Assembly: GCA_019115045.1 (NCBI GenBank)
Contig: DXEI01000046.1
Coordinates: forward strand, 1 to 32,602
Length of the DNA stretch: 32,602 nt
Source of the DNA: Candidatus Gemmiger excrementipullorum
GTDB lineage: Bacteria; Bacillota; Clostridia; Oscillospirales; Ruminococcaceae
Reading direction: 5' to 3'
Numbering within the stretch: position 1 is the stretch's first letter; the number at the start of each line of letters is the position of its first letter. The notes beneath the pieces were generated by a model that was not told the origin of the DNA, did not search any database, and saw only the letters and a program-made list of their open reading frames with translations. This document shows, piece by piece, positions 1 to 32,602 of the stretch. The position numbers were made by a program, and so were the translations under genes.

Positions 1-195
1 TCCACCGGCGTGCCGCCGGAGCCTGTGGCGACGCCGGCGCCGGAAGCGTCGGTCGACCCGTCCACCGGCCAGATCGTCGTGCCGGAAAGTTCCTGGTGGA
101 GCAGCGACGGTTCGCATCAGATCCACCAGCGTTCCGACGGCTCGATGTGGAACGAAAGCGGCCAGCGCTGCGACGCCGAAGGCAACCCCATTTGA
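1..195 (+). CDS. C-terminal fragment of an unidentified protein (PrkC-type kinase by synteny)
   Basis: The reading frame is open from the first base and ends with TGA at 193-195, so only the last 64 residues are present. They are rich in Pro, Ser and Ala, contain a repeated DPSTG-like unit (STG at the left edge, DPSTG about 20 residues later), and finish in a Trp/Ser/Asp-rich tail with one Cys. No catalytic motif is visible. In Firmicutes the gene just before rsgA is usually the PASTA-domain Ser/Thr kinase prkC. A proline-rich extracellular tail would suit that, but the identity is inferred from gene order only. rsgA starts 14 bp downstream. Confidence 0.5.
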   Translation, partial: STGVPPEPVATPAPEASVDPSTGQIVVPESSWWSSDGSHQIHQRSDGSMWNESGQRCDAEGNPI

Positions 196-209
196 CGGGC
201 GCGCAGTCT

Positions 210-1070
210 ATGGCGTATATCACAAAAGGCATCGGCGGGTTTTACTACGTCCGCACGGCGCAGGGCATCGTCGAGTGTAAGGCGCGCGGCGTTTTCCGCA
301 AGCGCGGCATCGCGCCGGTGGCGGGGGACAACGTCGTGCTCTCTGTCGACGGCAGCTTGATCGAGGAGATCCTGCCTCGCAAAAATGTGTTTGTGCGCCC
401 GCCGGTGGCCAATTTGGATGTGCTGTTCATCGTGGCCAGCACAACGCAGCCGGTGCCCAGCACGCTGGTGCTGGACGCGCTGACGTCGGCCGCCCTGTAC
501 AAGGGCGTACAGCCGGTGCTGGTGGTGACCAAGGCGGACCTGAAAGCGGCCGACACCCTGGCCGAGGCCTATGCGGGCAGCGGCATCCCGCTCATCTTAC
601 TGCACTACGAAAGCGGCGAAGGGCTGGATGCCGTGCGCGGGTATATCCAGGGGCATCTGTGCGCTTTTTGCGGCAACTCCGGCGTCGGGAAATCCACGCT
701 GCTCAACGCGCTCGCGCCGGAACTGCAGCGCGAGACCGGGCAGATCAGCCAAAAACTCGGCCGCGGCCGCCATACCACCCGCGAGGTCGAGATCTTTGAA
801 GTTTGCGGCGGCCGCCTGGCCGACACGCCGGGCTTTGCCAGCCTCGAAGCCCAAAAACTGGCCCGTATCCCCAAAGAGGAATTGCAGCATACCTTCCCGG
901 AATTTGAACCCTATTTTGGGCAGTGCCGGTTTACCGGCTGCTCCCACCGTGCCGAGACTGGCTGCGCCGTGCGCGCGGCTGTGGAAGCGGGCAAGATCAG
1001 CCCGTCGCGCTATGCCAGCTACCTCGCTTTGTATGAGGAAGCGAACGCCCGGAAAGCGTGGGAACCATGA
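210..1070 (+). CDS. rsgA: Ribosome small-subunit-dependent GTPase RsgA
   Basis: Circularly permuted GTPase that acts late in 30S subunit maturation. The 286-residue protein has the family order: N-terminal OB-fold (about 1-65), then G4 TKAD (107-110), the G1 P-loop GNSGVGKST (155-163), G3 DTPG (205-208), and a C-terminal zinc knuckle with Cys239, Cys244, His246 and Cys252. The length is close to the roughly 298 residues of Bacillus RsgA. ATG 210 is chosen because the next residues (MAYITKGIGGFYYV) match the usual RsgA N-terminus; the frame stays open upstream to 96, but that part overlaps the previous gene. The stop overlaps the thiN start (ATGA), implying coupled translation. The usual rpe gene between rsgA and thiN is absent. 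Confidence 0.97.
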   Translation: MAYITKGIGGFYYVRTAQGIVECKARGVFRKRGIAPVAGDNVVLSVDGSLIEEILPRKNVFVRPPVANLDVLFIVASTTQPVPSTLVLDALTSAALYKGVQPVLVVTKADLKAADTLAEAYAGSGIPLILLHYESGEGLDAVRGYIQGHLCAFCGNSGVGKSTLLNALAPELQRETGQISQKLGRGRHTTREVEIFEVCGGRLADTPGFASLEAQKLARIPKEELQHTFPEFEPYFGQCRFTGCSHRAETGCAVRAAVEAGKISPSRYASYLALYEEANARKAWEP

Positions 1071-1702
1071 CGGGGCGCGCGGTGGTGTTTTCGGCTGTGG
1101 AGGTCGGGCCGGAGATGGCCGGTTACCTGCAGCCGGGGGATTTTATCGTGGCCTGCGACGCTGGGTACCGCAACGCTGCCCGCCTGGGGGTAAAACCGGA
1201 CCTGATCGTGGGGGATTTTGATTCCGCCCCGCAGCCGCAGACCGACCGCGAGACCATCGTGCTGCCGCATGTCAAGGACGATACCGACACGCAGTTTGCC
1301 GCCCGCTGGCTGGTGGAACACGGCTGTACCGAGGCCGTGCTGCTGGGCGCGTTGGGCGGCGCGCGCATAGAGCATACGTTTGCCAACATTTCTACGGGGC
1401 TGTATCTTTCGCTGCACGGCGTCAAGACCATTTTGGCCGACGCGCGCAGCGAGATGCATTACCTGCTGCCCGGCCAGCCGCTGCGCCTTGCGCGGCGGGA
1501 CTGGATGTATTTGTCTGTGTTTGCCTTGGGGGCGCCGCTTTGCGGCGTGACGCTGCAGGGGGTGTATTACCCGCTGCAGGACGCCACCCTGACGGAGCTT
1601 GACTACCCGCTGGGCACCAGCAATGAGTTCACAGCCCCCGAGGCCTGCCTGCAATGCACGGCGGGCCATGGCCTGGTGGTGCTGACGCGCGCCGACGGTT
1701 GA
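1067..1702 (+). CDS. thiN: Thiamine pyrophosphokinase
   Basis: Transfers pyrophosphate from ATP to thiamine, giving the cofactor thiamine diphosphate. The 211-residue protein shows the family signatures in order: a nucleotide-binding GDFDS motif, KDDTDTQ (the KDxTDT metal/substrate motif), GGARIEHTFANI (variant of GGRxDHxLAN), LLPG, and a C-terminal GTSNEF motif. The start is ATG 1067, overlapping the rsgA stop as ATGA; a GTG at 1058 lies in frame but is less likely. rsgA-thiN is a conserved Firmicute pair and is followed here, as in Bacillus, by spoVM. Confidence 0.94.
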   Translation: MTGRAVVFSAVEVGPEMAGYLQPGDFIVACDAGYRNAARLGVKPDLIVGDFDSAPQPQTDRETIVLPHVKDDTDTQFAARWLVEHGCTEAVLLGALGGARIEHTFANISTGLYLSLHGVKTILADARSEMHYLLPGQPLRLARRDWMYLSVFALGAPLCGVTLQGVYYPLQDATLTELDYPLGTSNEFTAPEACLQCTAGHGLVVLTRADG

Positions 1703-1729
1703 CACACAGACCCCGCCTGCGCATAGTAT
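1699..1729 (+). promoter_or_regulatory. Possible promoter of spoVM (sigma type unresolved)
   Basis: TTGACA lies at 1699-1704 over the thiN stop. Seventeen to nineteen bases later comes GCATAGTAT (1721-1729). It can be read as a weak sigma-A -10, or as the CATA-type -10 (CATAGTAT against CATACAAT) of the sporulation sigma factor E that drives spoVM in Bacillus. The choice cannot be made from sequence alone. Confidence 0.35.
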
Positions 1730-1765
1730 GGCGTACACGAACGACGGAAAGTGAGGTGTACGCCG

Positions 1766-1834
1766 ATGCATGTGGTCGTGGTCCGCTGCCCGCGCGCGCT
1801 GCGCTGGCTGCTTCGCGCAGCTTTCAAAGTATAA
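1766..1834 (+). CDS. spoVM: Stage V sporulation protein M (22-residue SpoVM)
   Basis: A 22-codon gene: MHVVVVRCPRALRWLLRAAF then KV. SpoVM is a tiny amphipathic helix that senses the convex curvature of the forespore membrane and recruits SpoIVA there. Against Bacillus SpoVM (26 residues) there are no gaps, and Pro9, Leu12, Arg17 and Ala18 fall at identical positions, with basic residues at 7 and 10; Pro9 is known to be important for correct localisation. A GAGGTG ribosome site sits 7 bp before ATG 1766. The position directly after thiN is the same as in Bacillus, and the partners sipL and spoIVA follow. It lacks the C-terminal GSFRKD-like tail. It ends 12 bp before a strong terminator, so it can be a single-gene transcript. 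Confidence 0.86.
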   Translation: MHVVVVRCPRALRWLLRAAFKV

Positions 1835-1845
1835 ACCTTCCTGCA

Positions 1846-1877
1846 AACCTCTGCCGCAAGGCAGGGGTTATTTTTTT
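1846..1877 (+). terminator. Rho-independent terminator after spoVM
   Basis: A 10-bp stem (1846-1855 with 1860-1869, one G-T pair) closes a GCAA tetraloop and is followed by seven T (1871-1877). It separates spoVM from sipL. Confidence 0.92.
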
Positions 1878-1940
1878 GCCGCTGCGCATATACATGCACC
1901 AGAAAGCCAACCAAGCGCTAGATGGAAAGGGGCAATCACA

Positions 1941-3491
1941 ATGGAACTCAAGGTGTTTAAGGACACCCTTGCGGCCTACGGCGGCCGGTGGGAAGGCCGG
2001 CAGGAGCTCCCGGTCGAGACCGAGATCCTGATCCCGGATTATCTGCCGGCCGTGTTCAAGATCGTCAAGTGCAGGGTGGAGCCCATCCTGCTGCAAAACC
2101 GCGTGGCCGGCGCCCGCTGGCAGTGCGAGGGCTTCCTGCGCTGTACCGTATACTACCAAAGCGACGAGCCGGGGTGCCGGCTGTACCGCGTCGAACAAAA
2201 ATTTGCCTTTGAAAAATCGGTCGAGCTCCCGGCCGGCAGCTACGCCGAAGGGCCCGCGCAGACCTGGGGCGAGCTGGAATACTGCAACTGCCGGGCAGTC
2301 AGCGAGCACCGCATCGACCTGCGCGGCGCGTACATTTTGTGCGGCGCGGTCCTGGCCAGGCGGGAGTGCGAGCTGCTGACCTCGCTGGCCGACTGCGGCA
2401 TCGAGCAGCGCGCCCGCACCTTGCGCGGGATGCAGCGCGTTGCAGCCGAAGAAAAAACGCTGACAGCTTCCGCCGTGCTGCCGATGCCGGAGGCCGGCGC
2501 CACGGTGCTGGAGATCGGCGGGCATTTTGCGCTGGGGGAGGCATCGCTGCAAACCGGGCAGGCCAGCGTGCAGGGCGTTTTGCAGGTGCAGGTGTGCTGC
2601 CAGCCGGCGGGCGAGGAACAGCTGACGGTGCGCACAAAAGAGATCCCCGTGCAGCAGACTGTGGACTTGCCCGGCGTGACGGCGGAGGATACCTGCGTTG
2701 CCTGGGGCGAGATCCAGGCCTGCACGCTGGCCGCGCCGGACGCCGGCGAAGAAGGCGCGCTGAGCCTCGGCTGGAAGCTGCATGTGGAAGTCTGGCGCGA
2801 GACGGCGTGCACGGTGGTCGCGGATGCGTACTCCACCCTGTACCAGACCCAGACGGTGCAGACGGCCTGCAAGCTGCTGAACAAAACGGCGGACCTGGCC
2901 GAGCGCGTGAGCGTGGTGCTGCAGGACGAACTGCCGGACCCCGAACTGACCGTAACGGGCTGCTTTGTCACGCTGGGCAAGGCGGTCCCGATGGCGGTGC
3001 AGGACGCCGGGGCGGCCGCGCAGTTCTGCTTGTGCGGCAAGGGCACAGCGCATGTGCTTTGTGCCGACGCCCGCGGCGAGGTGACCTGCTTTGACAAGAA
3101 CTTTACCTGGCGGCCGGAAGGCGTGTGGCAGGGCGCGGCGCCGGACGCCTGCGCCTGTGTGAGCGCCGCCGTCACCCGTGTCAGCAGCAGCAAAAACGGC
3201 GCGCAGCTGCAAGTCGAGCTGGAGATCGGCGTCAGCGGCCTGCTGCTGCAGGCGCACACCGGCGAGGCCTTATGTGAGGTGGAGCTGGGCGAGGCGTATG
3301 AGCGCCCGGCCGACGCCCCGGCACTGTACCTGTACTATGCGGCGGCCGGGGAGCGCGTTTTTGACATCGCCAAGCGCTACCATGCGCGCGCCAAAGACCT
3401 GGCGGCGGCCAACCGCCTGCCCTGTGACGGCGGCGCCGCGCAGGACTGCATCGCGCAGGCGGCCTGCCTGTTGATCCCGGCGGCCCAGTAA
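1941..3491 (+). CDS. sipL: SipL-like SPOCS/DUF3794 protein with C-terminal LysM
   Basis: A 516-residue protein resembling SipL, the clostridial partner that binds SpoIVA and is needed for coat encasement of the forespore. Residues of about 20-110 form a first SPOCS (DUF3794) domain (ELPVETEILIPDYLPAVFKI and following). Further SPOCS-like repeats lie at about 155-270 and 320-440. The last 60 residues form a LysM-like domain (YYAAAGERVFDIAKRYHARA, then AANRLP), the region by which C. difficile SipL contacts SpoIVA. ATG 1941 follows an AAGGGG site by 7-8 bp; the frame extends upstream to 1770, but that would run through spoVM and its terminator. spoIVA begins about 14 bp downstream, consistent with an operon and with the proposed partnership. 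Confidence 0.88.
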   Translation: MELKVFKDTLAAYGGRWEGRQELPVETEILIPDYLPAVFKIVKCRVEPILLQNRVAGARWQCEGFLRCTVYYQSDEPGCRLYRVEQKFAFEKSVELPAGSYAEGPAQTWGELEYCNCRAVSEHRIDLRGAYILCGAVLARRECELLTSLADCGIEQRARTLRGMQRVAAEEKTLTASAVLPMPEAGATVLEIGGHFALGEASLQTGQASVQGVLQVQVCCQPAGEEQLTVRTKEIPVQQTVDLPGVTAEDTCVAWGEIQACTLAAPDAGEEGALSLGWKLHVEVWRETACTVVADAYSTLYQTQTVQTACKLLNKTADLAERVSVVLQDELPDPELTVTGCFVTLGKAVPMAVQDAGAAAQFCLCGKGTAHVLCADARGEVTCFDKNFTWRPEGVWQGAAPDACACVSAAVTRVSSSKNGAQLQVELEIGVSGLLLQAHTGEALCEVELGEAYERPADAPALYLYYAAAGERVFDIAKRYHARAKDLAAANRLPCDGGAAQDCIAQAACLLIPAAQ

Positions 3492-3505
3492 AGGAGGGGA
3501 TGATC

Positions 3506-4981
3506 GTGACCCAGCAACAGATCTATCAGACCATCGCCCGGCGCACGGGGGGCGATATCTATCTCGGCGTCGTGGGGCCGGTGCGCAGCGGCAAAAGTAC
3601 CTTTATCAAGCGGTTTTCGGAGTTGATGCTGCTGCCGCATATCCAAAACGAGGCGCTGCGCGCCCGTGCAGCCGACGAATTGCCGCAGTCGGCGGCCGGG
3701 CGCACCATCATGACGACGGAGCCCAAGTTTATCCCGGAAAAGGCCGTCACGGTGGAACTGTCCGGCGGCGGCAGCTTCCGCGCGCGGCTCATCGACTGCG
3801 TCGGGTATATGGTGGAGGGCGCGCTCGGCCATGAGGAGAACGACGCCCCGCGCATGGTCAAAAGCCCCTGGTTCGACCATGCGGTGCCGTTTGACCTGGC
3901 GGCCGAGACCGGCACCCAGCGCGTGATCCGTGAACACGCCACCGTGGGCGTGCTGGTGACGACAGACGGCTCGGTCGCAGACCTCCCGCGGGAAAACTAC
4001 TGCGAAGCGGAACGCCGCGTGGCCGAAGAACTCGACGCCATCGGCAAGCCGTATATCATCCTGCTCAACTGTGCCGAGCCAACTTCAGACGCGGCGCGGC
4101 AGCTGGCGGCCGAATTGCAGCAGCAATACCGCCACGTGGTGTTTCCGATCAACTGCACGGCCATGACGGCCGAGACCGCCGACGCGCTGCTGCAGGCGCT
4201 GCTGTACGCCTTCCCGGTGCAGGAAATCGCCGTCCACATGCCCGGCTGGGTGACGATGCTGGCACCCGGGCATTGGCTGCAAAGCGCAGTGTACGCCGCA
4301 CTTTCGGGCTATGCGGACGGTATCCGCATCATGGCGGACGTCGCCGGCAAAGACCCGCAGCTGGACTGCGAGCATGTGTCGTCGGCGTCGCTGGACGGCA
4401 TGGATCTGGGCACCGGCACCGTGCACATCACGGTCAACATCGCCCCGGACATTTTTTACCGTATCCTGGGCGAACAGACAGGGCTGGAGATCGTCGACGA
4501 AGCCAGCCTGCTACCCTGTGTGGTCAGCCTGGCCCGCGCCAAGCGCGCCTACGACAAGATCAAGTCGGCGCTGGAACAGGTCGAGGCGACGGGGTACGGC
4601 ATCGTGATGCCGGGTATCGACGAACTGACGCTGGAGGAACCCGAGATCGTGCGCCAGGGCGGGCAGTACGGGGTGCGGCTTTCCGCCAGTGCGCCCAGCC
4701 TGCACATCCTGCGCGCCAACATCCATACCGAACTTTCCCCGACGGTGGGCAGCGAACAGCAGGGGGAAGAACTCATCAAAAGCCTGCTGGCGGATTTCGA
4801 GACCGACCCCGCCAAACTGTGGGGCACCAACATTTTTGGCAAGAGCCTGAACGAGCTCGTCAGCGAGGGGGTGCAGGCCAAACTGCTGCACATGCCGCAG
4901 GAGGCCCGCAACCGCCTGCAGCAGACGCTGGAACGCATCATCAACGAGGGCTGCGACGGGCTGATCTGTATCTTGCTGTGA
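3506..4981 (+). CDS. spoIVA: Stage IV sporulation protein A (coat morphogenetic ATPase)
   Basis: SpoIVA is an ATPase that polymerises on the forespore surface to form the basement layer of the spore coat. Visible features: Walker A GPVRSGKST (24-32), the conserved DELPQSAAGRTIMTTEPKF block, LIDCVGY (Walker B region), TTDGS, and the highly conserved end LERIINEGCDG. GTG 3506 is chosen over ATG 3500: the AAGGAGG site (3491-3497) lies 8 bp from the GTG but only 2 bp from the ATG, and the GTG start puts the Walker lysine at residue 30, as in Bacillus. The result is 491 residues against 492 in Bacillus. Key residues look intact, so it should be active. It is co-directional with sipL and with the DUF2508 gene and bofA. 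Confidence 0.96.
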   Translation: MTQQQIYQTIARRTGGDIYLGVVGPVRSGKSTFIKRFSELMLLPHIQNEALRARAADELPQSAAGRTIMTTEPKFIPEKAVTVELSGGGSFRARLIDCVGYMVEGALGHEENDAPRMVKSPWFDHAVPFDLAAETGTQRVIREHATVGVLVTTDGSVADLPRENYCEAERRVAEELDAIGKPYIILLNCAEPTSDAARQLAAELQQQYRHVVFPINCTAMTAETADALLQALLYAFPVQEIAVHMPGWVTMLAPGHWLQSAVYAALSGYADGIRIMADVAGKDPQLDCEHVSSASLDGMDLGTGTVHITVNIAPDIFYRILGEQTGLEIVDEASLLPCVVSLARAKRAYDKIKSALEQVEATGYGIVMPGIDELTLEEPEIVRQGGQYGVRLSASAPSLHILRANIHTELSPTVGSEQQGEELIKSLLADFETDPAKLWGTNIFGKSLNELVSEGVQAKLLHMPQEARNRLQQTLERIINEGCDGLICILL

Positions 4982-4997
4982 GATGGGGGAACTGCCA

Positions 4998-5210
4998 GTG
5001 CTGAAACGAATGAGCCGCACCGAAAAAGAGCAGCGCGCCATGCAAAGCGAGCTGCAGGCCGCCCTGCAAGCAATGCGCGCCAACGAGGCCGCCTTTGAAG
5101 AAGTGCAGGACCCGGTTTGCATAGAGCAGCTTACCTACCAGCACGCCGCGCTGATGTGCCGCTGCCGCGCGCTGCTGCGCGCATTGCGGGCGGCAGGGGC
5201 GGACCCGTGA
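4998..5210 (+). CDS. yaaL: DUF2508 (YaaL-like) small protein
   Basis: A basic, helical protein of about 70 residues (LKRMSRTEKEQRAMQSELQA and on, with QDPVCIEQLTYQ later). The pattern of two helices around a D-P turn matches DUF2508, the family of Bacillus YaaL, whose function is unknown. The start is uncertain: GTG 4998 has a GGGGGA site 7 bp upstream, whereas ATG 4983, in frame, has none. In Bacillus yaaL is the gene immediately before bofA, and the same pair is seen here, with the stop overlapping the bofA start (GTGA). The context suggests a role linked to sporulation or to the BofA unit; that is inference. Confidence 0.8.
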   Translation: MLKRMSRTEKEQRAMQSELQAALQAMRANEAAFEEVQDPVCIEQLTYQHAALMCRCRALLRALRAAGADP

Positions 5211-5461
5211 CGGGGCCCTGGGTGTGGGCTGCGGCGGGCGGCTGCGCGGCGATGATCTTCTGGTGTGCATTGCACCAGCGCCGGCCGCTGCGCACGCTGC
5301 TGGCAGGGGCGCTTTGCGGGCTGGGCGCACTGGCGCTGGTGGCGCTGTTGGCGCCGGCCACCGGGGTGGAGCTGCCGCTCAACCGTTTTACAGCCTTTGT
5401 GGCGGCTGTGCTGGGCCTGCCCGGCGTGGTGACGCTTTTGCTGCTGCAGCTGCTTTTGTAA
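5207..5461 (+). CDS. bofA: Pro-sigma-K processing inhibitor BofA family protein
   Basis: An 84-residue membrane protein (Bacillus BofA is 87). BofA sits in the outer forespore membrane and holds the protease SpoIVFB inactive until the sigma-K checkpoint is passed. Two to three hydrophobic segments are visible (about 3-18, 25-48 and 60-84). The C-terminal half carries the diagnostic block NRFTAFVAAVLGLPGVVTLL, which matches the family's N-x-F-T-A...LG-L-P-G-V motif. Translation starts at GTG 5207, overlapping the previous stop (GTGA). spoIVFB and sigK are not in this window. Confidence 0.88.
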   Translation: MTGPWVWAAAGGCAAMIFWCALHQRRPLRTLLAGALCGLGALALVALLAPATGVELPLNRFTAFVAAVLGLPGVVTLLLLQLLL

Positions 5462-5464
5462 AAC

Positions 5465-5493
5465 TTGCCAAGCTGCTTTTTTTGTGCTATACT
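5465..5493 (+). promoter_or_regulatory. Sigma-A promoter of rnpB
   Basis: TTGCCA (5465-5470), 17-bp spacer, TATACT (5488-5493). The predicted start near 5500 coincides with the 5' strand of the RNA's P1 helix. Confidence 0.9.
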
Positions 5494-5499
5494 GAGCCG

Positions 5500-5848
5500 A
5501 AAACGAGTGGAACATACGGCGGCGGGACAGTTCGCAAGAACTGCCTGAGGAAAGTCCGGGCTTCACAGAGGCATGGCAACTGCTAACGGCAGCCGGGGGT
5601 GACCCCAGGGATAGTGCAACAGAAAGAAACCGCCGCGCCCTGGCGCGGTAAGGATGGAAAGGCGAGGTAAGAGCTCACCAGCGCACTGGCGACTTTGCGG
5701 CTATGTAAACCCTGCTTGAAGCAACATCCGTATGGGACATGATGCGGAGCCTCGCGCGTCCCGGTGATGGCGTGAGCCTTGCGGCGACGCAAGGCCAAGA
5801 TAGATCGTCGTTTGATACAGAACCCGGCTTACGGTCCAGTCGTTTTTT
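5500..5848 (+). ncRNA. rnpB: RNase P RNA (bacterial class A)
   Basis: The catalytic RNA that removes 5' leaders from pre-tRNAs. The universally conserved segments occur in order: GAGGAAAGTCCGGGC (near 5548), CAACAGAAAG in the 5610s, GGTAAGGATGGAAAGGCGAG (5648 onward), GGTAAGAGCTCACCAGCG (5666 onward), AAGATAGATCGTCG and ACAGAACCCGGCTTA near the 3' end. P1 is formed by AAAACGAGTGGA (5500-5511) with TCCAGTCGTTTT (5835-5846), one mismatch, which sets the ends to within a few bases. The CR-V/P4 partners and a GGTAAGAGCTCACC stem place it in class A. Confidence 0.97.
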
Positions 5849-5858
5849 GGTTTCCCAG

Positions 5859-5892
5859 GCACATCCGCGCTCTGCTGCGGGTGTGCTTTTTT
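5859..5892 (+). terminator. Terminator after rnpB
   Basis: A 10-bp stem (5859-5868 with 5877-5886, one G-T pair), an 8-base loop and six T at 5887-5892. Confidence 0.9.
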
Positions 5893-5946
5893 ATTTGCTG
5901 CGCGTCAGGGGGGGCAAGCGCCCTTTGCAGCTGGCAGAGTTTGGGT

Positions 5947-5975
5947 TTGCATCCCGACGGGCTTTGTGCTATAAT
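5947..5975 (+). promoter_or_regulatory. Sigma-A promoter of the RluA-family gene
   Basis: TTGCAT (5947-5952), 17-bp spacer, perfect TATAAT (5970-5975). Confidence 0.82.
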
Positions 5976-6011
5976 AATACAGCTTAGGTGCAGGGGAAAG
6001 AGGTGCGCGCG

Positions 6012-6911
6012 ATGCAGCTGGAATTTGTCGTGCCGCCTGCTTTTGACGGCGCGCGCCTGGGGACGTTCCTGCGCACGCAGGGGGTCACCGCGGGCCTGAT
6101 CCGCTCGGTCAAGCATGCCGGCCGCGGCTTTTTTGCGGACGGCGTTCCGCTGCACACCGACCGGCCGGTTTGCACCGGGCAGCGCATCACGTTTGTGCTG
6201 CCGCCGGACCCGCCTACCAGCGTCGTGCCGCAGCCTGTGCCGCTAAAGATCGTCTATGAGGACGATTTTGCCGCGGTGCTGGACAAGCCGGCCGGGCTGG
6301 CTGTGCACCCAACGCTCAACCATCCGGACAAAACGCTGGCCAACGGCTGGGTCTTCCACCTGCAGCGGCAGGGCACGCCCGGCGTGTTCCGCCCGGTGAA
6401 CCGGCTGGATAAAAACACCAGCGGTCTGGTGCTGTGCGCACAAAATGCTTATGCGGCGCCGCTGCTGGCAGCCGGCGCCCAAAAATGTTACCTTGCCATC
6501 GCGCAGGGCGAAATGCCGCTGGGGCCGGGCCGGGTGGAAGCGCCCATCGGCCGCCGCGGCGATTCCATCATTGGGCGGTGCGTCACCCCGCAGGGCAAGT
6601 ACAGCCTGACCGAATATACGGTGCTGGCTGCCGGGGGTGGGTACAGCCTGCTGGCCTGCACGCCGCGCACCGGGCGCACGCATCAGATCCGGGTGCATAC
6701 AGCGTACATCGGCCACCCTTTGGCCGGGGACACCCTGTACGGCGGCGATTTACAGCAGATCGCCCGCCATGCGCTGCACTGTGCGGTGCTGCGCTTCCCA
6801 CACCCCATGACCGGGGCCGTGCAGCGGCTGGAAAGCCCGCTGCCGGCAGATATGCAGGCACTGGCGGTAAAAGCCGGCTTGCTGCAAGGCTGGTCCTGGC
6901 GGCAGTTGTAA
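6012..6911 (+). CDS. RluA-family RNA pseudouridine synthase
   Basis: Converts uridine to pseudouridine in rRNA or tRNA. The 299-residue protein has an N-terminal S4-like part (about 1-65), the EDDFAAVLDKPAGLAVHP entry strand, the catalytic block PVNRLDKNTSGLVL with Asp133, and RTGRTHQIRVH near the C-terminus, all typical of RluA/RluD/YlyB enzymes. The first residue of the usual HRLDxxTSG motif is Asn130 rather than His; the catalytic Asp is kept. ATG 6012 has AAAGAGGTG 6-7 bp upstream. Substrate position (RluD-, RluC- or YlyB-like) cannot be assigned by eye. It is transcribed alone from its own promoter or together with the endopeptidase gene downstream. Confidence 0.92.
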   Translation: MQLEFVVPPAFDGARLGTFLRTQGVTAGLIRSVKHAGRGFFADGVPLHTDRPVCTGQRITFVLPPDPPTSVVPQPVPLKIVYEDDFAAVLDKPAGLAVHPTLNHPDKTLANGWVFHLQRQGTPGVFRPVNRLDKNTSGLVLCAQNAYAAPLLAAGAQKCYLAIAQGEMPLGPGRVEAPIGRRGDSIIGRCVTPQGKYSLTEYTVLAAGGGYSLLACTPRTGRTHQIRVHTAYIGHPLAGDTLYGGDLQQIARHALHCAVLRFPHPMTGAVQRLESPLPADMQALAVKAGLLQGWSWRQL

Positions 6912-6992
6912 AACCAAACCGGCCGCGGTGCGGCACGGTTGCGATCTCGATTTGTCTTTGCCACGTTTCTGCGCGGAAAGGAGACCCCTGTT

Positions 6993-8816
6993 TTGAATTC
7001 TACCCAGACGGAGCAAAAAACAAAGAAACAAAGCGCGCCCCAAACGCCGAAACGCCGCGAAAACAGCCGCCGTAAAGAGCAGCGCACGCGGCATGGCAAC
7101 ACGTTGACGGCGCTGTACCATAAGATCCCGTACCACTATGTGCTGGGCGATTTTTTGTACATGGTCGGCTTTTGGGTCGAGTATACCCTGGTGCGCACCT
7201 GGCGCCGCCTGCGCGAGGCCTTGCAAAGCATCGGCGCGGCGCTGGGCAACCTGGTGCTGCTGGCGGTGCGTCCCCTGGTATTGGGCGTCTTGACCCTTCT
7301 TGAGGATATTGCCAGCCCGTTTGTGCACATGGTCTCCGGCCTGCGCCATATCCGCCAGCTGCCGCAGCAGCTCGATGTAGAGGATGCGAGCCAGATCCGC
7401 AAGGCCAAAGCGGCATATTTCCGCCGCGGCGTCAAAAAATATCTCCCCATCGTGTGGAACGCGATGACCTACTTTCTGCCGGCGCTGGCTGCAGCGGTCT
7501 TGATCGTTGTCGTGCGCAACGGCCTGGGGCTGCAGTTCGTGCTGAACGTGCAGGTCAATGGCGAGACGGTGGGCTATGTGGCCAACGAGCAGGTGTTTGA
7601 AAATGCGCGCGATGATGTGCAGTCGCGCATCTACACGGCGCGCGCCATGCTGCAGGAAAGCGGCACCGACGTCCCCGACACCCAGTGGAACGTTTCACCC
7701 ACCTTTACGCTGGCGATCTCCGGCCAGACCATGACGGAAAGCGAGATCGCCAACGCGATCCTGCGCACGGCCAGCGACGAGATCGTGGACGCAACGGCTG
7801 TGTATATCGACGGGGAATTGCGCTTCGTCACCACCGAGGGCGACCACCTGCGCACCTACCTGGAAAGCGTCAAGGAACCGTTCGAGGACGCGCTGGACCC
7901 CTCGGTCTATACGGCGTTTGCACATGAGATCCGCCTGGTGGACGGCGTTTATCTCAGCGAGTCGGTCAGCTCGTACAGCGACATCATCAGCGAGCTGAAC
8001 GCCGGCGCCGGGGTACATACCTACACCGCGGTCGAAGGGGATACCGTCCAGAGCATTGTGGACACCACCGGCGTAACGTTCGACTCTCTGGCGCAGATGA
8101 ACCCCGAGCTGTTGACGCTGGACCAGGAAGTGCCGGCCGGCACCGAACTGTTTACCGGCGCGGCGTCGGCGGAACTTTTGAAGGTGGAAGTCGTGCGGCG
8201 CGAGACCGAGACCGTGGCGATTCCGTTCGAGACGCAGAACTCCGAGTCGGACGAGTATGACTTTGGCGAGGTCGTTGTGCTGCAGGAAGGCCAGGACGGC
8301 GTCGAGGATGTGACCTATGAGATCACGATGATCGACGGCACCGTGACCGACCGCCAGGCGGTCGCCTACAATGTGATCCAGCAGCCGGTACCGGAGATCA
8401 CGGTCACCGGCACCCGCCTCAAGAGCGGCATGGTGGCGCAGGTCGGTTCCGGCAGCTTTATCTGGCCGGTGCCGCAGTACAAATATGTCAGCCGCTGGAT
8501 GGGCAGCGGCCACCGCGGTGCGGACATCTGCGCGCCGTACGGCGTGCCGGTCCTGGCGTCGGACTCCGGCAAGGTCGTGGCGGCCGGTTGGCATTATTCC
8601 TACGGCAACTATGTCGAGATCGACCACGGCAACGGCTATACGACGCTGTACGGGCACATGTCGGCGCTTTCGGTCACCCAGGGCCAGGGCGTCACGCAGG
8701 GGCAGAAGATCGGCGAAATCGGTTCTACCGGCAACTCTACCGGCAACCACTGCCATTTCGAGATGACCTACAACGGCCGCCTGTTCAGCGCGCAGAGCCT
8801 GTTCCCCGGCATGTAA
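6993..8816 (+). CDS. Membrane-anchored M23 endopeptidase with LysM and G5 domains
   Basis: A 607-residue cell-wall hydrolase. Order: a basic cytoplasmic N-terminus (1-30), an amphipathic/hydrophobic stretch (about 55-105), a clear transmembrane segment (155-175), an extracellular region, a LysM domain (343-387, YTAVEGDTVQSIVDTTG), a G5 domain (396-472) and a C-terminal M23 peptidase (488-607). The zinc ligands are present: His507 and Asp511 in GHRGAD, and His588 in HCHFE, with His586 as catalytic partner. It should cleave peptide cross-links in peptidoglycan. The start is TTG 6993, with AAAGGAG 9 bp upstream; an earlier TTG at 6939 has no ribosome site. The long cytoplasmic/membrane N-terminal region is unusual for this architecture. 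Confidence 0.9.
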   Translation: MNSTQTEQKTKKQSAPQTPKRRENSRRKEQRTRHGNTLTALYHKIPYHYVLGDFLYMVGFWVEYTLVRTWRRLREALQSIGAALGNLVLLAVRPLVLGVLTLLEDIASPFVHMVSGLRHIRQLPQQLDVEDASQIRKAKAAYFRRGVKKYLPIVWNAMTYFLPALAAAVLIVVVRNGLGLQFVLNVQVNGETVGYVANEQVFENARDDVQSRIYTARAMLQESGTDVPDTQWNVSPTFTLAISGQTMTESEIANAILRTASDEIVDATAVYIDGELRFVTTEGDHLRTYLESVKEPFEDALDPSVYTAFAHEIRLVDGVYLSESVSSYSDIISELNAGAGVHTYTAVEGDTVQSIVDTTGVTFDSLAQMNPELLTLDQEVPAGTELFTGAASAELLKVEVVRRETETVAIPFETQNSESDEYDFGEVVVLQEGQDGVEDVTYEITMIDGTVTDRQAVAYNVIQQPVPEITVTGTRLKSGMVAQVGSGSFIWPVPQYKYVSRWMGSGHRGADICAPYGVPVLASDSGKVVAAGWHYSYGNYVEIDHGNGYTTLYGHMSALSVTQGQGVTQGQKIGEIGSTGNSTGNHCHFEMTYNGRLFSAQSLFPGM

Positions 8817-8897
8817 GCGCGTTTGATAAAATCACAGCGGCAAACGGTAAGGCTCTGGTATATTTTCACAAAGATTCCACAATCTGTGCCGAGATAC

Positions 8898-8926
8898 TTT
8901 TCAAACACGGATATATAGTGTATAAT
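8898..8926 (+). promoter_or_regulatory. Promoter of murA
   Basis: Perfect TATAAT (8921-8926) with TTTTCA (8898-8903) as -35 across a 17-bp spacer. The rest of the 177-bp gap (8817-8993) holds nothing else I recognise. Confidence 0.75.
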
Positions 8927-8993
8927 AAGGCAAAGTGCGTAAAAGCGTGCCAAAAGGCTTTGCGGCCCGGCACCGCACAAAGGAGAGCTGTCT

Positions 8994-10277
8994 TTGGAAA
9001 AATTTGTGATCCGCGGGGGCAACCCGCTGCAGGGCGATGTGAATATCGGCGGCGCGAAAAACGCAGCCGTGGCCATTCTGCCTGCCACGATTTTGGCCGC
9101 GGATAAATGCCTGATCGAAAACCTGCCCTGCATCAGTGATGTGATGGCCTCCCTCCAGATCCTCAGCGAGCTGGGGGCCAGCATCCGCATGGTCAGCCGC
9201 AGTACATACGAGATCGATACCACCCACATCGTCAGCACCGAGGTCTCCAACGAACTTTCCCGCCAGATGCGCGCAAGCTATTATTTCCTGGGCGCGCTGC
9301 TGGGGCGGTTCGGCGCCGGCCAGGTGGCGATGCCGGGCGGCTGCAACCTGGGCCCGCGCCCCATCGACCAGCACCTCAAGGCGTTTGCCGCGCTGGGGGC
9401 AGAGGATTCGGTCGAGTACGGCCAGATCCATGTCAAGGCGGGTGCGCTGAACGGTTCGCATGTGTTCTTTGATACCGTCTCGGTCGGCGCGACGATGAAC
9501 GCCATGCTGGCGGCGGTGCTGGCCAAAGGCACTACGGTGCTCGAAAATGTGGCCCGTGAGCCGCATATCGTCGATTTGGCCAACTTCCTGAATATGATGG
9601 GCGCGGATGTGCGCGGCGCCGGCACCGATGTGATCAAGATCCACGGCGTGCCCAAACTGCACGGCTGCGAGTATTCGGTCATCCCGGATCAGATCGAGGC
9701 CGGCAGCTATATGGTCGGCGCGGCCATCACCAAGGGCGATGTGACGCTGCACAACGTCATCCCCAAGCATATGGAGCCCATCACCGCCAAGCTGCGCGCC
9801 GCGGGCTGCGAGATCTGGGAGTATGACGACGCGCTGCGCATCCGCCGCACGGGCGAGCTGCGCGCGCTCAAGATCAAAACGATGCCGCATCCCGGCTTCC
9901 CCACCGATATGCAGCCGCTGATGACGACGCTGCTGTCGCTGGCAAAGGGGACGTCCATCATCACCGAGGGCATCTGGGAGAATCGCTTCCGCTACGTGGA
10001 CGAGCTCATCCACATGGGCGCCAACATCCGGGTCGACGGCCAGGTAGCAGTCATTGAAGGTGTAGAGGAACTGCACCCTGCACCGCTGCGCGCCACCGAC
10101 CTGCGTGCCGGGGCCGCGATGGTCATGGCCGCGCTGGCCGCCAACGGCGTGAGCGAGATCGATGAGACGATCCACATCGAGCGCGGGTACGAAAACATCG
10201 TCGAAAAGCTGCAGCAGCTGGGCGCGGATATCCGCCGTGTCGAGATCCCGGCGCACGCCGCCAGCCGCGCGATGTAA
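8994..10277 (+). CDS. murA: UDP-N-acetylglucosamine 1-carboxyvinyltransferase
   Basis: First committed step of peptidoglycan synthesis: transfers enolpyruvate from PEP to UDP-GlcNAc. The 427-residue protein begins with the family signature EKFVIRGGNPLQGDVNIGGA and carries the catalytic loop PGGCNLGPRP with Cys117. That is the residue fosfomycin alkylates, so the enzyme is expected to be of the sensitive type. It ends with the usual FDNKxE-like closing region (IERGYENIVEKLQQLGADIR). The start codon is TTG 8994, preceded by AAGGAGAG about 7 bp away. It is followed by a strong terminator, so it appears monocistronic. Confidence 0.97.
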   Translation: MEKFVIRGGNPLQGDVNIGGAKNAAVAILPATILAADKCLIENLPCISDVMASLQILSELGASIRMVSRSTYEIDTTHIVSTEVSNELSRQMRASYYFLGALLGRFGAGQVAMPGGCNLGPRPIDQHLKAFAALGAEDSVEYGQIHVKAGALNGSHVFFDTVSVGATMNAMLAAVLAKGTTVLENVAREPHIVDLANFLNMMGADVRGAGTDVIKIHGVPKLHGCEYSVIPDQIEAGSYMVGAAITKGDVTLHNVIPKHMEPITAKLRAAGCEIWEYDDALRIRRTGELRALKIKTMPHPGFPTDMQPLMTTLLSLAKGTSIITEGIWENRFRYVDELIHMGANIRVDGQVAVIEGVEELHPAPLRATDLRAGAAMVMAALAANGVSEIDETIHIERGYENIVEKLQQLGADIRRVEIPAHAASRAM

Positions 10278-10292
10278 ACACAAATAGGGCCA

Positions 10293-10321
10293 ATGGGCCG
10301 CCCGACGGCGGCCCATTTTTT
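10293..10321 (+). terminator. Terminator after murA
   Basis: A perfect 10-bp stem (10293-10302 with 10307-10316), loop CGAC, and a run of T to 10321. Confidence 0.93.
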
Positions 10322-10360
10322 GCGGATTTTTTACCAAAACAAAGGAAAAGACAAACAGTC

Positions 10361-11149
10361 ATGGCTTTTTTTACGACACTGTATTCCGGTTCCTCCGGCA
10401 ACTGCGGGCTGGTACTTTGCGGCCGCAGCTACCTGCTGATCGATATGGGCAAGAGCTGCCGTACGACCCTGACGGCGCTGCGCAAACTGGGGCTGGCGCT
10501 CAGCGACTGCGCCGGCATCCTGGTCACCCATGAACATTCGGACCATGTGGCGGGCCTGGATACCTTTTTGAAAAAATACCCGATGCCGGTCTACGCCTGC
10601 GCCGACACCCTCGATGTGCTGGAGTCCCGCGGCACGCTGCCGCCTGCGGTGGAGGGGATCGCCGCCGACGGCCAGACGCTGGATGTGGGGCCGTTCCGCG
10701 TGACGGCGTTCCCCACCAGCCACGACGTGCCCTGCTGCGGCTACCGCATCCTGACGCCGGACGGCCGCCGTATGGCCATTGCGACGGACTTGGGGGTGCT
10801 GACGCCGGTGGCGGCGGACCACATGGCCGGCTGTGATCTTGTCGCGCTGGAGGCCAACTACGATGCATTCAGCCTGCATGGCGGGCCCTACCCGTATTAC
10901 CTCAAAAAGCGCATTGCCAGCGACCGCGGCCACCTGGACAACAAAGCCTGCGCGGCTGCGATCCTGGACCTGATCCAGGAAGGGTGCAAAAAGTTTGCCC
11001 TGTGCCATCTGAGCCAGACCAACAACTCGCCGGAACTGGCGCTGACGACTGTGTACAACGTGCTGCTGGCGGCCGGTATCCAGCCCGGGCGCGATGTCAT
11101 CATCCAGGCGCAGGCGCGCAACGATGTCAGCCCTTACCTGGAATTTTGA
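10361..11149 (+). CDS. walJ: MBL-fold metallohydrolase, WalJ/YycJ type
   Basis: A 262-residue metallo-beta-lactamase-fold protein. It starts with the WalJ signature TLYSGSSGNCGLVL, has the metal site HEHSDH (57-62), and continues with SHDVPCCGYRI and a distal DRGHLDN motif. WalJ proteins are 5'-3' exonuclease-like enzymes linked in Bacillus to the WalKR cell-wall regulon. Here no walKR is adjacent; rlmH follows 12 bp downstream, and walJ and rlmH are also near neighbours at the end of the Bacillus walKR locus. This conserved proximity supports the assignment. Confidence 0.88.
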   Translation: MAFFTTLYSGSSGNCGLVLCGRSYLLIDMGKSCRTTLTALRKLGLALSDCAGILVTHEHSDHVAGLDTFLKKYPMPVYACADTLDVLESRGTLPPAVEGIAADGQTLDVGPFRVTAFPTSHDVPCCGYRILTPDGRRMAIATDLGVLTPVAADHMAGCDLVALEANYDAFSLHGGPYPYYLKKRIASDRGHLDNKACAAAILDLIQEGCKKFALCHLSQTNNSPELALTTVYNVLLAAGIQPGRDVIIQAQARNDVSPYLEF

Positions 11150-11161
11150 GGGAGGACGCGG

Positions 11162-11647
11162 ATGCAGAACATAGACCTGATCTGCGTGGGCAAGCTCAAC
11201 GCATCCTATTATGCCGCCGGCGTGGCTGAATACCAAAAACGTCTGGCCGGCTTTTGCAATTTCCGCATTTTGGAACTGCCCGAAGCTGCGATCGCCGACA
11301 AAAACGCCAGCGACAAACAGATCGAAAAAGCGCTGCAAAAAGAGGGCGAGGCCATCCTGCGCGCCGTGCGCAAGGGGGCGTTCCTGGTGGCGCTGTGCGT
11401 CGAGGGCAGGCAGATCTCCAGCGAGGAGCTGGCCAGCCTGCTGGCGCAGCGCGCCGGCAGCGGGGCAGGGGACGTCGCGTTCGTCATCGGTTCCTCCCAC
11501 GGGCTGGACGAGCGCGTCAAGCGCGCCGCACAGGCGCGCATCAGCTTGGGGCGCATCACCTTGCCGCACCAGCTGGCCCGCCTGGTATTGACCGAACAGC
11601 TCTACCGTGCGTGCACGATCAACGCCGGCATGAAATATCATAAGTAA
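11162..11647 (+). CDS. rlmH: 23S rRNA (pseudouridine-1915-N3)-methyltransferase RlmH
   Basis: A SPOUT-family methyltransferase that methylates pseudouridine 1915 in helix 69 of 23S rRNA. The 161-residue size fits the family (about 155-160). Visible signatures: start NIDLICVGKLN, the SAM-binding knot FVIGSSHGLDE, and the C-terminal block LGRITLPHQLARLVLTEQLY ending in GMKYHK. ATG 11162 has GGGAGG about 7-8 bp upstream. It lies in a two-gene unit with walJ and ends at a bidirectional terminator. Confidence 0.95.
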   Translation: MQNIDLICVGKLNASYYAAGVAEYQKRLAGFCNFRILELPEAAIADKNASDKQIEKALQKEGEAILRAVRKGAFLVALCVEGRQISSEELASLLAQRAGSGAGDVAFVIGSSHGLDERVKRAAQARISLGRITLPHQLARLVLTEQLYRACTINAGMKYHK

Positions 11648-11682
11648 AGCGCCGCCGGCTGCGTCTGCTGCCGGTATAAACA

Positions 11683-11714
11683 AAAGGACCCGCACATCGC
11701 TGTGCGGGTCCTTT
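11683..11714. terminator. Bidirectional terminator between rlmH and the hydrogenase gene
   Basis: A perfect 14-bp inverted repeat (11683-11696 with 11701-11714) around TCGC. A-rich and T-rich flanks serve both strands; it lies between convergent genes. Confidence 0.93.
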
Positions 11715-11733
11715 CTCATTGCGTTTTACGGCA

Positions 11734-13257
11734 TCAATATTTCAGCAGGCTGATGGAATCCTGGTACGGGGTCTCGGTAGAATTCTTCATCTTGGCCTCC
11801 GCTTTGTACTTGGTCAGCATGGCGGCGCTCTTGGCGGGGTCGGCCAGCGTGCCGGCACCGGCGATGCAGCCGCCCGGGCAGGCCATGCCTTCCAGCAGGT
11901 AGCCGTTGTACTTGCCGGCCTTGGCCATCGTCATCATCTTGCGGCAGTCGGCCAGGCCCTGCGCGCTCATGACCTTGACCTCGCGGTCGGGGTCGATCTT
12001 CTTGATGGCGTTGACGACGGCCTGCGCCACGCCGCCGGAGACCGCGAAGCCGCGGGCATCGGCGCTGGCGCCGTTGAACTCGTCGCTGGGGTCGCTGGGC
12101 AGGGTGGCAAAGTCCACTTCCTTGGCTTCAAACAGGCCCATCAGTTCCTCAAACGTCAGCACAAAGTCCACTTCGCTGCGCACCGAGCGGCGGCTGGCTT
12201 CCAGCTTTTTGGCGGCGCAGGGGCCGACGAAGCAGATGCGGGCGTCGGGCTTTTTCTGTTTGATCAGGCGGGCCGTCAGCACCATGGGGGTCATCGTCAT
12301 GCTGATGCAGTCGGCATATTCGGGGAAGAGCTTCTTCGCCATCACGCTCCACGCCGGGCAGCAGGACGTGCCCATGAACGGGTGCTTGGCGGGGACTTCC
12401 TCCATAAAGTCGTGCGCTTCGTCGATGGTGCACAGGTCGGCGCCGATGGCGACTTCCTCCACGTCGGCAAAGCCCAGCATCCGCATGCCGGCTTTCAGCT
12501 TGGAGGGCGTCATGCCGGGGAACTGGTTGATGAACGCCGGCGCCACGATGGCGATGACCTCGTCGCCGCGCTTGATGGACTGGATGAGCTGGAAGATCTG
12601 GCCTTTGTCGACGATGGCGCCGAACGGGCAGTTGACCAGGCACATGCCGCAGGAAACACACTTGTCGTAGTCGATGTCGGCGCGGCCGTATTTGTCAGAG
12701 TGGATGGCGCCCATGCCGCAGGCGGCGGCGCAGGGGCGCTCGGTCTTGACGATGGCGCCGTAGGGGCAGGCGTTGACACAGCGGCCGCACTTGATGCACA
12801 GGCTCTGGTCGATATGGCTCTTGCCGTTGCGGAAGCTGATGGCCTTTTTGGGGCAGACCTCCTGGCAGGGGTGCGCCAGGCAGCCCTGGCACATCTCGGT
12901 GACCTTGACGATCTTTTCCTCGCAGCGGTTGCAGGCAAACTTGATGACGTTGATCAGCGGCGGCTCGTAGTATTTGTCGGCGATGACCGTATGCTCCAGC
13001 CCTTCGCTGGCGGGCACGCTCTCATCCAGCGGGCGCAGCGACAGGCCCATGGCCAGGCGGATACGCTCCGAGACGATGGCTCTCTCCAGGAAGATGCTGC
13101 TGCGCAGGGACTTCTCCTCACCGGGGATGATATGATAGGGCAGTTCGCGCATCAGGTACTCGTAATCGGACATTTCGTTCACTTCGTAAGCCATGCGGGC
13201 TACCTCGGTGAACACCTTACGCCGGATATCCGTAACGGGTGTGTAAATGCCTCTCAT
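11734..13257 (-). CDS. Monomeric [FeFe] hydrogenase-like protein (group B type)
   Basis: A 507-residue iron-sulfur protein. An N-terminal domain has Cys pairs (C109/C112, C123/C126/C131/C135). Then come [4Fe-4S] ferredoxin motifs (C154/C157/C160/C164 and C200/C203/C206/C210) and a complete H-cluster domain: L1 TSCCPAW (297-303), L2 GPCAAKK (C347), L3 EGMACPGGC (C460, C464). All four H-cluster ligands and the preceding proton-relay Cys are present, so catalysis (reversible H2 formation from reduced ferredoxin) is plausible. GPCxAKK in L2 rather than MPCxxKxxE points to group B, which is poorly characterised. The start ATG has AAGGAG upstream. It is a lone gene; maturases HydEFG are not in the window. 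Confidence 0.9.
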   Translation of the reverse strand: MRGIYTPVTDIRRKVFTEVARMAYEVNEMSDYEYLMRELPYHIIPGEEKSLRSSIFLERAIVSERIRLAMGLSLRPLDESVPASEGLEHTVIADKYYEPPLINVIKFACNRCEEKIVKVTEMCQGCLAHPCQEVCPKKAISFRNGKSHIDQSLCIKCGRCVNACPYGAIVKTERPCAAACGMGAIHSDKYGRADIDYDKCVSCGMCLVNCPFGAIVDKGQIFQLIQSIKRGDEVIAIVAPAFINQFPGMTPSKLKAGMRMLGFADVEEVAIGADLCTIDEAHDFMEEVPAKHPFMGTSCCPAWSVMAKKLFPEYADCISMTMTPMVLTARLIKQKKPDARICFVGPCAAKKLEASRRSVRSEVDFVLTFEELMGLFEAKEVDFATLPSDPSDEFNGASADARGFAVSGGVAQAVVNAIKKIDPDREVKVMSAQGLADCRKMMTMAKAGKYNGYLLEGMACPGGCIAGAGTLADPAKSAAMLTKYKAEAKMKNSTETPYQDSISLLKY

Positions 13258-13328
13258 TCTGATTGCTCCTTCTTCAGTTCCGTTGGTTCCAAACCATGTA
13301 GTGGGCGGCAGGGTCCGCTCCTGTTAAA

Positions 13329-13357
13329 ATTTTACCAAAAACGCCGCGGCTTGGCAA
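13329..13357 (-). promoter_or_regulatory. Sigma-A promoter of the hydrogenase gene
   Basis: On the minus strand: TTGCCA (13357-13352), 17-bp spacer, TAAAAT (13334-13329), giving a leader of roughly 65 bases before ATG 13257. Confidence 0.82.
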
Positions 13358-13369
13358 GGGGCAAACCGC

Positions 13370-13401
13370 AAAAAAGCGGGGAAAATCCTGCGATTTTCCC
13401 C
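13370..13401 (-). terminator. Terminator after mtaB
   Basis: A 10-bp stem GGGGAAAATC/GATTTTCCCC (13378-13387 with 13392-13401), followed on the minus strand by GC and six T (13375-13370). Confidence 0.9.
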
Positions 13402-13436
13402 ACTCGTGCGGCGTGTAAAAAACCGGGCGCTTTGCT

Positions 13437-14738
13437 TTACGGCGCCAGGGCGGCGCGGCAGCGCTTGCCGTCCCAGGCGCCCAGCGTTACCTTTACGATG
13501 TCGCCGCTCTGGCAGCCGGGCGCGCTTACCAGCACCGGCAGGTACTGCGGCGTGTAGCCGCTGAACAGCGTGGCCGAAAGCGGCGTTTCCAGCAGCACCG
13601 TGGCCGTGCGCCCCTGCATGCGGGCGGCTTCCTCGGCGCGCACAGCCTCCACGGCGGCAGTCATGCGGCGGCTGCGGGCCTCTTTTTCGTGCTCCGGCAC
13701 CTGCTCCGGGAAGTCATACGCCGGCGTGCCGGCCCGGCGCGAGTAGGGGAACACATGCACTTTCAAAAAGTGCTGCGCCGTCACAAAGGCCATGCTTTGG
13801 GCAAAATCCTCCTCGGTCTCGCTGGGGAAGCCGACGATGACGTCGGTGGTGAAACTGACGTTTTCCGGCCCAAACGCTTCGCGCAGGCGGGCGGCGATGG
13901 CGGCGTACTGCGCGGTGGTGTAGGGGCGGCGCATGGCGCGCAGCGTTTTGTCGCAGCCGCTCTGCAAACTCAGGTGGAACTGCGGGCAGAGTTTTTCCAC
14001 CCGGGCCAGGCGGCGGATGTCGTCCTCGTGCAGCATGTCGGGGTCCAGGCTGCCCAGGCGCAGGCGCTCTACCCCCGGTACGGCGGCGGCTTTCTCGACC
14101 AGTTCCACCAGGCTGGTGCCGGTGTCGGCGCCGTAGCTGGGCAGGCTGATGGCCGTCAGCACGATCTCTTTGTACCCGGCCGCCGTCAGGCGGTGCAGTT
14201 CCTGTAAAATGCTCTGCTCGCTGCGGCTGCGCACCGGCCCGCGCGCACGGGGGATGACGCAGTACGCACACTGGCGGTTGCAGCCGTCCTCCACCTTGAC
14301 AAAGGCGCGGGTGTGCTCGGCAAATTTATCCATCGGCAGTTCTTCAAACCGCTCGCCTTTTTCGTGCGGGCGGATGTCCACGACGCGCTCGGCCTCGCCG
14401 TCCAGTATGCGCTGCACGTCGCGCAGAATGGCGCGGCGGTTGCCGGACCCGGTCACGACGTCGGCCTCCGCGATGGCGGCGGCTTCCTGCGGGAAAGCCT
14501 GCGGGTAGCAGCCGGTCAGCACCGTGACCGCACCGGGGTTTTCCCGCTTGGCGCGGCGCAGCCATTTGCGGCTTTTCTGGTCGCCGAAGTTGGTCACGGT
14601 GCAGCTGTTGACGACGTAGACGTCGGCGGCTTCCCCGCCGGGAACGACGGTATAGCCGTTTTCCTCAAACAGCTGCGCCAGGGCGCCGGTCTCGGTCTGG
14701 TTGACCTTGCAGCCCAAAGTATAAAATGTTACCCGCAT
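13437..14738 (-). CDS. mtaB: tRNA (t6A37) methylthiotransferase MtaB
   Basis: A radical SAM enzyme that converts t6A37 to ms2t6A37 in ANN-decoding tRNAs. The 433-residue protein has the MTTase N-terminal cluster domain (MRVTFYTLGCKVNQTE with Cys10, NSCTVTN with Cys46, TGCYPQ with Cys77). The radical SAM motif is CNRQCAYC (C153, C157, C160), and a TRAM-like C-terminal domain follows. KVNQ rather than RMN, and the length, favour MtaB over MiaB or RimO. The start is set at ATG 14738, with AAAAGGAA upstream; the frame stays open to 14867, but those residues do not resemble the family. Confidence 0.94.
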   Translation of the reverse strand: MRVTFYTLGCKVNQTETGALAQLFEENGYTVVPGGEAADVYVVNSCTVTNFGDQKSRKWLRRAKRENPGAVTVLTGCYPQAFPQEAAAIAEADVVTGSGNRRAILRDVQRILDGEAERVVDIRPHEKGERFEELPMDKFAEHTRAFVKVEDGCNRQCAYCVIPRARGPVRSRSEQSILQELHRLTAAGYKEIVLTAISLPSYGADTGTSLVELVEKAAAVPGVERLRLGSLDPDMLHEDDIRRLARVEKLCPQFHLSLQSGCDKTLRAMRRPYTTAQYAAIAARLREAFGPENVSFTTDVIVGFPSETEEDFAQSMAFVTAQHFLKVHVFPYSRRAGTPAYDFPEQVPEHEKEARSRRMTAAVEAVRAEEAARMQGRTATVLLETPLSATLFSGYTPQYLPVLVSAPGCQSGDIVKVTLGAWDGKRCRAALAP

Positions 14739-14814
14739 GGTTTTGGTTCCTTTTCTGAAGGGCGCATCGGAACTTTTGGCGGATCCGGTACACCCTGGTT
14801 TGTTGACGCCTTTT

Positions 14815-14843
14815 ATTATAATAGATACCGCCCTTGCGCGCAA
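14815..14843 (-). promoter_or_regulatory. Promoter of mtaB
   Basis: On the minus strand: TTGCGC (14843-14838), 17-bp spacer, TATAAT (14820-14815). The same bases also read TATAAT on the plus strand (14817-14822), which might serve the divergent carboxypeptidase gene, but its -35 (CCTGGT) is poor. Confidence 0.75.
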
Positions 14844-14911
14844 TACTAAAACCGGGGCGCGCAGCATAGGCTTTACAGAAAAACGGCCATAGCCGCGGGG
14901 GTGTTGCTGTG

Positions 14912-16117
14912 ATGAAAAAACGTGCGGTAACTTTGTTTTTGTGCCTGGCGCTGGCGCTGCTGACGCTGCTGCGCGCCTATGCCGAGACGCCGCCTGCCAC
15001 GCCGGAGACTGCCGGGGGTGCCGGCATCACGCCGGCCGGCGTGGAAACGCTGGATGTGCCCTGCGCCGCGGCCATCCTCATCGATGAGGACTCCGGCACG
15101 GTACTGTATGAGAAAAACGCCGACGAGCAGCGCCCGGTCGCGTCCATCACCAAGATCATGACGCTGCTGCTGACCTTTGAGGCGCTGGAAGCGGGCAAGA
15201 TCGCGCTGAACGACATCGTGCCGGTCAGCGAGCACGCCTACAGCATGGGCGGCAGCCAGATCTGGCTGGAACCCGGCGAACAGATGACGCTGGACGATAT
15301 GCTCAAAGCGATCTGCGTTTCCAGCGCCAACGACGCCGCGGTGGCGGTGGCGGAATATGTCGGCGGCAGCGAACCGGCGTTTGTGCAGCAGATGAACGCG
15401 CGCGCGGCGCAGCTGGGCATGACCGCGACCCACTTTGAAAACGCCTGCGGCCTGGATCAGGAGGGGCATCTCTCGACGGCGCGCGACGTGGCGGCGATGA
15501 GCCGCGAAGTGCTGCTGCACCACACCGAGGTGCGGGATTACTGTTCGATCTGGACCGACACGCTGCGCGGCGGGGCGACCCAGCTCGTCAACACCAACAA
15601 GCTGCTGCGCAGTTACCAGGGCATCACCGGCCTCAAGACCGGCACCACGAGCGGGGCAGGGGTCTGCATCGCCGCCAGCGCCGAGCGCAACGGCCTGCGG
15701 CTGATCGCGGTGGTGCTGGGGGCGGCTTCGGGCAAAGAGCGCTTTGCCGCGGCCACGGCCCTGCTGGACTACGGCTTTGCCAACTACGAGAGCGCGGCGG
15801 CTGCTTTGCCGCCCGACGCACCGCAGACGCTGGCGGTCACGCACGGCACGGCGGCCATGGTGCCGCTGCAGTACGAGACGCCGCAGCGCTGCCTGGTGCC
15901 CAAGGGGCAGGGCGGGGCGCTCAGCGTTACGGTACAGCTGCCCGAGACCCTCGAAGCGCCGGTGCAGGCCGGGGCGCAGGTGGGCACAGTGCTGCTGCAA
16001 AACGGCGGGCAGACCGTCGGGCAGTATGCGGTGCGCGCCGGCGGCGATGTGGAGGCGCTGCGCATGGGGTACTGCTTTGGCCTGTTGGCGCGCAGTCTTG
16101 CGCTTGCCAGCGTCTGA
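14912..16117 (+). CDS. D-alanyl-D-alanine carboxypeptidase (PBP5/DacF family)
   Basis: A low-molecular-weight penicillin-binding protein that trims the terminal D-Ala from peptidoglycan stem peptides. The 401-residue protein starts with a signal peptide (basic MKKR, hydrophobic core, cleavage near AYA-ET at about residue 24). The serine acyl-enzyme motifs are complete: S78-I-T-K81, S138-A-N140 and K242-T-G. A C-terminal beta-rich PBP5-like domain (about 290-375) and a final hydrophobic stretch with a GLLARSLAL end could anchor it in the membrane. ATG 14912 is preceded by an in-frame GTG; the ribosome site is weak. DacF versus DacA cannot be separated by eye. Confidence 0.93.
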   Translation: MKKRAVTLFLCLALALLTLLRAYAETPPATPETAGGAGITPAGVETLDVPCAAAILIDEDSGTVLYEKNADEQRPVASITKIMTLLLTFEALEAGKIALNDIVPVSEHAYSMGGSQIWLEPGEQMTLDDMLKAICVSSANDAAVAVAEYVGGSEPAFVQQMNARAAQLGMTATHFENACGLDQEGHLSTARDVAAMSREVLLHHTEVRDYCSIWTDTLRGGATQLVNTNKLLRSYQGITGLKTGTTSGAGVCIAASAERNGLRLIAVVLGAASGKERFAAATALLDYGFANYESAAAALPPDAPQTLAVTHGTAAMVPLQYETPQRCLVPKGQGGALSVTVQLPETLEAPVQAGAQVGTVLLQNGGQTVGQYAVRAGGDVEALRMGYCFGLLARSLALASV

Positions 16118-16163
16118 TTTGTGCAATGTTGCTGAAAAGAAAGAAAAATCCCCTGCGTTTTGC

Positions 16164-16192
16164 TTGACAATGACGACGCAAAACGGTATCAT
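16164..16192 (+). promoter_or_regulatory. Sigma-A promoter of pgi
   Basis: Perfect TTGACA (16164-16169), 17-bp spacer, TATCAT (16187-16192). Confidence 0.9.
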
Positions 16193-16225
16193 GGAGACAA
16201 TCAAACCATAAAGGAGGAGCGAAAG

Positions 16226-17560
16226 ATGGCTGTCCAATACAACGGTAAGCATCTGGCAAAATTCATCCGTCCTGAAGAATATGAGGCGATCTACCCGCAG
16301 GTCGAGCTGGCCCACAAACAACTGGAAACCAAAACCGGTCCCGGTAATGATTTCCTGGGTTGGCTTGACCTGCCTGTTACTTATGACAAGGAAGAGTTCG
16401 CCCGCATCAAAGAGGCTGCCCGGAAGATCCGCTCGGATTCCGACGTGCTGCTGGTAGCCGGCATCGGCGGGTCTTACCTCGGCGCGCGCGCCGTGGTCGA
16501 GGCTGTCTGCGGCCAGTACCATAACGAGATCGGCGACGGGCTCAAGATCTATTTCTGCGGCAACACCATCTCGCCGTCGGCGCTCAACGATATCATTGCG
16601 CTGACCAAGGGCAAGCGGTTTTCCATCAACGTCATCTCCAAGTCCGGCACGACGACCGAGACGGCGCTGGCGTTCCGCGTGCTGCGCAAGCTGCTGGAGG
16701 ATTCCGTCGGCCCCGAGGAAGCCAACAAGCGCATCTATGCCACCACCGACCGCGCCAAAGGCACGCTGAAACAGCTGGCCGACGCCCAGGGCTGGCCCAC
16801 GTTCGTGGTGCCCGACGACGTCGGCGGCCGTTACTCGGTGCTGACGGCGGTGGGCCTGTTGCCCATTGCCTGTGCCGGCATCGACATCGACGCGCTGATG
16901 CAGGGCGCTGCCGACGGCCGCGAAAAGTTCGGCCGCTGCAGCATGGACAACGACGCCTACCGCTACGCCATGACCCGCAACATCCTGTACCGCAAGGGCA
17001 AGAGCGTCGAGACGCTGGCCTGCTTTGAGCCGGACTTTACCATGATGAACGAATGGTACAAGCAGCTGTTTGGCGAGAGCGAGGGCAAAGACCAGAAGGG
17101 CCTGATGCCGACTTCCTGCATCTTCTCGACCGATCTGCACTCGATGGGGCAGTACCTGCAGGACGGCAGCCGCGTGATGTTCGAGACCTACGTCGATGTC
17201 AAAAATACCCGCAAGGACTTTTACATCGAACCGCTGGAGGGCAACTTCGACGGCCTGAACTTCCTGGCGGACCAGAACATGAGCATCGTCAACCGCAAGG
17301 CGATGGAGGGCACCATCCTGGCGCATACCGACGGCGGCGTGCCGCTGGGCGTCATTGAGGTGGACGCGCTGGACGCGCACGACGTCGGCGAACTGATCTA
17401 TTTCTTCTGGAAAGCCTGCGCGGTGTCCGGCTATCTGCTGTCGGTCAACCCGTTCGATCAGCCCGGCGTCGAGAGCTACAAAAAGAACATGTTCGCGCTG
17501 CTGGGTAAACCCGGTTACGAGGACCGCAAAGCCGAACTGGAAGCCAAACTGCAGGGCTGA
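16226..17560 (+). CDS. pgi: Glucose-6-phosphate isomerase
   Basis: Interconverts glucose-6-phosphate and fructose-6-phosphate in glycolysis. The 444-residue protein is the short Firmicute form. Visible motifs: [15 protein letters not shown], the phosphate-binding [11 protein letters not shown], and the PGI signature [22 protein letters not shown] 16226 has a strong AAGGAGGAG site. It has its own consensus promoter; the gene downstream starts 48 bp later without an obvious terminator between them, so co-transcription is possible. Confidence 0.96.
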
Positions 17561-17608
17561 CGGAAACCCGCGCCGCAAGGCGCTCACAATACAAGGAGGT
17601 ACCCCCCT

Positions 17609-18013
17609 ATGCTGAAACTGATCGTTGGAACCAAAGGCGCTGGCAAGACCAAGACGATGCTTGAGATGATCGACAAGGCGACCAAGACCACTTCCGGCAA
17701 TATCGTCGTCATTGAAAAATGCATGAAACTCACCACCGAGATCAACCATGCCGCCCGCCTGGTCGACGTGGACGAATACAACGTGGTCGGCGCCGACATG
17801 CTGTACGGCTTTGTGGCGGGCGTGCTGGCCGGCAACTACGACATCACCGAGCTGTTCATCGACGGCATCCTGCGCATCATCGACCACAACCTCGACGAAG
17901 CGGAAAAGGTGCTGATGAAGATCGACGGCATCACCAAGAACATCGAAGTCGTGGTCACGGTCTCCGCCGATCCGTCGGATCTGCCCGAGGGCCTCAAAAA
18001 ATACGTGATCTGA
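17609..18013 (+). CDS. Small single-domain P-loop protein of unknown function
   Basis: A 134-residue protein with a Walker A motif GTKGAGKT (7-14) at the very N-terminus and a hydrophobic-Asp strand ELFIDG (81-86) that may be Walker B. The rest alternates strands and helices like a minimal nucleotide-binding fold, with no DNA-binding, membrane or signal sequence. The N-terminal LKLIVGTKGAGKTK resembles the start of nucleotide kinases or PilT/RecA-like ATPases, but the family's other motifs are not recognisable. AAGGAGGT is an excellent ribosome site. It follows pgi and ends at a terminator. I do not recognise a characterised homologue. Confidence 0.82.
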   Translation: MLKLIVGTKGAGKTKTMLEMIDKATKTTSGNIVVIEKCMKLTTEINHAARLVDVDEYNVVGADMLYGFVAGVLAGNYDITELFIDGILRIIDHNLDEAEKVLMKIDGITKNIEVVVTVSADPSDLPEGLKKYVI

Positions 18014-18040
18014 CACGCAGAGCACAGCCTGCATGCGCAG

Positions 18041-18074
18041 CGGGGCGGGGGACAGCGTCTTCCGCCCCGTTTTT
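18041..18074 (+). terminator. Terminator after the P-loop gene
   Basis: An 8-bp GC stem CGGGGCGG/CCGCCCCG (18041-18048 with 18062-18069) and five T. Confidence 0.85.
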
Positions 18075-18119
18075 GTGCCGAAAACTCGAAAAAACGCGCA
18101 ACTTTTTGTGTTTTACCGG

Positions 18120-18148
18120 TTGACAAGCCCCTGCCACTTGTGTATACT
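18120..18148 (+). promoter_or_regulatory. Sigma-A promoter of yceD-rpmF
   Basis: Perfect TTGACA (18120-18125), 17-bp spacer, TATACT (18143-18148). Confidence 0.92.
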
Positions 18149-18174
18149 ATTTAAGCAACCTTTTGAGGTGTACT

Positions 18175-18672
18175 ATGCAATTTGATCTGCGATCGTTTCT
18201 GGAAAGCGCCAGGGTGCCGTACCAAACGCACTTTCTGGCGGAACTTACCCAGGCGGATTTCGGCGGCTTTACGCTGGCTGCCCCGGCAGAATGTGACTTT
18301 ACGGCAACGCCCACCGCTGATGGCGCGGCGTTGCTGTTGTGTGTAAAGGCACAGGTCGATGCCGCGTGCGCCCGCTGCCTGGAGCCGCTGCATCGGGACT
18401 ACGCGTTTGAGCGCGAGTATCTGGTGCGCCTGCGCGACCTTGACGACCCGGATTTTGAACTGCCCTGCCAAGAAGGCTGCCTCGACCTCAGCGAGCTCGT
18501 CTATCAGGAGCTGATCTTTGAGGTCCCCACGGTCCTGCTTTGCAGTGCCGATTGTCAAGGCCTATGCCCCATCTGCGGCAAGAAGAAGGCGGCGGGTTGT
18601 ACCTGCCAACCGGCAGACCAAGCTGCCCCTGCGGATGCAAGGCTTAGCATATTAAAACAACTGCTCAGTTGA
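18175..18672 (+). CDS. yceD: YceD/DUF177 family protein
   Basis: A 165-residue DUF177 protein, the usual upstream partner of rpmF; in other organisms members are linked to 23S rRNA or large-subunit accumulation. Visible features: the C-A-R-C-L-E-P motif (CARCLEPLHRDY), a Y-Q-E-L stretch (DLSELVYQELIFEVPTVLLC), and a C-terminal Cys-rich knuckle (CSADCQGLCPICGKKKAAGC). GAGGTG lies just before ATG 18175. rpmF follows 25 bp later, so the two form a classic operon. Confidence 0.92.
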   Translation: MQFDLRSFLESARVPYQTHFLAELTQADFGGFTLAAPAECDFTATPTADGAALLLCVKAQVDAACARCLEPLHRDYAFEREYLVRLRDLDDPDFELPCQEGCLDLSELVYQELIFEVPTVLLCSADCQGLCPICGKKKAAGCTCQPADQAAPADARLSILKQLLS

Positions 18673-18697
18673 AATTTCACCAAGGAGGTGTCCGATC

Positions 18698-18883
18698 ATG
18701 GCTATCGTACCCAAGAGAAAGCATTCTCAAGCCCGCCGCGACAAACGTCGCTCTAATGTCTGGAAACTGGAGGCGCCTACGCTGGTGAAATGCCCGCAGT
18801 GTGGCGAACTGAAGGTTCCCCACCAGGTTTGCGGCAAGTGTGGCTACTACAAAGGCCAGGAAGTCATCAAGAAGGAAGCGTAA
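18698..18883 (+). CDS. rpmF: 50S ribosomal protein L32 (zinc form)
   Basis: A 61-residue L32. It starts with the family block MAIVPKRKHSQARRDKRRSN and has a zinc ribbon with CPQC and CGKC pairs, so this is the Zn-binding (C+) paralogue rather than a zinc-independent one. AAGGAGGTG lies upstream. It ends 9 bp before a terminator. Confidence 0.98.
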   Translation: MAIVPKRKHSQARRDKRRSNVWKLEAPTLVKCPQCGELKVPHQVCGKCGYYKGQEVIKKEA

Positions 18884-18892
18884 GTTTCCTGC

Positions 18893-18921
18893 AAGGGGAG
18901 GGCGTTGCCTTCCCCCTTTTT
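18893..18921 (+). terminator. Terminator after rpmF
   Basis: A 9-bp stem (18895-18903 with 18907-18915, one G-T pair), 3-base loop and five T (18917-18921). Confidence 0.85.
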
Positions 18922-18951
18922 GTTACGACGAGGCAAGAAAGGAGGGCCGCC

Positions 18952-20301
18952 ATGGCTTTGTGTGTCACATCGGTGGACGAGGCTTCGCCGGCGCAGGCAC
19001 TGGGGCTGGGCGCGGGCTGCACGCTGCTGGCCATCGACGGCCACGCGCTGTGCGACGCGCTGGACTACCAGTTCTATACAACGCCGGCGCGTTTTGCGCT
19101 GGAGCTCTGCCAGGACGGCCAGCGCCGGACCCTGCAGGTAGAAAAAGGGGAGTATGAGCCGTTCGGCTGCAATTTCCAGACCTACCTCGGGGACGAAAAA
19201 CACAGCTGCGCGAACCACTGCATGTTCTGCTTTATCGACCAGCTGCCGCCCGGCATGCGGGAACCGCTGTACTTTAAAGACGATGACGAGCGGCTTTCCT
19301 TTTTGTTCGGCAACTATATCACGCTGACCAACCTCACCGACCGTGAGATCGACCGCATCCTCGAGATGCACATCAGCCCCATCTTTGTCTCGGTACACAC
19401 CACCAACCCGGAGCTGCGCGTGCGGATGCTGGCCAACAAGCGCGGCGGCGAAACGCTGCAATACCTGCCCAAACTGGCGGCAGGCGGTATCGAACTCAAC
19501 TGCCAGCTGGTGCTCTGCCGCGGCATCAACGACGGCGCCGAGCTGCGCCGCACGCTGGACGATCTGCTGGCGCTGCGCCCGCAGGTGGGCAGCATCGCGG
19601 TTGTGCCGGCCGGTGTGACCGCTTACCGCCAGGGGTTGTACAAGCTGCAAGCCTATGACCGGGCCACGGCCGCGCAGACGCTGGATATTTTGGAAGAATA
19701 CAGCCGCCGCTGCCGTGCACAGTACGGGCGCAGCATCGTATACCCCAGCGACGAATGGTACCTGACGGCCGGGCGCGAAGTGCCGCCGGCTGAATTTTAC
19801 GACGACTTTGCCCAGCTGGAGGACGGCGTCGGCATGTGGCGGCTCTACCACGATACGTTTTTGGAGGAGCTGGCCGCCTACCGCGGCCTGGTGCTGCCGC
19901 ACGGCATCGACGTCGTCACCGGCACGCTGGCCGCGCCGCTGATCGAACAGTCGATGCAGGCGCTGATGCAGCGCTACCCGCAGGTGCAGGTGACGGTGCA
20001 TCCCATCCGCAACGAGTTTTTCGGCGGCAATGTCAGCGTGACCGGGCTTGTCACCGGCACCGACATCATCCGGCAATGCCACGGCAAGCTGCAAAGCGAA
20101 CTGCTGGCCGTGCCCGAAGTCATGCTGCGGGACGAAAAAGACCGCTTCCTCGACGACATCACGCTGCCGCAGCTGGCCGAGGCGCTGGGCTGCCGGGTCA
20201 TTGCCATCCCCACCGACGGCGGCGGGTGCTGCAAAGCCTGCCTGAGCGCGCACAAACGCATCCGCCGGGTCAAACGGGGACCCAACGAAAGGAGAGAGTG
20301 A
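18952..20301 (+). CDS. DUF512 radical SAM protein (PDZ-radical SAM-DUF512)
   Basis: A 449-residue protein of the conserved clostridial/cyanobacterial DUF512 family. An N-terminal PDZ-like domain (about 1-65, VTSVDEASPAQALGLGAGCT) is followed by a radical SAM core with CANHCMFC (C86, C90, C93; C-x3-C-x2-C). The C-terminal DUF512 region ends in Cys/Gly-rich DGGGCCKAC. The reaction is unknown. ATG 18952 has AAAGGAGGG upstream. der starts one base after the stop, its ribosome site lying inside this gene, so the two are translationally linked. The DUF512-der-plsY order is common in Clostridia. Confidence 0.9.
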   Translation: MALCVTSVDEASPAQALGLGAGCTLLAIDGHALCDALDYQFYTTPARFALELCQDGQRRTLQVEKGEYEPFGCNFQTYLGDEKHSCANHCMFCFIDQLPPGMREPLYFKDDDERLSFLFGNYITLTNLTDREIDRILEMHISPIFVSVHTTNPELRVRMLANKRGGETLQYLPKLAAGGIELNCQLVLCRGINDGAELRRTLDDLLALRPQVGSIAVVPAGVTAYRQGLYKLQAYDRATAAQTLDILEEYSRRCRAQYGRSIVYPSDEWYLTAGREVPPAEFYDDFAQLEDGVGMWRLYHDTFLEELAAYRGLVLPHGIDVVTGTLAAPLIEQSMQALMQRYPQVQVTVHPIRNEFFGGNVSVTGLVTGTDIIRQCHGKLQSELLAVPEVMLRDEKDRFLDDITLPQLAEALGCRVIAIPTDGGGCCKACLSAHKRIRRVKRGPNERRE

Positions 20302-20302
20302 C

Positions 20303-21646
20303 ATGGCGAAACCGATCGTAGCCATTGTGGGGCGCCCCAACGTGGGCAAGTCCACGATCTTTAACAAGCTGACCGGCCAGCGCCTTGCCATTGTGGAGGA
20401 TACGCCCGGCGTCACCCGCGACCGCATCTTCTGCGACTGCGAGTGGTGCGGCCATACTTTTCTGCTCGTCGATACCGGCGGTATCGAGCCGCGCATCGAC
20501 GACGGCCTGCTGGCCCACATGCGCGAACAGGCGCAGATCGCCATCGACTCGGCGGACTGCATCGTCATGGTGGCGGACCTGACTGCCGGGGTGACCCCGC
20601 AGGACCAGGACATCGCCGGCATGCTGATGCGCAGCGGCAAGCCGGTCGTGCTGGCGGTCAACAAGTGCGATACCATCGGCGAGCCGCCGATGGAACTGTA
20701 CGATTTCTACGCGCTGGGCCTGGGGGATCTGGTACCGGTCTCCGGCGTGCACGGCCACGGCACCGGCGATCTGCTGGATGCGGTGTGCGCGCACCTTACT
20801 TTTGCGGACGAGGACCAGGACGAGGATGACCGCATTACGGTGGCCGTCATCGGCCGGCCCAATGTGGGCAAATCCAGCCTGATCAACTACATTCTGGGCG
20901 AAAACCGCCTCATCGTCGCCAACGAGGCCGGCACGACGCGGGACGCCATCGACACGCCGGTCGAGAACAAGTACGGCAAGTTCATCTTTACCGATACGGC
21001 AGGCCTGCGCAAAAAGGGCAAAGTCGAAAGCGGCGTCGAGCGCTACAGCGTGCTGCGCAGCCTGGCGGCGGTCGAGCGCAGCCGCGTCTGCGTCATCATG
21101 ATCGACGCGACCGAGGGCTTTACCGAGCAGGACTCCAAGGTGGCGGGCTACGCGCACGAGCAGGGCAAGGCCTGCATCATCGCCGTCAACAAGTGGGACG
21201 CGGTGGAAAAGGACAGTTACACGATGGACGCCATGCGCAAGCAGCTGCAGGCGGATTTCAGCTTTATGTCCTACGCGCCCATCGTCTTTATCAGCGCCAA
21301 GACCGGCCAGCGCGTCGACAAGCTGTTTGAGACGATCCACTATGTCGACATCCAAAACGGTACCCGCGTGCCGACCGGCGCGCTCAACGAGATGCTGGCC
21401 CGCGCCACGGCCAAGGTGCAGCCGCCCTCTGACAAAGGCAAGCGCCTGAAAGTGTTCTACATCACCCAGACCGCCACGCGGCCGCCGACATTTGTCTGCT
21501 TTGTCAACAAAAAGGCACTGTTCCATTTCTCGTACCAGCGGTATCTTGAAAACCAGATCCGCGAAACATTCGGTCTGACCGGTACGCCGGTGCGCATGAT
21601 CACGCGCGAACACGGCGACGGCACGGTAAAAGCAGGGAAGGTGTGA
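20303..21646 (+). CDS. der: Ribosome-assembly GTPase Der (EngA)
   Basis: An essential GTPase with two tandem G domains that acts in 50S assembly. The 447-residue protein has a first domain (about 1-165: GRPNVGKST, DTPG, DTGG, NKCD), an acidic linker (DEDQDEDD), a second domain (about 178-345: GRPNVGKSS, DTAG, NKWD) and a C-terminal KH-like domain (about 355-440). ATG 20303 uses AAAGGAGAG located in the end of the upstream gene. plsY begins 4 bp after the stop. Confidence 0.97.
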   Translation: MAKPIVAIVGRPNVGKSTIFNKLTGQRLAIVEDTPGVTRDRIFCDCEWCGHTFLLVDTGGIEPRIDDGLLAHMREQAQIAIDSADCIVMVADLTAGVTPQDQDIAGMLMRSGKPVVLAVNKCDTIGEPPMELYDFYALGLGDLVPVSGVHGHGTGDLLDAVCAHLTFADEDQDEDDRITVAVIGRPNVGKSSLINYILGENRLIVANEAGTTRDAIDTPVENKYGKFIFTDTAGLRKKGKVESGVERYSVLRSLAAVERSRVCVIMIDATEGFTEQDSKVAGYAHEQGKACIIAVNKWDAVEKDSYTMDAMRKQLQADFSFMSYAPIVFISAKTGQRVDKLFETIHYVDIQNGTRVPTGALNEMLARATAKVQPPSDKGKRLKVFYITQTATRPPTFVCFVNKKALFHFSYQRYLENQIRETFGLTGTPVRMITREHGDGTVKAGKV

Positions 21647-21650
21647 CGAA

Positions 21651-22319
21651 ATGATGCTTCATGCGATCGCGGCGGTCGTTCTGACAGCTCTGGAAGGGTA
21701 TTTGCTGGGCAGCATCCTGTTTGGGGTGCTCGTCTCCCGGCTGTTGTACAAAGAGGATGTGCGCACCCACGGCAGCGGCAACGCCGGCATGACCAACGTG
21801 CTGCGCACCTACGGCGCAATGCCGGCCGTGCTGACGATCGTGGGCGACGTGGGAAAAAGCGTGGCGGCCGCATTTTTGGGCCGGCTGCTGTTTGCGGCGT
21901 TGCTGGGCCCGGACGCCGTGCTGGAACCGGTGTGCGGCATGTACCTGGCGGCCATCTTCTGCATGGTGGGCCACAGCCGTCCGCTGTACTTTGGCTTTAA
22001 GGGCGGCAAGTGTGTGCTGGTCGGCGCCGGCGCGGCGCTGTCCATCAGCCCGGTGGTATGCCTGGTGCTGCTGGCGGTGTTTTTGGTGCAGTTCGCGTTT
22101 TCGCGCATCGTCTCGCTGGGCAGCATCATCGTGGCGGCGCTGTTCCCGGTGGCAACGCTGGTCTATTGGCTCGTCATGGGGGCCAGCGTGCCGTCGGTGC
22201 TCTTCAGTACGCTGTGCAGCGTCATAATGGCGGTCATGGTCATCTGGCTGCACCGTTCCAACATCGAGCGCCTGAAAAACGGCACCGAGTACCGCTTTGG
22301 TCAAAAGAAAAACTCCTGA
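21651..22319 (+). CDS. plsY: Glycerol-3-phosphate acyltransferase PlsY
   Basis: A membrane enzyme that acylates glycerol-3-phosphate from acyl-phosphate, the first step of phospholipid synthesis. The 222-residue protein has about five hydrophobic segments and the three PlsY motifs: GSGNAGMTNVLRTYG, GHSRPLYFGFKGGK, and a downstream SRIVSLGSI loop. The C-terminus is basic and cytosolic. Start ATG 21651 (a second ATG at 21654 is equally possible). It is the last gene of the DUF512-der-plsY unit. Confidence 0.95.
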   Translation: MMLHAIAAVVLTALEGYLLGSILFGVLVSRLLYKEDVRTHGSGNAGMTNVLRTYGAMPAVLTIVGDVGKSVAAAFLGRLLFAALLGPDAVLEPVCGMYLAAIFCMVGHSRPLYFGFKGGKCVLVGAGAALSISPVVCLVLLAVFLVQFAFSRIVSLGSIIVAALFPVATLVYWLVMGASVPSVLFSTLCSVIMAVMVIWLHRSNIERLKNGTEYRFGQKKNS

Positions 22320-22415
22320 CCGGACCTTTTGCAGGCGGCACAGCACGTGCCAGCGACGGATTTTGGCGCAGCTTGGCAATGCGCCAGAAAAAGCGTGGCT
22401 TTTGCAAAAAATGCC

Positions 22416-22444
22416 TTGACATTTGCGGCAAAACACGCTATAAT
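22416..22444 (+). promoter_or_regulatory. Consensus sigma-A promoter of tRNA-Pro
   Basis: TTGACA (22416-22421), 17-bp spacer, TATAAT (22439-22444): a perfect consensus, expected for a stable RNA gene. Confidence 0.95.
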
Positions 22445-22476
22445 AATCAAGCTGATTCAAGGCGGCTCGGTTCTGA

Positions 22477-22553
22477 CCGGGTGTAGCGCAGTTTGGTAGC
22501 GCGCTTGAATGGGGTTCAAGAGGCCGTGAGTTCGACTCTCGCCACTCGGACCA
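22477..22553 (+). tRNA. tRNA-Pro (anticodon GGG)
   Basis: A 77-base cloverleaf with encoded CCA (22551-22553). The acceptor CCGGGTG pairs with CACTCGG (one G-U), the D-stem is GCGC/GCGC, and the anticodon stem CTTGA/TCAAG carries loop ATGGGGT. The anticodon is therefore GGG (22511-22513), reading CCC and CCU. The T-arm is GTGAG-TTCGACT-CTCGC. Confidence 0.97.
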
Positions 22554-22575
22554 AACGTGGCTGCAAGGTCAGCGA

Positions 22576-22607
22576 AAAACCGCAGGGCAGTTTGCCCTGC
22601 GGTTTTT
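22576..22607 (+). terminator. Terminator after tRNA-Pro
   Basis: A 13-bp perfect stem (22576-22588 with 22594-22606) and a T run. Confidence 0.94.
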
Positions 22608-22632
22608 GTTTATGGTTTTATACGATGCCTCA

Positions 22633-22674
22633 AAAAGCCCGATGTTGAACCGCGCGGTTCAGCATCGGGCTTTT
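22633..22674. terminator. Bidirectional terminator, mainly for the P1 peptidase gene
   Basis: A long near-perfect inverted repeat: AAAAGCCCGATG, one unpaired base on each side, TGAACCG, CG loop, and the complements. A-tracts and T-tracts serve both strands. It lies between the tRNA and the convergent peptidase gene. Confidence 0.9.
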
Positions 22675-22686
22675 GCGTACAGGCGG

Positions 22687-23655
22687 TCAGGCCCAGGGCA
22701 GGCTGCCGCGCGCCGGCAGGCCGTACCCGCTTTCGGCGCGGTCCACGGCGCGTAAGATCGCCTGCGACACGACCTGCGCCGCCAATGTGCCGACCATGTC
22801 GAGATCAGCTTCGACATCGCCGGACGAAAGCGCGTACAGGCTGTCGCCGTCGGCGGTCGTGTTCACGGGGCGGATCGCGCGCACCAGGCCGTTTTGCGCC
22901 ATGGCGGCGATCTTGTTGGCTTCGGTTTTGGTAAAGCGCGCGTTGGTAAGCACCGCGCCGATCGTCGTATTGCCAACGAACTTGTTTTTGACGACCTGGC
23001 TGCTTTGGCACATTTCTTCTTCCGTCGAAAGAAACCGGCTGTGGTCCGGCGCCAGCAGCCCGGCGATCTGCCGCCCGCTGCGCTCGTCGTAAATGTCGCC
23101 CAGCGCGTTGACGGCCACGACGGCGCCGACGGCCAGCGCGCCCAGCTGCACGGCATAGCTGCCGATGCCGGTTTTCATTGCCTGGTCCATGCCGCGGAAC
23201 TTGCCCACCGACGCGCCGGTCCCTGCGCCGAAACAGCCGTCGCGGTAGCCGCCCTGCAGCGCGTTTTCACAGGCGGCATAGCCCATAGCGGCGTCGGGGC
23301 GGACGGTACTGCTGCCCACGGTCAGGTCATACAGGCAGGACGCGCAGACCAGCGGTACTTTGGCCACGCCGGTGTCAAAGCCGATGCCGTGTTCCTCCAG
23401 CCAGCGCATCACGCCGCCGGCCGCGTCCAGGCCAAACGCGCTGCCGCCGCTGAGCAATACCGCGTGGATCGTCTCGGCCGCTGCGACCGGGCGCAGCAGC
23501 TCCGACTCGCGCGAGGCCGGGCCGCCGCCGCGCACATCAAGGCCGGCGGCCGCACCCTGCGGGCACAGCAAAACGGTGCAGCCGGTAGCGGCGGCAGCGT
23601 CCTGCGCATTGCCAAGATGAAAGTGGGGGATCTGGGTGATAGAGATCTCCTGCAT
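22687..23655 (-). CDS. P1 family peptidase (DmpA/S58-like Ntn hydrolase)
   Basis: A 322-residue member of the P1/S58 family of self-cleaving aminopeptidases. The nucleophile region VGNTTIGAVLTNA is present; Thr230 after Asn229 is the expected autocleavage site that creates the active N-terminus. Other family blocks: HAVLLSGGSAFGLDAAGGVM and VGAVVAVNALGDI. No signal peptide, so it is cytoplasmic. The substrate (beta-peptides or D-amino-acid amides in known members) is not predictable. ATG 23655 has GGAGG upstream on the minus strand. It follows the VanZ-like gene by 57 bp. Confidence 0.9.
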   Translation of the reverse strand: MQEISITQIPHFHLGNAQDAAAATGCTVLLCPQGAAAGLDVRGGGPASRESELLRPVAAAETIHAVLLSGGSAFGLDAAGGVMRWLEEHGIGFDTGVAKVPLVCASCLYDLTVGSSTVRPDAAMGYAACENALQGGYRDGCFGAGTGASVGKFRGMDQAMKTGIGSYAVQLGALAVGAVVAVNALGDIYDERSGRQIAGLLAPDHSRFLSTEEEMCQSSQVVKNKFVGNTTIGAVLTNARFTKTEANKIAAMAQNGLVRAIRPVNTTADGDSLYALSSGDVEADLDMVGTLAAQVVSQAILRAVDRAESGYGLPARGSLPWA

Positions 23656-23712
23656 GCTGAACCTCCGATCTTATATAGGGATATAGTGACGAAAGCGGGC
23701 GATGCCCTGCCG

Positions 23713-24114
23713 TCACAGGGCAAGCAGCGCGCACAGTGCCGCAAAAAGCGCCAGCCCCAAAAGGACGCCCGCCAGGTTGCGCGCAACGTCCGCCCAGGAA
23801 AAATGCCGGCCGCGGCACCAGCGTTTGGTGGCTTCGTCGGCCCAGGCCCAGGCGGGCGCCAGGGCAAACAGCCCGGCAGGCAGGCCGCCAGTATGCAGGG
23901 TAGCTGCGTACAAAAAAGAGAAAACCGCAAACAATACGCCATGGGCTGCCCGGCGCAGAAAAAGCTCCAGTGCGCGGGTGTCGTGCTCCAGGGCAGAAAG
24001 CCCTTCTGCCAGGCGCCGGCTGGTGCGGCGGGTATGCTCGCCATCCTGGTGGGAAAGCCAGGTCATCAAGGTAAACCAGCCGGCCGTGAGGGCCAGCAAA
24101 CCGTAAAATGCCAA
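23713..24114 (-). CDS. VanZ-like family membrane protein
   Basis: A 133-residue protein with about four hydrophobic segments (about 3-20, 57-75, 78-92, 112-131). The block WADEATKRWCRGRHFSWADVARNLAGVLLG matches the VanZ-family D-E-x-x-x...GR...D...N-x-x-G pattern. VanZ raises teicoplanin resistance in enterococci; most members have no known role. The start is TTG 24114, supported by GGAGAG about 6 bp upstream; no ATG lies in a sensible place. Its own consensus promoter precedes it. Confidence 0.78.
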   Translation of the reverse strand: MAFYGLLALTAGWFTLMTWLSHQDGEHTRRTSRRLAEGLSALEHDTRALELFLRRAAHGVLFAVFSFLYAATLHTGGLPAGLFALAPAWAWADEATKRWCRGRHFSWADVARNLAGVLLGLALFAALCALLAL

Positions 24115-24172
24115 AACGACTCTCCTATCCTGCGGCCCTGCTGCGGCGGGCCGGCTGTTGTGCTATGCCTCT

Positions 24173-24201
24173 ATTATAGCAGGGAATGCGCGTTTCAACA
24201 A
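24173..24201 (-). promoter_or_regulatory. Promoter of the VanZ-like gene
   Basis: On the minus strand: TTGTTG (24201-24196), 17-bp spacer, TATAAT (24178-24173). Confidence 0.78.
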
Positions 24202-24231
24202 TACAGGGGGAGGTACGCAAAGCCCCCGTGC

Positions 24232-24265
24232 AAAAACCGGCGGCAGGGCAAACGCCCTGCCGCTG
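24232..24265 (-). terminator. Terminator after the sensor kinase gene
   Basis: A 9-bp stem CGGCAGGGC/GCCCTGCCG (24241-24249 with 24254-24262), followed on the minus strand by CCGG and five T (24236-24232). Confidence 0.82.
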
Positions 24266-24273
24266 TTTGGCTG

Positions 24274-25572
24274 TCACCGGGGAAATTGCACCGTGAATGT
24301 CGCGCCGCCGCCCGGCGTATCGCTTACGCGCAGCGCCGCGCCGTGCAGCCGTGCCAGTTCCTGCGCGACGGCCAGCCCCAGCCCGCAGTGCTGTTTGTCG
24401 GTGCGGCTGGGGTCGGCGCGGTAAAAGCGCTCAAAAATTTTGGCCTTGTCGGCATCGGCGATGCCGGGGCCGTTGTCGGCAACGGCGATGGACAGTGGGG
24501 CCTTTGCACCCCCGGCACAAAGCCGCAGTGTGACGGCGGTCCCGGGCGGCGTATGTTCCAGCGCGTTATGCAGCAAGACCGCCAGCAGCTGCTTGAGCCG
24601 CTCGGCATCGGCCTGTATGGCGGGAACGGGGTGCTCCGGCAGTTCCAGCGCCAGGGTATGGCCGCTTTGCCGCGCCAACGGGTAAAACTGGTCATACAGT
24701 ACAATGCAAAGCGTATCCGGCGCGACGGGCCGCAGCTGCACCGAAAGCCGCCCCGCATCGCCGCTGGCCAGCAACAGCAGGTCGTCGGTCAGGCGGGCCA
24801 TGCGGTCGGCTTCGGCCTGGCTGCTGCGCACAAACTGCGCCTGCCGGGCGGCGGGCAGGTCCTGTTCGGCCAGGGCCTGCAGGCTGGCCTTGATGACGGC
24901 CAACGGGCTGCGCAGCTCATGGCTGGCGGCGGCAATAAACTCTTTTTGGCGGCGCAATGCCTGCTCAGTGGGGGCCAGCGCCCGCCCGGCCAGCCAAAAG
25001 CACAGGCACAGCAAGACGGCGGTGCCTGCCAGCCACAGGGCGGCATATTGCAGCGCCGTGGCCAGCCCGTGACGGCTCAAAAAGCGGGTGTCCTGCGCCA
25101 GCGCGACCAACAGATAATCGCCGTGCGCCCCGCGCGGCAGCAGGGCCGCTGCGCAGCGGTAGGGGGCATGGTCGGGCCCGTCGATGGCAAACGTGACGCT
25201 TTGGCGCACCGCAGCGCTGCCCAGAGTTTCAGGCGGGAGCTGCCCGGCCGCCGCCTGCCACAGCTGCGTTTCCAGCGCGGCACGGTTTTGGGCGGCGGAG
25301 GTACCGGGGTAGTGCAGCGCGGCGCCGTTATCCTGCAAAAACAGCAGGCAGCCGCTGGCGCGCTCCTGCTCGGCCAGCCAGGCGTCGCTTACGGTGGCGG
25401 CCTCAGCCAGGCGGTCGCACAGCGCGGTAAAATTTTGGGCAAACAGAGCTTCGGCGCTCGCCGTATATTGCTGCTGCGAAAACTGCCAGGTGACGGCCAG
25501 CGCCCCGGCCAGCACCAGCGCTGTCAGGGCGGTCATTACCAGCGCCAGGCGGCGGCGCAGCGCGCGCATCAT
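24274..25572 (-). CDS. Sensor histidine kinase
   Basis: A 432-residue membrane kinase: transmembrane segment 1 (about 9-30), an extracellular sensor of about 140 residues with no recognised fold, transmembrane segment 2 (about 172-196), then HisKA with the H-box FIAAASHELRSPL (His218). The HATPase domain has an N-box (LLHNALEHTP), G1 (DNGPGIAD), F-box (FERFYR) and G2 (GLGLAV), so it looks fully active. The start ATG overlaps the stop of the upstream regulator gene (ATGA; a second ATG follows at once), meaning coupled translation and a cognate pair. The divergent ABC-transporter operon is the likely target. Confidence 0.94.
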   Translation of the reverse strand: MMRALRRRLALVMTALTALVLAGALAVTWQFSQQQYTASAEALFAQNFTALCDRLAEAATVSDAWLAEQERASGCLLFLQDNGAALHYPGTSAAQNRAALETQLWQAAAGQLPPETLGSAAVRQSVTFAIDGPDHAPYRCAAALLPRGAHGDYLLVALAQDTRFLSRHGLATALQYAALWLAGTAVLLCLCFWLAGRALAPTEQALRRQKEFIAAASHELRSPLAVIKASLQALAEQDLPAARQAQFVRSSQAEADRMARLTDDLLLLASGDAGRLSVQLRPVAPDTLCIVLYDQFYPLARQSGHTLALELPEHPVPAIQADAERLKQLLAVLLHNALEHTPPGTAVTLRLCAGGAKAPLSIAVADNGPGIADADKAKIFERFYRADPSRTDKQHCGLGLAVAQELARLHGAALRVSDTPGGGATFTVQFPR

Positions 25573-26243
25573 GGCGCGGCCTCCAGCTTATAGCCGCTGC
25601 CCCGCACCGTGACGATGCGGCAGCGGCTGCCCACGGCGGCCAGGCGGCGACGCACAAAATGGATATAACAATCCAGGTTGGCGTCCTCCACCTCGGCCAG
25701 CGGCCCCCACACCTGGGCCAGCAGGGCGGGGCGCGTCTGCAGGCGCCCGGGGGCGCGCAATAACGCTTCCAGCAGGTCGCATTCACGTTTGGTCAGGTCG
25801 GTGGCGGCGGCCGGGCCGGTCAGGGTGAGTTCGGCGGGCGTCAGTTCAACATCGCCGCAGCGCAAAATGGTGGGCGCGGCCGTTGCAGGGCGGCGCGCCA
25901 GCGCCCGCAGCCGGGCCAGCAGTTCGCGGGTGTCAAACGGTTTGGCCAGGTAGTCGTCGGCACCGGCGTCCAGGCCGTCTACGCGCTCGCCCACGCCGGA
26001 AAGCGCCGTCAGCATCAGCACCGGCGTGTCAACGCCCTGCGCCCGCGCGGCGCGCAGCAGGCGCAGGCCGTCCAGGCCGGGCAGCATGCGGTCCAAAATG
26101 CACAGTTCATAGGCGTCGCTGGCCAGCAGCGGCAGGGCGTCGGCGCCGTCGTGGCAGGCGTCCACCCGGTACCCGGCACCCTCCAGCGCAGGGCGCAGCG
26201 CTTCGCATAAGGCGCAGTCATCTTCGATCAGCAGCAATCTCAT
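25569..26243 (-). CDS. OmpR/PhoB-type response regulator
   Basis: A 224-residue regulator. The receiver domain (1-115) has the acidic pocket E7/D8/D9, phospho-acceptor Asp51 (CILDRMLPG), Thr79 and Lys101 (AKPFD). The C-terminal winged helix (about 128-222) shows TKRECDLLEALLR and the VRGSGYKLE ending. The start is ATG 26243, with AAGGAG 7 bp upstream; an in-frame start at 26264 would lie over the promoter. Its own promoter carries a perfect tandem direct repeat fit for OmpR-type dimers, so autoregulation is likely. Confidence 0.95.
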   Translation of the reverse strand: MRLLLIEDDCALCEALRPALEGAGYRVDACHDGADALPLLASDAYELCILDRMLPGLDGLRLLRAARAQGVDTPVLMLTALSGVGERVDGLDAGADDYLAKPFDTRELLARLRALARRPATAAPTILRCGDVELTPAELTLTGPAAATDLTKRECDLLEALLRAPGRLQTRPALLAQVWGPLAEVEDANLDCYIHFVRRRLAAVGSRCRIVTVRGSGYKLEAAP

Positions 26244-26271
26244 AGCAGGCTCCTTGCAGTTCACTTTCTTT

Positions 26272-26304
26272 ATTATACACCTTTTGCCTTGAAGAAACCT
26301 TGAA
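26272..26304 (-). promoter_or_regulatory. Promoter and operator of the two-component system
   Basis: On the minus strand: TTCAAGG (26304-26298), TTTC, TTCAAGG (26293-26287), then 9 bp to TATAAT (26277-26272). There is no good -35 (AGGTTT at the 17-bp position); the repeat covers that place, as in PhoB-class activated promoters. Confidence 0.75.
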
Positions 26305-26319
26305 AAATCTTTTTGCTTT

Positions 26320-26352
26320 TTTAAGGACGCTTCAAGCCAAGCGCGCTATACT
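26320..26352 (+). promoter_or_regulatory. Promoter and operator of the ABC-transporter operon
   Basis: On the plus strand: TTTAAGG (26320-26326), ACGC, TTCAAGC (26331-26337), 9 bp, TATACT (26347-26352). Each half-site matches TTCAAGG in 6 of 7 positions, with the same 4-bp gap and the same 9-bp distance to the -10 as the divergent operator. Confidence 0.72.
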
Positions 26353-26388
26353 GGGAACCAGAAAACCAAAACAAGGGGGCTTACACCT

Positions 26389-28689
26389 ATGAAACGAGGC
26401 ACCCGTGCCTTTTTATGCACACTGCTGGCCACCAGCCTGGCCGCCTGCGGCGCTGCGCCTGCCGGTACCGCGCAAAGCGGCACGGCGGGGGAACCTGCCG
26501 GGCAGGAAGCGATGGGCCGCTGGGTCGAGAGCACGGTAGATTTGGGCGGCCGCGAAGTGCTCGGCGACCCCATGCTGCGCGCTGACGGCACGCTGGTGCT
26601 GTATACCTGCGAAAACGACCTGGACGCTATGACCGCCGGCAGCCTGATGCGCCTGACTTCGGCCGACAACGGCGAGACCTGGACCGAGGAGGACACCGGC
26701 TGGGGCGAACTCATCGACGGGCCGGTTTTGCAGGTGCTGGAAGCTGCCGACGGCACCGTCTGCCTGACGTGCGTGACGCAAAGGCTCGACGACCGCGGCC
26801 AGAATGAATACGGCACTTATCTTGTGCAGCCGGGCGGCCAGCCGGAACCGCTGCAGCTCGATGGGGTCGAGAATGGCAACGTCAGCGCCAGGTATGCGGC
26901 GTTCTGCGGCAATGCGCTTGTGTTTGTGGTTTCCAATTACCCGGCGCAGGATGCAACTTACGAGCTGGTGCGCTACGACCTGGCGGACAAGACCACAACG
27001 GTGCTGCCGCTGGATCTCGACACGTCGTACGGCGCTATGGTGCAGCCGGCCGCCGCCGGCGGCAAGCTGCTGTTCACCGCCTACGGCGACAACGGCATAA
27101 AGCTCGTGTCGCTGGACCCGCAGACCGGGGCGGTGGCCGACGTGCTGGACCCGCTGAGCGCTGCGATCAGCGGCGCCCTGACGGCGGATGAAAGCGGCGC
27201 CGCCTATTACCCCAGCAACCAGGGCATCTACCGTCTGGCGGCCGGCGGCACCTTGCCGGAACAGATCGTGCCCGCCGACGCCACGGCCCTGAGTGTGGAG
27301 AGCAACTACCCGCGCAGCATCTGCCGCACTGCCAACGGGGATTTTCTGGTGACCCAGCTTAATATGGGCGATGAAGTGCAGACGGTATACCGTTACCACT
27401 ACGACGAAAGCTTGCCCACCCACGCCGCCACGACGTTGAACATCTGGGCGCTGGAAGATTCGGCCACCGCCCGCGCGGCCGTCACCGCCTACAAGCAGCA
27501 ACACCCCGAGGTGGATGTGAACTTCACGGTGGCGCTGCAGGAGGATGCCGCCGACCCGGCTGCGGCCCGCAACGATGCGCTGACGCAGCTCAACACCCAG
27601 CTGCTGGCGGGCGAAGGCCCCGATGTGCTGCTGTTGGACGGCGTCGACTACGAGACCTACGTGCAAAAGGGCATTTTGGCGGACCTGAGCGGCGCGGTGC
27701 CGATGGACGAACTGCAGCAAAATCTTGTGGCGGCGTTCGCGGCCGACGGCAAGACGTTCGTGCTGCCGGCGCGGTTCAGCGTCCCGGTGCTGGTGGGTGA
27801 CGACGGCACGCTGGACGGGCTGGACAGCCTGGCGGCGCTGCAGCAGGCCGTGCTGGACGCTGCGCCGCGCGCCGATTTCGGCGATGACAGCCCCGACTAC
27901 TACGACGGCCTGCCCGATGGCGAAAAGTATGCCCTGGGCCTGACCGACGCCGAAGATATGGCCGACTTTTTGCTGCCGGTGTGTGCCAGTTCCATCTTGC
28001 AAGGCGGTGCACTGGACGCCGACGCGCTGCGCGAGACGCTGACCTTTGTACAAACTGTGGCCGACTACTACGGCATGGAGGCGTACACGCTGGAAAATAA
28101 CGTAGCTTCCACCCAGAGCTGGTCGGGGGCCGACCCCGTCACCGTCAATGCGCCGATGGGCGAATACACCTACTGCAACCGCGCGCTGTACGGCTGGGCG
28201 CAGCTGGATACCCCTTATGCCGCGCTGATGCTCGCGCGCAACGGCGACCCGATGTCTGCCGAAGCGCAGGACATCCCGTTTTCCATCATCCGGCGGCCGG
28301 GTTTGACGGAGGGCGCTTACACGCCCAAAGTGCTGGTGGGCGTCAACGCCGCCAGCCAGAACCTGGAGCAGGCGCAGGCGCTGGCGGCGACCTTCTTTGA
28401 CCGCGATGTGCAGGAAAATTATTACAACGACGGTATGACGGTGCGCGCCGACTGCCTGGCCGAAAAACTGGACGCTGTGCTGCACAACGAGGGCTATGAC
28501 CCCGATGTCTTTGCCGGCGACCTGCACGCGCTGCTGGACGGCTGCACGACGCCGGTCGCGGTGCCGGCAGTGCTGCGCAACAGCTTTGTGCAGCATGCTG
28601 ACGCTATGATCGCGGGGGACGAGACCGTCGACGAGGCCGCCGCAGGCATGGAGCGCGAACTCTCGCTCTACCTGGCGGAACAGCAGTGA
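26389..28689 (+). CDS. Lipoprotein: beta-propeller fused to an extracellular solute-binding domain
   Basis: A 766-residue exported lipoprotein. The signal peptide ends in lipobox SLAAC with Cys20 as lipid anchor, followed by a flexible Ala/Gly/Thr linker. Residues of about 45-340 look like a beta-propeller: repeated strand pairs (RADGTLVLYT, AADGTVCLTC, GGKLLFTAYG, TANGDFLVTQ) and one Asp-box SADNGETW (91-98) as in sialidase-type propellers. From about 345 comes a family 1 solute-binding domain (TLNIWALEDSATARAAVTAY, then GEGPDVLLLDGVDYETY). Usual family 1 proteins are 400-550 residues, so the propeller is an addition. The gene opens an operon with two permeases and is probably their substrate receptor; the ligand is unknown. 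ATG 26389 has AAGGGGG upstream. Confidence 0.88.
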   Translation: MKRGTRAFLCTLLATSLAACGAAPAGTAQSGTAGEPAGQEAMGRWVESTVDLGGREVLGDPMLRADGTLVLYTCENDLDAMTAGSLMRLTSADNGETWTEEDTGWGELIDGPVLQVLEAADGTVCLTCVTQRLDDRGQNEYGTYLVQPGGQPEPLQLDGVENGNVSARYAAFCGNALVFVVSNYPAQDATYELVRYDLADKTTTVLPLDLDTSYGAMVQPAAAGGKLLFTAYGDNGIKLVSLDPQTGAVADVLDPLSAAISGALTADESGAAYYPSNQGIYRLAAGGTLPEQIVPADATALSVESNYPRSICRTANGDFLVTQLNMGDEVQTVYRYHYDESLPTHAATTLNIWALEDSATARAAVTAYKQQHPEVDVNFTVALQEDAADPAAARNDALTQLNTQLLAGEGPDVLLLDGVDYETYVQKGILADLSGAVPMDELQQNLVAAFAADGKTFVLPARFSVPVLVGDDGTLDGLDSLAALQQAVLDAAPRADFGDDSPDYYDGLPDGEKYALGLTDAEDMADFLLPVCASSILQGGALDADALRETLTFVQTVADYYGMEAYTLENNVASTQSWSGADPVTVNAPMGEYTYCNRALYGWAQLDTPYAALMLARNGDPMSAEAQDIPFSIIRRPGLTEGAYTPKVLVGVNAASQNLEQAQALAATFFDRDVQENYYNDGMTVRADCLAEKLDAVLHNEGYDPDVFAGDLHALLDGCTTPVAVPAVLRNSFVQHADAMIAGDETVDEAAAGMERELSLYLAEQQ

Positions 28690-29540
28690 GGCGGAACTAC
28701 GCCCAAACCCGGCGCCGGCAGCGGGCCGCGCCGTGGCTGTTTTTGACCCCCAGCCTGTGCGGGGTGACGCTGTTTGTGCTGGCCCCCTTTGCCGAGACGG
28801 TGCGCCGCAGCTTTTGCGATACGCTGGGGCGGCAGGCGGTGGGCCTTGCCAACTACCAAAGTGTGCTGCAAAACGCGGCGTTCCGCCTGGCGGTGCGCAA
28901 CACCGTGCGGTTTACGGCTGTCTGCGTGCCGCTGCTGCTGGGGCTGAGCTTATTGCTGGCGCTGGCGCTGCGCAGCAGGCCGCTGCGCGGCACGCGGTGG
29001 GCGCAGCGCTACCGCACAACGTTTTTGCTGCCGATGGCTATCCCGGTGCCCAGCATTGCCCTGCTGTGGCAGGTGCTATTTGCCCAAAACGGGCTGCTGA
29101 ATACACTGCTGGGCATGCACTGCGACTTTTTGGGCAGCGACGCCGCCTTTTGGGTGCTGATCGCCACCTATGTGTGGAAAAACGCTGGCTACACCAGCGT
29201 GCTGTGGTCCGGCGGGCTGGACGCCATCCCTAAGGAACTGTATGAGGCCGCCGCTGTGGACGGCGCAGGCGCGGTGCGGCAGTTTACGGCGGTGACGCTG
29301 CCGCAGCTGGGCCCCACGCTGGCCGGCACGGGCATCTTGAGCCTGCTCAACACCGGCAAGGTCTTCCGTGAGGCGTACCTGGTGGCGGGGGCCTACCCGC
29401 CGCAAAGCATCTATTTATTGCAGCACCTGTTCAATAACTGGTTTCTGGCGCTGGACCTGCCGCGGCTGTGCGCGGCGGCGGTGCTGGTGGCGCTGGCGAC
29501 GCTGGCGGGCCTTGCGGGGCTGCGCGTTGGGAAACGATGA
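28686..29540 (+). CDS. Sugar-type ABC transporter permease (MalF/UgpA-like)
   Basis: A 284-residue inner-membrane permease with six hydrophobic segments. It begins with the typical APWLFLTPSLCGVTLFVLAP and contains the EAA loop that contacts the ATPase (ELYEAAAVDGAGAVRQFTAVTLPQL). The start is GTG 28686, overlapping the upstream stop (GTGA), so it is coupled to the binding-protein gene. Its partner permease overlaps at the other end. It would form half of the membrane channel of a carbohydrate (CUT1) importer. Confidence 0.93.
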   Translation: MRRNYAQTRRRQRAAPWLFLTPSLCGVTLFVLAPFAETVRRSFCDTLGRQAVGLANYQSVLQNAAFRLAVRNTVRFTAVCVPLLLGLSLLLALALRSRPLRGTRWAQRYRTTFLLPMAIPVPSIALLWQVLFAQNGLLNTLLGMHCDFLGSDAAFWVLIATYVWKNAGYTSVLWSGGLDAIPKELYEAAAVDGAGAVRQFTAVTLPQLGPTLAGTGILSLLNTGKVFREAYLVAGAYPPQSIYLLQHLFNNWFLALDLPRLCAAAVLVALATLAGLAGLRVGKR

Positions 29541-30361
29541 AAAAATGGTTTTTGCTCCCCTTTGCAGCGCTGGTATGGGCGCCGCTGTGGCTGCTGGCCA
29601 CAGCGGCGGTGACCGGCAGCGCCGAACTGCAGCTGACCTGGGGCCCGGCCCTGGCCGGCAAAGGCCAGGCCGCCTGGACGCTGCTGCCAAGCTGGCCCAC
29701 GCTGCAGCCCATTTTGCAGCTGCTGCTGGACACGCCAGAGTATTTTGCCGCGTTCTGGAACACCTGCGCCCAGGTGTTCCCGCAGCTGGCCGGGCAGCTG
29801 GCGGTCGGCGCGCCGGCGGCGTGGGCGCTGTCCCGTTTGCGGTTCCGCGGGCGACGGGCTTTGCAGGCGCTGTATCTGATCCTGATGCTGCTGCCGTTCC
29901 AGGTCACGATGGTGCCCGCCTACCTGACGCTGAATACGCTGGGGCTGATGGATACCGTGTGGGCGGTGATCCTGCCCGGTGCGTTTGCGGCGTTTCCGGT
30001 ATTTCTGATGCAGCGCGGGTTCGATACCGTGCCGCTGCCCTTGCTGGAAGCCGCCGCCATCGACGGCGCGGGGCCGTGGCAGCAGTTTTGGCGCATCGGC
30101 CTGCCGGTGGGGATGCCGGGCGTTTTGGCAGCGATGACTGTCAGTTTTCTGGACGCCTGGAACGCGCTGGAACAGCCGATGGTCTTTTTGCCCACACCGC
30201 TGCGCTGGCCGCTTTCGCTGTACCTTACCAACATGACCGGCCAGGACCTGGCCCTGACGATGGCGGCCAGCCTGTTTATGCTGCTGCCTGCGGTATTGAT
30301 CTTTGCTTTTGGCCAGCCCTACCTCGAACAGGGGATTTTGGCCGGGGCTGTGAAAGGATGA
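29537..30361 (+). CDS. Sugar-type ABC transporter permease (MalG/UgpE-like)
   Basis: A 274-residue partner permease. The basic start MKKWFLLPFAALVWAPLWLL forms the first membrane segment; further segments lie through the protein. The EAA motif is LLEAAAIDGAGPWQQFWRIGLP, and a MalG-like P-x-x-x-M-V-P-A-Y-L block is present (PFQVTMVPAYLTLNTLGL). ATG 29537 overlaps the previous stop (ATGA). No ATPase gene lies in the operon as seen; CUT1 importers often use a shared MsmK/UgpC-type ATPase encoded elsewhere. Confidence 0.93.
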   Translation: MKKWFLLPFAALVWAPLWLLATAAVTGSAELQLTWGPALAGKGQAAWTLLPSWPTLQPILQLLLDTPEYFAAFWNTCAQVFPQLAGQLAVGAPAAWALSRLRFRGRRALQALYLILMLLPFQVTMVPAYLTLNTLGLMDTVWAVILPGAFAAFPVFLMQRGFDTVPLPLLEAAAIDGAGPWQQFWRIGLPVGMPGVLAAMTVSFLDAWNALEQPMVFLPTPLRWPLSLYLTNMTGQDLALTMAASLFMLLPAVLIFAFGQPYLEQGILAGAVKG

Positions 30362-30365
30362 CGGT

Positions 30366-30878
30366 ATGAAACGCTTGCTGATCGTATGCATATTGGCGGC
30401 CCTGCTGTGCGCGGGGCTGGCGGTGCTGGTGCAAAGCTGCGCGCCGGCGCAGGAAACCGCGTCGCCCGCGCTTTCACCAGGGATGGCCCCGGCACAGGCG
30501 GGATACACGCCCGCGCCGCCGGAAACAACGCCGGCGCCGGCCAGTGTCGAAACAGCACAGGACGCCCTGCCTGCCCCCGACCTGCGCGGCACCATTGAAG
30601 TCGTGGACGGCACGACGCTTTTGCTGGATCCTGTGCGGGTCACAGCGCAGGGCGAAGGCTGGGCCGTAGCGGGCGGCGGCGGGGCGCTGGGAACAGCGGT
30701 CGCCGTCCAAACCGATGCGGCACAGATCGAAACGGTCAGAGTGTATAACGGCGGTCACGAGCCGCCGCAGCCGGCGGATGAGAGCGCTTTGACGCCGGGG
30801 GACATGGTTTATTTGTACGGCGCGTGGGCGGGCGAAACGTTTGCGGCGCAGCGCATCGTAGTCTTGCAAATGGGGTAG
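30366..30878 (+). CDS. Small secreted protein with Pro-rich linker and OB-fold-like domain
   Basis: A 170-residue exported protein of unknown function. The N-terminus is a signal segment (MKRLLIVCILAALLCAGLAV) ending in LVQSC, a weak lipobox with Cys25. It is followed by about 45 residues of Pro/Ala/Thr linker, then a compact beta-rich domain (about 72-170) with the pattern G-T-I-E-V-V-D-G-T-T-L-L-L ... L-T-P-G-D-M-V-Y-L-Y-G ... A-Q-R-I-V. That resembles DUF5666-type OB-folds, an impression only. ATG 30366 lies 4 bp after the permease stop, with AAAGGATG upstream, so it belongs to the same operon and leads into the adaptor gene. Confidence 0.8.
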   Translation: MKRLLIVCILAALLCAGLAVLVQSCAPAQETASPALSPGMAPAQAGYTPAPPETTPAPASVETAQDALPAPDLRGTIEVVDGTTLLLDPVRVTAQGEGWAVAGGGGALGTAVAVQTDAAQIETVRVYNGGHEPPQPADESALTPGDMVYLYGAWAGETFAAQRIVVLQMG

Positions 30879-30895
30879 TCTGGGGACGAAAACGG

Positions 30896-32350
30896 ATGAA
30901 ACTGGCAGAAAAAATCGCGCCGGCATGGCGAAACTTAGACCCGCAGCAGCATCGGCGTGCGGGCAGCATCGCACGCTTTTTTGCTGTGCTGCTGGTGCTT
31001 ACACTGGTGGCGCGGGGGACGTCCGGCGCCACGATGCCGGTGGTCACGGTACAGACCCCGTCGTCCGGCAGCGTCAGCCAAAGCGTAGAGGCCACGGGTA
31101 CGGTCGGCTATACCGGCGGCACGCCGTTCACGGTGCCGGCGGGGCTGCTCGTCACCGGGGTGCCGGTGCAGCAGGGCCAGCAGGTAACGGCCGGTGATGT
31201 GCTGGCGACGTTTGACGAAGCGGAGCTGGGCCGGGCCATTGATGCCAAACGCGCGCAGCTGCAGCAGCTGCAGACCCAGGCCGCGCAGCAGGCAAAAGGC
31301 GATACAGCCGACCCGTATGCCGCCCAGCTGGCCCAGCAGCAGCTGCAGCGCGCCTACCAAGACACGCAAAACACCTGGGCGGACGGGCAGGAAGAAGTGG
31401 ACCGCGCGCGCCAAAAACGCAGCGAAGCAGCCCAGGCGGTGGAAGCCGCGCGCAACGCCCCGCTGGACCCCGCTTTGCCGGGCGATCAGGCCGAGGCGCA
31501 AAAGCAGGCGGAGGTAGAAGCCGCCACCACCGCGCTGGAAGCTGCCGACGAAGCGCTGTACCAGGCAGAGAAAGCGGCCGAGGCGGCCAACGAGGCCGCG
31601 CTGGCGGCTGCCCAAAGCGTGGAGGATACCCGCAACACCGCCCTGCATGCCCTGGAAAAAGAGGAGGAACAGGTGGCCGAACAAAACGCGCTGGACCGTG
31701 CAGCGGCGGCGGTCAGCGAGGCGGAAGCCGCCGCCTGCCAGGCAGAACTGGACGCACTGCTGGCATTGCAGCGTTCCGGGGGTAGTTTGCTGGCGCCGAT
31801 GTCCGGTACGATCATCCGCCTGGATCTGCAGCCCGGCCAGGTCAGCACGGCGGTGGGCGGCCTGCTGGCGGGCGGGGACGGCGGCTATACGCTGGAACTC
31901 AAACTTGACGAAGGGCAGGCACAGCACATCACAGTGGGCACGGTTTTGCATGTGCGGCAGAACAAGATCGAGGGGGACGCCGCGGTGCAAAGCTTGTCGG
32001 CACCGGACGCCGACGGCGCTGTCACGGCCGCTGCAACGCTGCCGGACGGGGCGTGGACGGCGGGCAGCGCGTCGGTCAACGCAACGGCGCAGGGGGTGCG
32101 GCAGGAGCTCATTGTGCCGGCGTCTGCCGTCCGGCAGGACAACAGCCGTATCTATGTGCTGGCGCTGGAAGAACAAAACACCCTGCTGGGGCTGCAGAAC
32201 GTTGTGGTGGCGCTGCCGGTGACCGTCCTGGAAAGCGGAGACACCACAGCCGCCGTAGCCGGCGCGCTGGACCACACGACGCAGGTCGTGGTGGGCAGCA
32301 ACAAGGCGGTCGCGGCCGGGGACCGGGTGAGGGTGAACGATGCCGCATAA
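30896..32350 (+). CDS. HlyD/MacA-type efflux adaptor protein
   Basis: A 484-residue membrane-fusion/adaptor protein. One N-terminal membrane anchor (about 25-45), a lipoyl/barrel-sandwich half (TPFTVPAGLLVTGVPVQQGQ, then QVTAGDVLATFDE), a long Ala/Gln/Glu-rich coiled coil (about 110-300), the second lipoyl half (APMSGTIIRLDLQPGQV) and a C-terminal beta-barrel (QELIVPASAVRQDNSRIYVL). In Gram-positive bacteria such proteins pair with MacB-type ABC exporters of peptides or lipids. The coiled coil is longer than usual for Gram-positive members. ATG 30896 follows GGGGA; the frame extends to 30824 but overlaps the previous gene. The next gene overlaps by 11 bp. Confidence 0.9.
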   Translation: MKLAEKIAPAWRNLDPQQHRRAGSIARFFAVLLVLTLVARGTSGATMPVVTVQTPSSGSVSQSVEATGTVGYTGGTPFTVPAGLLVTGVPVQQGQQVTAGDVLATFDEAELGRAIDAKRAQLQQLQTQAAQQAKGDTADPYAAQLAQQQLQRAYQDTQNTWADGQEEVDRARQKRSEAAQAVEAARNAPLDPALPGDQAEAQKQAEVEAATTALEAADEALYQAEKAAEAANEAALAAAQSVEDTRNTALHALEKEEEQVAEQNALDRAAAAVSEAEAAACQAELDALLALQRSGGSLLAPMSGTIIRLDLQPGQVSTAVGGLLAGGDGGYTLELKLDEGQAQHITVGTVLHVRQNKIEGDAAVQSLSAPDADGAVTAAATLPDGAWTAGSASVNATAQGVRQELIVPASAVRQDNSRIYVLALEEQNTLLGLQNVVVALPVTVLESGDTTAAVAGALDHTTQVVVGSNKAVAAGDRVRVNDAA

Positions 32351-32602
32351 ACTGTACGCACTGCCGCCGGCCTACCGCTGCTTATGCTGGGCGCTGCTGC
32401 TGGCTGCCCTGGCGGCCGTGCAGGGGCTGCTGTGCGCCTGGGCGGGGGAAAGCGCCCACCGCAACCAGACGACCGGCCTGCGCTTTGCCCAGCCGTTGAC
32501 GCAGGCCCAGATCAAAGCGGTGTATGAGATGCCGCCGGAAACAGCCGGCAACATCACGGCCAGCTTTTGGGGGCAGACGACCGACACCGTCACGGCGGGA
32601 CC
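32340..32602 (+). CDS. N-terminal part of a probable MacB/FtsX-type ABC permease (cut by window edge)
   Basis: The frame starts at ATG 32340 inside the end of the adaptor gene (GTGAACGATG) and runs open to the last base, 87 residues. A hydrophobic segment (about 16-36, CWALLLAALAAVQGLLCAWA) is followed by an extracellular stretch (RFAQPLTQAQIKAVYEMP). That layout fits the first membrane helix and outer domain of FtsX/MacB-like permeases, and the position after a MacA-type adaptor supports it. Family membership cannot be confirmed from the fragment. Confidence 0.6.
   Translation, partial: MPHKLYALPPAYRCLCWALLLAALAAVQGLLCAWAGESAHRNQTTGLRFAQPLTQAQIKAVYEMPPETAGNITASFWGQTTDTVTAG

Follow-up and report, generated by a model that had tools for sequence, protein, structure and literature searches.

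SpoVM is the textbook example of a peptide that senses micrometre-scale membrane curvature, it marks the forespore's curved surface for assembly of the coat, and the protein of B. subtilis comprises 26 aa. According to published work, the amphipathic helix of the B. subtilis protein inserts in the convex membrane, and Pro9, which has been suggested to leave the N-terminus of SpoVM flexible, is needed for the choice of curvature; SpoVM then recruits SpoIVA, whose polymer in turn holds SpoVM (PMC12004969, PMC5607322). Pro9 is the sole fully conserved residue in a published alignment (PMC5607322, legend of Fig. 1), and the same paper reports that the K2A substitution in B. subtilis SpoVM blocks cortex production. 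The SpoVM of C. difficile, as described there, binds SpoIVA, is controlled by sigma-E and makes a minor contribution to spore formation (PMC5607322). The C. difficile system resembles the one examined here in that a clostridial SpoVM stands alongside SpoIVA and SipL. Its minor role may hold in Gemmiger too, and a strong phenotype for Gemmiger spoVM should therefore not be assumed.

In 2012, Galperin and co-workers pointed out that SpoVM has fewer than 30 aa and is seldom recognised in annotation, and they asked whether a distant SpoVM exists in clostridia where none was found (PMC3533761). The Gemmiger peptide described below is a distant clostridial version of the kind asked about. Our text search, outside which most of the subscription literature lies, returned no paper on SpoVM in Faecalibacterium, Gemmiger or Ruminococcaceae.

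The spoVM locus and its orthology

The window is the whole stretch of 32,602 nucleotides analysed here (contig DXEI01000046.1 of Candidatus Gemmiger excrementipullorum, assembly GCA_019115045.1). It carries a 22-codon ORF between thiN and sipL, at 1766-1834, whose translation is MHVVVVRCPRALRWLLRAAFKV. The features of the locus are as follows.

1067..1702, + strand: thiN, thiamin pyrophosphokinase, domains over cut-off; 5' of spoVM in 35/35 Gemmiger genomes
1722..1732, + strand: CATAGTATGGC, -10-like element of the mother-cell sigma type, set against the C. difficile -10 boxes
1751..1758, + strand: Shine-Dalgarno sequence GTGAGGTG, ending 7 nt 5' of the spoVM ATG
1766..1834, + strand: spoVM, short SpoVM ortholog by sequence; 22 codons and stop, ATG to TAA, 69 bases
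1846..1869, + strand: intrinsic terminator of spoVM, a 10-pair hairpin followed by the T-run ATTTTTTT
1887..1896, + strand: CATATACATG, second -10-like (CATA) element before sipL; visual inspection shows a similar sequence in several relatives
1941..3491, + strand: sipL, with SPOCS domain
3500..4981, + strand: spoIVA, the partner that SpoVM would be expected to recruit; three SpoIVA Pfam domains over cut-off

A lone ORF of 22 codons is no better than chance, and the status of this one as a gene thus rests on conservation. The preliminary description had placed the ORF at these coordinates after thiN, with a good ribosome site and its own terminator, and each of these points was borne out: thiN ends at 1702 and keeps the same order in all 35 Gemmiger genomes, the GTGAGGTG site stands 7 nt from the ATG, and the hairpin occupies 1846-1869. 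The residues it had named are all present in the window peptide, namely basic residues at 7 and 10, Pro9, Leu12, Arg17 and Ala18, plus Arg13 and Trp14. Inspected by eye, the 35 Gemmiger genomes show a purine-rich site 5' of the spoVM start. Within 110 nt of the stop, 32 of the 35 have a fold at or below -8 kcal/mol, in a test that took a stretch of up to 50 nt before at least four T and did not require a single hairpin. The genome search found no second SpoVM in the window's genome. We also observed that the SipL frame is open to 1770 and overlaps spoVM; an automatic start call there would hide spoVM.

For the upstream region, CATANNATGGC was found 36-76 nt 5' of the spoVM start in 35/35 Gemmiger genomes, and CATANNAT followed by GGC also lies 5' of the gene in all 35. 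The mother-cell promoters of C. difficile have CATATTAT or CATATAAT as the -10, according to PMC3789822. On this comparison, control of Gemmiger spoVM by sigma-E/K is likely. It is only likely because the region at 1722-1732 also scores as sigma-70-like (TTGACA-17-CATAGT), so that a sigma-70 reading fits the same place, and because no -35 is established. A sigma-K model is uninformative here, since the window's genome and all 14 controls, B. subtilis included, stayed below its cut-off.

The NCBIfam model NF033436 (SpoVM_broad) was run against 41 family genomes, one per genus and the window's included. It was over cut-off in 34 of them, and the window locus gave no match in that search. Among the 35 Gemmiger genomes, none was over cut-off, which counts against our explanation; in eight, the model pointed to the right place with a score under the cut-off (E 1.2e-4 to 2.2e-4 in seven, 0.06 in the eighth). 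The control set yielded one genome over cut-off out of 14, with weak noise in five more. A second profile, A1, was made from 23 of the 35 Gemmiger peptide sequences. At E <=0.01, A1 matched 22 of the 40 non-Gemmiger family genomes and had no match in the other 18. As many as 21 of the 22 matches coincided with the best place of NF033436 (20 over its cut-off and one, in G059, just below it), and the match in G053 lay elsewhere. In a wider draw, A1 matched 130 of 297 family genomes, five of them Gemmiger.

Aligned with 29 distinct family SpoVMs, the peptide requires no gap up to residue 22. The thiN gene also lies 5' of the longer SpoVM in Fournierella, Faecalibacterium-like and Pygmaiobacter loci. 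Due to this agreement between profiles, the ungapped alignment and the thiN/sipL gene order, positions 1766-1834 are identified, on sequence grounds, as a SpoVM ortholog in a shared gene order, and the identity suggested in the preliminary description is upheld. The preliminary description had aligned the peptide to Bacillus SpoVM without gaps, and in Bacillus, too, spoVM comes after thiN. On the negative side, look-ups of the 22-mer gave no NCBIfam, Pfam or PDB (phmmer) sequence match, which counts against our explanation, and the profile searched against PDB gave weak matches alone, to ribosomal uS7m (E 0.41 and 0.45). The statement of the preliminary description that ordinary gene calling misses the ORF thus gains indirect support only, from the failure of NF033436 to reach its cut-off in the genus and from the lack of an NCBIfam or Pfam match.

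Conservation and purifying selection in Gemmiger

The peptide was present in all 35 Gemmiger genomes, the window's included, with 64-100% identity and E values from 1.4e-10 to 1.1e-5. These genomes are drafts, 19 of which reach 90% completeness or more with no more than 5% contamination. The gene has 22 codons in 27 genomes and 23 codons in eight, with start and stop in register; the start codon is ATG in 34 and GTG in one. The 35 DNA sequences are all distinct; translated over the first 22 codons, they collapse to 21 proteins. All 35 peptides have Cys8, Pro9, Trp14, Phe20 and Lys21.

Summed over the 595 pairs from the 35 genomes, pS was 0.585 and pN was 0.166, resulting in a pN/pS of 0.284 with a codon bootstrap range of 0.150-0.422 (200 replicates). 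The mean pairwise differences at codon positions 1, 2 and 3 were 0.194, 0.113 and 0.526, respectively, and the third-position value was reached by no column permutation. These data show the spoVM ORF to be a coding sequence under purifying selection. The preliminary description had staked the gene on this comparison, and the 22 codons proved to be conserved in close relatives, with synonymous change exceeding nonsynonymous change. The neighbouring genes gave a pN/pS of 0.375 (thiN, same 35 genomes) and 0.432 (sipL, 31 of the 35). Of these point estimates, that of spoVM is the lowest, with those of thiN and sipL in or near its bootstrap range. Mean identity was 0.742 for spoVM, 0.679 for thiN and 0.631 for sipL, the last from 31 of the 35 genomes.

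The gene order was equally assessed across the genus. The thiN gene lies 5' of spoVM in 35/35 stretches, and sipL lies 3' in 31 of them, the four exceptions being G005, G018, L017 and L020. In G005 (locus L208), sipL is found approximately 7 kb beyond spoVM, and in G018 spoVM and spoIVA are on different contigs. Thus, in at least two of the 35 Gemmiger genomes spoVM stands apart from sipL-spoIVA, which counts against our explanation. In L208, the interval between spoVM and sipL (about 3720-10970) holds about 7 kb of other genes, which by eye presumably include radical-SAM-like, MetK-like and DegV-like proteins. Approached from the partner gene, 18 of 20 Gemmiger-like spoIVA loci (L072-L090 and L117) show spoVM in the stretch, with L117 (from G005) and L084 as exceptions; the genome of L084 has one strong hit, which shares its coordinates with that of G018 and lies on a different contig from spoIVA. 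The spoIVA relatives at L072-L090 have 94-74% identity and belong to records of Gemmiger formicilis, G. gallinarum and others; the record labels are mostly Gemmiger, with two Subdoligranulum and one Faecalibacterium.

Length, tail and residue differences in the family

For the family comparison, 87 of 90 loci outside Gemmiger were used, and in these 87 a Pro at residue 9 was required. The three dropped loci (L054, L069 and L071) had no ORF under the position filter; the genome of L069 is represented by L171 and the genus of L071 by L205, and some genera are represented repeatedly. The survey of SpoVM length thus covers this family and a few named relatives. The 87 proteins have 23-31 aa, 85 of them 25-31 and two 23. 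Within this survey, the 22 aa of Gemmiger make the shortest SpoVM seen, and at 22-23 aa the genus falls below nearly all relatives examined, as the preliminary description had held. Its claim of a missing tail stood in part. The charged C-terminal tail is absent from Gemmiger SpoVM, which ends at residue 22 or 23, and this absence was borne out against the family; the family tail after residue 22 is KKED-like, and not GSFRKD-like as had been described.

Since the lengths in the family range from 23 to 31 aa, the charged tail is not counted as defining SpoVM. Two loci in two other genera, L050 (G065) and L179 (G198), encode the 23-residue SpoVMs MQIVTVKCPKWLAGIVRAVFGVK and MKVVVVRSPRFLRGILKAIFHLE, and that of Faecalibacterium hattorii (L214) has 24 residues. 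These three proteins are like Gemmiger SpoVM in ending one or two residues past position 22, and they are unlike it in keeping Gly14 and in belonging to other genera. Judged from these sequences, tail loss may recur across genera. As relatives have 23-24 residues, the Gemmiger form varies a known theme and sits at the end of the range.

Residue 14 is a sharper mark of Gemmiger than length. It is Trp in 35/35 Gemmiger peptides versus 0/87 in the family outside, where it is Gly in 67 and Pro in 14. Compared with SpoVM as represented by NF033436 and B. subtilis, the Gemmiger peptide is alike in the basic residue 7, Pro9, a putative amphipathic helix and the presence of spoIVA in the genome, whereas it differs in having 22-23 aa, no charged tail and Trp at position 14 rather than Gly or Pro. 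Additionally, residue 8 is Cys in Gemmiger and Ser in most relatives. Residue 2 is His, Gln or Arg in Gemmiger, which counts against our explanation, with Gln also in 17 of the 87 relatives. Assuming a helix, residues 11-22 have a hydrophobic moment of 0.70 in the window, with means of 0.69 in Gemmiger and 0.63 in the family. The mean hydrophobicity of the same putative helix is 0.21 in Gemmiger versus 0.50 in the family, a difference that counts against our explanation. The net charge is +4 or +5 in Gemmiger, and the family range is +2 to +7.

Sporulation setting and proposed role

A search for alpha/beta SASP (PF00269, E 0.001) returned no match in 35/35 Gemmiger genomes, and sporulation by Gemmiger is therefore not to be assumed, which counts against our explanation. 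In the family, SASP was present in 91 of 128 genomes, two of the 128 being Gemmiger. Spo0A was over cut-off in 33 of the 35 Gemmiger genomes. A sigma-E-like gene scoring above 305 bits was also found in 33, and none of the 35 reached the curated cut-off of 348.6. For chicken isolates, PMC6069880 reports Gemmiger, Faecalibacterium and Anaerofilum without spore protein genes and with other sporulation genes present. The selection on spoVM is evidence that the coat-base module still has some role.

Two candidate ideas on this setting were rejected. A tie between a short SpoVM and SASP loss is unsupported, as genus g76 has both the 23-aa form (L179) and SASP (G109); this evidence comes from two different genomes, and G065 (g32, 23 aa) has no SASP. 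A loss of spoVM in Faecalibacterium was also dropped: no SpoVM was found in the spoIVA neighbourhoods of several Faecalibacterium records, but the whole-genome search found it after thiN elsewhere. Four Faecalibacterium genomes (L214-L217) have a SpoVM of 24-28 aa after thiN. No sipL was found beside spoVM at L214-L217, nor within 4 kb 5' of spoIVA at L101, L104, L106 and L107.

Three other explanations were weighed against a selected, tailless SpoVM. One holds that the ORF is a decaying SpoVM, left over as the lineage loses sporulation, with the short tail and the changed residues as early decay. The lack of any alpha/beta SASP match in the 35 Gemmiger genomes would suit such a relic, as would the Gemmiger isolates reported in PMC6069880 without spore protein genes and with other sporulation genes present. 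However, the frame is intact in 35/35 genomes with start and stop in register, and spoVM shows a lower pN/pS and a higher identity (0.284 and 0.742) than thiN (0.375 and 0.679) or sipL (0.432 and 0.631). The selection test has already largely refuted decay, which we regard as very improbable. We give still less credence, next to none, to the proposal that the stretch is no separate gene and belongs instead either to SipL, extended far in the 5' direction in the +1 frame (ORF 1770-3491), or to an antisense ORF. The SipL frame is indeed open back to 1770 in the window, but that frame has a pN/pS of 1.333, and 10 of the 35 genomes interrupt it inside the gene span. Without protein constraint in the +1 frame, a SipL extension over spoVM is ruled out. 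The +2 frame gave a pN/pS of 2.389 and was likewise interrupted in 10/35. Antisense frame 1 looks better at first sight, with a pN/pS of 0.350 and interruptions within the gene span in two of the 35 genomes; however, its wobble base is also that of spoVM, and the length over which it stays open varies from 32 to 739 codons. The homology to SpoVM lies in the sense frame, which speaks against both the extension and the antisense ORF.

The remaining explanation concerns the setting and is compatible with the gene being SpoVM: SpoVM, SpoIVA and SipL would coat a resting cell free of SASP, or a different curved structure inside the cell, with no classical endospore formed. The coat-base genes are kept and spoVM is selected, and Spo0A and a sigma-E-like gene each occur in 33 of the 35 genomes, yet SASP was not found in them. 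Nevertheless, endospores without alpha/beta SASP are possible, the sporulation regulators are still present, and no sigma-E-like gene of the 35 genomes reaches the curated cut-off. We consider this setting unlikely, though a good deal less so than decay. A bolder version makes the tailless SpoVM a minimal curvature sensor of 22 residues, in which the invariant Trp14 does the membrane anchoring otherwise done by Gly and the charged tail, that coats a SASP-free resting cell or other curved structure; it is offered as a tentative idea and is, in our judgement, rather doubtful.

Very probably, then, the Gemmiger ORF is spoVM, under selection and tailless, and its product would be made in the mother cell, insert at curved membrane and recruit SpoIVA. 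In the mechanism that we propose, a promoter of the sigma-E/K type would drive synthesis of SpoVM in the mother cell. The N-terminus ahead of Pro9 and the amphipathic C-terminal helix would insert in the convex forespore membrane, with the invariant Trp14 and Phe20-Lys21 probably anchoring the shorter helix at the membrane interface. SpoVM would then recruit SpoIVA, SipL would bind on top, and coat assembly would start. By analogy with the systems described, we infer that Gemmiger SpoVM senses curvature and recruits SpoIVA; the elements behind these steps are retained, and the genes of the partners are neighbours. The lost tail would be dispensable for starting the coat; with everything up to residue 22 kept, its loss suggests that the role under selection does not depend on it.

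A natural SpoVM of 22 residues shows which part may suffice, namely the N-terminus, Pro9 and the helix to residue 22, and Trp14 offers a built-in probe. Under NF033436, spoVM goes without a name throughout an entire gut genus, and predictions of sporulation from gene content can be biased as a result. With a selected spoVM in genomes where SASPs were not found, the use that Gemmiger makes of its coat genes is directly testable.
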